Shown in pieces: positions 1 through 64,000 of a DNA stretch of 64,000 bases (position 1 is its first letter; the number at the start of each line of letters is the position of its first letter). The stretch lies in assembly GCA_902528375.1 (NCBI GenBank), contig CABZSS010000001.1, forward strand, positions 62,001-126,000. The letters run 5' to 3'. The notes beneath the pieces were generated by a model, which was not told the origin of the DNA, ran no database searches, and saw only the letters and a list, made by a program, of their open reading frames with translations. A program made the position numbers and the translations under genes. Source of the DNA: an uncultured Pelagibacteraceae bacterium. GTDB taxonomy: Bacteria > Pseudomonadota > Alphaproteobacteria > Pelagibacterales > Pelagibacteraceae.

Positions 1-34
1 TGTTTGAATTTATAAAAACCAAAGATGGTATACA

Positions 35-691
35 TTATAATTTTCTACAAATTGAAAAGCCATCTCCGATTGGGATAATCATATTTTCAACTCGTTCATC
101 ATTATTAACATAATTATTAAAATCTCGAATTATTTCAGTTAAGTGTTCATTATTTTTTTTATCTACAACTTCGCCATGCCACAAAACATTATCAATAATT
201 ATAAAGCCATTCCTTTTTAGCAGGTTAAAAGATAATTCATAATATTTTTTGTAATTTTCTTTATCTGCATCTATAAAAATCAAATCAAACATTTTTTTTT
301 GTCTTATTAATTTATTAATTCCATTGGTAGCTTCATCAATAATTATATTAATTTGTTCTGAAACTTTTGCCTTTTCAAAGAAATTTTTCGCTACTAATGA
401 AGTATCTTTGTTTTTATCGATAGTGGTGATCTTAGAGTCGTTTTCTAGACCAATGCACATACTTAATGAGCTAAGACCAGTAAAAGTACCAATTTCTAAA
501 ATTTCTTTAGGTTTAAATAATTTTGTTACTAAATATAAAAAATGACATTGGTTAATTGAAATTTGTAATTTCTTTTTTTTTCCAAGAGTGTCATTATACT
601 TAATAATTTCATCTTGTACTGGATGTAATTTTAAAGAGTGATCATCAATATATTTTTCTATTTGCTTATTAATTGGTAGATTTGAACTCAT
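35..691 (-). CDS. SAM-dependent O-methyltransferase (caffeoyl-CoA O-methyltransferase-like family)
   Basis: ORF; EIGTFTGLSSLSMC SAM motif and LIFIDADKENYKKYYE motif typical of the family. Confidence 0.85.
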   Translation of the reverse strand: MSSNLPINKQIEKYIDDHSLKLHPVQDEIIKYNDTLGKKKKLQISINQCHFLYLVTKLFKPKEILEIGTFTGLSSLSMCIGLENDSKITTIDKNKDTSLVAKNFFEKAKVSEQINIIIDEATNGINKLIRQKKMFDLIFIDADKENYKKYYELSFNLLKRNGFIIIDNVLWHGEVVDKKNNEHLTEIIRDFNNYVNNDERVENMIIPIGDGFSICRKL

Positions 692-692
692 G

Positions 693-2156
693 CTAGTTCA
701 ATTTGTTCTTTAAAATATCATTTACTAACTTAGGATTAGCTTTGCCATCTGTCTTTTTCATAACTTGACCAACAAAAAAACCAAACAATTTATCTTTACC
801 GGATTTGAATAATTCAACATTTTTAGGGTTTTCTTTAATCACATCATCTACAATTTTTTCAATCTCTTTAGGATCGCTTTGTTGTTTCAAGCCTTTTTCA
901 TCAATTATGCTTTTTGGATCTTTGCTTTCATTTGCCATTATTTCAAAAACTGTTTTTGCAATTTTGCCAGAGATAGTTCCATCTTTAATCAAGTTAATTA
1001 AAGATGATAAATTTTTAGATGAGATAGGACTTTGTGATATTTCTAAATTTCTATCATTAAGTAATGCAAATAATTCGCCTGTTATCCAGTTTGTTGCTAA
1101 CTTGATATCTGAATTTTTAATTACATCTTCAAAATATTTTGATGTTTCAATATCAGATACCAATATATTTGCCTCGTACGGAGTTAATTTAAACTTATCT
1201 ACAAATCTTTTTTTCTTTTCATCGGGAAGTTCAGGTATTTCCTTTTTTATTTTTGATATGAAATCGTCAGTTAATTCAAGTGGTAACAAGTCAGGATCAG
1301 GAAAGTATCTATAATCGTGAGCATCTTCTTTTGATCTCATCGATCTAGTCTCATTTTTTTTAGTATCAAAAAGACGAGTTTCTTGATCAATAGAGCCTCC
1401 CTCTTTTAATATATCAGCTTGACGATTTGCTTCATATTCAATTGCCATTTGCATAAATTTTATAGAATTGACGTTTTTAATTTCACATCTTGTGCCTAAC
1501 TTTTTATCCCCTGTCTTTCTGATTGAAACATTCACATCAGCTCTTAAAGATCCTTCTTGCATATTTCCATCACAAGTTCCAAGATATCTCATAATTGATC
1601 TAAGTTTTTTGATGTATAAATTTACTTCCTCTGGAGATCTTAAGTCTGGTTTGCTTACTATTTCCATAAGGGCAACTCCAGACCTATTTAAGTCTACGAG
1701 AGTGTTTTGGGGATCAATGTCATGAATGCTTTTTCCTGCATCTTGCTCTAAATGCAGCCTTTCAATACCAACTTTTTTTTCTCCATCTGGTAAATCTAAT
1801 AAAATTGAACCTTCACCAACTATTGGATCTTTGTATTGAGAAATTTGATATCCTTGTGGTAAATCAGCATAAAAATAGTTTTTCCTATCAAAAATTGATT
1901 TTTTATTTATCGCTGCATTAAGACCTATGCCCGTTTTTACTGCTTGCTTTATACAAAATTCATTTATTACTGGTAGCATTCCAGGAAATGCAGCATCTAC
2001 CAAACTCACCTGGGTATTTGGTTCACCACCAAAGTTTGTAGGCGAGTCAGAAAATAGCTTCGATTTTGAAAGAACTTGAGCATGAACTTCTAAACCAATT
2101 ATAACTTCGTATTCTGAGTTACCTCTCTTTATTAAATATTCTTTATTTTTACTCAT
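693..2156 (-). CDS. gatB: Asp-tRNA(Asn)/Glu-tRNA(Gln) amidotransferase subunit B
   Basis: [36 protein letters not shown] motifs; adjacent to gatA and gatC. Confidence 0.97.
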
Positions 2157-3610
2157 TTAATCCACCAATCCTGCAAATTGTTTTTGAAGTTTAATTCTTT
2201 TTCCATTGAATATGAAATATTTAATAAATTCTGCTCTTCAAATGCTTTGCCTATTAGTTGTAAGCCTAAAGGGTAATTATTTTTATCTTTACCTGCTGGA
2301 ATAGATATAGCTGGCAGTCCTGACAAATTGACTGGCACTGTAAAGATATCATTTAGATACATTGATACAGGATCATCTGTTTTGTCACCAATCTTGAAAG
2401 CTGAACTAGGTGTGGAAGGAGTTAAAATTGCATCTACAGATTTATAAGCTTCATCAAAATCATTTTTGATTAATCTTCTAATTTTTTGTGCTTTTAAATA
2501 ATAGGCATCATAATAACCAGATGACAAAACATATGTTCCAATCATTATTCTTCTTTTTACTTCATCACCAAAACCTTCTGATCTTGTGTTTTCATACATG
2601 CTGATCAGATTTTCTCCCTGAGAACGATATCCGTACTTTACTCCATCATACCTAGCTAGGTTAGAAGATGCTTCAGCTGGTGCAACTATATAATAAGCAG
2701 GCAATGCGTACGTAGTATGCGGTAAAGATATATCAATAATTTTAGATCCTAATTTTTTTAATAAAGTAATTCCATCTTGCCATAAACTTTCAATCTCCTT
2801 AGGCATACCATCAACCCTATATTCTTTTGGAATACCAATTTTTTTTCCTTTAATATTAGAACTTAACGATTTAAAATAATCACCTCTCTTAAAATTCACC
2901 GAAGTTGAATCTTTAGTATCATACTTGCTTATTACATCTAACATTAATGCAGCATCTGATACATCATGGGTCATTGGTCCTGCTTGATCTAACGAAGAAG
3001 CAAATGCAACAATACCATATCGAGAACAACTGCCATATGTTGGTTTTAAACCCACTGTGCCAGTAAAAGACGCGGGTTGTCTTATTGAGCCACCAGTATC
3101 AGTTCCAATAGTTGCTGGTGTCAATTTAGCTGCAAGCGCTGAAGCTGATCCACCTGATGACCCACCTGGCACAACTTTTTTACCAACTGGACTTTCAACA
3201 TTTCCGAAGAAACTAGTTTCATTTGATGAACCCATTGCAAATTCATCACAATTGAGTTTTCCAAGTAAAATAGCCCCTTCATCCCATAAATGCTGGGTTA
3301 CAGTGGACTCGTAACTAGGAATAAAATTTGAAAGTATTTTACTTCCAGCTGTTGTCTTTAGATTATTGGTACAAAAAAGATCTTTAACTGCAAGAGGAAC
3401 TCCAGGGAGCTTGTAATCAAAATTTCCTTTTTCGTCAAATTTTTTGGCTTTTTCAATTGCATTTTCAAAATCGGTAGTGATGTATGTATTCAAATTTTTC
3501 GATTTTTCAGCTCTAGCAATATATGCTTTTGTAATTTCTTGAGAAGATAATTCTTTATTTTTAATTTTATCAATTAAAGCTGATAAAGTTAGATTTATTA
3601 TATCACTCAT
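2153..3610 (-). CDS. gatA: Asp-tRNA(Asn)/Glu-tRNA(Gln) amidotransferase subunit A
   Basis: ORF; amidase signature [32 protein letters not shown]. Confidence 0.97.
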
Positions 3611-3894
3611 TCTACAACCTTTGGTACGACAAAAAAATCTTTATTTTCGTCTGGTGAATTTTTTAAGATTTGTTCTCTTATATTTTTTGTTTTGACCTCA
3701 TCACCTCTTAATTTTAACGATGTTTCTGCAATTGATGTCAGTGGGTCAACTTTTTTAGTATCAACTTTATTTAGCGCTTCGATAAATTCAAAAATAGAAT
3801 TTAGATCTTTTTCAAGTTCTTTTGCTTTTTTATCATCTATGGAAATTCTTGATAATTTTGCTATATGTTTAATTGTTTTAAGATCTATGCTCAT
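3607..3894 (-). CDS. gatC: Asp-tRNA(Asn)/Glu-tRNA(Gln) amidotransferase subunit C
   Basis: [14 protein letters not shown]-terminus, small size, position upstream of gatA. Confidence 0.93.
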
Positions 3895-3944
3895 ATGATA
3901 ATTAAATTTAAAGGAAAAATATCATTATATAAGAAAAAAACAAT

Positions 3945-4400
3945 ATGATCACTTTAAAGGAACTCAAGTCTAAAATTGATAAAAACGCAAGGTTAATTGG
4001 TTTAGATCTTGGAAAAAAGAGAATTGGTGTTTCAATCTGTGATCATAAACGAATTATAGCGACTCCTTTTAAAACTATAGAATATGTTGATCATGAAAAT
4101 TTTATCACTGAACTTTTAGAAATAATTGATCAAGAAAATATAAAGGCTATTGTTGTAGGTAATCCATTGAATATGGACGGAAGTAAAGGCCCCTCTTCTC
4201 AATCTGCTTTAGACAAAGCTAAGATGATAGAGAGTAAAACAAATACACCTGTGGCTTTATGGGATGAGAGATTATCAACTGTCGGTGCCTTTAAGATATC
4301 AAGTCAATTAGACATTAATGTATCTAAAAGAGTTCAAAAAATAGATCAAAATGCAGCAACGTTTATATTGCAGGGAGCGATTGAATTCTTAAATAATTAA
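3945..4400 (+). CDS. ruvX: Holliday junction resolvase-like / pre-16S rRNA nuclease YqgF
   Basis: [38 protein letters not shown] motifs. Confidence 0.93.
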
Positions 4401-4402
4401 GC

Positions 4403-5383
4403 TTGCAATATCAATGCTTTAAAGCTATAGAGTTGGCTTTAATGGCTATAAACAATAACGCTATTAAAATTTCTCAAAAACACCTACTAGGTATCCAAGA
4501 TCTTTCTATTTCAGATGTAAAACTTATCTTAGATGAAGCAAAGAAATTTATTTCACTTAATAAAAGTAAAAACAAAAAGTCAGATATTCTTAGAGGAAAA
4601 ACTCAAATAAATCTTTTTTTTGAACCTTCAACGAGAACCCAAAGTTCTTTTGAACTAGCTGGAAAGAGACTTGGTGCAGATGTGATGTCAATGAATATAA
4701 CTAATTCTGCTATTAAAAAAGGTGAAACATTAATCGACACTGCAATGACACTAAATGCAATGCATCCTGATATAATTGTAGTAAGACATCAAGATAGTGG
4801 TGCGTCAAATCTTCTTTCACAGAAAGTAAATTGTTCAGTTTTAAATGCTGGTGATGGTAGACGTGAACATCCAACACAAGCTTTACTTGATGCGCTTACA
4901 ATAATCGAAAAAAAGAAAAAAATTGAAGGTCTGCGAATAGCTATTTGTGGAGACATTTTACACTCAAGAGTAGCTAGATCAAATATTTTTTTGTTAAACA
5001 TGTTGGGTGCTGAGGTGAATATAGTTGCCCCAACAAATCTCATGCCAAAAGATATTGAAAAATTTGGAGTTAAAACATTTTCAAATATGAAAGAAGGTGT
5101 GAAAGATTGTGATATAGTTATGATGTTAAGGTTACAAAACGAGAGGATGAGTAGTTCATTTTTGTCATCAAATAGAGAGTATTATGAGTATTATGGCTTA
5201 ACTCCTGACAAACTAGAAAAAGCAAAGAAAGATGCAATAATTATGCATCCTGGACCAATGAATAGAGGTATTGAAATTGATACCAAACTTGCTGACGATA
5301 TAAATAAAAGCGTAATCAAAGAACAGGTTGAGTTAGGTGTTGCGGTAAGAATGGCTTGTTTAAAAATTTTTTGTGAAAAATGA
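4403..5383 (+). CDS. pyrB: Aspartate carbamoyltransferase catalytic subunit (true start possibly 4442)
   Basis: [26 protein letters not shown] and [12 protein letters not shown] motifs. Confidence 0.95.
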
Positions 5384-6666
5384 AAAAACAATATTTTTTA
5401 AATGCAAACATAGTTGATCCAGCTAATTCTGTGGAGGAATTAGGTGGTTTAATTATTAATGAGAATGGAAAAATTGAGGCAATAGGAAAAAAAGTAAATA
5501 AAAATAATATTCCCTCACGTGAAAAATTCATAGATCTCAAAGAAAAATATATATTTCCTGGTTTAATCGATATGAGAGTTTTTGTTGGGGAGCCGGGCTT
5601 TGAGTATAAAGAGAATTTTAAAACATTAAGTAATGCCGCATTAGCAGGTGGGGTTACATCTGTTGTGACAATGCCAAATACTTCACCTGTTATTGATAAC
5701 GTTTCCATGGTTGATTTTTTAAAAAGGAGAGGACGAGATAAATCAAAAATAAATATATATCCAACTGCCACCTTAACTAAAAATCTCGAAGGTAACAATA
5801 TGAATGAGTTCGGCCTTTTACAAAAAAAAGGAATAATTGGTTTCACAGATGGAATAAAAACAATTCAAAATACAAGAGTAATGTCTAGAATAATGAAATC
5901 TGCTTATGATTTGAACTCATTAATCATACAACATGCTGAAGATTTCGAATTAGCAAAAAACGGCCAGGTTAATGACGGGATTATCGCAACTAAATTGGGT
6001 CTACATGGTATACCAGATTATGCAGAGAAAATAATTGTAGAAAGAGACTTAAGTTTACTTCAGGATTATAATTGCAGATATCATATTTCACAAATATCTT
6101 CAGCAAAATCTTTGGAAGTAATCAAACGTGGCAAAGATAACTTAAACTTTACAACTGGAGTTTCTATTAACAATTTATCACTTAACGAAAATGATATTGG
6201 AGATTTTAGAACTTTTTTAAAACTTTCTCCACCACTTCGAACAGAGGATGATAGACTTTCATTAATAAAAGGTATTAATCAAGATTTAATTGAAGTCATA
6301 GTTTCAGATCACAAACCTGAAGACGAAGAATCAAAAAGATTAACGTTCTCACAAGCCGCAACTGGAGCATCGGGTATAGAAACTTTATTATCACTAGCTT
6401 TAGAGTTATTTCACAATGAGTCTTTAAAACTATCTAAAATAATTCAGTGTTTAACAAGTAATCCTGCAAAAATATTAAAGATAGATAAGGGAAGTTTATC
6501 TATAGGAAGTGATGCTGACTTTTGTATAGTTGATTTATTTAAACCATGGATAGTAAAAAAAGAAAATATGATAAGTAAATCTAAAAATACATGCATAGAA
6601 GATAAAAAACTTCAAGGTAAAGTGCTTAATACATATATTAAAGGTGTAGAACTATATAAATGTTAA
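5380..6666 (+). CDS. pyrC: Dihydroorotase (type I-like)
   Basis: ORF; amidohydrolase fold motifs, [21 protein letters not shown]; follows pyrB. Confidence 0.88.
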
Positions 6667-7247
6667 ATTTTGAGTTATTTTTAATTATACTAGTAAGTTA
6701 TTTATTTGGATCCATACCCTTTGGGTTACTTTTAACTAAAATTTTTTTAAAAAAAGATATCCGTGAAATAGGATCTGGTAATATTGGTGCAACAAATGTA
6801 TTAAGATCTGGTAACAAAATTTTAGGTTACTCAACTTTGGTTCTCGATATATTAAAAGCTGTTCTTCCAATTTTATATATAAAATTTTTCATGAATGATT
6901 ATTTGTATATATCTGCATTGTCAATTTTTATAGGACACGTCTTCCCTATTTGGTTAAAATTTAAAGGTGGTAAAGGTGTTGCATCTTATCTTGGAATTCT
7001 TTGTTGTTTGGATATTTTTACTGCTTTAATTTTTGGAGTCGTCTGGATTTCTATTTTTATACTCTTTAAATTTTCATCATTAAGTTCTCTACTTGCAAGT
7101 TTAACGATTCCAATTTTTCAGTTTTTTTATAATTCTAATTCTGACTATTATTTTTACTTTATGATGTTCATTTTGATTTTTTTCACACATAGAGAAAATA
7201 TAAAACGCTTGAGAAATAATACAGAATCTAAATCAAAAATTTATTAA
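6660..7247 (+). CDS. plsY: Glycerol-3-phosphate acyltransferase PlsY
   Basis: ORF; YLFGSIPFGLLL, REIGSGNIGATNVLR, GHVFPIWLKFKGGKGVA motifs. Confidence 0.95.
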   Translation: MLNFELFLIILVSYLFGSIPFGLLLTKIFLKKDIREIGSGNIGATNVLRSGNKILGYSTLVLDILKAVLPILYIKFFMNDYLYISALSIFIGHVFPIWLKFKGGKGVASYLGILCCLDIFTALIFGVVWISIFILFKFSSLSSLLASLTIPIFQFFYNSNSDYYFYFMMFILIFFTHRENIKRLRNNTESKSKIY

Positions 7248-7283
7248 TTTGACTATCAATCTTATTTATGATTTTTTGTTTAC

Positions 7284-9845
7284 ATGAATCTAGTAATTGT
7301 TGAAAGTCCCGCTAAAGCAAAAACAATAAATAAATATCTAGGAAATGATTATACAGTCCTTGCTAGTTATGGACATATTAGAGATCTTCCATCTAAGAAT
7401 GGCTCAGTAGATCCTGAAAATGAATTTAAGATGATTTGGGAAATTGATAGTTTTTCTAAAAAATATTTAAAAGAAATTTCTGATGTAGCAAAAGACTCTA
7501 AAAAAATAATACTTGCTACAGACCCTGACAGAGAAGGTGAAGCAATTGCATGGCATGTTAAAGAATTTTTAAATGAAAAAAAACTACTCAAGGACAAAAA
7601 AATTGAGAGAGTTGTTTTTAATGAAATAACTAAAAAGGCAGTCACAAATGGAATAGAAAATCCAAGAGAAATCGAATCTGATCTTGTAAATGCTTACATG
7701 GCAAGACGTGCCTTAGATTATTTAGTAGGTTTTAATATTTCTCCCATACTTTGGACTAAACTGCCGGGGTCTAAATCAGCAGGAAGAGTACAATCTGTTG
7801 CTCTGAGACTTTTAACCGAAAGAGAACATGAAATCGAAATTTTTAAGCCTGAGGAATTTTGGTCTTTAAAAGTAAATTTTAAAACAAGTGATGGAAATTT
7901 AATAACATCAAATATTTTTCAAATTGAAAATAAAAAAATTGAAAAGTTTAGTTTCAAAAATAAAAACGAAATTAATCAAGCAATAGAAAAAATAAAAAAC
8001 GATAAATATAAAATTACAGATATTACATCAAAAATATATTCTAGAAATCCTTCTGGACCTTTTACAACCTCAACATTACAGCAGTCAGCTTCAAGTAAGC
8101 TTGGTTTTGGTGCCTCAAGAACAATGCAAATTGCTCAAAGGCTGTATCAAGGTATTGAAATTGAAGGTGAAACTAAAGGATTAATCACTTACATGCGAAC
8201 AGATGGTACCAATATATCTAAAGAAGCTTTGCCAGTTTTTAGAAACTTCATAAGTGATAACTTTGGTAATGAATATTTACCTGATCAACCAATTAATTAC
8301 TCGGGTAAAAAGGCAAAAAATGCGCAAGAGGCTCATGAGGCTATAAGACCAACAGAAATAAGTAATACCCCTGAAAAAATGAAAAAATATTTAAGTTCAG
8401 ATCAAAATAAATTATATAACTTGATTTGGTCAAGAGCTCTATCTTCACAAATGACACCAGCAAAATTTGATAGAAAAACAATTATTATTGAATCAAATAA
8501 CAATGAACATATCTTTAAGTCATCGGGTTCAACGATAGTGTTTGATGGTTTTATGAAGGTAATTAATTTAGATGATGACAACAACGATGAAAATATTTTA
8601 CCCAAAGTAGAAAAAGGAGAAGTGAATATATCTGATTTTATAGATGAACAACACTTTACTCAACCACCCCCAAGATATTCTGAGGCTAGTTTAGTTAAAA
8701 AATTAGAGGAATTAGGTATCGGTCGACCCTCTACATACGCAAGCATTATTTCGGTAATATCTAATAGAGGTTATGCAGACGTTGTTAATAAAAGATTTTT
8801 CCCAACCGACAGAGGAAAACTTTTATCTGCATTTCTTGAAAAACTTTTTACAAAATATGTTGATTATGACTTTACTGCAAAATTAGAAGATCAATTAGAT
8901 GACATAACTTCAGGAAAAGAAAATTGGCTAAGTGTACTAGATCAATTCTGGAAAGATTTTAATAAAAATGTCTCGTCTGTGAAAGAAATAAGAACTAGAG
9001 AAGTTCTGGATATGCTTAATGAAAGCTTGGGTAATTTAATATTTTATACAAATAATGATGGTAAAATCGACAGATCTTGCAAGTTATGCTCTAATGGTAC
9101 ATTAAGTTTGAAAAATAGCTTTAGAGGAGGTGCGTTTATTGGGTGTTCTAACTATCCAGAATGTAAGTTTACAAGGCCACTTTCAAAAATTAAAGCATCT
9201 CAACAAATAAATTTAGCAGAACCTAAATTAATTGGTAAAAACGATAATGATAAAGAAATTTATTTAAAAAACGGAAGATTTGGTCCTTATTTACAATACG
9301 AATTATTAGAGGATGAAATAGTAAAAACAAAAAAAAGAAAAACAAAAAAAGAGGAAAATAATTTAAAAAATGTATCAATTCCTAAAGGGTTAGATATAGA
9401 AAATATAGATTTAGAAAAAGCAAAATATCTATGCTCTCTACCTAAAATTTTAGGCACGCATCCAGATATTGGCAAAGAAATTACAGTGAACGTTGGTAGA
9501 TTTGGACCATACTTAAAGTGTGAAAATAAATCCGCAAGAATTGAAAGTATAGATGAATTATTTTCAATTGGTTTAAACAGAGCCATAACTTTAATATCTG
9601 AGGCAAAACCTGGAAGAATTTCTTCATCAATGATTAAAGATTTAGGTGAACATCCTGAAGATAAAAAACCTGTTAGAGTTATGAAAGGTCAATATGGGCC
9701 TTACATAAAGTATAAATCTCTCAATGCAACTATTCCTGAAGAAAAGGATCCAACAGAATTGACAATGGAAGAAGCTTTAATATTGATTGAGAAGCGGAAA
9801 GAATACGATAAAACTAAAAAATCAAAAAAAAGGAAATCAAAATGA
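7284..9845 (+). CDS. topA: DNA topoisomerase I
   Basis: ORF; MNLVIVESPAKAKTINKYLG, ITYMRTDGT active site, C-terminal zinc-finger-like CKLC...CSNYPEC. Confidence 0.97.
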   Translation: MNLVIVESPAKAKTINKYLGNDYTVLASYGHIRDLPSKNGSVDPENEFKMIWEIDSFSKKYLKEISDVAKDSKKIILATDPDREGEAIAWHVKEFLNEKKLLKDKKIERVVFNEITKKAVTNGIENPREIESDLVNAYMARRALDYLVGFNISPILWTKLPGSKSAGRVQSVALRLLTEREHEIEIFKPEEFWSLKVNFKTSDGNLITSNIFQIENKKIEKFSFKNKNEINQAIEKIKNDKYKITDITSKIYSRNPSGPFTTSTLQQSASSKLGFGASRTMQIAQRLYQGIEIEGETKGLITYMRTDGTNISKEALPVFRNFISDNFGNEYLPDQPINYSGKKAKNAQEAHEAIRPTEISNTPEKMKKYLSSDQNKLYNLIWSRALSSQMTPAKFDRKTIIIESNNNEHIFKSSGSTIVFDGFMKVINLDDDNNDENILPKVEKGEVNISDFIDEQHFTQPPPRYSEASLVKKLEELGIGRPSTYASIISVISNRGYADVVNKRFFPTDRGKLLSAFLEKLFTKYVDYDFTAKLEDQLDDITSGKENWLSVLDQFWKDFNKNVSSVKEIRTREVLDMLNESLGNLIFYTNNDGKIDRSCKLCSNGTLSLKNSFRGGAFIGCSNYPECKFTRPLSKIKASQQINLAEPKLIGKNDNDKEIYLKNGRFGPYLQYELLEDEIVKTKKRKTKKEENNLKNVSIPKGLDIENIDLEKAKYLCSLPKILGTHPDIGKEITVNVGRFGPYLKCENKSARIESIDELFSIGLNRAITLISEAKPGRISSSMIKDLGEHPEDKKPVRVMKGQYGPYIKYKSLNATIPEEKDPTELTMEEALILIEKRKEYDKTKKSKKRKSK

Positions 9846-10303
9846 GTTATGAAGAAAAAATAAAAAAATTAAAAATAAATCTTCCTGAGGCAAAAGCACC
9901 TGTTGGAAATTATGTTGCAACAAAAGTTTCAGGAAAAATGTTATTTGTTTCTGGACAAATTTCTATTGATGAAACTGGTCAGTTAATAAAAGGGAAAATT
10001 GGAAAAGATTTAGATACAGAGGCTGGTTATAATGCTGCCAAAAGATGCGCGTTAAGTATTATTGCACAAGTAAAAAAAGCTTGTGATAATGATTTATCAA
10101 AAGTCAAATCGTGTGTAAAATTAACAGGATTTGTTAATTCAACAGATAAATTTATAGATCAACCTAAAGTATTAAATGGTGCATCAGATCTAATAGCTTC
10201 GGTTTTTGGAGATGCCGGGATACATACTAGGGCTGCTGTAAGCACAAATAGTTTACCGTTAGGTGTTTCGGTAGAGGTAGATGCAATATTTGAGTTAAAA
10301 TAA
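9842..10303 (+). CDS. RidA/YjgF/endoribonuclease L-PSP family protein
   Basis: ORF; LFVSGQISID, AAKRCALSIIAQVK, TRAAVSTNSLPLGVSVEVDAIFEL. Confidence 0.88.
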   Translation: MSYEEKIKKLKINLPEAKAPVGNYVATKVSGKMLFVSGQISIDETGQLIKGKIGKDLDTEAGYNAAKRCALSIIAQVKKACDNDLSKVKSCVKLTGFVNSTDKFIDQPKVLNGASDLIASVFGDAGIHTRAAVSTNSLPLGVSVEVDAIFELK

Positions 10304-10306
10304 ATT

Positions 10307-11605
10307 TTATTTTCCTACACTATAATACTTAAAACCTTGTTGCTTAATTTTTGAAGAAGAATACAAATTTCGCATATCAAAAATAATAAACTTTTTGCCT
10401 TTAATTAAGTTTTTAAAATTTATTGATTTAAAGTCATTCCATTCTGTGTGTAGAATAACAAGATCTGAATTTTGGACAGCATCTTTAATTGATGTTTTAT
10501 TAGTAACATTTTTTAGTTTTGAAAATTCATTTTTATAACCTGTTGGATCAAAATATTTTATTATAGCTCCTTTTTTTGATAACCATGGTATCATTTTAAG
10601 ACTTGATGAATCTCTCATATCATCGGTATTTGCTTTAAATGTTACACCTAAAAAAGTTATCTTTTTATTCTTTATTTTTTTATTTAATATTCGATAAATT
10701 CGATCTAATAAAATTTTAGATCTATTTTCATTCGATTTAATTACGGATTTTACCACTGATAAGTTAGTTTTAAATTTGTCAGCAGTTGAAATGATTGCTT
10801 TTGTATCTTTTGGAAAACAAGACCCGCCGTAGGCAGGGCCAGCTCTAAGAAATCTGCTACCTATTCTATTATCTAAACCCATTCCGATCGATATATCTTC
10901 CACATTAATGCCGGTTTTTTCACACAAATTTGCTATTTCATTAATAAAAGTTATTTTGGTGGCTAAGAAAGCGTTAGAGGCGTATTTGATTAATTCTGCT
11001 GCTCTTCTAGATGTTTGTAAATATGAAGCTCCTTTAGAAATAAGTGGGCTATAAAGATTTTTCATAATTTTACCAGCTTTTTTGTCATTCGTTCCAATTA
11101 CCACTCTATCAGGATAAGAAAAATCTCTTATCGCCTCACCTTCTCTCAAAAATTCTGGATTAGAGATTACTGAAAACTTTTTTTTACTATTTTTTCTGGA
11201 TAAAATTTTTTCAATTTCATCACCTGTGGTTACGGGAACTGTTGATTTTGTTATAATAATTTTAAATTTATTAATAGAGGAACTTATCTCCTTAGTTACA
11301 TTGTAGATTTGACTCAAATCTGCTGAACTTCCTCCTTTTATGGTAGGTGTTCCAACACAAATAAAAATTATGTCCGATTCTTTAATAGATTTTTTTAGAT
11401 CTGTTGAAAAATTTAATCTTTTATTTCTAAAATTTTTAATTACTAACTCTGAAAGTCCAGGCTCATAAATTGGAACTTTTCCTTTTTTAAGGGAACTAAT
11501 TTTATTTAAATCTTTATCTACACAAATCACTTCGTTGCCTAAATCTGCAAAACATACACCACTAACTAATCCTACATAGCCAGTTCCTATCATGCATAAT
11601 TTCAT
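10307..11605 (-). CDS. ugd: UDP-glucose 6-dehydrogenase
   Basis: ORF; MKLCMIGTGYVGLVSGVCFADLG, GPAYGGSCFPKDTKA motif. Confidence 0.95.
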   Translation of the reverse strand: MKLCMIGTGYVGLVSGVCFADLGNEVICVDKDLNKISSLKKGKVPIYEPGLSELVIKNFRNKRLNFSTDLKKSIKESDIIFICVGTPTIKGGSSADLSQIYNVTKEISSSINKFKIIITKSTVPVTTGDEIEKILSRKNSKKKFSVISNPEFLREGEAIRDFSYPDRVVIGTNDKKAGKIMKNLYSPLISKGASYLQTSRRAAELIKYASNAFLATKITFINEIANLCEKTGINVEDISIGMGLDNRIGSRFLRAGPAYGGSCFPKDTKAIISTADKFKTNLSVVKSVIKSNENRSKILLDRIYRILNKKIKNKKITFLGVTFKANTDDMRDSSSLKMIPWLSKKGAIIKYFDPTGYKNEFSKLKNVTNKTSIKDAVQNSDLVILHTEWNDFKSINFKNLIKGKKFIIFDMRNLYSSSKIKQQGFKYYSVGK

Positions 11606-12417
11606 GATTTAGCCATCTCCAAAGTTGATTTAATATAACCATTCATACTTCCGCAATCTAAGTATTTACCTGAAAAATTATGAGCGATGAACTGACTGTT
11701 TTCATTAATTAAAGATTGAATTGCATCGGTAATATGAATTTCACCACCTTTACCTGGTTTTTGTTTAGATAATTTTGAAAATATTTTTTTAGACAAAATA
11801 TACCTTCCTATTACCGCTTTGTTTGAAGGAGCGCTAGCAATAGATGGTTTTTCAATTACATCCTTGATTAAATAATTACTCCTATCTAATTTTTTGCTTA
11901 ATTTAAATATACCCCATCTTGAAACTGTTTTTTTATTCACATTCATGCTTGCCATAACAGAAGATTTGTAACGATTGTGAATTCTAATCATAGATTTTGA
12001 ACAATTCTTTTTTATTATTAGGTCATCAGGCAGAAGCATTAAGAAAAACTTATCTTTAATATATTTCTTTGTCTTCAAAACCGCATCGCCAGTACCACGG
12101 GGTTTATTTTGATATACAAATTTAATCATTTTTTTATATTTCAAGATTTGTTTATATTCTTTAATAATTCTTGGGTCTTTTTTTTTGTTAATAATTTTTT
12201 TATAAAAACTGTCATTATAAAAATAATTTTTTATCATTTGTTTTTTTTTAGAAATAATAAAGACAACTTCTTTGATTCCTGCTTCAATACATTCATCCAA
12301 AATATATTGTATGCCAGGTTTCCCATTGATAGGTAGTAACTCTTTTGCAAAAACGCTAGTTAAGGGCAAAAGTCTTGTACCTAAACCGGCCAAAGGTATT
12401 ATTGCTTGTTTAATCAT
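11602..12417 (-). CDS. galU: UTP-glucose-1-phosphate uridylyltransferase
   Basis: ORF; IIPLAGLGTRLLPLTSVFAKELLPI, PRGTGDAVL motifs. Confidence 0.95.
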   Translation of the reverse strand: MIKQAIIPLAGLGTRLLPLTSVFAKELLPINGKPGIQYILDECIEAGIKEVVFIISKKKQMIKNYFYNDSFYKKIINKKKDPRIIKEYKQILKYKKMIKFVYQNKPRGTGDAVLKTKKYIKDKFFLMLLPDDLIIKKNCSKSMIRIHNRYKSSVMASMNVNKKTVSRWGIFKLSKKLDRSNYLIKDVIEKPSIASAPSNKAVIGRYILSKKIFSKLSKQKPGKGGEIHITDAIQSLINENSQFIAHNFSGKYLDCGSMNGYIKSTLEMAKS

Positions 12418-12428
12418 AAAATCTTATA

Positions 12429-13247
12429 ATGACTGAATTACCACAAATGATTATTTTTAAAAGTATTAATAAACTTAATAAAGAAGTTAATTTTAAGGCA
12501 AGTATAGGATTTGTCCCAACAATGGGCAGTTTGCATAAAGGACATATTAGTTTAATAAAAAATTGCCAAAAAATATGTGACAAAACTCTGGTAAGCATAT
12601 TCATAAACCCCTCGCAATTTAACCGAAAAGCTGATTATAAAAATTACCCAAGAACATTAGATAAAGATATAAAAATTTTAAGGAAGTTCAAAGTCGACTA
12701 TGTCTTGATACCACACATAAAAGAAATCTATACAAGAAATACTCCAAGAAAAATTAATATTAGTAAAAAGTACAAGGTATTATGCGGTAAATATCGACCA
12801 GGACATTTTGAAGGAGTTTTAGCTGTAATAAATAAATTTTTAAAAAGTCTTAAAGTAAAAAAAATTTTCTTAGGTGAAAAAGATTTTCAACAATATTTCT
12901 TGATCAAAAGTTTCATAAAAAAAAAATTTAAAACAAAAGTTGTGTTATGCAAAACAATAAGAATGAATAATTTATTACCCTATTCGTCCAGAAACAAATT
13001 ACTTAATAACAAAAATATAAAAGAAGCTCAAATGTTTACAAAAAAAATAATTGATACATTCAAAAATATAAAAAGAAATATTAAAAATACTTATTTACTT
13101 CAAAGTATTAAAAACAACGGTAACATTAAGATTGAATATCTAGAATTGAGAAACAAAAACAATCTAAGTACAAGTTTTAACAAAAAAAATTTAAAACTTT
13201 TTGTGTGTTTTTATATTAAGAAAGTGAGATTGATTGATAATTTTTAG
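12429..13247 (+). CDS. panC: Pantoate-beta-alanine ligase, divergent (true start possibly 12447)
   Basis: ORF; VPTMGSLHKGHISLI, SIFINPSQFN...YPRTLDKD, RPGHFEGVLAVI, FLGEKDFQQ, SSRN motifs. Confidence 0.9.
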   Translation: MTELPQMIIFKSINKLNKEVNFKASIGFVPTMGSLHKGHISLIKNCQKICDKTLVSIFINPSQFNRKADYKNYPRTLDKDIKILRKFKVDYVLIPHIKEIYTRNTPRKINISKKYKVLCGKYRPGHFEGVLAVINKFLKSLKVKKIFLGEKDFQQYFLIKSFIKKKFKTKVVLCKTIRMNNLLPYSSRNKLLNNKNIKEAQMFTKKIIDTFKNIKRNIKNTYLLQSIKNNGNIKIEYLELRNKNNLSTSFNKKNLKLFVCFYIKKVRLIDNF

Positions 13248-14623
13248 CTGTAAAAGAAATATGCACCAATACCTAAAAAAGACAAAAAACCAATCACATC
13301 TGTGACAGTTGTTACAAACACACTTGATGCTATTGCTGGGTCAATATTAAGTTTTTTTAGTGTCACTGGAATTAAAATTCCAAACAAACCAGCAACAATC
13401 ATATTTAATACCATTGAGATAGAAATAATTATAGATAAAATATAATCTTTAAACCATAGTTGAACTATTAAAGCGCTTATTATTGCAAAAATAATTCCAT
13501 TTAAAACTCCAATATTAAATTCTTTTAAGACTATCTTCAAAAAGTTACTATTTGTTAAGTCGTTTGTAGCGATACCGCGTATAGTTACTGCTAACGTTTG
13601 CATACCAGCATTACCTCCCATTGATGCAACTATTGGCATTAAAAAAGCTAGAGCAACCATTTGTTCAATTGTTGCACCAAATTTACTAATAACCCAAGTT
13701 GCTAGGAAGGCTGTGAAAAGATTAAGTAAAAGCCAATTAAACCTTCTTTGTGTTTTCTTTATAACACTATCAGTAATTTCTTCATCTCCAACACCAGCTA
13801 ATCTTAAAGTATCTTCTTCTGCCTCTTCCTTTAATACAGTCAATACATCGTCACTAGTAATCATGCCAACCAATTTTTTAGTTTTATCAATTACAGCAGC
13901 AGAATTAAGGTTGTAGTTTTCAAAAAGTCTTCCGACTTCCTCTCTATCCATATCAACTGGAATAGTAACTTGAGACTCCGACATTATTTCGACCATTTTA
14001 CTTTCACGAGGTGTTCTCAAAACTTTTGATGAAGGAACTGTTCCCAGAGGTTTAAATTCATTATCGATAATATAAATTTCCAAAAATTGTTCAGGGAGAT
14101 CTTTATTTTCTCTTAAATAATCAATTGTTTGCCCAACAGACCAATTACTTGGGATAGCCGTAAATTCCCTTTGCATAATTCGCGCCGCAGAGTCTTCAGG
14201 ATAACTTAAACTTTCCAACAGAGCAAATCTATCTTTGGGAGGTAAAGAGCTTAAAATTTCATTTTTACTTTTCTCTTCAATATTTTCTAATATCTTAATT
14301 GCGTCATCAGACTCTAAATTTTTAAGAATAAATATTATAGAGGCTGTAGATAGTAACTTTATAATCTCAGATTGAATATTTTCATTTAACTCAACAAACA
14401 ATTCTGGATCCAATTTGAAGTTATTTAATTTTATAAGATTTTCTCTGTCATCTTGACTTAAATGTTCGATAATGTCAGCTGCATCCGCAGGGTGCATCTC
14501 TTTAAAAGAATTAGTAATAAAATTTACATCATCTTTTTGAATTTTATCTTCTATTACTTTGATATATTCTCTATTAAATTCAAAATTGACTTTTTTATCG
14601 ATTTTTTTTTTTAAATTACTCAT
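13244..14623 (-). CDS. mgtE: Magnesium transporter MgtE
   Basis: ORF; MgtE_N repeats, CBS domains, PIVASMGGNAGMQTLAVTIRG motif. Confidence 0.95.
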   Translation of the reverse strand: MSNLKKKIDKKVNFEFNREYIKVIEDKIQKDDVNFITNSFKEMHPADAADIIEHLSQDDRENLIKLNNFKLDPELFVELNENIQSEIIKLLSTASIIFILKNLESDDAIKILENIEEKSKNEILSSLPPKDRFALLESLSYPEDSAARIMQREFTAIPSNWSVGQTIDYLRENKDLPEQFLEIYIIDNEFKPLGTVPSSKVLRTPRESKMVEIMSESQVTIPVDMDREEVGRLFENYNLNSAAVIDKTKKLVGMITSDDVLTVLKEEAEEDTLRLAGVGDEEITDSVIKKTQRRFNWLLLNLFTAFLATWVISKFGATIEQMVALAFLMPIVASMGGNAGMQTLAVTIRGIATNDLTNSNFLKIVLKEFNIGVLNGIIFAIISALIVQLWFKDYILSIIISISMVLNMIVAGLFGILIPVTLKKLNIDPAIASSVFVTTVTDVIGFLSFLGIGAYFFYS

Positions 14624-14690
14624 TTTAAATCCTATAAAAATTATTAGAACTATTAATACAAATTAAATATAATACAATTTTTAATTTCTT

Positions 14691-15305
14691 ATGGAGATCA
14701 AAATATCGAAAAAACCAGTAAAATATGCAGAAGCTGTAAAATATCTTGATGAAAGGGTTCAAGAAGTTTATCAAAATAAAAATGAAGAATTAATTTGGTT
14801 CTTAGAACACAAGTCTGTTTATACATGTGGTGTAAATTTTAACCAAAAAGATGTTTTGGATAAAAACCTAAAAATAGTTAAAACTAGTCGAGGTGGGAAA
14901 ATAACGTGGCATGGTCCAGGTCAATTAGTCTGCTACTTTGTTATAGATATATCTAAAAGAAAAAAAGACATAAGAAGATTTATATCAGCTATCGAAAATT
15001 CAATTATAGAAACTTTAAAAGATTTAAAGATAATTTCTTTTAGTGATAGAAAAAATATTGGTATTTGGGTTTTGGATAAAAAAGAAGAAAAAAAAATTGC
15101 AGCAATAGGATTTCGTATAAAGAAATGGATTGCATTTCATGGATTTTCATTAAATTTATCTAACAGTCTAAATAGTTACAAAAAAATAATCCCTTGTGGA
15201 ATATCAGATAAAGGTGTTTCTAGGATATATGATTTTAAAAAAATTTCAAAAAAAACAATAATTGATAAACTTAAGATTAAACTTATAAAAAATCTAAAAT
15301 ATTAA
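14691..15305 (+). CDS. lipB: Lipoyl(octanoyl) transferase
   Basis: ORF; RGGKITWHGPGQLVCYFVID, AAIGFRIKKWIAFHGFSLN, C/K active-site context. Confidence 0.94.
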   Translation: MEIKISKKPVKYAEAVKYLDERVQEVYQNKNEELIWFLEHKSVYTCGVNFNQKDVLDKNLKIVKTSRGGKITWHGPGQLVCYFVIDISKRKKDIRRFISAIENSIIETLKDLKIISFSDRKNIGIWVLDKKEEKKIAAIGFRIKKWIAFHGFSLNLSNSLNSYKKIIPCGISDKGVSRIYDFKKISKKTIIDKLKIKLIKNLKY

Positions 15306-16202
15306 GTTTTTTTTTTCTAAATATCTATTAAAAGCTTTTGGTGGACTTGCTTTATAAAAAAATTTTTTATCATTAATATAAAATTTTAAAGAGTAAGCAT
15401 GTAACATTAAATTTTTCTCACTTTTATTCTTTTTACTGGAGTGAATATATTTCTTATCTCCTACAATTGGATTATTAATTAAAGTTAATTGTTTTCTTAA
15501 TTGATGTTTCCTTCCAGTAACAGGTTTAAGTTCTAGAAATGACGTTGATGTAGTTTCTGAGAGAACTTTATAATATGTTATTGCTTTTTCAATTTTTTTT
15601 TTGTCATTTTCAAAAGTAATAAGATCATTTTTCAACTCACCTTTTTTTTTACTTATATGACCATGACATACAGCTAAGTAAGTTTTGTGAATTTTACGAA
15701 GTCTGAATAACGATGTAAATAATCTTGCTGAGTTATGATTTTTTGAAATTATCATTATTCCAGATGTTTCTTTATCTAACCTATGTACTGGAAAAGGTTT
15801 TGTATCTTTAAAAAGATTACTAGAAGCTAATATATCAATTAAATTTTTTTTTGATTTTGTTCCACCTTGAACAGGAACACCAGGACTTTTATCAATTACA
15901 ATAAAGTCATCATTGTCTTCTATTATTCTGTTTTCATGTACTTTTAATAATTTGGCTGTTGGAGAAAATTTTTTATTAATTTGCTTGTATTTATTAGTTT
16001 CAAAAGAAAAATTAAAAAAATTTATTTTATCACCAGTCTTTAATTTGTAAGAGCTGCTTACTTTTTTAATATTAACTTTAATTTTTCCTTTTCTCAAAGA
16101 TTTTTCGATTAATGATTGTGGAAGAGAGATAATTTTATTTCTTAACCATCTATCAATTCGCATACCTGAATAAATTTCCTTAATTATATAGGACTTATTC
16201 AT
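15294..16202 (-). CDS. rluC: RluA/RluC-family 23S rRNA pseudouridine synthase
   Basis: ORF; S4-like N-terminus, PVHRLDKETSGIMIISKN active-site motif, GRKHQLRKQL. Confidence 0.9.
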   Translation of the reverse strand: MNKSYIIKEIYSGMRIDRWLRNKIISLPQSLIEKSLRKGKIKVNIKKVSSSYKLKTGDKINFFNFSFETNKYKQINKKFSPTAKLLKVHENRIIEDNDDFIVIDKSPGVPVQGGTKSKKNLIDILASSNLFKDTKPFPVHRLDKETSGIMIISKNHNSARLFTSLFRLRKIHKTYLAVCHGHISKKKGELKNDLITFENDKKKIEKAITYYKVLSETTSTSFLELKPVTGRKHQLRKQLTLINNPIVGDKKYIHSSKKNKSEKNLMLHAYSLKFYINDKKFFYKASPPKAFNRYLEKKNLIF

Positions 16203-16209
16203 TTTTTAT

Positions 16210-16650
16210 TTATGCTATGGCTGATTTTTTTTCCTCTGTCTTAGCAGTTTTATCTTGTGATTTCTTTTTCTTAAATTTTCTTTTTGCTTCAATATCTCTG
16301 TCTACAAATTCTATTACAGCTAAAGGTGCATTATCACCGTATCTAAATCCAGCTTTTACAATTCTAGTATAACCTCCAGATCTTTTTTCATATCTTTTAG
16401 ACAAAGTTTTTATAACTTTATTTGCATTAGTTTTATCCTGAAGTTGAGATACTAATCTCCTCGTATTTTGTAAATTTTTTTTCTTGCCTAAAGTTATAAT
16501 TTTATCAGCTTGAGGCTTCAGCACTTTTGCTTTAGGTAAGGTAGTAATTATTTGTTCGTATTTAATCAAATTATTGAGCATATTTTTGATTAAAGCTTTT
16601 CTATGTTCTGATGTTCTGTTGAGTTTTTTATAACCTAGCCTATGTCTCAT
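16210..16650 (-). CDS. rplQ: 50S ribosomal protein L17 (lysine-rich C-terminal tail)
   Basis: ORF; MRHRLGYKKLNRTSEHRKALIKNML; next to rpoA. Confidence 0.96.
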   Translation of the reverse strand: MRHRLGYKKLNRTSEHRKALIKNMLNNLIKYEQIITTLPKAKVLKPQADKIITLGKKKNLQNTRRLVSQLQDKTNANKVIKTLSKRYEKRSGGYTRIVKAGFRYGDNAPLAVIEFVDRDIEAKRKFKKKKSQDKTAKTEEKKSAIA

Positions 16651-16652
16651 TA

Positions 16653-17681
16653 TTAAATACTTTCCTCTAACTTTTTAGATAATTCAGCTATATTGTCCGG
16701 TGGCCAATTAGGTATCTCCATACCTAAGTAAAGTGACATACCATTCAAAACTTCCTTAATCTCGTTAAGAGACTTTCTTCCAAAGTTTGGAGTTCTTAAC
16801 ATTTCACCTTCTGACTTTTGAACTAAATCTCCAATATAAATAATATTATCATTTTTTAGACAGTTCATTGACCTTACAGAAAGCTCTAATTCATCAACTT
16901 TTCTTAACAAGTTTTTGTTAAATTCTGGTTCACTTGGTTTTTCAGCTATAGTAACTTCTTGTGGTTCATCAAAATTAACAAACATTCCTAATTGATCTTG
17001 AAAAATTCTAGCTGAGTAAGCCAACGCATCTTCCGCTGAGATAGAACCATTAGTTTCTATTTCCATGGTTAATTTGTCATAGTCCAAAGCTTTACCCTCT
17101 CGTGCAGTGCTCACAGAATAAGATACTTTTTTAACTGGGCTAAAAAGTGAGTCGATAGGTATAAGACCTAGAGGTGGCTCATCTGGTTTGTTAAGTTCAG
17201 CGGGTACATAACCTTTTCCATTGCCTATTGTCATCTCCATGTGGAAGTTTGTATTTTCATCTAAATTACAAATTACCAGGTCCGGATTTAAAATTTCAAT
17301 TTCATTAATTTTTGTAATATCAGATGCTTTAATTACTCCTGGACCTTTTGCATCTAACACTAATTTTTTTGATCCCTCAGAGGTACTTTTTAATGCTAAT
17401 GATTTAACATTAAGAACAATATCAGTTACATCCTCTCTTACTCCTTTGATAGACGTAAACTCGTGAAGTACTCCGTCAATTTGAATTGCTGTTACAGCGG
17501 CACCTCTAATTGAAGACAATAAAATCCTTCTTAGTGAGTTACCTAAAGTTAAGCCATAACCTTTTTCAAGTGGTTCGGCTACAATTTTAGCGTATGATTT
17601 ATCATCGTTTAAATTTATATCCAACTTTCCAGGTTTAATTAATGATTTCCAATTTTTTAAATTTACATTAGCTGTTTCCAT
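16653..17681 (-). CDS. rpoA: DNA-directed RNA polymerase alpha subunit
   Basis: [32 protein letters not shown]-terminal domain [14 protein letters not shown]. Confidence 0.98.
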
Positions 17682-18127
17682 TAAACTCTCCTTTTTTTTG
17701 GTGGTCTTGTTCCATTATGTGGCATCGGTGTTGTATCTTTGATAGATAAAATTTTAAAACCTCTAGCTTGTAATGCACGCAAAGCTGTTTCTCTACCTGA
17801 ACCTGGTCCTTTAATTTCAACCGTTAAAGTTTTCATACCGTACTCTAAAGCTTTCGATGCAGCAGAGTCTGCTGCTATTTGTGCTGCATAAGGAGTTGAT
17901 TTTCTAGAACCCTTAAAACCTTTTTGTCCAGCAGATGCCCAGGATACAACATTACCTTGCGTATCAGCTATTGATACAATTGTATTATTAAAGGTTGACT
18001 GAACATAAGCTATTCCGTTAACTATATTCTTTTTAATTTTTTTCTTTTTAGAGTAAGAACTTTTTTTAACAGATTTTACTTCTGGTTTCTCATCAACTTT
18101 TTTCTCTATCTTTTTTTTGTCAGCCAT
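17681..18127 (-). CDS. rpsK: 30S ribosomal protein S11 (with Lys-rich N-terminal extension)
   Basis: [46 protein letters not shown]. Confidence 0.97.
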
Positions 18128-18133
18128 TTCAAA

Positions 18134-18517
18134 CTATTTTTTTAATGGTGTTAATTTTTTACCTGCAATAGCAATTGCTTTACCTTTTCTTGTTCTCGCA
18201 TTACATCTGGTTCTTTGTCCTCTTACAGGTAACTTTTTTTTATGTCGAAAACCTCTATAGCACGCAAGATCAATTAATCTTTTAATGCTCATTGAATTTT
18301 CTCTTCTTAAATCTCCCTCAACTGTGAAATGCTGGTCGATATACTCTCTAATTTTAAGAATTTGGTCGTCAGTAAGTTGATTTACTCTTTTTGATTTTGG
18401 TATTTCTAATTCCTTACAGATTTGTTTAGAAAACTTATCCCCAATACCATAAATATATGTAAGTCCAATGAGGACGATTTTATTTTGTGGGATATTTACA
18501 CCTGCAATTCGAGCCAT
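18134..18517 (-). CDS. rpsM: 30S ribosomal protein S13
   Basis: [32 protein letters not shown]. Confidence 0.98.
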
Positions 18518-18539
18518 AATTTGAGATAAAATTTAGCCT

Positions 18540-18567
18540 TTTATATAAGATGAAAATTTAAAGTCAA
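18540..18567 (-). promoter_or_regulatory. Candidate sigma70-type promoter for rpsM-rpsK-rpoA-rplQ
   Basis: Minus strand TTGACT - 16 nt - TATAAA, directly upstream of rpsM in the rpsM/adk gap. Confidence 0.5.
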
Positions 18568-18571
18568 CTTT

Positions 18572-19135
18572 TTATAACTTTAAAAAGTCCTTAATTTGCT
18601 CGTTTATTTGATCAATTTCTTGGTTTCCGTTAAGCTCGTAAAAATTTTGTTTAGACGAATAATAATTTAATACAGGTGAGGTTGTTTTTAAATAAGTGTC
18701 ATATCTTTTAAGAATTGTATCTAAATCATCATCTGACCTTTTTTCTTCAATTCTTCTTTTTTCAATTCTTTTTACTATAGTTTCTTTATTTACGTTTAAG
18801 AAAAAAACAAAATCAATTTGTTGTTTAGACTCTGTTAACAACAAATCTAAATTTTTTGCTTGTTCGATAGTTCTTGGATACCCATCAAAAATTAATTTTC
18901 CTTTTTTTGATGTGTCAAAAACTACTTTTTTCATAAGGCTATTAACAATTTCATCATCAACAAATTTACCTTCATTCATAAAACTTATAATTTTTTTACC
19001 AATTTCTGTATCTTTTTTGATTTCGTCCCTCAACATATCACCTGTTGAAACTTGAAAATTATTTAATACTTTAATTAAAAATTTTGCTTGGGTACCTTTA
19101 CCTGCGCCTGGAGGACCAAATAAAATTATATTCAC
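18572..19135 (-). CDS. adk: Adenylate kinase
   Basis: ORF; MNIILFGPPGAGKGTQAKFL, FDGYPRTIEQA. Confidence 0.97.
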   Translation of the reverse strand: MNIILFGPPGAGKGTQAKFLIKVLNNFQVSTGDMLRDEIKKDTEIGKKIISFMNEGKFVDDEIVNSLMKKVVFDTSKKGKLIFDGYPRTIEQAKNLDLLLTESKQQIDFVFFLNVNKETIVKRIEKRRIEEKRSDDDLDTILKRYDTYLKTTSPVLNYYSSKQNFYELNGNQEIDQINEQIKDFLKL

Positions 19136-19137
19136 TA

Positions 19138-20418
19138 TTATCTTCCAAATTTAGTTTTTTTTATAAGTTGTTCGTACTGCGCACTCATTAATCTTGTTTG
19201 GATTTGGGTTACTGTATCTATTGCTACGACTACAACAATTAAGACTGAAGCACCACCTAAATAGAAAGGTATAGGATAGTTTGCTATTAAAAATTCTGGC
19301 ATTAAACAAACTAATGTTAAATATAATGCTCCGATAGTTGTTAGTCTTGTTAGAATTTCCTCAATATATCTTGCTGTACTTTCCCCTGGTCGTATCCCTG
19401 GTACAAAGCCACCATATTTTCTTAAGTTTTCAGCGGTTTCATCTGGATTGAATACAAGTGAGGTATAAAAGAATGTAAAAAAGATTATACCTGAAGCATA
19501 TAAAATCATGTAAAGAGGCTGTCCTTGTGAGAAAAAAGATAAAAAAGAAGATACGTTATCATTCTCACTAATATTAAAATTTGTAAGTGTAGCAGGTAAA
19601 AGTAGTATAGCTGAAGCAAAAATTGCTGGTATCACACCTGCTGTATTTATCTTAAGAGGAAGATGTGAAGAGTCACCCCCATACATTTTATTACCCATTT
19701 GTCTCTTGGGATAGTTTATCAATATTTTTCTTAGAGCCCTCTCCATAAAGACAATGAACATTATGGTAGCTATCAATAGAACAAAAATAAAAATTATCAT
19801 TGTGGAAGATATTGCACCTGTTCTACCTAGTTCAAACGTTGTGACTAATGCTCTTGGTATTTCTGCAACGATACCAGAAAAAATAATTAATGAGATTCCA
19901 TTACCTATTCCTCTTTGAGTAATTTGTTCACCTAGCCACATTAAAAAAATAGTGCCAGCTACAATTGTTGTCACTGTTGTAACTTTAAAAAAAATACCTG
20001 GATTAATTACTAAATTTTCAGATGACTCAAGCCCAACTGACAATCCATAGCCCTGAATAGTTGCCAAAAGAACGGTTCCATATCTTGTAATTTGTGTGAT
20101 TTTTTGTCGACCAATCGTGCCCTGACTTTTTAAATTTTTGAAATAATCTGATGTTCCTGTAAGCAATTGAACTATAATAGAAGATGATATATATGGCATT
20201 ATACCTAAAGCAAATATTGCCATACGGCTAACAGCACCACCTGCAAAAACATTAAACATGCCGAGTAAGCCTTTTTGGTTTCCATCCATCATAATCTTTA
20301 ATTGATCAGGATCTATACCGGGTAAAGGAACAAATGTTCCAAATCTGTAAACTGCTAAAATAAATATTGTAAAAATTATACGATTTCTTAAATCGTTATT
20401 TTGTGTCGTTGTACTCAT
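19138..20418 (-). CDS. secY: Protein translocase subunit SecY
   Basis: ORF; multi-TM, FVPGIRPGESTARYIEEILTRLT. Confidence 0.98.
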   Translation of the reverse strand: MSTTTQNNDLRNRIIFTIFILAVYRFGTFVPLPGIDPDQLKIMMDGNQKGLLGMFNVFAGGAVSRMAIFALGIMPYISSSIIVQLLTGTSDYFKNLKSQGTIGRQKITQITRYGTVLLATIQGYGLSVGLESSENLVINPGIFFKVTTVTTIVAGTIFLMWLGEQITQRGIGNGISLIIFSGIVAEIPRALVTTFELGRTGAISSTMIIFIFVLLIATIMFIVFMERALRKILINYPKRQMGNKMYGGDSSHLPLKINTAGVIPAIFASAILLLPATLTNFNISENDNVSSFLSFFSQGQPLYMILYASGIIFFTFFYTSLVFNPDETAENLRKYGGFVPGIRPGESTARYIEEILTRLTTIGALYLTLVCLMPEFLIANYPIPFYLGGASVLIVVVVAIDTVTQIQTRLMSAQYEQLIKKTKFGR

Positions 20419-20428
20419 ATTATTTTAT

Positions 20429-20884
20429 TTATTTGCTCTCTAAAATTTTAATTGTTGAGCCATTCTTTGAAAGTTTTTCTTTTGCTGAATTAGATAAAAA
20501 ATGAACTTCTAAATTTAATTTATCTTTGATTTCACCCTGACCAAGTATCTTTATTTTTTCATATTTTTTTTTTATAATTTTCGAACTTTGTAAATATTTA
20601 ATATCTATCTTTTCAGACGGTTTTATTCTTTTTGTTTCTATGAGCAATTGTAAATCGCCTAAGTTTAATTTACCAATTTTATTTTTACGTATTGGATTGA
20701 AGCCTCTTTTGGGTAATCTTCTATATAAAGGCATTTGACCACCTTCAAAACTTTTAATTGCTACACCAGATCTTGATTTTTGACCTTTAACACCTCTTCC
20801 AGAAGTTTTGCCTTTTCCAGATCCAATACCTCTTCCAACTCTTATTTTTTTTGTTTTCAGTTTAGTTAAACCATTAAGCATCAT
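20429..20884 (-). CDS. rplO: 50S ribosomal protein L15
   Basis: ORF; GRGIGSGKGKTSGRGVKGQKSRSGV. Confidence 0.97.
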   Translation of the reverse strand: MMLNGLTKLKTKKIRVGRGIGSGKGKTSGRGVKGQKSRSGVAIKSFEGGQMPLYRRLPKRGFNPIRKNKIGKLNLGDLQLLIETKRIKPSEKIDIKYLQSSKIIKKKYEKIKILGQGEIKDKLNLEVHFLSNSAKEKLSKNGSTIKILESK

Positions 20885-21384
20885 TATCCTCTTTTTTCTA
20901 TAATTTCAGAAATTTTCTTGTTTCTTATAATTGAAATTTGTTTAGGTGAATTTTGTTTTTTTAGAGCTTTAAGACATGCCCTGATAACATTATGAGGATT
21001 TGCAGTTCCAAGTGACTTAGCCACTATATCTTTAATACCAAGTACTTCACATACAGCTCTTACTGGACCGCCAGCTATTATACCTGTTCCTTTTGGAGCT
21101 GCCCTCATTTTGATTTTTCCAGCGCCGTCTTTACCGAAAACATCATGATGAATAGTTCTTCCCTCTCTTAAAGGTATTTGAATTAAATTTCTTCTAGCCA
21201 TTTCATTGGCTTTTTTTATAGCATCTGGTACTTGTTTTGATTTTGCGTGCGCAATACCAATTTTTCCGCTTTGATTTCCAACGACTACTAATGCAGAAAA
21301 ACCAAATCTTCTACCACCTTTAACAACTTTTGTAATTCTGTTTACGTGAACAAGTTTTTCTATAAATTCATTTTCTTTAGACAT
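20884..21384 (-). CDS. rpsE: 30S ribosomal protein S5
   Basis: [34 protein letters not shown]. Confidence 0.97.
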
Positions 21385-21385
21385 A

Positions 21386-21742
21386 TTAAAATTCCATTCC
21401 GTTTTTTCTTAATGTTTCAGCAAAAATCTTTACTCTTCCATGATACTTAAATTGCCCTCTATCAAAATAAATTTTCTTGATGTTTTTTTCTACAGCTTTC
21501 TTTGCTAATTTCTCAGCAACCAGTTTTGAAAGTTCAGTTTTATTTACCTTGTTTGCAGATTTCATGTCTTTTTCATTAGATGAAGCAGACAGAATAGTCT
21601 TGCTATTGGCATCATCAATTATTTGTGCAGATATATTTTTTAAACTTCTAGATACACTTAATCTGAAACGATCATTTTTAGAATTACCCTTTAGTTTATT
21701 TCTAACTCTAAATTTTTTTCTTTGTAAAGTGTTTAATTTCAT
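21386..21742 (-). CDS. rplR: 50S ribosomal protein L18
   Basis: ORF; position and [20 protein letters not shown]. Confidence 0.96.
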
Positions 21743-22281
21743 TATTTCTTTTTACCTTCTTTTCTTAATATATATTGACCTTTTTCTTTAATTCCTTTTC
21801 CTTTATAAGGTTCGGGCGGTCTAAAAGATTTAATTTTTGATGCAATCATACCAACTTTTTGCTTATCAACACCTGATATTTTAATAGTTGTTTGTTTTTC
21901 AACTAAAATTTTTACATCCTCGGGAATATCAAAATTAATATCATGACTAAAACCTAGTTGAAGATTTAATTGTTTTCCTTTTAATGCTGCTCTGTAACCT
22001 ACGCCACTTAACTCAAGCACTTTTTCAAAACCAACACTAGTTCCTATTATTGCATTATTAATTAGACTTCTATTCATCCCCCATAATCTTTTTGTATCAT
22101 CGTCTAGTTTCTTTGGTTTAATTGAAACGTTTTTGCCATCATCAATTTTAAAATCAAAAATCTCTAAATTAATTTTTAACTTTTGTTTACCCAAAGGACC
22201 TTCTATATTGATGTCCGAACCTGCTAAAGCAACTTTAACTTTTTCGGGAATATTGATACTTATTTTACCTATTTTTGACAT
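21742..22281 (-). CDS. rplF: 50S ribosomal protein L6
   Basis: [29 protein letters not shown]. Confidence 0.97.
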
Positions 22282-22676
22282 TAAAATACCTTACAAATTA
22301 TTTCGCCACCAACTTTTTGTTTTCTTGCATCAATATCTGTCATTACACCTTTTGGTGTAGATATAATTGCAATTCCTAAACCATTATTAATTTTTGGTAA
22401 ACTTTGAGCACTAGAAAAAACTCTTCTACCAGGTTTTGATATTCTTTCTATCACACTTATTACTGGAGATCCGGAATTATACTTTAACTCTATAATTAAA
22501 ATTTGTTTGTTATCATTTTTATCAACATTAAACCCATTTATATAACCTTCATTTTTTAAAACATCTGCAATCTTCATCTTAAAATTTGATGAAGGCATTT
22601 CTACTTTTTTATGATTTCTTAATTGCGAGTTTTTTATTCTCGCAAGCATATCTCCTATTGGATCTGTCAAACTCAT
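22281..22676 (-). CDS. rpsH: 30S ribosomal protein S8
   Basis: ORF; MSLTDPIGDMLARIKN. Confidence 0.97.
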   Translation of the reverse strand: MSLTDPIGDMLARIKNSQLRNHKKVEMPSSNFKMKIADVLKNEGYINGFNVDKNDNKQILIIELKYNSGSPVISVIERISKPGRRVFSSAQSLPKINNGLGIAIISTPKGVMTDIDARKQKVGGEIICKVF

Positions 22677-22689
22677 ATAATTTTCCTTT

Positions 22690-22995
22690 CTACCAACTTG
22701 ATTTTATCATACCAGGAATTTTACCCTGTAGACCTAGTTGTCTAAGAGCTATTCTTGATATTCTTAATTTTCTGTAAACACCATGCGGTCTTCCTGTTAT
22801 TTCACATCTATTTCTTACTCTAGTCTTCGCCGAATTTCTTGGTAATTTTGATAATTTTTGTTGAGCTTTAAACCTTTCCTCTAGGGGTAATTTTTTATTC
22901 ATTATAATTAGTTTTAGTTTTTTTCTTTTTGCATAAAATCTATCTGACAACTTTCTTCTCCTATTATTCTTATTTATTGAACTAAGTTTAGCCAT
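22690..22995 (-). CDS. rpsN: 30S ribosomal protein S14 (zinc-independent type)
   Basis: [38 protein letters not shown]. Confidence 0.97.
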
Positions 22996-23549
22996 TAGTT
23001 GCTCCTTTCTTCTATAAATGGAAAATTAAATTTCTTTAATAATTCTAAGCTATGTTCTTTAGAGTTTGATTTTATTACTATTGTAATATCTAAACCTCTT
23101 ATTTTGTCTACCTTATCAAAATTTACTTCAGGAAATATTATGTGCTCCTTAACCCCAAAGGTGAAATTACCAAACTTGTCTATACCTTTTGAGGAAAGAC
23201 CTCTAAAATCTTTTATTCTTGGAAGCGCAATGTTTACAAGTCTATCTATAAATTCATACATTTTATATTTACGTAAAGTGACCTTAAGTCCAGCTTTCGT
23301 ATCTTTACGTGTTTTAAAATTTGAAATAGATTTTTTGAACTTCGTTGAGACTGGTTTTTGTCCTGCAATTTTAGCTAAATCCTCTTCGCAAGATTTAAAT
23401 ATTTTTGCGTCATTTCCATCTATTCCTAGACCCATATTTAAAACAACTTTTTCAAATTTAGGTGCCATATTAAGATTTTTAAAACCATATTTTTCCTTAA
23501 GCATGGTTTTAACTTCCTTATGATATAGTGTTTTTAACCTTGGAATCAT
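22995..23549 (-). CDS. rplE: 50S ribosomal protein L5
   Basis: [36 protein letters not shown]. Confidence 0.97.
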
Positions 23550-23788
23550 TTTTTAATTGCCTTTTTTTTATCTTGTTTTTGATCTAATTTTAAATTTGAT
23601 AAATGAACAAAATTTTCTTTATCAACTATTCCACCTTTTCTTTCTTTCGTAGTTTTAAGATGTTTTTTTATTATATTTATTCCTTTAATCTTTGCTCTAT
23701 TCCTCTTTCTATCTAATTCTATAATTTCACCTGTTTTATTTTTATCTTTTCCAACAAGCACTTTGACATTTGAGCCTTTCTTAATCAT
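23546..23788 (-). CDS. rplX: 50S ribosomal protein L24
   Basis: [23 protein letters not shown]. Confidence 0.95.
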
Positions 23789-24157
23789 TTATATTACCTC
23801 CGGAGCTAATGATATTATTTTCATTTGCCCCCTACTTCTTAATTCTCTTGTGACTGGTCCAAAAATTCTAGTCCCAATAGGTTCACCTTTGTCATCTGTC
23901 AAAACAGCTGCATTGTTATCGAATCTAACTTTTGATCCATCGTCTCTGTGAATTCCTTTTTTTACTCTAACAACTACAGCCTTATGAACTGAACCTTTTT
24001 TAACTTTACCTTTAGGGATAGCTTCTTTTACTGCAACAACAATTGTATCACCAATGCTTGCGTATCTTCTTTTTGAGCCTCCAAGTACCTTTATACACTC
24101 AATTTTTTTTGCACCAGTATTATCCGCTACAAATAGCTCAGTTTGTACCTGTATCAT
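23789..24157 (-). CDS. rplN: 50S ribosomal protein L14
   Basis: [30 protein letters not shown]. Confidence 0.98.
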
Positions 24158-24390
24158 TTATTTTCTCCTAGTACCTCAAATTTTTTTGTTTTTGAGTAAG
24201 GTCTACATTCAATTATCTTCACTTTATCACCATTTTTAAATTTATTATTTTCATCATGTGCGCTAAATTTTTTTCTTACTTTTACTACTTTTTTTAGAGT
24301 AGGGTGTTGATATTTTCTTTCAACCATAACTGTTATTGTTTTATTTGGTTTATCACTCACTACAATTCCATTTAATATTTTTTTAGGCAC
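24154..24390 (-). CDS. rpsQ: 30S ribosomal protein S17
   Basis: [24 protein letters not shown]. Confidence 0.96.
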
Positions 24391-24574
24391 TTTTTTTCCT
24401 TCCCATTAGAGTTTTCATTCTGGAAATATCTTTTTTAGTTTGAGATATTTTAGACGGATTTGTAAGTTGTCCATTTATTTTTTGGAATCTCAAATTAAAC
24501 AAATCTTTTTTTAGTTTTTCTAAATTTTTCAACGCTTGATCCTTGGTAAATTTCTTTATTTCATTTTTCTTCAT
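24383..24574 (-). CDS. rpmC: 50S ribosomal protein L29
   Basis: ORF; LKKDLFNLRFQKINGQLTNPSKI. Confidence 0.94.
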   Translation of the reverse strand: MKKNEIKKFTKDQALKNLEKLKKDLFNLRFQKINGQLTNPSKISQTKKDISRMKTLMGRKKSA

Positions 24575-24984
24575 TATGAGACCCTTCTTATGAACTTAGT
24601 TTTAATTGGTAGTTTTGCAGAAGCTTTATATAGTGCCTCTTTTGCTATTTGTTCGGATACTCCGTCTACCTCAAACAAAATTCTTCCTGGTTTAACTCTA
24701 CATGCCCAAAATTCCGGTGAACCTTTGCCTTTTCCCATTCTAACTTCAGTTGGTTTTTTTGATACAGGTATATTTGGAAAAATCCTTGTCCAAACTCTAC
24801 CTTGTCTTTTCATATGTCTTGTTAGTGCAACTCTAGCCGCCTCTATTTGTTTAGAAATTACTCTGTCTGGCTGCAATGCTTTTAGTCCAAAGGAACCATA
24901 ATTCATTTTATTACATCTAGACGCATTTCCATGGATACGACCTTTATGAGCTTTTCTAAATTTCGTTCTAGTTGGTTGTAGCAT
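24574..24984 (-). CDS. rplP: 50S ribosomal protein L16
   Basis: [36 protein letters not shown]. Confidence 0.98.
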
Positions 24985-24986
24985 AG

Positions 24987-25646
24987 TTATCTCTTGTTTG
25001 TTTCCTGACTAAATTCCTTCGTAAAAATTTCACCTTTATATATCCAAACTTTAATACCAATTATTCCATACGTAGTTAAAGCTTCGGCTTCTGCATAATC
25101 TATGTCCGCTCTAAGAGTGTGAGAAGGAATACTCCCGTCTCTTAGCCATTCTGTCCTTGCAATTTCGTTTCCACCTAATCTCCCACTTACAGATACTTTT
25201 ATACCCTTTGCTCCTAATCTTAATGCAGACTGCATAGCTCTCTTCATGGCTCTTCTATATGAAATTCTTTTAACTAACTGTTGGGATATATTCTCAGCAA
25301 CTAAATAACTGTTTGTCTCTGGTTTTTTTACTTCTTTAATATTAAGATTTACCTCATTTGTAGTTAGTCTAGATAGTTTTTCTTTAATCTTTTCAATATC
25401 ACTTCCCTTTTTACCGATTACAAAACCAGGTCTTGAGGTATAAATTGTTACAAAACATTTTTTTGAGGTTCTTTCTATCATTACTTTTGAAACCCCAGAG
25501 TTAATGACATTTTTTTTGATATATTCTCTTATTTTAAAGTCCTCAATTAAAAATTTACCGAAATCTTTTTTTTTAGCATACCAAACTGAGTCCCATCCTC
25601 TATTAACTCCAAGTCTTAAACCTACAGGATTAACCTTTTGTCCCAT
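24987..25646 (-). CDS. rpsC: 30S ribosomal protein S3
   Basis: [23 protein letters not shown]. Confidence 0.98.
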
Positions 25647-26025
25647 CTTTTACCTCTTTAGTTTGTAATTTTTCCGATAATATAATAGTTAAATTTGAAT
25701 ATGGTTTTAAAATTGGAGCTGCTCTTCCTTTTGCTCTTGGTCTAAACCTTTTCATAGTAATTTGTTTACCGCAGTAAGCTTCTTTAACAAAAAGTTTATC
25801 GATATCATATTGAAAATTGTTCTCTGCGTTAGCAATAGCTGAAGATAAAGTTTTTTTGATATCCTTACAAATTCTTTTATTTGAAAAATCAAGATCTCTG
25901 ATAGCTAAATCAACTTTTTTTCCAACAATACCTTTTAAAATTGGATTAAGCTTTCTAGTACTAGATCTAATATTTTTATTTACTGACCTTACTAAATTTA
26001 TTTCTTTTTTATCTTTATTGCTCAT
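25630..26025 (-). CDS. rplV: 50S ribosomal protein L22
   Basis: [27 protein letters not shown]. Confidence 0.96.
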
Positions 26026-26027
26026 TT

Positions 26028-26333
26028 TTATTTTTTCTCTACAGGTTTAGTTTCTTCAGCCTTGGCTTTTTTATCAGCTGGTGTATGACCAAAAAATTGT
26101 CTTGTCGGTGCAAATTCTCCAAATTTATGGCCAACCATATCTTCAGATACAGTAAGTGGAATAAACTTTTTACCATTATAAATTAAAAAACTTAAACCAA
26201 CAAAATCTGGGATTATTGTTGATTTTCTTGACCAAGTTTTAATAGGCTTTTTACCAGACTCATTTTTTTGTTTTTCAGCTTTTTTTATTAAGCTTTCTTC
26301 AACAAATGGACCTTTCCAAACTGATCTAGTCAT
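26028..26333 (-). CDS. rpsS: 30S ribosomal protein S19
   Basis: [34 protein letters not shown]. Confidence 0.98.
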
Positions 26334-26334
26334 T

Positions 26335-27168
26335 TTAACCTTTCTTTTTCTTTCTTCTTCGAATTATAAATTTATCTGTTCTTTTATTATCTCTTGTTTT
26401 CAATCCTTTTGCAGATTGACCTTTTCTTGAAACAGGGTGTCTTCCACCTGCAGATTTACCCTCACCGCCACCATGAGGGTGATCAACTGGGTTCATGACA
26501 ACACCTCTTGTGTGTGGTCTTCTACCAAGCCATCTTGATCTGCCAGCTTTGCCAATCTTAATATTTTTTTGATCAGGGTTTGAAAGAACTCCAATAGTAG
26601 CCATTGCTCTAGAATCAATTCTTCTAACCTCTCCTGATGTCATCTTGACAATTGAATAACTCCCATCATTACCCGAAATAGAAACGGATGTTCCTGCAGA
26701 TCTTGCGATTTTTCCGCCGCCGCCAGGATTAATTTCTACATTATGTATATCAATACCAACAGGTATTTCAGATAAGGGTAAGCAATTTCCTACTTTGATT
26801 TCAGAATTTGGTCCATTTGAGATTTTATCACCAACTTTAATTTCTTGGGGTGCTAAATAGTAAAACCTCTCACCATCAGGAAATTTAACTAACATTATGT
26901 GACATGATCTATTAGGATCGTATTCAATCCTTTCTACCTCAGCTTTTACACCAAATTTTTTTCTATAAAAATCAACATTTCTATATTTTTGCTTATGTCC
27001 ACCACCAACATTTCTAGCTGTTATTCTTCCAAGATTGTTTCTTCCGCTTGATGAATTTTTTACTGATGTAAGAGGTTTAAATGGTTTGCCTTTCCAAAGA
27101 TTTTTTCTATCAACAAGAATGGTTCCTCTCACAGATTTGGTATAAGGTTTGAATGTTTTTAATGCCAT
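26335..27168 (-). CDS. rplB: 50S ribosomal protein L2
   Basis: [29 protein letters not shown]. Confidence 0.98.
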
Positions 27169-27169
27169 T

Positions 27170-27463
27170 TTATATTCCTGTTGTTAGATCAATAGATTGA
27201 CCTTTTTTTAATGTAATAACTGCTTTTTTGTAACCTTTGACTCTGCTGTTTCTGCCTCTCGTAAATTTCAAAATAGATTTTTTGTTAATAATGTTTACTT
27301 TCACTACGTTTACTTTAAATATTTTTTCAATATTTTTCTTTAAAGTTTTTTTGTTAGCATCATCTCTGACTTTAAAAACAACTTTATTTTGTGTAGACAT
27401 GTTTGAAGACTTCTCAGTAATCACTGGGGAAATTATTGTGTCGTATAAGCTTACTTTATTCAT
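27170..27463 (-). CDS. rplW: 50S ribosomal protein L23
   Basis: ORF; IISPVITEKSSNMSTQNKVVFKV. Confidence 0.96.
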   Translation of the reverse strand: MNKVSLYDTIISPVITEKSSNMSTQNKVVFKVRDDANKKTLKKNIEKIFKVNVVKVNIINKKSILKFTRGRNSRVKGYKKAVITLKKGQSIDLTTGI

Positions 27464-28086
27464 TAATTATACCTTTTCTCCAATTCTTTAACTGATGTTT
27501 CTGTAAAAATAATCTTTTTAAATTTTAAAATATCGTATGCACTGAAATGACCTATATCTGTGCATTTTACGTTAGGTATATTTTTTGTAGCCCTAAATAT
27601 TTTATCTTTAGAATTTTTATCTAAAATCAAAATTGAGTTTTTAGCATCAAACTTTTTCAAAATTTTGTCCATTTCTTTTGTTTTTTTAATTTCTTTAGAA
27701 AAGTCATCAAAAACAATTACTTCTTTGAGTTTCAATTTTTTTGACAAAATAGAGCTTATACTCTGTCTTTTTTCATTTTTGTTTAATTTTCTAGTTTTAT
27801 AACTATTTCTTCCTTTTGGACCATGAGCTATACCACCACCAACAAAAATTGGAGCTTTTCTACTCGCGTGTCTTGCATTACCCGTTCCTTTTTGTGCATA
27901 AATTTTTGAAGTAGATCCAATAATTTCATTCTTTTGTTTAGTTTTGGAGCTTCTCCCTTTGTAATTAGCGTTAGTCTTATAAATAACAGAACTGATTAAT
28001 TTCTCATTAATTTTTGACGAAAAGATTGAATCTTTAACTTCGACTGAGCTTTTTTTTCCCTCAAGATTTATTTTTTCGATTTTCAT
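27463..28086 (-). CDS. rplD: 50S ribosomal protein L4
   Basis: ORF; YAQKGTGNARHASRKAPIFVGGGIAHGPKGR. Confidence 0.97.
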   Translation of the reverse strand: MKIEKINLEGKKSSVEVKDSIFSSKINEKLISSVIYKTNANYKGRSSKTKQKNEIIGSTSKIYAQKGTGNARHASRKAPIFVGGGIAHGPKGRNSYKTRKLNKNEKRQSISSILSKKLKLKEVIVFDDFSKEIKKTKEMDKILKKFDAKNSILILDKNSKDKIFRATKNIPNVKCTDIGHFSAYDILKFKKIIFTETSVKELEKRYN

Positions 28087-28800
28087 TTATTTTTTCTTCT
28101 TTTCTGGAACTTTTTTCAATTTTTCTATTTTTTCAATTTTTTCTGACATTGTAAGTTTTCTAATATTTTTAACTGACTGCTTAACTAAAACTTCAGTATT
28201 TTTTGAACCAGGAATTGATCCTTTTAAATACATAATATCATTTTCTAAATCAGTTTTGATAATTTCAATATTTTGTTTAGTTCTCATTTTACTTCCCATG
28301 TGGCCTGCCATTTTTTTTCCTTTAAAAACTTTACCCGGATCCTGATTTTGACCTGTTGAACCATGTGCTCTATGAGAAATTGAGACACCGTGTGATGCTC
28401 TAAGACCAGCAAAATTATGTCTTTTCATTGCTCCTGCAAATCCTTTACCAATAGTTTTTGAACGAATATCAACAAATTTTGCATCTTTAAAAATTTCAAG
28501 ACCAAGTTCGTTGCCTTCTTTGTAATTATCTAAATTAGACACTCTAAATTCTTTTAAAACTTTTTTAGGCTCAGTGTTTTTTTTAGAAAAGAAACCTTTC
28601 ATTTGTTTTGAAAGTTTTGAATTTTTAATTTTTCCAAAACCAACTTGAACAGCGTTATAGCCTCTTTGATCTTTTGAAATTAATTGAATTATCCTTCCTT
28701 TGTCGATTTTGACAGCTGTGACAGGTACAGACTGGCCAGACTTATAAAACTCTCTTGTCATACCAATTTTCTTTCCGATAAGTCCAATTTCCTGAATCAT
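28087..28800 (-). CDS. rplC: 50S ribosomal protein L3
   Basis: [52 protein letters not shown]. Confidence 0.98.
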
Positions 28801-29105
28801 ATTTTAATCTCCACATCTACACCTGATGCTAAATCTAATTTCATCAAAGCTTCCACGGTTTGAGGTGTTGGCTCTATAATATCTATTAATCTTTTGTGAG
28901 TTCTTGTTTCGAATTGTTCTCGACTTTTTTTATCAATATGAGGTGATCTTAAAACAGTATATCTCTCTATTTTAGTTGGTAAAGGTATTGGACCTTTAAT
29001 GTTTGCACCAGTTCTTTTTACTGTATTGACTATTTCTTCAGTTGATTGATCTAAAACTTTGTTATCGTATGCTCTTAACTTAATTCTTATGTTTTGTTTA
29101 TCCAT
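28797..29105 (-). CDS. rpsJ: 30S ribosomal protein S10 (start trimmed to [14 protein letters not shown])
   Basis: [45 protein letters not shown]; upstream ORF extension overlaps fusA and is not family-like. Confidence 0.95.
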
Positions 29106-31182
29106 TTGAACCTGTCTTTTTTGTAACTTCATCTTGAACATTTTGCGGAACTTTATCGTAATGATCGAAAAACATTGAATATTGTGCTCGTCCCTGAGAC
29201 ATAGATCTTAGTGCATTTATATATCCAAACATATTTGCTAATGGGACCATTGCCGTGATTACTGTAGCATTACCTCTCTGCTCTTGCGTGTTTATTTGAC
29301 CTCGTCTACTGTTAAGGTCACCTATCACATCGCCCATATAATCCTCAGGTGTAACTACTTCAACTCTCATAATTGGTTCAAGTAATTTTAAAGTTGCTCT
29401 ATTGCAAGCTTCTTTAAAACATTGTCTTGAAGCTAATTCAAAAGCTAAAACACTTGAATCGACATCATGGTGTAATCCATCTAGAATTATTACTTTGTAA
29501 TCAATAATTGGAAATCCAGCCAATATTCCACTATCCGAAACACTCTCAATGCCTTTTTCAACACCTGGTATAAATTCTTTTGGAATAGCACCACCTTTAA
29601 TTTTGCTTTCCACTTCTCTTCCTTTGCCAGGCTCTAAAGGTTCAATTGAGAGTTTAACTCTAGCAAATTGGCCGGCACCACCACTTTGTTTCTTATGTGT
29701 GTAATCAAATTCTGACTGTTTAAGTATTGTTTCTCTATATGCTACTTGAGGTGCGCCAACATTTGCCTCTACTTTAAATTCTCTCTTCATTCTATCAACA
29801 ATTATATCTAAATGGAGTTCTCCCATTCCTTTAATAATTGTTTGTCCAGATTCTTCATCAGAAGTAACTCTAAAAGACGGATCCTCTTTTGCTAATCTGC
29901 CTAAGGCCTCTCCCATTTTTTCTTGGTCACCTTTAGTTTTTGGTTCAACAGCAATTTCAATAACCGGATCTGGGAACTCCATTGGTTCTAATAAAACAGG
30001 ACTTTCTTCATTAGCTAAAGTATGGCCAGTAATGGTATATTTTAAGCCAGCTAGAGCAACTATATCACCTGCATTAGCTTCTTTAATATCTTCCCTTGAG
30101 TTTGCGTGCATTAAAAGCATTCTTCCGACTCTTTCTTCTTTATCTTTTGAAGTGTTATAAATTCCAGTACCTGATTTAACTGTTCCTGAATAAATTCTAA
30201 TAAATGTTAAAGATCCGACAAATGGGTCATTAGCAACTTTAAATGCAAGAGCTGAAAAAGGGGCGTTGTCTTCAAATTTCATTTCAACAACGTCTTCTGA
30301 TCCAGGTTTTGTGCCCTTAATTGAGCCAATATCTTCTGGGCTTGGTAAATAGTCAACTACTGCATCCAATAATGGCTGAACACCTTTATTTTTGAATGCA
30401 GATCCAGTTAGAACTGGAACAAAATCAAAATTTAGACAGCCTTTTCTTACACATCTAATTAAATCTTCATTCATAATTTGATCACCGTTTAAATAGCTCT
30501 CCATTAATTTTTCATCTTGCTCTACAGCTAACTCGACAAGTTCTTGTCTATATTTGTCACAAATTTCTTTTAAATCTTCTGGAATTTCTTTTTCTTCCCA
30601 AGCGGCTCCTAAATCTTCATTTTTCCATACAATGGCTTTCATTTTTACCAGATCAACAACACCTTGTAATGAGGATTCAATTCCAATTGGGATTTGCATA
30701 ACCATAGGTTTGGCCCCTAATCTATCTTTAATCATATCTACACATCTAAAGAAATCAGCACCAGTTCTGTCTAATTTGTTTACAAAACAAATTCTTGGGA
30801 CTTTATATTTGTCAGCTTGTCTCCATACAGTTTCAGACTGTGGCTCTACTCCAGCTACACCATCGAAAACTGCTACAGCCCCATCTAAAACTTTTAATGA
30901 TCTTTCCACTTCAATTGTAAAATCAACGTGACCTGGTGTATCTATGATATTAATTCTATGATCTTTCCAAAAACATGTCGTGGCAGCTGAGGTAATTGTA
31001 ATACCTCTTTCTTGTTCTTGTTCCATCCAGTCCATTGTAGCCGCACCATCATGAACTTCTCCGATCTTATGACTCTTACCAGTATAATAAAGAATTCTTT
31101 CAGTTGTGGTCGTTTTACCAGCATCAATGTGAGCCATGATACCGATGTTTCTATACATATTTAATTTATGAGTTCTAGGCAT
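29098..31182 (-). CDS. fusA: Elongation factor G
   Basis: [43 protein letters not shown]. Confidence 0.99.
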
Positions 31183-31188
31183 GTTTTA

Positions 31189-31659
31189 TTACCATCTAAA
31201 ATGAGCAAAGGCTTTATTTGACTCTGCCATTTTATGTGTATCCTCTTTCTTTTTAATTGCTGATCCCCTATTTTGATAAGCGTCAAAAATTTCATTAAAA
31301 ATTTTATCAGACATTTTTTTATCTTTTCTTTTTCTTGAGGCGTCTATTAACCATCTTATTGCTAGTGCTTGCGATCTTTTTGCTTTTACTTCTACAGGAA
31401 CTTGGTAAGTGGCTCCACCAACTCTTCTAGATCTTACTTCAACAGTTGGTTTTATATTACTAATTGCTTGGTTGAAAACTGTGATTGGTTCATCTTTTGA
31501 TTTAGATTTAATTTTGTCTATTGCGTCATAAACAATTTTTTCAGCAATGGTTTTTTTTCCATCATACATTAGTGAATTTATTAATTTTGGAAGAATTACT
31601 GACTTGTATTTTGGATCAACAACATTGAGTTTTTTAGGAGCACTTTTTTTTCTAGACAT
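31189..31659 (-). CDS. rpsG: 30S ribosomal protein S7
   Basis: [35 protein letters not shown]. Confidence 0.98.
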
Positions 31660-31661
31660 TT

Positions 31662-32033
31662 TTACTTACCTTTTTTTGCTCCGTATTTAGATCTTTGTTG
31701 TTTTCTTCCCGTCACACCTTGAGTGTCTAGATTACCTCTTAAGATATGATATCGAACACCTGGTAAGTCTTTGACTCTACCACCTCTTATTAAAACAACT
31801 GAGTGTTCTTGAAGATTGTGACCTTCACCAGGAATATAAGAAGTTACTTCGTGGCCGTTTGAAAGTCTTACTCTAGCAACTTTTCTCAAGGCTGAGTTTG
31901 GTTTTTTTGGTGTGGTTGTATAAACTTTTACACAGACACCTCTCTTCTGTGGAGATTTCTCTAACGCAGGGACTCTGTCCCTTGCCTTAGGTTTAATCCT
32001 TTTTTTTCTTAACAATTGATTAATTGTTGGCAT
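31662..32033 (-). CDS. rpsL: 30S ribosomal protein S12 (start trimmed to [10 protein letters not shown])
   Basis: [35 protein letters not shown]; 26-aa upstream extension in the ORF track overlaps the leader region. Confidence 0.97.
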
Positions 32034-32076
32034 AATAATTTTAATTTGGAAGAAATACTCTAGTAACCTGTGTATG

Positions 32077-32111
32077 GTAGCGTTTAGTGCTACAAGGGCA
32101 CTACATTCCAA
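32077..32111 (-). promoter_or_regulatory. Candidate structured 5' leader of rpsL with competing hairpins
   Basis: Minus-strand TAGTGC-ccttgta-GCACTA (6-bp stem) overlaps GTAGC-actaaac-GCTAC (5-bp stem); closing TTGGAA/TTCCAA pair around them (plus 32046-32051 / 32106-32111). Confidence 0.45.
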
Positions 32112-32126
32112 CCAAAATTCTTGGTG

Positions 32127-32160
32127 AAAATACTATAGTTTTGTGATTTGTCAAACTAAA
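32127..32160 (-). promoter_or_regulatory. Candidate sigma70 promoter(s) for rpsL operon
   Basis: Minus strand TTGACA-16-TATTTT, overlapping alternative TTTAGT-17-TATAGT, in the rpoC-rpsL gap. Confidence 0.5.
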
Positions 32161-32183
32161 ACGAGGAATTTAAAGTTAAATTG

Positions 32184-35100
32184 TTATTGATTTACAGGGG
32201 TTTCAGGCTGTTCGATCTTTTCTTGCTCAGCAATGAATTTTTGATCGTCATCAAGGGCTTTTTTGTTCCACTTGTTCTTAATCGAGCCTGTTCCAGCAGG
32301 AACTAACCTACCAACTATCACATTTTCTTTTAATCCAACTAATGTGTCAACTTTACCTCTGATAGCTGCGTCAGTAAGAACTCGTGTTGTCTCCTGGAAT
32401 GAAGCAGCAGATATAAAGGAATCTGTTTGTAAAGATGCTTTAGTAATACCCATCAGAACTCTGTCGCCGGTAGCTAGTTTTTTTCCATCTTTTTTAAGTT
32501 GTTCATTCATGCTATCAAATTTAAATCTATCAATAATTTCACCTGGTAATAAATCAGAGTCACCAGATGTTTTGATCTCAATCTTTTTTAACATCTGTCT
32601 TAAAATAGTCTCTATATGTTTATCATTTATTATTACTCCCTGTAATCTATAAACTTCTTGCACTTGGTTTACAAAATATTCAGTCAATTCTTCAATGCCT
32701 AATATCCTTAAAATATCATGTGGTAAAGGTTGTCCATCTAATAAATATTCTCCTTTTTTAATTTCTTCACCTTGATTGAAATTAATATGTTTTCCTTTAG
32801 GTATTAAATAATTAGAACTTTCGCCATTAGATGAAACAATAGAAACCCTTTGTTTTCCACGAACTTCTTTACCAAAAATTACTTTACCATTATTTTCCGC
32901 AATTATTGCACTATCTTTTGCTTTACGTGCCTCAAATAATTCAGCTACTCTAGGCAAACCACCAGTAATATCTTTTGTCTTCGAAGTTTCCTTGGGTAAA
33001 CGCGCTATTACATCACCAGCATAAATTTTTTGTCCGTCTTGCACTGAAAGAATCGAGTCTGGTACTAAATAATATCTTGCTTCATTATCATCGGCCTTTT
33101 TAATAACATTTCCTTTTTCATCTCTAAGAGTAATTCTTGGTTTTAAATCTGTATTTTTTGATTGAGATCTCCAATCAATAACAGATTTTGATGAAATCCC
33201 TGTTGTATCATCGAGAGTTTCAGATAGTGAAACTCCATCAATTAAATCGACAAAGTTTGCAATTCCACTCTTTTCTGCAATAACTGGTGTTGTGTAAGGA
33301 TCCCACTCACATATTTTGGAATTTTTCTTAACTTTTTCATCATTTTTAAAAAATAGTTTTGATCCATAAGGGACTTTGTAAATTGCAATTTGTACACCTT
33401 TCTCATCTTCTAAACTAATTTGTGTATTTCTACCCATAACAATTAAATTTTTCTTAGAGTCTTCAAGAAGATTGGTATTAATTATTTTCAAAATTCCATC
33501 ACTTTTACTTATAATTTGAGAGTCTTGTTTGATTGATGCTGTTCCACCAATGTGAAAAGTTCTCATTGTTAATTGAGTTCCTGGTTCACCTATTGACTGT
33601 GCAGAAATCATACCAATTGCCTCTCCAACATTTACCATTTTACCTCTTGAGAGGTCACGACCATAACACATTGCGCAGACACCTTCTTTAGAACCGCATG
33701 TAATAACAGAATAAACTTTTATAGATTTTACTCCTGCTGCATCAATTTTTTCACAATCAGCTTCATCAATCATATGACCTTTTTTAATAACCACTTCACC
33801 AGATATTGGATTTTTTACATCTGTTGCTGCAACACGTCCCAAAGCTCTTTCCGATAAACTTACAATTATATTTCCACCTTCAATAATTTCAGATAAAGTT
33901 ATATTTCCCCGTGTTTTACAATCACAGTCTTTCTTAGTCACAGTTAAATCTTGCGCAACATCACATAATCGTCTTGTTAGATAACCTGAGTTAGCAGTTT
34001 TTAGAGCAGTATCTGCTAATCCTTTTCTAGCACCGTGAGTAGAATTAAAGTATTCAAGAGCTGTAAGACCTTCTTTAAAATTAGATGTAATTGGTGACTC
34101 AATAATTTCACCTGATGGTTTAGCAATTAAACCTCTCATCCCCGCCAATTGTTTCATTTGGGCAGCCGAACCTCTTGCACCAGAGTCTGCCATCATGAAG
34201 ACAGAGTTAATATCTAATCCTTTTTCAGATTTAGTAGTTGCTGATATCCCTTTCATCATTTCAGATGCGACTTTGTCAGTACATTTAGACCAAGCATCAA
34301 CCACTTTATTATACTTCTCACCTCTAGTAATTAATCCTTCAGAATACTGATTTTCATAATCTTTTATTAATTGTTTAGTTTCATCGATTAACTGTTCTTT
34401 ATTATCAGGTATAATTAGATCATCTTTACCAAATGAAATACCTGCCTTAAACGCATGCTTAAATCCTAGATCTTTCAATTTATCGCAGAAAATTACAGTA
34501 CTTTTTTGACCTGTGTATCTGAAAACAAAATCAATTATTTCTGAAACAACTTTTTTAGGTAAAACTCTGTCAATTAAAGAAAATTTGATATCTTTATTTT
34601 TTGGTAAAAGATTTGCCAACAAAAATCTACCGGCCGTACTAGTATGTTTTTCAAATACTTTATTACCTTTTTCATCAACTGTTTCAAATCTAGATATAAT
34701 TCTAGAGTGTATTTTTATTTTTCCAGACTCTAAACCTTGCTCAATTTCAGAATTATTCACAAAGTAACCTTCAATTTTTTTCTCTTGATACGGCGGGAGA
34801 GACAGATAATAAATTCCAAGTATCATATCTTGACTTGGAACTATAATTGGTTTTCCGTTTGAAGGACTTAAAATATTGTTGGTAGACATCATTAAAACTC
34901 TAGCTTCTAATTGAGCTTCTAAACTTAATGGAATATGTACTGCCATTTGGTCTCCATCAAAATCAGCGTTGAACGCAGCACAAGTTAAAGGGTGCAATTC
35001 AATTGCATCTCCTTCAATCAATTTAGGTTCAAAGGCTTGAACACCTAATCTATGAAGCGTTGGCGCCCTATTAAGTATAACTGGATGTTCCCTTACAATA

Positions 35101-36353
35101 ACTTCCAAAGCATCCCAAACAGCATTAGTTTCTTTTTCAACTAGTTTCTTAGCTTGTTTGATTGTTGAGGCTAAACCAAGTTTATTTAATCTCGCATATA
35201 AAAAAGGTTTGAATAATTCTAGGGCCATTTTTTTTGGCAAACCACATTCATGAAGTTTAAGATCCGGACCGACTACTATTACTGACCTTCCGGAATAATC
35301 AACTCTTTTACCTAAGAGGTTTTGTCTAAATCTTCCTTGTTTACCTTTTAGCATTTCCGCTAAGGATTTTAGTGGACGTTTTCCAGTTCCCGTAATTACT
35401 CTTCCTCTTCTTCCATTGTCAAATAGGGCATCAACAGACTCTTGCAACATTCTTTTTTCATTTCTTACAATTATATCTGGAGCCTTTAGATCCATTAATC
35501 TTTTAAGTCGATTATTTCTATTGATAACTCGTCTATATAGATCATTTAAATCTGAAGTAGCAAATCTACCTCCATCTAGTGGTACTAAAGGTCTTAACTC
35601 TGGTGGTATCACGGGTATTACTGTTAAAATCATCCACTCGGGTTTGTTCCCTGTTTTAATAAATGAATCAATTAGTTTTAACCTTTTAATTGATCTTTCT
35701 TCTGAAACTTTAGACTTTGTTTCATTAATATTTTTTACAAGAATTTCTCTTTCTTGTTCTAAGTTTATATTCTTAAGTATATCTAGTATGGCTTCCGCTC
35801 CAATACCTGCGGTAAAAGACTCATCGCCATATTCATTTTGATATTTTATTAACTCATCTTCAGATAATAATTGGTTCTTTTTTAAACCTGTAAGGCCAGG
35901 TTCAGTTACTATAAAATTTTCAAAGTAAAGAACTCTTTCAACTTCTTTTAGCTTCATGTCGATTGCTAAAGAAATTCTACTTGGTAAAGATTTTAGGAAC
36001 CATATATGTGCTACTGGTGTTGCAAGATTAATATGGCCCATCCTCTCACGTCTGACATTTGATTTAGTAACTTCAACACCACACTTTTCACAAATAATAC
36101 CTCTGAACTTCATTCTTTTATATTTTCCACACAAACATTCATAATCTTTAATTGGTCCAAAAATTCTTGCACAGAATAGACCGTCTTTTTCTGGTCTAAA
36201 TGTTCTATAGTTAATTGTTTCAGGTTTTTTAATTTCACCATATGTCCATGACTTTATTTTTTCAGGACTTGCTAATGAAATTTTAATACTATTAAAGTTC
36301 TGTGAATCGGATATTTCTGTGTTTTTAAATAAATCTTTAAGTTCTTTTTTCAT
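32184..36353 (-). CDS. rpoC: DNA-directed RNA polymerase beta' subunit
   Basis: [38 protein letters not shown]. Confidence 0.99.
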
Positions 36354-36355
36354 AA

Positions 36356-39300
36356 TTAATTAAGCTCAACATTTAAAGCTAAAGATTTAATCTCTTTAAC
36401 TAATACGTTAAATGACTCAGGTATACCTGACTCAAAATTCTCCTCACCTTTTACAATTGTTTCATATACTTTTACTCTACCAGCAACGTCATCAGATTTT
36501 ACTGTAAGAATTTCTTGAAGGGTATAAGAAGCTCCATATGCTTCTAAGGCCCATACTTCCATTTCACCAAATCTTTGACCACCTAATTGAGCTTTTCCAC
36601 CTAACGGTTGTTGAGTTACTAAACTGTACGGCCCAGTAGATCTAGCATGAATTTTGTCTTCTACAAGGTGATGTAATTTCAACATATATATAGTACCAAC
36701 TGTTACATCTCTATCAAATTTTTCCCCAGTTCTTCCATCCCATAAAGGGGTTTGACCAGTCTTAGGTAATTTAGCCAAATCAAGCATCTCAGTTACATCT
36801 TTTTCTTTAGCACCATCAAACACCGGTGTAGAAATTGGAACGCCGCTCATTAAATTTTCACATAAATCAGAGAATTCATTTTTAGTTAATTTTTCTATAG
36901 AATTTTCTAATATTTCTTTTCCATAGACAGATTTTAGAAATTCTTTAATTTTTTGCGACATTTCCAATTTTTTTTGATTTTCATTAATTAAATTTTTTAA
37001 TTTATCTCCAAGTTCAGTACATGCCCAACCCAAATGAGTTTCTAAAATTTGGCCAACATTCATCCTGCTTGGTACACCAAGAGGATTTAATACGATGTCA
37101 ACAGGTTTGCCATTTTCTCTGTATGGCATATCTTCTACAGGAACAATTTTACTCACTACTCCTTTATTACCGTGTCTTCCTGACATTTTATCTCCAGGTC
37201 TTAATCTTCTCTTTATGGCTACGAAAACCTTTACCATCTTCATCACACTTGGTAATAAATCATCACCTTGCCTTATTTTTAGAACTTTATCCTCAAACCT
37301 TTCTTTAATATCTTGACTTGCATTTTGATATTGTTCTCTCAATTTCTCTAGTATATCATTTTTACTAGCATCTTTAACATTCATTTTAAAAATTTCTGAT
37401 ATTGGAACTTCATTAATGTTATTCTGATCTAATGTATCACCCTGATTTAAATTCTTAATTTTTTTGGAAAGTTGTGTCCCCGATAGAATTTGGGCCGCTC
37501 TTTGTTTAATGCTTCTTTCTAAAATTTCTTCCTCTACCAACTTATCTTGTTGAACTAAATCTATATCAGCTCTTTCAATTGTAATAGATCTTTCATCTTT
37601 TTCTATTCCATGTCTGTTAAAAACTCGCACATCAACTATTATACCTCCGCTTCCACTTGGCATTTTTAGTGAAGTATCAGTAACATCAATTGCTTTCTCA
37701 CCAAAAATAGATCTTAATAATTTTTCTTCTGGTCCTGACGCTGTGTCACCTTTTGGTGTAACTTTGCCTACTAATATATCCCCTGGTTTTACCTCTGCGC
37801 CAATATAAACAACTCCTGACTCGTCTAAATTTTTCAAAGCTTCCTCATTCACATTCGGAATGTCCCTTGTTATATCTTCTTCACCAAGTTTGGTATCTCT
37901 GGCCATAACTTCATATTCTTCAATGTGCACTGAAGTAAATACATCATCTGTAACACATCTCTCTGAAATTAATATTGAATCTTCAAAATTGTATCCCTGC
38001 CATGGCATAAAAGCCACTGTTACGTTTTTTCCAAGTGCTAATTCACCTACTTTTGTTGAAGGACCATCTGCAATAATATCTCCACGTTTTACCTTATCGC
38101 CTACTCTAACTAAAGGTTTTTGATTTATACAAGTATTTTGATTAGACCTTTTAAATTTTTGCAAATTATAAATATCAACTCCTGATTTAGAAAAATCAGT
38201 TTCACTTGTGGCCTTAATTACAATTCTTTTACCATCAATTTTGTCAACAACTCCATCTCTTTTTGCAACAATTGTTACACCTGAGTCTAAAGCAACATCG
38301 CTTTCTATACCTGTACCAACTAAAGGTGACTCCGGTTTCAAAAGAGGTACCGCCTGTCTCATCATATTGGAACCCATAAGCGCTCTATTGGCATCATCGT
38401 TTTCAAGAAATGGTATTAAAGAAGCAGCTACAGATACTAATTGTTTTGGTGAAACGTCAATATAGTCGATATTCTCAGGTTTAGATAAAATAAAGTTTAA
38501 ATTTTGCCTACTTGAGACTAAATCCTCTGTAAATTTACCATTCTTATCAACTTTTGAATTAGCTTGTGCAATAGTGAACTTTGTTTCTTCCATTGCTGAT
38601 AAATATTCTATTTTTTCTTGAACGACCCCATTAACCACTTTTCTGTAAGGTGACTCTATAAAACCATATTTATTAATTTTTGAATAAGTTGATAAACTAT
38701 TTATTAATCCGATATTTGGTCCCTCAGGTGTCTCAATTGGACAAATTCTTCCATAATGAGTTGGATGTACGTCCCTTACTTCAAAACCAGCTCTTTCTCT
38801 TGTTAAACCACCAGGTCCTAAAGCTGAGACTCTTCTTTTATGAGTTATTTCTGACAAAGGATTTGTTTGATCCATAAATTGTGATAACTGAGAGGTTGCA
38901 AAAAAATCTTTCAAAGAAATTGTTAATGGTTTTGCGTTAATTAAATCTTGGGGCATTGCTGACTCGATATCAAGAGTTGTCATTTTTTCTTTAATAGCTC
39001 TCTCCATTCTGTATACACCTATTCTTGCTTGGTTTTCTACTAATTCACCAACAGATCTTACCCTTCTATTTCCTAAATGATCTATATCATCAACTTCATC
39101 TTTACCATCTCTTAAATCAAGCATTTTTTTTGTAATCGCTATCACATCATCAGTTCTTAAAATCGTAATTTTGTCTGAACAATCTAAGTTTAATCTTGAA
39201 TTTAATTTAACTCTACCGACATCAGAAAGATCATATCTATCTGAGCTGAAAAAAAGATTGTTAAATATTTGTGTAGCAATTTCAATTGTTGGGGGTTCAC

Positions 39301-40438
39301 CTGGTCTTAAAATTTTATAAATTTCATTGATTGCATCATTTTTTGAGTTATTTTTATCATTAAATAAGGTTTGTAAAAGATATGGGCCTTTATTGATTGC
39401 GTTTGTATACGCGAGTTCTAAAGAAAATATCTTAGCTTCTACAAACTTTTCAATTATTGTTTCGTTAATTTCTGAACCTATATTGAATTCATCCTCACCA
39501 ATTTTAACATCTTTAATTAAGTATTTTCCCAGCAAGTATTCATTGGATACATAAATTTCTTTAAGGCCATCTGAAGCCAGTTTCTTTGCCTTTAAAAAGT
39601 TTATTTTTTCACCTTTTTTAATAATAATTTTTTTACTCTTTGCATCAATTATTTCTTCAGTAAAATTTTTAGACTTATAATTTTCAGGATTGAATTTAGT
39701 TTTCCATTTCTTCTCCTTTTCGTCATAGGAATAAATTTCTTTTTCATAAAATTCTTTAACTATATCACCTTTATTAAAACCTAAAGCTAGTAGCAAAGTA
39801 GAAACAAGTATTTTTTTCTTACGATCGACCCTAAAATACAATAAATCCTTTACATCAAACTCGAAATCGAGCCAAGAACCTCTGTTAGGAATAACTCTAC
39901 AATTAAATAATAGTTTTCCACTTGCGTGAGATTTACCTTTATCATGATCAAAAAAAACACCTGGACTTCTGTGCATTTGATTGACTACTACTCGTTGTAC
40001 TCCATTTGTAATAAAAGTTCCGCTATTTGTCATCATCGGAACTTCACCCATATAAACCTCTTGTTCTTTTGCAGATAAAATATCTTTAGTGTTGTTTTCC
40101 TGATTTATTTCATAAACAACTAGTCGCAGATTACATTTTAATGCTGAAGAATAAGTAAGACCTCTCTGTATGCATTCTTCAACATCAAATTTTGGTTTTT
40201 CTAATCTGTAACTTACATATTCTAAAGTAGCTTTATCATTTAGATCTTCTATTGGAAAAATACTTTTAAAAACACGGTCGAAACCTTTAATAAATTGAGG
40301 AGCTACATCTTCTTTAAATTCAGTTAGTTCCTTGTAAGAATTTTTTTGAACTTCTATTAGGTTTGGTATTGATAAGCCTTCTTTTAATTTTCCAAAATTT
40401 TTTCTAATATTTTTTTTTTTAGTAAAAGATAGTTGCAT
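36356..40438 (-). CDS. rpoB: DNA-directed RNA polymerase beta subunit
   Basis: [66 protein letters not shown]. Confidence 0.99.
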
Positions 40439-40447
40439 TTATTCCAA

Positions 40448-40468
40448 CTGCTTTAAAAAATAAAACAG
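40448..40468 (-). promoter_or_regulatory. Hairpin in rplL-rpoB intergenic region (possible attenuator or RNase III-type site)
   Basis: CTGCTTTA-aaaaa-TAAAACAG inverted repeat, 8-bp stem with one G-U in the minus-strand RNA. Confidence 0.4.
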
Positions 40469-40488
40469 CCTATAATTTTTTTAATTCT

Positions 40489-40863
40489 TTATTTAAGCTC
40501 TACTTTAGCGCCAGCTGCCTCAAGTTTCTTCTTCATCTCTTCGGCATCTTTTTTATTTACACCAGATTTAATTTCTTTTGGTGCACCCTCAACTAAGTCT
40601 TTAGCTTCTTTTAAACCAAGTGCTGTAACTGCTCTAACTTCTTTTATAACGTTAATTTTTTTATCTCCTGCTGAAGCTAGTACTACTGTAAATTCACTTT
40701 TCTCTTCTGCTGGTGCGCCACCCGCTGCTGCTCCAGCTGCTGGTGCTGCTACTGCTGCCGCTGCTGTAACACCCCATTTTTCTTCAAGTTGTTTTGATAA
40801 TTCTGCTGCTTCCACAACAGTCAGTTTAGATAGTTCGTCTATGATTTTATTTAAGTCCGCCAT
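40489..40863 (-). CDS. rplL: 50S ribosomal protein L7/L12
   Basis: [49 protein letters not shown]. Confidence 0.98.
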
Positions 40864-40880
40864 ATCAAATATGTCCTAAG

Positions 40881-41390
40881 TTATTTTTTTGATTTTTCGA
40901 GCGCTAAATTAGCGATTTTTGAGCCGGGTGCAAGCAAAATACTTGCGATTTTTTGTGCTGGGGACCTTAAAATACCAACGATTTTTGCTCTTGCTTCATC
41001 TAAGGACGGCAAAGTTGCAATATTTTTAACACCCGCAACATCTAATAGGTCTTTTCCCATTATACCACCAAGAATTTTTAGATTTTGATTCTCCTTTGAA
41101 AAATTAGTTAAAATCTTTGCTGAAGTTATTGCATCATCTGACATTGCAACTGCTGTCGGACCTGTAAATAAATTTGATAAGTCTTTTCTACTAGTTTTTT
41201 CCAATGCTAGTTTTGTTATTCTGTTTTTTGTAATTTTAAATTGTATTCCATGTTCACGCATTTTTTTTCTTAAATCATCAAGTTGTTTTACAGTCAAACC
41301 TTGATAATGAGCTACTATAACTGCTTCAGCCTTGTCTAGTTGTGAAGACATTTCACTTATATAAACCTGTTTTTTCTCTTTACTCATCAT
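40881..41390 (-). CDS. rplJ: 50S ribosomal protein L10
   Basis: ORF; AEAVIVAHYQGLTVKQLDDLRKKMRE; position upstream of rplL. Confidence 0.97.
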   Translation of the reverse strand: MMSKEKKQVYISEMSSQLDKAEAVIVAHYQGLTVKQLDDLRKKMREHGIQFKITKNRITKLALEKTSRKDLSNLFTGPTAVAMSDDAITSAKILTNFSKENQNLKILGGIMGKDLLDVAGVKNIATLPSLDEARAKIVGILRSPAQKIASILLAPGSKIANLALEKSKK

Positions 41391-41392
41391 AA

Positions 41393-42082
41393 TTAAAAGC
41401 TCTTTTCCAACTTAATCTTATATGAAACACCCATAGTAGAAGTAATATAAGTAGATTTAATTAAATCACCTTTTATTGTAAGGTTTGATTTTTCTTTTTC
41501 TAGTGAGTTAATGACTGCATTAAAATTATTGATAAGTTTTTCATCAGAAAAAGATTTTTTTCCTATACTTAGGCCAATATTTCCATCTTTATCGTTTTTT
41601 AATTCAACTTGACCAGCTTTAGCATTTTTAACTGCTTCACCAATTTTGTCTGTGACTGTACCTAGTTTAGGATTAGGCATCAGCCCTTTAGGTCCTAAAA
41701 CTTTTCCTAATTTAGATAATTTAATCATCATTGATAATGAACAGATAAGTTTTTCAAAACTCATTTCTCCATTTTTTATTTTTTCTATTAAATCATCTCC
41801 ACCAACAAGATCTGCTCCTGAGTCCTTAGCTTCTTTAGATTTACTCTCTTCACACACAACTGCAACTTTTACTCTTTTACCCGTTCCACTTGGAAGATTA
41901 ACCATAGACCTTAAATTTATTTCATTCTTTTTTTGTTTATTGTTTATTAAAATATTTATATCTATAGACTCATCAAATTTTGTAGTGCAGTTTACTTTTA
42001 ACTTAGGTAGCAAATTATTTATAGACACAGCCTTTAAAGTATTAGTATTTTTTGGAAGTTTTTTAAATCTCTTTGAATTCAT
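41393..42082 (-). CDS. rplA: 50S ribosomal protein L1
   Basis: ORF; LGPKGLMPNPKLGTVT. Confidence 0.97.
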   Translation of the reverse strand: MNSKRFKKLPKNTNTLKAVSINNLLPKLKVNCTTKFDESIDINILINNKQKKNEINLRSMVNLPSGTGKRVKVAVVCEESKSKEAKDSGADLVGGDDLIEKIKNGEMSFEKLICSLSMMIKLSKLGKVLGPKGLMPNPKLGTVTDKIGEAVKNAKAGQVELKNDKDGNIGLSIGKKSFSDEKLINNFNAVINSLEKEKSNLTIKGDLIKSTYITSTMGVSYKIKLEKSF

Positions 42083-42510
42083 TAGTCTTTTACCTCGATA
42101 CCCATTGACCTTGCAGACCCAGCTATTATTTTTACAGCCTCCTCTAAGTCATGAGCATTTAAATCAACCATTTTCTTTTTTGCTATCTCCTCAGCTTGTT
42201 TTTTTGTAATTGAAGCAACAATATTTCTTCCAGGTTCTTGAGAACCACTTTTTAGTTTTGCAGCTTCTTTGATAAAGTGAGATGCTGGTGGAGACTTTAT
42301 AATAAAGTCAAATTTTTTGTCTTTGTAAACTGTTATTACTACTGGAACTGGTTTGCCCATAAAGTTTTTTGTCTTTTCATTAAAAGCTTTACAGAATTCC
42401 ATAATGTTAATGCCTCTTTGACCTAAAGCCGGTCCAACAGGTGGAGCAGGATTAGCCTGACCACCGTTAATTTGTAATTTTACATATCCAGTTATTTCTT
42501 TTGTTGCCAT
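42082..42510 (-). CDS. rplK: 50S ribosomal protein L11
   Basis: [40 protein letters not shown]. Confidence 0.98.
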
Positions 42511-43040
42511 TAGCTTACCTTTTCAATCTGATTAAATTCTAAATCTACCGGTGTTGGTCTTCCAAAAATAGATACTGAAACTTTAACTCTTGATTTATCC
42601 TCATCAATATCTTCTATCATTCCAGAAAAAGATGCGAAAGGACCGTCTATTACTTGAACTTTCTCCCCTACTGAATAATCTATTGTGGATTTCGATTGTG
42701 CAACACCATCTTTTATTTGACCTAAAATTTTTTCTATTTCCTTATCAGATACTGGGACAGGAATACCTTTGCTTCCTAAAAATCCACTAACTTTTTTTAT
42801 TCCTTTGATCATATGATAAATATTATTATCCATTTCGCTCTTAATTAACACATATCCAGGAAAATACTTCTTTTTTCTTTGAACTCTTTTACCACGTTTT
42901 ACTTCAGTAACATCATGTGTTGGTACTACAATTTCCTCAAATTTATCAGATATTTTAGCTTTATCAGCTTCCTCTTTAATTAATTGAGCTACTTTATTCT
43001 CAAAGCTTGAATGTGATTGAACTATATACCAATTTTTCAT
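42510..43040 (-). CDS. nusG: Transcription termination/antitermination protein NusG
   Basis: [29 protein letters not shown] motif [16 protein letters not shown]. Confidence 0.97.
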
Positions 43041-43231
43041 TAAATTCCTATGTTAAGGATGATATCTAAAAAAAATTTATAAAATTGATCAATTAATAAA
43101 AAAAATAATGACGCAATTATTGCCATTATTGCGACCATTATAGTTCCTTGAACAGTTTCTTTTCCTGTTGGCCAAGTAACTTTAAAAGCTTCTTGTTTTA
43201 CTTCTTGAAAAAATTTTAATGGGTTTTTCAT
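43040..43231 (-). CDS. secE: Preprotein translocase subunit SecE
   Basis: ORF; FFQEVKQEAFKVTWPTGKETVQGT, single TM; upstream of nusG. Confidence 0.94.
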   Translation of the reverse strand: MKNPLKFFQEVKQEAFKVTWPTGKETVQGTIMVAIMAIIASLFFLLIDQFYKFFLDIILNIGI

Positions 43232-43250
43232 TTTTTATTCTCCGTTATTT

Positions 43251-43326
43251 TGGCAGGAGCGGAGGGAATCGAACCCCCAACCTCCGGTTTTGGAGACCGG
43301 CGCTCTACCAATTGAGCTACACTCCT
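43251..43326 (-). tRNA. tRNA-Trp(CCA)
   Basis: Cloverleaf read on the minus strand: AGGAGTG...CTCCAAAA anticodon loop...GGTTCGATTCC...TGCCA with encoded CCA. Confidence 0.97.
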
Positions 43327-43334
43327 AAAGGAGT

Positions 43335-44525
43335 TTACTCTATAATTTTCGTAACTACTCCTGCACCTACAGTTCTTCCACCCTCTCTAATAGCAAAATT
43401 TAATTTTTCGCTCATAGCAATTGGTGTAATTAATTTAACTGTAAACTTAGCATCATCGCCTGGCATTACCATTTCAGTACCTGAAGGCAATTCTACTTCA
43501 CCAGTAACGTCTGTAGTTCTAAAATAAAACTGAGGTCTATATTTTGTGAAGAAAGGAGTGTGTCTTCCACCTTCTTCTTTTTTTAAAACATAAGCTTGAG
43601 CTTCAAATTTTGTGTGTGGAGTAACTGATCCAGGTTTACACAATACTTGACCTCTTTCTACATCTGTTCTTTCAACACCTCTTAAAAGTGCACCGATATT
43701 GTCTCCAGCTTCTCCAGTATCAAGAATTTTTCTAAACATCTCAACACCAGTACAGACTGATTTTTTTGTATCTCTGATTCCAACGATTTCAATTTCCTCA
43801 CCAGTTTTTACAACACCTTGCTCCACTCTGCCTGTAACAACTGTACCTCTTCCAGAAATTGAGAATACATCTTCAACCGGCATTAAAAAGGGTTTGTCTT
43901 TTGGTCTGTCAGGTTGAGGGATAAAATCATCTACAGCTTTCATAAGTTCCATGATCGCATTTTTTCCAATAGCATCATCTTTACCTTCTACAGCTGATAG
44001 GGCGGAGCCTTTAATAATTGGAGTTTTGTCTCCTGGAAACTTATATGATGTTAATAATTCTTTAATTTCTTCCTCAACTAAGTCTATCATTTCTTTATCA
44101 TCCACCTGATCAACTTTATTTAGGAATACAACAATTGCGGGAACACCAACTTGCCTTGCTAAAAGAATGTGTTCTTTTGTTTGTGGCATTGGTCCATCGG
44201 CAGCGTTAACAACTAAAATTGCTCCATCCATTTGCGCTGCACCAGTTATCATATTTTTTACGTAGTCAGCGTGACCTGGACAGTCTACGTGGGCATAGTG
44301 TCTTTTTTCAGTTTCGTATTCAACGTGAGCAGTTGAGATTGTGATACCTCTCTCTTTTTCTTCAGGGGCTTTATCAATCTGATCGTAAGCTGTGAACTGA
44401 GCTCCACCTTTTTCTGATAATACCTTTGTTATAGCCGCAGTTAAAGTTGTTTTACCGTGGTCTACGTGTCCAATTGTACCTATGTTACAATGTGGTTTAC
44501 TCCTATTAAATTTTTCTTTCGACAT
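43335..44525 (-). CDS. tuf: Elongation factor Tu (only copy in window)
   Basis: [52 protein letters not shown]. Confidence 0.99.
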
Positions 44526-44562
44526 TCTTTTTTCCTTACTTTTTATTTTAATTTTAATAATT

Positions 44563-44636
44563 TGGAGCGGGTAAAGGGAATCGAACCCTTACATCCAGCT
44601 TGGAAGGCTAGCGTTCTACCATTGAACTACACCCGC
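44563..44636 (-). tRNA. tRNA-Gly(TCC)
   Basis: Minus-strand cloverleaf GCGGGTG...CTTCCAA...GGTTCGATTCC...ACCCGCTCCA. Confidence 0.96.
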
Positions 44637-44675
44637 AAAACCAAGTTAACACTCCAATTGTTTAAATTTTTTGAA

Positions 44676-44761
<86 letters not shown>

Positions 44762-44770
44762 TAAAATATA

Positions 44771-44835
44771 GGGGAAAGCGTCCCCTTGTTCAAAAAACCT
44801 TTAAACAACAGGGGTTTTATATATTTTTATAAAAC
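44771..44835. promoter_or_regulatory. Structured leader/divergent promoter region between tRNA-Tyr and rlmB
   Basis: GGGG-aaagcgt-CCCC, CCCCTTGTT.../AACAACAGGGG, and perfect 8-bp IR GTTTTATA-tatttt-TATAAAAC; minus-strand TTGCAA-16-TATAAA promoter-like. Confidence 0.4.
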
Positions 44836-44894
44836 AATTGCAATATATGAAATAATAAGAAAATACTAAAAAATTAAGTAAAATTGCGATAAAT

Positions 44895-45632
44895 ATGACA
44901 AATTCAAATTTTTTTATAGTTGGAAAACACCCTGTAACTGAAGCCCTTAAAAATCCCGATAGGAAGGTATTAAGGGTCTTTTTAACTGAAGAAAGCAAAA
45001 AAAATATTAATAGAGAAAATCAAAATATCAACTTGCTTAAAGATGTGAAAGTTTTTTTTAAAACAAAAAAAGAATTAGATAAATATTGTAGAAATGAGCA
45101 AATACTTCACCAAGGATATGTCGCTGAAATAGAGCCATTAATAAATGGTTCATTGAAAGAATTTATTACTTTAAATAAAAAAATTACTCTTGCATGCCTT
45201 CAAAACGTTACTGATCCAAGAAATATTGGTTCAGTTATTAGAAGTGCCGCAAGTTTTAAAATTGACGGTTTAATCGTTCAAGAAAGAATATATCCAGAGA
45301 CCAGTAAAACCATGTACAAAGCAAGCAGTGGTGCCATTGAACACCTAAACATTTTTAAAGTATCAAACATTAATTCAACATTAAAATATTTAAGGGAAAA
45401 AAATTTTTGGGTTTATGGATTTGACAATAAATCAAAAAAAGACTTCTCTGAAATAGATTGGATAGGAAATAGTGTTCTACTGTTTGGGTCTGAAGGATTT
45501 GGTTTAAATCTAAAAACTGAAAAATATATAGATTTTTTTGTAAAGATAAACATCAATAATAAAATTGATAGTTTAAATATATCAAACTCTGCAGCAATAG
45601 TTTTTCATCATCTAAATAGTTTTAGAAAATAA
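44895..45632 (+). CDS. rlmB: 23S rRNA (guanosine-2'-O)-methyltransferase, SpoU/TrmH family
   Basis: ORF; NPDRKVLRVFLTEES, LQNVTDPRNIGSVIRSAASF, LLFGSEGFGLN, LNISNSAAIVFHHL. Confidence 0.9.
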   Translation: MTNSNFFIVGKHPVTEALKNPDRKVLRVFLTEESKKNINRENQNINLLKDVKVFFKTKKELDKYCRNEQILHQGYVAEIEPLINGSLKEFITLNKKITLACLQNVTDPRNIGSVIRSAASFKIDGLIVQERIYPETSKTMYKASSGAIEHLNIFKVSNINSTLKYLREKNFWVYGFDNKSKKDFSEIDWIGNSVLLFGSEGFGLNLKTEKYIDFFVKININNKIDSLNISNSAAIVFHHLNSFRK

Positions 45633-45633
45633 A

Positions 45634-47028
45634 TCAATTTAAAAGATATAACTTTGCTTCCACATGTAAATTTTTTATAGAGTCAACTAATCTGTGATTA
45701 TTTGTATTTTTAGGTTCACATTTGAAGTTTGGATCTGTTGAGTAACAAATTAACCAAAAATCATTAGGTTGGTATTTAAAATCATTATTTTCTATAAAAG
45801 TAAATTTAGAAAATTCGTTATTATTTATATTCTTTATATAATTATGAAACAAAAAGGAAGTGCTACCAAGATCAATCACAAAAACATCAATATTATTTTT
45901 CTTTACGTAACTTAAAGTTTTCTTAAATTCTGGTTTAGTATTTATCCTTTTAAAAATCTCAAGATAGTGATTTGATAAAGTCATCGTAACTAAAAAAAAA
46001 ATTAAAGAAATTTTTATTTTATTATTAGATATTTCATTTATTAGAAAAGGAATGAGAACAAAGATCGGTATTAATATAAATATTATATATCTATCATGAA
46101 ATACGGGTGTTCTTATTATTCCATAAACTAAAGGTATTAAATATGATAAAATAATTAAAGTTAAAAAAAACATATAATTGTTTTCCTTTAATAAAAAAAT
46201 TTTTCTATTTCTTATTATAAGAAAAATTAACAAAATTAAATAGAGATAACCCATTATCTTTGAACCAAAAAATCTTGGAAAATAAAATCCATCTAATACA
46301 TTTTTAATGTCGGAGGAAAGCATATAACTATCAAAAGAGATTTGATAAAGAATATAATTTGAATTAAAAAAAAAATAAGAAATTAGTATCGTTATGTATA
46401 TAAGTAAAAATTTTTTATAGTCTATATTGAATATAAGATGTCGAAAAAATAAATACGTAATTTGTGAAAAAAAAATTATTAATGAAAATGGATTTACCGA
46501 ATAATTCAATACAGAAAACATAACAAAAAAAGTAATATCACTTAATTTTTTTTTATTATTATTTAAAACCTTTAAAAAAAAATAAATATTTAAAGAGCTT
46601 GTTAATAATAAGAGAGAGTATGGTCTTACTTCTTGAGAGTATTTTATGATATAAATACTTATGCACGCAAGAAAAGTGGTTAAAAGGTAATAATTATTTT
46701 TTTTTTCTTGATATGAGATTAACCCAATAAAAATTAGAGATATTGATCCAAAAAATAATGTTAAATATCTTGCTAAATCTGGATTATAACCCACTGTTTT
46801 AAAAAAATATTTTAATACTAAATTAAATAAAATTGGATTATGGAAGTCTGATTTATTGTGTCTGGTTAAAGTTTCAGAATATGATAAATTTGGGTCAGCA
46901 ACCCAAAATGAATTTAGTTCATCTAACCATAAATCTTCAAAGTTAATTTGATAAAAAATTGTAAAAGTACCAATTATAATTATTAATAAATAAAGAATTC
47001 TGTTAAGAATATGGTCATCACTGTTCAT
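45634..47028 (-). CDS. GT-C-type (ArnT/PMT-like) multi-TM glycosyltransferase-like protein
   Basis: ORF; FEDLWLDELNSFWVA acidic DE motif in first periplasmic loop, ~10 TM segments, QEVRPYSLLLL. Confidence 0.65.
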   Translation of the reverse strand: MNSDDHILNRILYLLIIIIGTFTIFYQINFEDLWLDELNSFWVADPNLSYSETLTRHNKSDFHNPILFNLVLKYFFKTVGYNPDLARYLTLFFGSISLIFIGLISYQEKKNNYYLLTTFLACISIYIIKYSQEVRPYSLLLLTSSLNIYFFLKVLNNNKKKLSDITFFVMFSVLNYSVNPFSLIIFFSQITYLFFRHLIFNIDYKKFLLIYITILISYFFFNSNYILYQISFDSYMLSSDIKNVLDGFYFPRFFGSKIMGYLYLILLIFLIIRNRKIFLLKENNYMFFLTLIILSYLIPLVYGIIRTPVFHDRYIIFILIPIFVLIPFLINEISNNKIKISLIFFLVTMTLSNHYLEIFKRINTKPEFKKTLSYVKKNNIDVFVIDLGSTSFLFHNYIKNINNNEFSKFTFIENNDFKYQPNDFWLICYSTDPNFKCEPKNTNNHRLVDSIKNLHVEAKLYLLN

Positions 47029-47115
47029 ATTTATTTATGAATATCAAATTTAATAAAAAGATTAAATATAAATAAAAAATAGAATTTTTTTTAATTATGT
47101 TATAAAAGATTGTTT

Positions 47116-47160
47116 AATGCCCTTGTAGCTCAGCTGGTAGAGCAATTGATTTGTAATCAA
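47116..47160 (+). pseudogene. Partial tRNA-Thr: 5' half only, ends in the anticodon stem
   Basis: 45/45 identity to 51260-51304; downstream sequence (CAGACTTCAA...) cannot complete the T-arm or acceptor stem. Confidence 0.9.
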
Positions 47161-47262
47161 CAGACTTCAATTTAGTTTCAGACACTGCATTTAACATCAA
47201 GTAAAGACTAGCATAATTTAAGCAAAAAAGATTCAATAATTTTATTATTATAAACACCTACT

Positions 47263-47278
47263 AGAAACCGACAGATTA
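47263..47278 (+). repeat. AGAAACCGACAGATTA direct repeat, left copy
   Basis: Identical 16-mer at 51127-51142. Confidence 0.85.
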
Positions 47279-47291
47279 AAAATTTATTCAT

Positions 47292-47903
47292 TTAATTTAA
47301 AATATTAATAATACTTTTTTTAATAGTTTCACTTACTTTGATGGTCCCTTCTTTATTTGGATGAATTCCATCTTTTTGATTTAAGCTTGGATTAAGTGCT
47401 ACTCCTTCAAGAAGAAATGGGATTAAGGTTAAATTATATTTTTTTGATAATTTCGGATAAATATCATCAAACTCTTTTTTATATTTTTTTCCATGAGTGT
47501 TTGGTGCAACCATCCCAGCTAAAATAATTTTAATTTTTTTATTGTTAGCAATATTTATTATTTGTTCTAAATTTTTTTTTGTTTCGTCTGGCTGAATTCC
47601 CCTGAGCATATCATTAGCTCCTAATCCTAAAATGATTAAATCTATTCCTGGTTCTGATAAGCTCCAATCAACTCTATTCAATCCACCTGATGTCGTGCTT
47701 CCAGAAACACTTCCATTAATAACTTTAATATTTAAACCAGCTTCCTTAAGATTATTTTCTAAAACTATTGATAAATGATGTTCTTTAGGTAATCCATATC
47801 CAGCCATCAAACTATCGCCGAATAAAACTACCTTTTCTATTGCACTTGCGTTTATGTGCACTAGAAAGATTATCAAAATTTTTATAAATATAGTTTTATT
47901 CAT
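47292..47903 (-). CDS. tesA: SGNH/GDSL arylesterase / acyl-CoA thioesterase I family (TesA-like), signal peptide
   Basis: ORF trimmed to MNKTIFIKILIIFLVHINASA; VVLFGDSLMAGYGL, VINGSVSGSTTSGGLNRVDW, LGLGANDMLRG, DGIHPNKEG motifs. Confidence 0.88.
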   Translation of the reverse strand: MNKTIFIKILIIFLVHINASAIEKVVLFGDSLMAGYGLPKEHHLSIVLENNLKEAGLNIKVINGSVSGSTTSGGLNRVDWSLSEPGIDLIILGLGANDMLRGIQPDETKKNLEQIINIANNKKIKIILAGMVAPNTHGKKYKKEFDDIYPKLSKKYNLTLIPFLLEGVALNPSLNQKDGIHPNKEGTIKVSETIKKSIINILN

Positions 47904-48567
47904 GAGTACTCTTCTTAAATTAAAAAAAATAAATCTCAAATACCAAACTGGTAAAGATAATATCAATGTTTTAAAGAATATTGATTTAAATATTAAGAAA
48001 AAAGAGACTGTTTCTGTTGTTGGGGAAAGTGGCTCAGGGAAAACAAGTTTAATCATGTTAATTGGGGGGTTGGAGAAACCTAACTCTGGTAAAATAATTT
48101 TCCAAGATCAGGAAATTACAGGCCTTAGTGAAGATGAGGTATCTGAGATCAGAAAGAAAAATATTGGAATAATTTTTCAGTCGTTTTATTTAATTCCTAA
48201 TTACACAGCGGTTGAAAATGTTGCGCTTACACTTGAGCTCAATAATTTTAAAAACCCAGAAAAAGAAGCAAAAATTTTATTAAATCGTTTTGGTTTGAAG
48301 CATCGTTTTAATAATCTACCAAGTCAATTATCAGGTGGTGAACAACAAAGGGTTGCTATCGCTAGAGCAATTGCGATGAAACCAGAATTAATTTTAGCTG
48401 ATGAGCCAACTGGAAACTTAGATACTGAAAATTCTATCATGATTGCAAATATTTTATTTAAGTATGTAAAAGAAGAAGGCTCTTCTTTAATCATGGTAAC
48501 TCATGACACTAAACTTGCTGATAAAGCTAAAAGAAAAATAAAAATTAAAGATGGAAAAATTAAATAA
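47902..48567 (+). CDS. ybbA: ABC transporter ATP-binding protein, YbbA/LolD-like
   Basis: ORF trimmed to MSTLLKLKKINLKYQTG; Walker A GESGSGKTS, LSGGEQQRVAIARA, ADEPTGNLD. Confidence 0.9.
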   Translation: MSTLLKLKKINLKYQTGKDNINVLKNIDLNIKKKETVSVVGESGSGKTSLIMLIGGLEKPNSGKIIFQDQEITGLSEDEVSEIRKKNIGIIFQSFYLIPNYTAVENVALTLELNNFKNPEKEAKILLNRFGLKHRFNNLPSQLSGGEQQRVAIARAIAMKPELILADEPTGNLDTENSIMIANILFKYVKEEGSSLIMVTHDTKLADKAKRKIKIKDGKIK

Positions 48568-51085
48568 CACTTCAGAATTTAGTTTGATTTTAAAATATGC
48601 TTTAAAAGACTTAAGCAGAAATTATCATAAAATATCTAGTATCATTGTTACGCTATTTATAAGTCTTTTTATATTAAGTGCTATTTTCACAATTGAAGAT
48701 AGTCTTAAAAAAGAACTAAATGATAATGCTAAAGCACTTTTGGGTGGAGATTTAGAGATTGATTACAATCGTAATCCAGGAAATTTAAATTTAGTTAATC
48801 AAGTAAAAGAATTTGCAACTGTTTCTCAAATGATTGAGTTCAGTACTATGCTTTCAACAACAGGAAGAAAAAAGAATAAATCATTATTTACTAGAATTAA
48901 AACTGTAGATGAAAAATATCCTTTATATGGAAATGTTGTTTATGAGCCAATTGGTGCTTATGAAAGAATGCAAAATGAACCTTACTCTATCCTTATCAAT
49001 GAAAGTTTATCAAAAACCCTTAATGTAAAAATTAATGAAAAGGTAAAAGTTCAAGATCAAAACTTTACAGTAATTGGAATTATTAAATCAGTACCAGATG
49101 TTAGTGGATTTGTTGCATTTGGAGATTGGGCTTTAGCAGGAAAACAAACTTTAGAAATTTTAAAACTAAATGGAATTGGAAGCTTTTTAAACTATGAATA
49201 CAAAGTAAAATTTAAGGAAAAAGATAAACCTGAAGAGATCGAACAACGAATTGAAGAAATTTTTAAAGATGATCAAAAAGTAAAGCTTAGATATCCTGAA
49301 AATTCTGCAAGTGGAATAAAGAGAATTATCAATAATTTTTCTCAATTTTTATCTCTTGTATCAATCAGTGCAATGTTAATTGCAGGCATTGGTATCGCAA
49401 ATACTCTGCTTTCTTTTATCAATCAAAACAACATGTCTATTGCTGTAAGAAAGGCGGTTGGCTTTTATTCAGGCAATATTAAAACATTATATTACCTTCA
49501 GTTATTTATACTTTTATTCATCATCACTGTTGCTGCTTATGGATCGAGTTTTTTAATTGTACCAATAGTAGATAAATATCTATCTGATGGATTGGGATTG
49601 AATGTTTATCCGTTGTTTTCATTACTTAATTTTTTAAAAATATTTTTAGTTGGTTTGTTAGTTCTTGTAATTTTTTCTATTCCAACAATCAGCTCTATAG
49701 ATCAAGTAAAAGCCTCTAATTTATTTAGAAACGTATTTCAAAACCTTCAATTTTATTATTCTAAAAGATCAGTTGTTCTAAGCTTTGTTTTATTATCTAT
49801 CTTAATTTTATTATTCACCATTGGATCTGAACAACCTTCTTATAGCTTGGGTTACTTTGCTGCTTTTTTTGTTTGTTTAATTGTTTTTTTCTTACTTTCA
49901 AAATTAATCATTTTTTTTCTTAAGAAATTCAAATCAAGTACAATAATTTCTTTAAAAGTTTCAATTAAAAATATTACTCAGACAAAAAGTATAACTCCTA
50001 TAACAGTTATGTCTCTTGGCTTAGGGGTTACTTTGTTATTAACTTTAGCTTTAGTTGGTACAAATTTTCAAAGGGAAATTGCTAAATCTATTCCTGATAT
50101 TGCACCTGATTATTTCTTTGTTGGTATTCAAAAAGGAGAAAGAGAAAAATTTGAACAAGGTATTTTAAATATGGATCCAAATGCATCTATTGAAATTGTA
50201 CCAATGGTTTCATCTGGTATTGTAAAAATTAATGGTATTGATCCTAATACTTATATTAAACCAGATAATGACAGTTACTGGGTTATTGGAAGTGAACGAA
50301 GATCCTCGTGGGTAGAAAATGTGCCTGAAGATAACTCAATTTTAGAGGGCGAATGGTGGGATTTATTAAATCCAGATCAACTTCAAATATCTTTAGATGC
50401 AAAAGTTGCTAAGGATTTTAACGTCCTGTTAGGTGATATCTTTACTTTAAATGTTTATGGACGTGAAATTGAAGGGAAAGTAGTAAATTTTAGAGAAGTT
50501 GATTATCGAGATTTAAGCATCAACTTTGCAATGTTATTTAACCCTCAATTTGCAAAAAATATTCCACATGAGTATTTGGCTACTGCAAAATTTAATTCAA
50601 ATAAATTTGATGAAACTGAAATGCTTGAAATCATGCCAAGTTTATCAATGATTAAAATTGCAGATTATTTATCAAAAGTTAAAGCTGTTTTAAATAAGGT
50701 ATTTATTGCGGTTACATTAATTTCAGCGATTACCATTGTTATAGGCTTAATCGTAATTTCAAGTGCAATTATGGTTCAGGGAAAAGTAAAAGAATATCAA
50801 AATTTGGTTTTCAAAATTTTAGGTTTTTCAAAAAAACAAATTATTTTTTCATCTTTAATTGAATTCATCATTGTCTTTAAATCTGTAATTTTAATTGCAG
50901 TATTCTTTGCTGTGATTGGTTCAAAATTTATTATGGAAAATATTTTTGAATTAGTGTGGATGTTTGACTTTAAGATTTTAATTTATTTAGGACTTTCAAT
51001 TGGTTTTATTACCTTAGTTTTAATATTATTAACTAACTTAAAATATCTAAATCCTAAAGTTTATCCTCTAATAAGAAATCAATAA
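48551..51085 (+). CDS. ybbP: ABC transporter permease, YbbP/FtsX-like (two FtsX domains)
   Basis: ORF; N-terminal LLGGDLEIDYNR, two FtsX-like TM blocks, directly downstream of ybbA. Confidence 0.85.
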   Translation: MEKLNNTSEFSLILKYALKDLSRNYHKISSIIVTLFISLFILSAIFTIEDSLKKELNDNAKALLGGDLEIDYNRNPGNLNLVNQVKEFATVSQMIEFSTMLSTTGRKKNKSLFTRIKTVDEKYPLYGNVVYEPIGAYERMQNEPYSILINESLSKTLNVKINEKVKVQDQNFTVIGIIKSVPDVSGFVAFGDWALAGKQTLEILKLNGIGSFLNYEYKVKFKEKDKPEEIEQRIEEIFKDDQKVKLRYPENSASGIKRIINNFSQFLSLVSISAMLIAGIGIANTLLSFINQNNMSIAVRKAVGFYSGNIKTLYYLQLFILLFIITVAAYGSSFLIVPIVDKYLSDGLGLNVYPLFSLLNFLKIFLVGLLVLVIFSIPTISSIDQVKASNLFRNVFQNLQFYYSKRSVVLSFVLLSILILLFTIGSEQPSYSLGYFAAFFVCLIVFFLLSKLIIFFLKKFKSSTIISLKVSIKNITQTKSITPITVMSLGLGVTLLLTLALVGTNFQREIAKSIPDIAPDYFFVGIQKGEREKFEQGILNMDPNASIEIVPMVSSGIVKINGIDPNTYIKPDNDSYWVIGSERRSSWVENVPEDNSILEGEWWDLLNPDQLQISLDAKVAKDFNVLLGDIFTLNVYGREIEGKVVNFREVDYRDLSINFAMLFNPQFAKNIPHEYLATAKFNSNKFDETEMLEIMPSLSMIKIADYLSKVKAVLNKVFIAVTLISAITIVIGLIVISSAIMVQGKVKEYQNLVFKILGFSKKQIIFSSLIEFIIVFKSVILIAVFFAVIGSKFIMENIFELVWMFDFKILIYLGLSIGFITLVLILLTNLKYLNPKVYPLIRNQ

Positions 51086-51126
51086 TAAAAATTTTTAAAT
51101 TTCTAGATTAAACTCCCACACCGACA

Positions 51127-51142
51127 AGAAACCGACAGATTA
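51127..51142 (+). repeat. AGAAACCGACAGATTA direct repeat, right copy
   Basis: Identical to 47263-47278; preceded by a second partial unit ACCGACAAGA. Confidence 0.85.
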
Positions 51143-51262
51143 GTCACAAATGGTCTACAACAAGGTACAAAGTTACAAATACGAGAATTACCTTTTAATA
51201 ACCAAATCTTTTAAGTGTTGATTTAATTGACTTTTAACATTAAAAACTTCGTTAATACAAAT

Positions 51263-51338
51263 GCCCTTGTAGCTCAGCTGGTAGAGCAATTGATTTGTAA
51301 TCAATAGGTCCGCGGTTCGAGTCCGTGCGGGGGCACCA
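51263..51338 (+). tRNA. tRNA-Thr(TGT)
   Basis: Complete cloverleaf GCCCTTG...TTTGTAA...GGTTCGAGTCC...CGGGGGCACCA. Confidence 0.96.
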
Positions 51339-51345
51339 TATTATT

Positions 51346-52821
51346 ATGCACACTAATAAAATAATTAAATTTTTTTTAATTATTAATCTTATAATTTTTA
51401 TTACAGGTTATATCATTGGATTTAATAAATCATTTTGGATTGATGAAGTTGTATCTATTAATTATGCTTTAAAAATTCCATCTTTAAGTTTAAAAGAAAT
51501 CTTCACTCAAGATATACATTCACCATTTTTTTATTTTCTATTGTTTTTAGGAGAAAATATTTTAGGATCTATTTCAAAAAATGGAAATTTTGATCTCAAT
51601 TTTTTAAGACTTATTAATATTTTTGGATTTATACCAATTTATTATTCTTACCTGTTAATTAAAAAAAAAAAAAACACAGCAAATTTAAATATAAGTATTT
51701 TTTTTCTTTTACTTATTTCTAGCAATTATTTTTTTCATTATATTTTAGATTTAAGAATGTATTTTTTATTACTTAGTTTTTCATTATTAATAAATGTTAT
51801 AAATTTGATTAATACAGTTGAAAATGAAAACAAAATTGCCTTTTTAATATCTTCGATTTTACTTTCTATGCTTCATGTCTATGGCCTAGTTATATCAATG
51901 AGTATATTGTTTTTTAGATTTATCAAAAATATTTACTTTAAAGATAAAAGAAAGCTAATTTTAAATTTAACTTTTATAATTTTACTTTTAATTATTTTTA
52001 TAATTTTTTACTTTCCATCTCTTTTTAATGAAGAAAATAAATTAAATATTGGATGGATTAAAAATAATTTATGGTATTACAGAATCTTTATAGAATATAC
52101 CATTGCAACTTTAGTTCTTATTTTTGGAATTATTATTTTATTATCTTGGATTTATAAGAAAGAAATAGTCAAAAAACAAAACATTAGTAAGTTTTTTAAA
52201 AGCGATTTTTTTTATGAAACAGTTGTTTTAGCTTTGCCTGCAGTCATTTTAATGTGTGTAGTTTTAGCTATTTCTTTTCTACTTTTTCCAATTGTTCACT
52301 ACAGATCATTAATTGTAATTTTTCCAAATTTAGTTTTATATGCATCAATTTTATCTGTGCTTTTAATAAATATAAGAAAATATAAAATATTTTTTATTTT
52401 TTTTTTGATTTTCCTAACTTTTATTAATTGCAATTTTTATTTTAAAAATATGATTAATACTCATGAAAATATTGAATGGGTAGTGAAAAAAACGTTTACT
52501 AAAAATTGTAAGAATATTCCTGTATATTTTAATGACAATACAAAAGATAATTTAATTCCTTTGCTGAAAGATATTGTTTTGTTGTATTCAAAAAATAATA
52601 GACCAATCTTACTTATGTCTGAATTAAATATAAGTGAATATGAAAAAGCTTTAAATATTAATGAAAATTGTAAAATATATTTTTTTACTTTTCATTCAAA
52701 AAATTTTGAGAATAACGTTGATTATTTGAATAAAAGGGATTTAACATTAAAAATCATATATGCTCCTAATGTAATGATAAGAAACTTTAGTAAAGCTGGT
52801 GCAATTGCTTTATCCAATTAA
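51346..52821 (+). CDS. GT-C-type multi-TM glycosyltransferase-like protein (start trimmed to MHTNKIIKFF)
   Basis: ORF; NKSFWIDEVVSINYALK DE motif, many TM segments, resembles the 45634-47028 product. Confidence 0.65.
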   Translation: MHTNKIIKFFLIINLIIFITGYIIGFNKSFWIDEVVSINYALKIPSLSLKEIFTQDIHSPFFYFLLFLGENILGSISKNGNFDLNFLRLINIFGFIPIYYSYLLIKKKKNTANLNISIFFLLLISSNYFFHYILDLRMYFLLLSFSLLINVINLINTVENENKIAFLISSILLSMLHVYGLVISMSILFFRFIKNIYFKDKRKLILNLTFIILLLIIFIIFYFPSLFNEENKLNIGWIKNNLWYYRIFIEYTIATLVLIFGIIILLSWIYKKEIVKKQNISKFFKSDFFYETVVLALPAVILMCVVLAISFLLFPIVHYRSLIVIFPNLVLYASILSVLLINIRKYKIFFIFFLIFLTFINCNFYFKNMINTHENIEWVVKKTFTKNCKNIPVYFNDNTKDNLIPLLKDIVLLYSKNNRPILLMSELNISEYEKALNINENCKIYFFTFHSKNFENNVDYLNKRDLTLKIIYAPNVMIRNFSKAGAIALSN

Positions 52822-52850
52822 TTTTTTAAGTTATTTAGTAAAAATTCAAT

Positions 52851-53621
52851 TTAACTTGTTTCTTTTCTTATTTGCTCTAACTTAATTTTTTTTTGCAAGC
52901 TTCTATTGATGTCATAAAGTAAATTAAATTTTAATCTTTTATTTGTTTTAATCTTTATTATCCGAGCATTTCTTACCTCAAAGTTATCAGCAACTGCACT
53001 TATAGGTCTTTTTTTAACATTAAGGTTTTTAATTGTAATTGTTGAGTTATCGCTAACAATTTTTCCTTTCCATCTTCTTGGTCTAAAGGGGCTTATGGGA
53101 GAAATTGAGAGTTTATTTGAATTTAAATTAAGAATAGGTCCATGTACAGATAAGTTATAAGCTGTACTTCCTGCTGGTGTAGATACTAAAACTCCATCAG
53201 ATATAAGGTCTTTAATTATTTTTTTTTTTCCAGAAATGATTTGAATGGATGCGGCTTGCTTACTTTGTCTAAGTATCGAGACTTCATTAATTGCAATTCC
53301 CTTTTTAATATTTCCTTTTTTTGTTTTCACAGTCATGCTTAAAGGAGATATCTTTATCTTTTTTGCATATAAAATTTTTTTATGTGTTTTTTTTTTACTA
53401 AATTTATTCATTAGAAATCCATAATTTCCAGAATTTATCCCATAAAAAGGTTTATTAAATTTATAATATTTTTTTAAGGTTTGAAGCATGAAACCATCTC
53501 CACCGATAACTACTATTAATGAAGATTTTTTTATGGAGTTAACAGGAATTTTGCTTAATAAAAAATTTTTAATTTTTAGTGATTTGTTATTTATATCACT
53601 AATTATATGTGCGTATTTCAT
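52851..53621 (-). CDS. nadK: NAD kinase
   Basis: ORF; VVIGGDGFMLQTL, GINSGNYGFLMN, GVLVSTPAGSTAYNLSVHGPI. Confidence 0.92.
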   Translation of the reverse strand: MKYAHIISDINNKSLKIKNFLLSKIPVNSIKKSSLIVVIGGDGFMLQTLKKYYKFNKPFYGINSGNYGFLMNKFSKKKTHKKILYAKKIKISPLSMTVKTKKGNIKKGIAINEVSILRQSKQAASIQIISGKKKIIKDLISDGVLVSTPAGSTAYNLSVHGPILNLNSNKLSISPISPFRPRRWKGKIVSDNSTITIKNLNVKKRPISAVADNFEVRNARIIKIKTNKRLKFNLLYDINRSLQKKIKLEQIRKETS

Positions 53622-53679
53622 TTATATAAAGGCATTCCGATAAATATTTTTTTTTTAAACATTAGTTACTTTCTATTTA

Positions 53680-53765
53680 TGGTGCCCTCGGCCAGACTCG
53701 AACTGGCACTCCCAAAAGGGCAAGGATTTTAAGTCCTTTGTGTCTACCAATTTCACCACGAGGGC
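53680..53765 (-). tRNA. tRNA-Leu(TAA)
   Basis: Minus-strand class II tRNA GCCCTCG...ACTTAAAAT...GTTCGAGTC...CGAGGGCACCA. Confidence 0.96.
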
Positions 53766-53839
53766 ATCTGTTATTTTCATTTATGTTTATGCCAATATTT
53801 ATAATTGAACAAGATAAATAAGTAAAATTTTTTTAATTT

Positions 53840-54151
53840 TCAAAATACAAATATTATAAACCAATACGATGCTAAACCTGATGCAATAGTAATAATTACA
53901 TTTCTTGAAAAAAATCCAATAATTATTGCTGTAAGAGCACCATAAATTTTGGGATCTGTGATAGCCACTAATGTTCCATAATCATTTAACAGGACGCCAG
54001 GGAAGATTATAGATGGAAAAACAACAGAGGGGACATAATTTAAAATTTTTCTAAAATTTTCATTAAAAACATCTTTATCTATTAATATAATCATTCCCAT
54101 TCTAGTGAGATAAGTAATAAATCCTGCAATGAATATAGAAGTCCAGGTCAT
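53840..54151 (-). CDS. azlD: AzlD family branched-chain amino acid transport protein
   Basis: ORF; small 3-4 TM protein, TYLTRMGMIIL, VPSVVFPSIIFPGVLL; adjacent to azlC. Confidence 0.8.
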   Translation of the reverse strand: MTWTSIFIAGFITYLTRMGMIILIDKDVFNENFRKILNYVPSVVFPSIIFPGVLLNDYGTLVAITDPKIYGALTAIIIGFFSRNVIITIASGLASYWFIIFVF

Positions 54152-54834
54152 TTTTTAAATTTAAATATTAAATAAGCTGCAAATAAACCAATTAGTGGTG
54201 AGATTAAAATATATGATTTAAAGGGAGCATTATAAAAAAAAGTTGCAGCTAACCCTGAAACTATCATCACAATTAAGTGATCTATTTTTCTAAGTTCATT
54301 AATAATAATTGCTATAAAAGTTAAAGGGATTGCAAATTTTAACCCTAATGCTTCAGGAACAATAGATCCTAAAAATATTCCAATAATTGTAGAAATTTGC
54401 CAACAAAGCCAAAGAGTTATGCCAGAGCCCATCAAATGGTAATGATTAAAGTTTTGCCCTTTGTTTTTTTTAAAATAGATATTTGAAACTGCAAAACCCT
54501 GATCTACTATGAAATAAGAAATAAAAAGTTTTTTTATTAATGATAACTTATTTAAGTATTCAGATAAAACAGCTCCGTATAATAAATGTCTTGAATTTAT
54601 CACTCCAACTGAAGTGATAGCAATAAGGGATGATGCTCCACCTGATAATAATTGTAAAAAAACGATTTGTGAAGCTCCTCCAAATATTATTAATGATGTG
54701 GCATAAGTCATGATTGGATCGAATCCTAACTCAATACCAATTGCTCCAAATATTATACCAAATGGAATAACTGAAAGTAAATGTGGAGCTACATCAAAAA
54801 ATCCTATCTTAAAGATTTGAAATTTTGATAACAT
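54148..54834 (-). CDS. azlC: AzlC family branched-chain amino acid exporter
   Basis: ORF; IPFGIIFGAIGIELGFDP, FGGASQIVFLQLL, NSRHLLYGAVLS. Confidence 0.88.
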   Translation of the reverse strand: MLSKFQIFKIGFFDVAPHLLSVIPFGIIFGAIGIELGFDPIMTYATSLIIFGGASQIVFLQLLSGGASSLIAITSVGVINSRHLLYGAVLSEYLNKLSLIKKLFISYFIVDQGFAVSNIYFKKNKGQNFNHYHLMGSGITLWLCWQISTIIGIFLGSIVPEALGLKFAIPLTFIAIIINELRKIDHLIVMIVSGLAATFFYNAPFKSYILISPLIGLFAAYLIFKFKK

Positions 54835-54835
54835 T

Positions 54836-55237
54836 TTAACCTTTTAAGGCTTCAATTAAAAAATCTGGATCTAAATCACAATCTTTGTAACCTTGCTTAA
54901 TGATATTCAAATATCTTGTGCTTGGGTATTTAAATGGTGTTTTTTTTTCCATTGAGTATGCCATTACATCCCTACCTTCGTGTTTAAAAAATATTTTTTT
55001 GTAGAGAATAGGAAAGTCTTCATATTTATCGAGACAAGATTCATCTTTAACAGTAATTTCATACAATGCTCCTTGCACACTAGACCCTTTTTTATATTCA
55101 ATGTCCGCTACACATAATTCACTTCTAAAAGTTAATCGATAATCTTGAAGAATATATTTTTTTAAATATTTACAGCCAGAACATCTTCTTTTCATCTGTT
55201 CTTGATGAAGGTTGCTACCATAAGCAAAATATAGCAT
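54836..55237 (-). CDS. Gamma-glutamylcyclotransferase-like (AIG2/GGCT fold) protein
   Basis: ORF; LYFAYGSNLHQEQMKRRC, YEITVKDESCLDKYE. Confidence 0.85.
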   Translation of the reverse strand: MLYFAYGSNLHQEQMKRRCSGCKYLKKYILQDYRLTFRSELCVADIEYKKGSSVQGALYEITVKDESCLDKYEDFPILYKKIFFKHEGRDVMAYSMEKKTPFKYPSTRYLNIIKQGYKDCDLDPDFLIEALKG

Positions 55238-55989
55238 TATACCTCTTTTACTATTTGAATTTTTTGTTCAGTAACAAATTTTAAAATTTCATCATTGCAA
55301 TTATCAATCTTAGTTTTATCAGTAGATCTTACAACAATAGAAACACCTAGTTTTCCTGCACGAAAGAAAGGATAGCTTCCAATTTCAACATCTTGATTGT
55401 TATTCTGAACATTGGTTAAAGATTTTGCAATTTCACTTTCAACTGTTCTAAGATTTATTGTGTGACTTAAAATTGGTGCACCACCAGTAATCAAGTGATC
55501 TAAACCCCCTAGCATTGATTTAAGGATAGAAGGTACTCCAGGAAGAGAAAAAACATTTTCAACATAAAATCCTGGTGCGCCACTTGTTGGATTTAATATT
55601 AGTTTAGCAGTCATCGGCATCATAGCCATTTTTTTTCTACCTTCACTAAATTCGCTGGGTTTATAATATTTTTCTAATATTGAAAAAGCCTCTTTATGAT
55701 AACCGTATTCTATATTGAATGCTTTTGAAACTGACTCAGCAGTTATGTCATCGTGTGTTGGGCCTATTCCACCTGTTGTAAAAACATATGTGAACTTATT
55801 TTTAAAAGTATTTAAAGTTTCGATAATAACTTTTTTACTATCAGGAATTATTCTTACTTCCTTTACTTGCACACCCAAGGAATTCAACCACAATGATAAA
55901 GTGCTAGTGTTGATATCTTTAGTTCTTCCTGAAAGAACCTCATTTCCAATTATGATTATGCCTGCATTTATTTCTTTTTTATTTTCCAT
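55237..55989 (-). CDS. CinA N-terminal / MoaB-type molybdopterin-binding domain protein (start trimmed)
   Basis: ORF; INAGIIIIGNEVLSGRTKDINT, TTGGIGPTHDDITAESVSKAF. Confidence 0.88.
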   Translation of the reverse strand: MENKKEINAGIIIIGNEVLSGRTKDINTSTLSLWLNSLGVQVKEVRIIPDSKKVIIETLNTFKNKFTYVFTTGGIGPTHDDITAESVSKAFNIEYGYHKEAFSILEKYYKPSEFSEGRKKMAMMPMTAKLILNPTSGAPGFYVENVFSLPGVPSILKSMLGGLDHLITGGAPILSHTINLRTVESEIAKSLTNVQNNNQDVEIGSYPFFRAGKLGVSIVVRSTDKTKIDNCNDEILKFVTEQKIQIVKEV

Positions 55990-56011
55990 ATACAAATATA
56001 AATTAATAAAT

Positions 56012-56698
56012 ATGAAATTTACCAATACTTTAATCAAAGGCAAACTAATCAAGCGGTATAAAAGATTTTTTGTCGATATCAAAGTAAATAATTCAAAGAT
56101 TACTGCTCACTGTCCCAACACTGGCTCAATGATGGGACTTTTAGAACCCGGAAATATAGTCTTTATTTCCAAAAGCAACGATCCAAAAAGAAAACTTAAA
56201 TTTACGTTGGAAATGATTAAATCTAATAATCGTATGATTGGTGTTAACACTCATAGAGCAAACAAAATAGTATTTGATGGTCTTAATAAAAAATTAATTA
56301 AGGAATTAAAAAATATTAAGGAGATTAAACCAGAATTTAAATACTCAGATGATACAAGATTTGATTTTTTATGTGATAAAAATTTACTTGAAGTTAAAAA
56401 TGTAACATTGTTAAGAAGTAAAGATTTTGCAGAATTTCCAGATGCCATAACAACTAGAGGCTCAAAACATTTAATTAAATTAGCAGAATCAATAAAAAAA
56501 GGCTACAAACCATTTGTCTTATTTTTAACTCAAATTGAAGGTATAAATAAATTTAAAATAGCTAAAGACATCGATTCTGAATACTATATTAACTACTTAA
56601 AAGTAAAAAAAATTGGCGTTAAATTTTTAGCATATAGATGTAAATTAAACGATAAAGAAATCAAAATAGAAAAAAAAATAAATATTATTGATGAGTAA
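56012..56698 (+). CDS. sfsA: Sugar fermentation stimulation protein SfsA (start trimmed to MKFTNTLIKG)
   Basis: ORF; RYKRFFVDIKVNNSKITAHCPNTGSMMGLLEPG. Confidence 0.92.
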   Translation: MKFTNTLIKGKLIKRYKRFFVDIKVNNSKITAHCPNTGSMMGLLEPGNIVFISKSNDPKRKLKFTLEMIKSNNRMIGVNTHRANKIVFDGLNKKLIKELKNIKEIKPEFKYSDDTRFDFLCDKNLLEVKNVTLLRSKDFAEFPDAITTRGSKHLIKLAESIKKGYKPFVLFLTQIEGINKFKIAKDIDSEYYINYLKVKKIGVKFLAYRCKLNDKEIKIEKKINIIDE

Positions 56699-57461
56699 CT
56701 ATTCGGAAAAATTTGAAAAAATGAGAATTGCTGGTTCTTTAGCATCCAAAACTTTAGATATGATTACAAATTTTGTCAAAGAAGGAACATCGACAAATCA
56801 TATCGATAAACTTTGTTATGAATTTATAAGGGACAACGGAGGTTACTCTGCCCCACAATTTTATAGAGGATTTGAGAAGTCAATTTGCGCTTCGCTTAAT
56901 CATGTTGTTTGTCACGGAATTCCTGGAGACAGAAAACTTGAAGATGGAGATATAGTTAATATAGATGTAACGGCAATAATTAATGATCACTACGGGGATA
57001 CGAGCCGAATGTATACTGTTGGTGATATTTCTGTTAAATCAAAAAAACTTATTAATGTTACTTATGAATGTCTTGACAAGGCAATTAAAATATTAAAACC
57101 TGGAAAAAAAATTGGGGATATTGGTCATGAGATACAATCATTTGTAGAAAAAAATGGGTTTTCAGTTGTAAGAGATTTTTGTGGTCACGGAATTGGAACA
57201 AAATTTCATCAAGAACCTAACATACTTCACTATGGTTCGAAAGATACTGGAGATGAATTAAAACCAGGAATGACTTTTACTATTGAGCCTATGATAAACG
57301 CTGGAAAGTTTAATACTAAAGTTTTAAATGATGGTTGGACAGCTGTTACAAAGGATAAAACATTATCCGCACAATTTGAGCATACTGTTGGAATTACAGA
57401 AAATGGTTATGAAGTTTTTACAGAATCTGCTAAAGGTTATAAGGAGCCTCCTTACAATTAA
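56691..57461 (+). CDS. map: Methionine aminopeptidase type I
   Basis: ORF; NHVVCHGIPGDRKLEDGDIVNIDVT, GHGIGTKFHQEPNILHYG, TIEPMIN. Confidence 0.96.
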   Translation: MSNYSEKFEKMRIAGSLASKTLDMITNFVKEGTSTNHIDKLCYEFIRDNGGYSAPQFYRGFEKSICASLNHVVCHGIPGDRKLEDGDIVNIDVTAIINDHYGDTSRMYTVGDISVKSKKLINVTYECLDKAIKILKPGKKIGDIGHEIQSFVEKNGFSVVRDFCGHGIGTKFHQEPNILHYGSKDTGDELKPGMTFTIEPMINAGKFNTKVLNDGWTAVTKDKTLSAQFEHTVGITENGYEVFTESAKGYKEPPYN

Positions 57462-58753
57462 TGATATCGAGATATTCAAGAAAAGAACTTACAGAAATTT
57501 GGTCAGAAGAAAACAAATATAAAATTTGGCTAGATGTTGAGATTGCTGCAGCTCAGGCAATGGAAAAATTAAGAATTATTCCTAAAGGTGTGGCCTCTGT
57601 AGTCAGGCGAAGAGGTAAAATAAATGTTAAAAGAATTCATCAAATCGAAGGTAAAGTAAAACATGATATAATTGCTTTTCTAACTTCTATTACTGAGAAA
57701 GCAGGAATTAAAGCAAGATATCTACATCAAGGCATGACTTCATCGGATGTGCTTGATACGAGTTTTAATATTCAATTAGTCCAATCAGGTAAAATTTTAG
57801 TGAAAGATATTGAGAAATTATTATCTGTAATTAAGAAAAAAGCTTTAAAGCATAAAATGACTCCATGTATAGGAAGAAGTCACGGTATTCATGCAGAGCC
57901 AATAACATTTGGTTTAAAATTAGCAACTTACTATGAAGAATTTAAAAGAAATAAAAAGAGATTAGAGAATGCCATAAATGAAGTTTCGACATGTGCTATT
58001 TCTGGAGCAGTTGGAACATTTGCAAATATAGATCCAAGAGTGGAAGTATTTGTATCAAAAAAATTAAAATTAAAGCCCGAACCAATATCAACGCAAATTA
58101 TTCCAAGAGACAGACATGCTTATTATTTTTCTGTTTTAGGAATTGTTGCTGGATCAATTGAAAGATTTGCAACTGAGATTAGGCATTTACAAAGATCTGA
58201 AGTATATGAATTACAAGAATTTTTTTCAAAAGGTCAAAAAGGATCTTCAGCAATGCCTCATAAAAAAAATCCGATACTCAGTGAGAATTTAACAGGTCTT
58301 GCAAGACTTGTGAGAAGCAGTGTTATTCCTGCTCTTGAAAACATTGCTCTGTGGCATGAGCGAGATATATCTCACTCTAGCGTAGAGAGAAATATTGGTC
58401 CTGATGCTAATATTACTCTAGATTTTGCTTTATTTAGACTTACAAATCTTGTGGATAATATGATTATTTATCCAAAAAATATGATGAAAAATCTTAATAT
58501 AACTAAAGGAGTAATTTTTTCACAAGAGATGATGTTAGAGCTTACAAAAGTTGGTCTTTCAAGAGAAAAGGCTTATAAAAAAATTCAAACGCATTCAATT
58601 AATAGCTTTAACAAAAATACTAATCTTATTGAATTGATTAAAAAGGATAAGTCGATCACCTCTTTAATATCAGAGAAAAAAATTGATAAAGTGTTTACAT
58701 ATTCAAAGCATTTAAAAAATGTAAATTATATTTTCAGAAGAGTTTTTAGATAA
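57461..58753 (+). CDS. purB: Adenylosuccinate lyase
   Basis: ORF; GSSAMPHKKNPILSENLTGLAR. Confidence 0.97.
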   Translation: MISRYSRKELTEIWSEENKYKIWLDVEIAAAQAMEKLRIIPKGVASVVRRRGKINVKRIHQIEGKVKHDIIAFLTSITEKAGIKARYLHQGMTSSDVLDTSFNIQLVQSGKILVKDIEKLLSVIKKKALKHKMTPCIGRSHGIHAEPITFGLKLATYYEEFKRNKKRLENAINEVSTCAISGAVGTFANIDPRVEVFVSKKLKLKPEPISTQIIPRDRHAYYFSVLGIVAGSIERFATEIRHLQRSEVYELQEFFSKGQKGSSAMPHKKNPILSENLTGLARLVRSSVIPALENIALWHERDISHSSVERNIGPDANITLDFALFRLTNLVDNMIIYPKNMMKNLNITKGVIFSQEMMLELTKVGLSREKAYKKIQTHSINSFNKNTNLIELIKKDKSITSLISEKKIDKVFTYSKHLKNVNYIFRRVFR

Positions 58754-59535
58754 TGAAAAAGGGAAAAAAATTATACGAGGGTAAAGCAAAAATTATTTTT
58801 GCAACTGATAATAAAGATTTTGTAATTCAGCACTTTAAGGATGATGCAACTGCTTTTAATAACCAGAAAAAAGCAAAAATCGAGGGAAAAGGTGTTCTTA
58901 ATAATAGAATTTCTGAGCACATTTTAATTAATCTTGATCAAGTTGGAATAAAAAATCATTTAGTAAAAAGACTTAATATGAGAGAGCAACTTATAAAACA
59001 TGTGGAAATTATTCCGATTGAGTTTATTGTAAGAAATATTGCAACTGGCTCTTTAACAAAAAGACTAGGGATAGAGGATGGTACTGTCTTAGAAGATCCA
59101 TTAATTGAATATTGCTTAAAAAATGATGAACTGGGAGATCCCCTTATATCCAAAGAACACATCTATACTTTTAAATGGGCAACAAAAAAAGAAATTGAGC
59201 AAATTGATAAACAATTACTTAGAATAAATGATTTCATGGTGGGAATGTTTAGGGGGGTTGGTATTAAACTTGTTGATTTTAAAGTTGAATTTGGAAGAAT
59301 TAAAAATAATGGAAAGACAGATATATTGCTGGCAGATGAGATAAGTCCAGATACATGTAGGTTATGGGATAATAAAACAGATAAGAAATTAGACAAAGAT
59401 AGATTTAGAAATAATCTTGGAAATTTAATAGATGCTTATCAAGAAGTAGCAAAGAGACTAGGTATTCTTCACGAACAATCCAACATAAGAGCTGTTAACT
59501 TTGAAAAACCCAAAGCGGTAAAAAATAAGAAATAA
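58753..59535 (+). CDS. purC: Phosphoribosylaminoimidazole-succinocarboxamide synthase
   Basis: ORF; LYEGKAKIIFATDN, IEFIVRNIATGSL, DEISPDTCRLWD. Confidence 0.97.
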   Translation: MKKGKKLYEGKAKIIFATDNKDFVIQHFKDDATAFNNQKKAKIEGKGVLNNRISEHILINLDQVGIKNHLVKRLNMREQLIKHVEIIPIEFIVRNIATGSLTKRLGIEDGTVLEDPLIEYCLKNDELGDPLISKEHIYTFKWATKKEIEQIDKQLLRINDFMVGMFRGVGIKLVDFKVEFGRIKNNGKTDILLADEISPDTCRLWDNKTDKKLDKDRFRNNLGNLIDAYQEVAKRLGILHEQSNIRAVNFEKPKAVKNKK

Positions 59536-59769
59536 ATGAAGATAAAGGTAATTGTTACTCTTAAATCTGGAGTTCTTGACCCTCAAGGTAAAGCTATACA
59601 ACAAACTTTAAATGGAATGGGTTTTGCAAATGTTAAAGATGTAAGACAAGGTAAATACTTTGATGTTGATATTAACGAAAATGACGAACAAAAGGCAAAG
59701 CTTGCCACTGAAGAAATTTGTAAAAAACTTCTAGCCAATCAAGTTATTGAGGATTTTAAAATTATTTAA
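59536..59769 (+). CDS. purS: Phosphoribosylformylglycinamidine synthase subunit PurS
   Basis: ORF; VIVTLKSGVLDPQGKAIQQTL; between purC and purQ. Confidence 0.95.
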   Translation: MKIKVIVTLKSGVLDPQGKAIQQTLNGMGFANVKDVRQGKYFDVDINENDEQKAKLATEEICKKLLANQVIEDFKII

Positions 59770-60452
59770 TGAATTCATCGGTCATTATCTTCCCTGGATC
59801 TAATTGTGATAGGGATATGGATGTTGCATTAAAAAAGTTTGGTTTTAGAAATAAAATGGTATGGCATGATGATGATAAGTTACCTAAAAGTGACTTAATT
59901 GTCTTGCCAGGTGGTTTTTCTTATGGGGATTATCTAAGATGTGGAAGTATAGCTGGAAAATCTAAAATTATTCAATCAGTTATAGATTTTGCAAACTCTG
60001 GTGGTTTAGTTTTGGGTATTTGCAATGGATTTCAAATCTTAACTGAGACAGGGTTATTAAAAGGAGTTCTCCAACAAAATAAAAATATTGAATTTATTTG
60101 TAAAAATATATTCATCAAAATTAATAATAGTGAAAATAAGTTTTTTTCAAATATAGAGAAAAATGTTTTAGAACTTCACATAGCACACAACGAAGGTAAT
60201 TATTTTTGCTCAGATGATGAACTAAAGTCTTTAGAAGATAATAATCAAATTGCAGCTTATTATTGTACCTCAGACGGAAAAATAGATGAAAAATCAAATC
60301 CAAACGGAGCAATAAAAAATATCGCTGGAATTTTCAATGAAAAGAAAAATATTTTAGGAATGATGCCTCATCCAGAAAGAATGATAGATCAATACCTCTC
60401 TGGTGAAGATGGTTCAGTATTTTTTGAAAATTTAATTAGGAATTTAAAATAA
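59769..60452 (+). CDS. purQ: Phosphoribosylformylglycinamidine synthase subunit PurQ
   Basis: [48 protein letters not shown]. Confidence 0.97.
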
Positions 60453-62641
60453 TGGAAGTGAATGAAAAAATTGCTGTAGAACACGGTTTAAAACCTGATG
60501 AATACCAGAAAATTTGTGATTTATTAAAGCGTGTTCCAAATTTAACCGAACTTGGAATTTTTTCAGCAATGTGGAATGAACATTGTTCCTACAAATCTTC
60601 AAGATTACATTTGAAAAAATTAAATACTAAGGGAAAAAAGGTAATTCAAGGACCTGGTGAAAATGCTGGTGTCATTGATATTGGAGATGATGATGCAATA
60701 GTTTTTAAAATTGAAAGTCATAACCATCCTTCATTTATAGAGCCCTACCAAGGTGCTGCAACCGGTGTTGGTGGAATAATGCGAGATGTTTTTACAATGG
60801 GTGCAAGACCCATTGCAAATTTAAATTCAATTCATTTTGGTTCGACACAACATAAAAAAACTAAAAATTTATTAAGAGGTGTTGTTAAAGGTATTGGTGG
60901 TTACGGGAATTGTATAGGAGTTCCAACTATAGCTGGTCAAACTTGTTTTGATCAATCTTATAATGGAAACATTTTAGTAAACGCAATGACATTGGGATTA
61001 GTTAATAAAAATAAAATTTTCTACTCAAAAGCTGCAGGAATAAATAAACCAGTTATATATGTTGGATCAAAAACTGGAAGAGATGGTATTCATGGAGCAA
61101 GTATGGCATCAGCAATATTCGATGACAAAATTGAAGAAAAAAAACCAACTGTTCAAGTTGGAGATCCTTTTACTGAAAAACTTCTTTTAGAAGCTTGCTT
61201 AGAACTAATGTCCGATAAATCAATCATAGCAATACAAGATATGGGTGCTGCTGGTTTAACTTCTTCAAGTATTGAAATGGCGTCAAAAGGAAATTTAGGC
61301 ATTGAATTAAATTTAGATAAAGTTCCATGTCGAGAAGAAAAAATGACACCTTATGAAATTATGTTATCCGAAAGCCAGGAGAGAATGTTGATAGTTTTAG
61401 AAAACGGCAAAGAAGATAGTGCCAAAAAGATATTTGATAAGTGGAATTTGGATTTTGCAGTAATTGGTAAAACAACTAACTCCAAAAATATTGAATTATA
61501 TTTTGAAAAAGAAAAAGTCGCCAATATTCCAATAAAGTTTTTGGCAAATGAAGCTCCAATGTACGATAGGCCATGGAAGAAAACAAAAGTTCCTCAAAAG
61601 ATTAAATTTTCAAACAATAATTTTAAAAAATTAAAATTTAATGATGTCATAAAGAAAATGATTTCAAATCCAAACATTTGTTCAAAACAATGGATATGGG
61701 AACAATATGATCATACTGTAATGGGTGATACAATTCAAAAACCCGGAGGTGATGCAGGCGTTGTAAGAGTACACGGCACAAGGAAAGCAGTTGCCTCATC
61801 AGTTGATTCATCAGCCTCTTATTGTTACGCACATCCATTCACCGGAGGTAAACAAGTGGTTTGCGAAGCTTGGAGAAATTTGGTTTCAGTTGGTGCAGAA
61901 CCTATAGCAATAACAAATTGTTTAAATTTTGGAAATCCTGAGAAAAAAGAAAACATGGGGGAATTTGTTGAGTGTATTGATGGGATTAATGAGGCGAGTA
62001 AATATTTAAATTTTCCTGTGGTTTCAGGAAACGTATCATTCTACAATGAGACAAAAGATAAGGGTATTAAACCTACACCAACAATTGGAGGTGTTGGCTT
62101 ACTTAAAGATTATGAAAACATAATAAGTATGAATTTTAAATCAAAAGGAAATTTAGTATTAGCGATTGGAAAAACAGAAGGTAGTATAGATCAAAGTGTT
62201 TTTGCCAAAGTAATTTTAGATGAAAAAAAAGGACCCCCACCTGAAATAAACTTATTTAATGAAAAAAATAATGGGGAAACAATTTTAAAAATTATTAATG
62301 AAAAATTAGCTTTATCAGTCCACGATGTGTCTCTTGGTGGAATAATGATTGCTGCTCTAAAAATGTGTATAAAAGGCAATAAGGGAGTTAAATTTTACAA
62401 ATTCAAAGGTTTGATAAACATTTATCAATATTTTTTTTCAGAAGATCAAGGCAGATACATTATTGAGGTAGATAAAAATAATCTTAAAAAAGTAGAGAGT
62501 ATTTTAAAGAAAAATTCTGTACATTTTGATTTATTAGGAGAAACAACTGATAAAGAGATCATCATAAATGATGAGTTAACTTTTACAGTAGACAAGGTAG
62601 CAGAATTTTATAAAGGTTGGTTGTATAAATACATGAGTTAA
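60452..62641 (+). CDS. purL: Phosphoribosylformylglycinamidine synthase subunit PurL
   Basis: [45 protein letters not shown]. Confidence 0.98.
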
Positions 62642-62643
62642 TT

Positions 62644-62874
62644 ATGGCGATGGATTTAAAAGAAATTGAAAAGATGATTAAGGAGGCTCTGCCAGATGCC
62701 TCCATTGATATACAAGATCTTGCTGGTGACGGGAATCACTATTCCGCCACAGTGACTTCTTCTGAATTTAAAGGTAAAAATAAAGTACAACAGCATAAAA
62801 TGGTGTATGATGCTCTTAAAGGAAAAATGGGAAACGAGCTTCATGCTCTAGCTCTTAAGACAAAGGAAAACTAA
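62644..62874 (+). CDS. BolA family protein
   Basis: ORF; IEKMIKEALPDASIDIQDLAGDGNHYSATVTSSEFKGKNKVQQHKMVY; adjacent to grxD. Confidence 0.92.
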   Translation: MAMDLKEIEKMIKEALPDASIDIQDLAGDGNHYSATVTSSEFKGKNKVQQHKMVYDALKGKMGNELHALALKTKEN

Positions 62875-63206
62875 TGGATCAACAAGTTAAAGAACAAATA
62901 GAAAATTCAATAAACAGCAGTGACGTTTGTTTATTTATGAAAGGAAGTCCAGAAGCTCCTCAATGTGGTTTCTCAATGGCTGTCTCTAACATCTTAAAAA
63001 TTTTGGAAGTAAAATATCAAAGTGTTGATGTGTTAAAAGATCAAAAAATTCGTGAAGGTATTAAAATTTATAGTGAGTGGCCAACGATCCCTCAACTTTA
63101 TATTAAAAAAGAATTCGTTGGTGGATGTGATATTATCAAAGAAATGTTTGAAAATGGAGAACTAAAAAAGGTTTTCGACGAAAAAGGTATAGGGTATAAA
63201 AAGTAA
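62874..63206 (+). CDS. grxD: Monothiol glutaredoxin (CGFS type)
   Basis: ORF; MKGSPEAPQCGFSMAVSNIL, WPTIPQLYIKKEFVGGCDI. Confidence 0.96.
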   Translation: MDQQVKEQIENSINSSDVCLFMKGSPEAPQCGFSMAVSNILKILEVKYQSVDVLKDQKIREGIKIYSEWPTIPQLYIKKEFVGGCDIIKEMFENGELKKVFDEKGIGYKK

Positions 63207-63208
63207 TA

Positions 63209-63826
63209 TTATCTAGAGTAATATTCAATTACTAGATTTGGCTCCATAACAACAGGATAAGGAACTTCTTCAAACTTCGGTGTTCTTACAAACTTAATTG
63301 TTCTTTTCTTCTCATCTACTTGTAAATACTCAGGAATATCTCTTTCTTTATTTGCTAAAGCAATATCAATAATTGCTAGCTGTTTTGACTTATCTTTTAT
63401 TTCAATTGTATCCTCTTCACCCAACAGATAACTCGATATATTTACTTTTTTTCCATTCACTTTTACATGTCCATGATTAATAAACTGTCTTGATGAAAAA
63501 ATAGTACTAGAAAATTTTGCTCTGTAAATAACAGCATCTAATCTTCTCTCTAATAATCCTATTAAATTTTCAGCTGTATCCCCTTTTTTCATAATGGCTT
63601 TTCTGTAAACATTTCTGAATTGTCGCTCATTAATATTTCCGTAATATGATTTTAGTTTTTGTTTTGCTTGAAGTTGGGTTCCGTAATCTGAAAGTTTAGA
63701 ATTTTTTGACTGTCCGTGTTGTCCTGGAGGGTATGCTCTTTTATTAAAAGGGCTTTTTGGTCTTCCCCAAAGGTTAACTTTTAACCTTCTATCAATTTTA
63801 TGTTTAGAATTTAATCTTTTTGTCAT
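63209..63826 (-). CDS. rpsD: 30S ribosomal protein S4
   Basis: ORF; S4 domain [36 protein letters not shown]. Confidence 0.97.
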
Positions 63827-63866
63827 TTAGTGAAATGGTTTATAAACTTAACATCTTATTTGTCAA

Positions 63867-64000
63867 TTAACGTTTTTTCCCTAAACTTGCAAATACACTT
63901 GATAAAATACGTGTTTCTTTATCTGAAAGTTCCATTCGGTAAAAAATATTTCTTAAATTCTCAAGCATTAAGGGTTTTTTTTCTTTATTCTTAAAAAAGT
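63867..64000 (-). CDS. trmJ: C-terminal fragment of TrmJ-like tRNA 2'-O-methyltransferase (truncated by window edge)
   Basis: Manual minus-strand translation ...KNKEKKPLMLENLRNIFYRMELSDKETRILSSVFASLGKKR*, resembling the TrmJ C-terminal region. Confidence 0.6.
   Translation of the reverse strand, partial: FFKNKEKKPLMLENLRNIFYRMELSDKETRILSSVFASLGKKR

Follow-up and report, generated by a model that had tools for sequence, protein, structure and literature searches.

A probable integrative element without a recombinase of its own, and with changing cargo, at the tRNA-Thr gene of SAR11 bacteria

How does a block of three bacterial genes come to lie between a tRNA-Thr gene and a second copy of that gene's 5′ half, if nothing in the block could have moved it? 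The question is raised by one locus of the window, the 64,000-nt stretch of Pelagibacteraceae DNA analyzed here (Table 1). The two copies of the 45-bp repeat that bracket the 4.1-kb segment were found to be identical, as a preliminary description of the locus had claimed, and the 45-mer was absent from all shuffled sequences; with one mismatch allowed, the repeat extends to 48 nt. The left copy spans positions 1-42 of the tRNA (47119-47160), comprising the 5′ half and the anticodon stem-loop ATTGA-TTTGTAA-TCAA, and breaks off one base short of the end of the anticodon stem, again as described. ARAGORN called only the right-hand gene as a tRNA-Thr(TGT), in agreement with the single complete gene reported earlier, and the left copy, which was not called, scored 25 bits against an Rfam cut-off of 29. 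An intact tRNA gene and a same-strand fragment on the expected side, the arrangement by which tRNA-gene islands are recognized, are both present.

Table 1. Positions of the element, its ends and its neighbors in the window
Feature	Position	Strand	Basis or remark
rlmB-like rRNA methyltransferase, left chromosomal neighbor in sampled relatives, outside the element	44895..45632	+	Pfam SpoU_methylase
GT-like multi-transmembrane gene between rlmB and tRNA-Thr, outside the element	45634..47028	-	no Pfam match
att core, left copy; putative host tRNA-Thr 5′ half left by integration	47116..47160	+	exact 45-nt repeat
Anticodon loop TTTGTAA, left copy; probable 7-bp crossover (overlap) region, stem ATTGA / TCAA(T)	47150..47156	+	sequence
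Element left end, putative Y side of attP	47161..47278	+	92-98% identical in G019 and SAGs
Left arm-type-like pair ACACCTACTAG-AAACCGACAGATTA, 11-bp spacing, ~105 bp from core	47254..47278	+	
Cargo module tesA-ybbA-ybbP	47277..51102	.	DNA homology to module at other loci begins/ends here
tesA-like GDSL esterase/lysophospholipase	47292..47906	-	Pfam Lipase_GDSL_2
ybbA-like ABC transporter ATPase	47899..48567	+	Pfam ABC_tran
ybbP-like FtsX/MacB-type permease, 844 aa	48551..51085	+	Pfam MacB_PCD, FtsX
Element right end, putative X side of attP, now upstream of tRNA-Thr	51103..51259	+	86-97% identical in ~14 other genomes
Right arm-type-like pair ACACCGACAAGA-AACCGACAGATTA, 12-bp spacing, ~120 bp from core	51118..51142	+	
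att core, right copy, probably brought by the element	51260..51304	+	exact 45-nt repeat
Intact tRNA-Thr(UGU), probably chimeric: 5′ half element / 3′ half host	51263..51338	+	ARAGORN

The open reading frames and Pfam matches agree with the earlier statement that the segment encodes three genes (tesA-like, ybbA and ybbP) and no recombinase or integrase. The whole draft genome (68.5% complete) contains a single PF00589 match, an Xer-like gene ~89 kb away (G000:C1:19678), and one Xer-like gene per genome was likewise the only match in each of eight carriers tested, including one of 99% completeness (G155). No integrase was seen within relatives of the element that carry other cargo. Between the att sites, Pfam searches revealed no phage genes of the structural, replication or integrase classes, and the traits of PICI-like satellites (an integrase of their own, a regulator, packaging-interference genes) were absent from the window and from the sister cargos; comparison of ybbP with phage records returned only three matches, at 22-26% identity. 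Att-like ends without recombination genes are what defines a non-autonomous element, and this combination was found here. We consider it probable that 47116-51304 is a non-autonomous integrative element that is moved in trans by a tyrosine recombinase, likely a phage's, with crossover in the TTTGTAA loop. The absence of an own recombinase from the whole element family suggests that it borrows the enzyme of a phage.

Evidence for insertion was provided by relatives in which the site is empty, one of the checks that the preliminary description had proposed. In the closest relative (G008), rlmB, the GT-like gene and the tRNA 5′ half follow one another in an unbroken alignment of 2272 bp at 82% DNA identity, with which the left flank of 47116-47160 aligns, and the site is also empty in G049. 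The element sits at this site and carries a tRNA-Thr 5′ half, and the empty-site and alignment comparisons suggest a chimeric origin of the tRNA-Thr(UGU) gene. The GT-like gene is an older insertion, common to G008 and G049, and at loci L038 and L076 it stands with neither the element nor a 5′ fragment. More widely, rlmB lies directly beside tRNA-Thr, 39-57 bp apart, in 81 of 96 sampled genomes. Copies of the 5′ half beside rlmB were found in four genomes among the first 100 loci (G019, G073, G076 and G142), in six others (G155, G202, G334, G335, G380 and G026), in G371, where the copy is preceded by an older insert, and in the Pelagibacteraceae single-cell genomes AG-325-D03, AG-343-L02, AG-313-I15 and AG-430-N08, G335 and G026 being two of these four. 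A separate 5′-type insert with phage-like ORFs is present in G076. The displaced fragment is a 5′ half reaching the anticodon stem in all copies compared. That the partial tRNA might have arisen from local duplication by chance or from faulty assembly, a thought invited by the incompleteness of the draft, has become a negligible prospect: the identical structure recurs in the four independent single-cell records and in several other genomes, which also disposes of the unrelated local origin that the preliminary description had named as its refutation, and the 45-mer arose in no shuffle.

At least seven further genomes have the same tesA-ybbAP element, 95-99% identical, at the tRNA-Thr site, whereas in these hosts rlmB (where available) is 70-75% and tuf 80-85% identical; judged by this difference, the element has spread between SAR11 species. 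Elsewhere in the family the same two ends enclose different cargo, namely a type III restriction-modification system, the TctABC transporter with AbrB, an autotransporter/propeller protein or a PDZ protein, so that the second proposed check, a different cargo at the same repeat, was borne out as well; family members range from ~2.4 to 6.3 kb. These observations bear on two rival explanations. Deletion within a prophage or island formerly equipped with its own integrase, which left tesA-ybbAP behind, would account for ends that resemble a phage attP, and decayed-looking 5′-side inserts without a 5′ fragment (L068 of G034, L060 of G124) as well as the phage-like ORFs of the G076 insert would accord with it. 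Yet divergent hosts share a compact element, 95-99% identical and with both ends intact, precisely these repeats also enclose several other cargos, and the cargo is bacterial rather than phage by Pfam; decay from a larger element is accordingly regarded as unlikely, and it is the poorest fit among the origins first suggested, given the recurrence of this compact element in other species. Homologous recombination, in which donor flanking genes replaced the rlmB-tRNA interval and left the 5′ fragment as a by-product, is considered less likely still. In the genus, at least six loci carry the tesA-ybbAP module, which also moves without the element's ends, hence by other routes too, and recombination through conserved flanks could also spread the tesA-ybbAP element alone. 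Against this, rlmB and tuf at the site are only 70-85% identical, the flanking rlmB differing by 25-30%, the homology of the cargo with other loci ends at the inner repeats and not in flanking genes, and every displaced fragment consists of the tRNA 5′ half as far as the anticodon stem.

The left end (~120 bp) is kept in elements carrying other cargo, and the right end (~155 bp) was found with several different cargos among ~14 other genomes. Both are closed by a pair of 25-nt inner direct repeats (92% identical; 47254-47278 and 51118-51142) that the preliminary description had overlooked and which lie at a fixed distance from the core, 86-105 bp on one side and 119-121 bp on the other, and carry the motif ACACCGAC/ACCGAYAG. 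The left and right repeats of one element differ less (14 mismatches) than those of different elements (22.3; p = 0.012, n = 9 elements); such covariation is expected if one protein binds both. In being direct repeats spaced 11-12 bp apart, they resemble the arm-type sites of phages. The inner repeats might instead be the recognition or duplicated target site belonging to another mobile system, one that exchanges cargo within a fixed dock at tRNA-Thr, a minority view in our estimate, though the strongest of the rivals. Cargo switches exactly at ACCGACAGATT on both sides, and in one genome (G273) a locus elsewhere carries tesA-ybbAP together with the left repeat; however, the repeats come in pairs spaced 11-12 bp whose distance from the core is fixed, resembling the 11-bp pairs of phage attP sites, and in 19 genomes the copies of tesA-ybbAP at other loci lack them. 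A reading of the right end as the tail of an antisense gene (SYKGIRINEVFNVKSQLNQHLKDLAIKR-stop) was dropped: the frame is open in five copies, and the gene was not identifiable. The preliminary description had the tRNA 5′ half and its promoter supplied by the element; the element did supply the region now upstream of the tRNA gene, but no sigma-70-like promoter site was found there.

Returning to a recombinase acting in trans, its likely source is indicated by viral sequences. IMG/VR contains 33 contigs with the 41-nt tRNA-Thr 5′ half, ~29 of them without the 3′ half; in most of these ~29 uncultured marine phage contigs that have enough flank, a tyrosine integrase adjoins the 5′ half. The inverted repeats around the 7-bp loop, ATTGA-TTTGTAA-TCAA(T), a putative overlap, are the same in the ~29 phage attP-like sites. 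The integrases match the PHROG integrase (E to 5e-32), with invariant catalytic R, R and Y, and on the Y sides of the phages an 8-mer pair spaced exactly 11 bp was found in 22 of 24 distinct sequences (2.4 expected). As to the full prophage with an integrase at this repeat that the preliminary description had suggested looking for, marine phages carry the 5′ half with an integrase, whereas no integrated one was found on the 5′ side of tRNA-Thr in the genus. The phage integrase family was missing from 399 genus genomes in a search whose positive control worked, so that no helper was seen inside a host, and in INPHARED nothing closely matched the 5′ half or was related to the integrase. Viral scans for the element's ends revealed no phage or integrase with its arm motif; exact scans for the left end, the right end and the arm pair returned nothing or only four contigs, dismissed for their unrelated context. 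A 3′-half viral scan recovered no 3′-half attPs but complete tRNA genes differing in sequence, and tblastn of the right-end peptide mostly matched phage tRNA genes. Neither an excised circle nor an attP junction was observed.

Together, these data suggest a mechanism in which a tyrosine recombinase would pair the element's circular attP with the anticodon stem-loop of the host tRNA-Thr gene. The circle would read arm repeats, ~120 bp, tRNA 5′ half, ~105 bp, arm repeats, with the right end (...GAATGCCC) and the left end (CAGACTTCAATTTAG...) flanking the 5′ half. Strand exchange would take place in TTTGTAA, a placement that follows from the rules of tyrosine recombinases; the host 5′ half would remain at the left end, and the element's 5′ half joined to the host's 3′ half would restore a tRNA whose upstream region is new. 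An infecting phage with the same 5′ half as its attP would be the most likely supplier of the recombinase, which would act in trans, and tesA-ybbAP would be one among several interchangeable passengers. A satellite mobilized in trans and a locus of repeated cassette exchange were the best-fitting options of the preliminary description, and we infer the trans step. Whether SAR11 bacteria exchange minimal cassettes of this kind, in which a phage-type attP and swappable bacterial cargo ride the integrases of uncultured phages across species to one dock, is a proposal on which our judgment is evenly divided. If true, metabolic, surface and defense genes would cross species at one fixed chromosomal dock. 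SAR11 bacteria are among the most abundant in the ocean, with small, streamlined genomes, and their gene exchange is poorly understood; a recombinase-free family of elements at one dock, with matching integrase-bearing phages, offers a concrete, testable route of gene transfer. Island searches requiring an integrase, such as Islander, would miss elements of this kind.

CIMEs are cis-mobilizable elements flanked by att sites and lacking recombination genes. The present element shares with them the two att sites, the lack of a recombinase and a presumed need for a related element's integrase; unlike CIMEs, it showed no link to an ICE, shares its core with phages, and keeps complete attP-like ends over many cargos and host species. 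Tycheposons (Prochlorococcus), as reported in Methylophilaceae, are likewise aquatic-bacterial cargo elements bordered by tRNA genes, but they span 4-200 kb and hold a tyrosine recombinase gene (PMC10872708), which the elements described here, of ~2.4-6.3 kb, do not. The pelagiphages HTVC011P, HTVC025P and uv-Fonsiphage-EPL also use a SAR11 tRNA gene, tRNA-Leu(TAG), as attB, through a phage tyrosine integrase, and carry their own tRNA-Leu to replace the lost host gene (PMC6811365), whereas here the tRNA-Thr 5′ half is duplicated and a chimera would be restored. In the tRNA-dependent lysogeny of mycobacteriophages, an integrase again uses a tRNA gene, but the shared core is ~10 bp and the tRNA is not rebuilt, being complemented by a phage tRNA (PMC10865867); here a 42-nt half gene would restore the tRNA. 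There is a close likeness to the islands with a 5′ fragment in Islander, 159 of 3919 (4%), in which an intact tRNA gene and a same-strand fragment mark the ends, the crossover is centered on the anticodon, and the gene must have the 5′ fragment on its upstream side, as it does here (PMC4383910). Those islands hold the integrase that Islander demands, whereas the present ones form a single integrase-less family with swapped cargo: the element is of a known kind, the 5′-type tRNA island, and its integrase-less, cargo-swapping form is a variant of it.

The window spans 62001-126000 of contig C1 in a 0.87-Mb draft genome. The two copies of the 45-nt tRNA-Thr repeat are identical, and a chance match is excluded. 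As the preliminary description held, this is a duplication of the 5' half with one complete tRNA-Thr(UGU), and the three ORFs between the repeats include no recombinase; they encode a GDSL esterase, an ABC ATPase, and an FtsX/MacB permease (tesA-ybbA-ybbP). The flanking genes gave no Pfam match and look like hypervariable surface-modification genes. An antisense frame near the right end, ending in ...LYQLSYKGIRINEVFNVKSQLNQHLKDLAIKR* and open in five right-end copies, may represent the end of a gene that once overlapped attP.

Features in and around the element (window coordinates)
Feature	Position	Remarks
Left flanking gene	45634-47028	multi-transmembrane, 18-22% GC
tRNA-Thr 5'-half copy	47119-47160	upstream of, and in the same orientation as, the intact gene
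Direct repeats closing the element ends	47254-47278 and 51118-51142	second repeat pair
Antisense frame	51143-51262	minus strand
tRNA-Thr(UGU)	51263-51338	sole one in window
Right flanking gene	51346-52821	multi-transmembrane, 18-22% GC; between tRNA-Thr and nadK, without 3' tRNA fragment

In a comparison of 100 tRNA-Thr loci of the genus, the usual gene order was nusG-secE-tuf-rlmB-tRNA-Thr-nadK. Of 96 loci, 81 have 39-57 bp separating rlmB from the tRNA, and the other 15 carry a 5'-side insert of 0.85-6.7 kb. In the closest relative found, G008, rlmB is followed by the GT-like gene that the window also has, next to which the tRNA stands intact, and the 4.1-kb segment is absent; G049 shows the same arrangement. 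The window's left flank aligns to G008 without a break through the 5' half (2272 bp, 82%). The empty site that the preliminary description proposed to look for thus exists: the window segment is an insertion into tRNA-Thr, and the 5' half at its left belongs to the host. What was left behind is, as suggested, a 5' half and not the usual 3' fragment, an uncommon orientation found in 159 of 3919 Islander islands (PMC4383910).

On the 3' side of the gene, 58 of 77 sampled loci carry an insert of over 100 bp ahead of nadK. Insertions lie before nadK in most loci, and conventional 3'-half copies occur in many (L057 of G106, L072 of G093, L053 of G004, and others), sometimes serially, with up to about five in tandem, spaced 0.7-2.5 kb; some of these islands hold integrases (G039, adjoining the tRNA, and G072). 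Further 5'-half islands, with ends unrelated to those of the element, were seen in L090 (G076), L049 (G073), and L104 (G142); the island of G076 includes phage-like ORFs, a C5-methyltransferase-like gene, and GGTATAG repeats that resemble the phage attPs in lying ~11 bp apart.

Each element end was searched for in 399 genus genomes, with matches in 10 genomes for one end and 17 for the other. A 6.3-kb insert in G019 is near-identical to the window for 118 bp past the 5' fragment and for 145 bp before the tRNA, and encloses type III restriction-modification genes. Elements with common ends carry differing cargo, one of the outcomes that the preliminary description proposed to look for at this repeat; the 5' fragment has decayed in G035 and G016.

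Cargo of elements sharing the ends of the window's element
Cargo	Genomes
tesA-ybbAP	window, G035, G016, G335 (= AG-343-L02), G174, G182, G026 (= AG-430-N08), SAGs AG-325-D03, AG-313-I15
Type III R-M	G019
TctA/TctB/TctC + AbrB	G371
Autotransporter with propeller domain	G202; similar proteins in G334, G380, G246
1031-aa PDZ protein + small ORFs	G155
SNase + other ORFs	G355

At the DNA level, the window's element shares 95-99% identity with those of the other tesA-ybbAP carriers, compared to 70-75% for rlmB and 80-85% for tuf where comparable; therefore the element crossed species while the neighbouring genes stayed behind. Named GTDB records with this element are of uncultured Pelagibacteraceae, which places the window in SAR11. 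The tesA-ybbA-ybbP genes form a compact 3.8-kb module. Of 22 near-complete genomes, 19 have it (L155-L173), normally in one copy, and it occurs at several different chromosomal loci across the genus, including non-tRNA loci in many relatives. Homology of these non-tRNA copies to the window covers about 47277-51102 only and ends at the inner repeats, so cargo and ends are separate units. In L289 (G273, 6000-9980), tesA-ybbAP lies with the element's left arm repeat at another locus, the right end missing. This site, at the stop codon of a gene for an FAD oxidoreductase, reads GTTTTGTAATCAAAAC, similar to the anticodon-loop core (the corresponding gene ends in two relatives are GTTCTGTAA and GTTCTTTAA), and a secondary-site insertion is possible.

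The inner repeats contain pairs spaced 11-12 bp, at distances of 86-105 and 119-121 bp from the core. Within one element the two sides are more alike than between elements (p = 0.012, nine elements, some related); G155 has ACACCGACAAGAACAAGACAGATT at both ends. These features suggest that the repeats may act as arm sites.

The 41-nt tRNA-Thr 5' half was found in 33 IMG/VR contigs, about 29 of which lack the 3' half; L204 and L216 carry the tRNA gene in full or almost in full, and in L189/L217 the 3' part differs. Where the upstream sequence is long enough, most contigs have an ORF of about 380-420 aa on the upstream side of the core, at a distance of 0.2-1.7 kb. It is a tyrosine integrase (best PHROG integrase E-value 5e-32, Pfam support weaker) with conserved Arg225, Arg333, and Tyr369. 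These phages thus carry the same half gene together with an integrase, and the 41-nt identity points to SAR11 hosts. Of 24 distinct phage sequences, 22 have an 8-mer that recurs after exactly 11 bp (≥7/8 matches), versus 2.4 expected, other spacings being near chance; most of these pairs lie 37-49 bp beyond the core. By sequence, these pairs look like arm-type integrase sites, and the inner repeats appear similar in design. In many of the phage contigs (L187-L219), a hairpin, GCCGAAAAGAATCTTGCGATTCAATTCGGC, and then TATATATAAG immediately precede the tRNA half, suggesting a terminator or a promoter for the restored tRNA.

Tyrosine recombinases use inverted core binding sites that flank an overlap region. 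The shared core includes the anticodon stem-loop ATTGA-TTTGTAA-TCAAT, in which the stem would provide the inverted sites and the overlap would be the 7-nt loop, placing the crossover in the anticodon loop. Because the 5' half lies in the attP of the element, crossover would leave the host 5' half at the left and join that of the element to the host 3' half. The earlier proposal that the element supplies both the 5' half and its promoter is supported for the half by the G008 alignment; a search upstream of tRNA-Thr found no such promoter. No integrase was found inside the element, and each of eight carrier genomes tested (one 99% complete) has a single Xer-like PF00589 gene and no other. A recombinase from outside both element and carrier genome is therefore probable, and the element would be mobilised in trans. 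Obvious candidates for its source are phages that use precisely this half gene. Viral searches found no phage with the element's own arm motif, and no integrase of these contigs was resident in the 399 genus genomes, where a control search worked.

The open literature searched yielded no family of elements that lacks an integrase and carries interchangeable cargo at the 5' side of a single tRNA. Already known separately are tRNA islands, 5'-fragment islands, integrase-less att-flanked elements, and SAR11 phages using tRNA genes.
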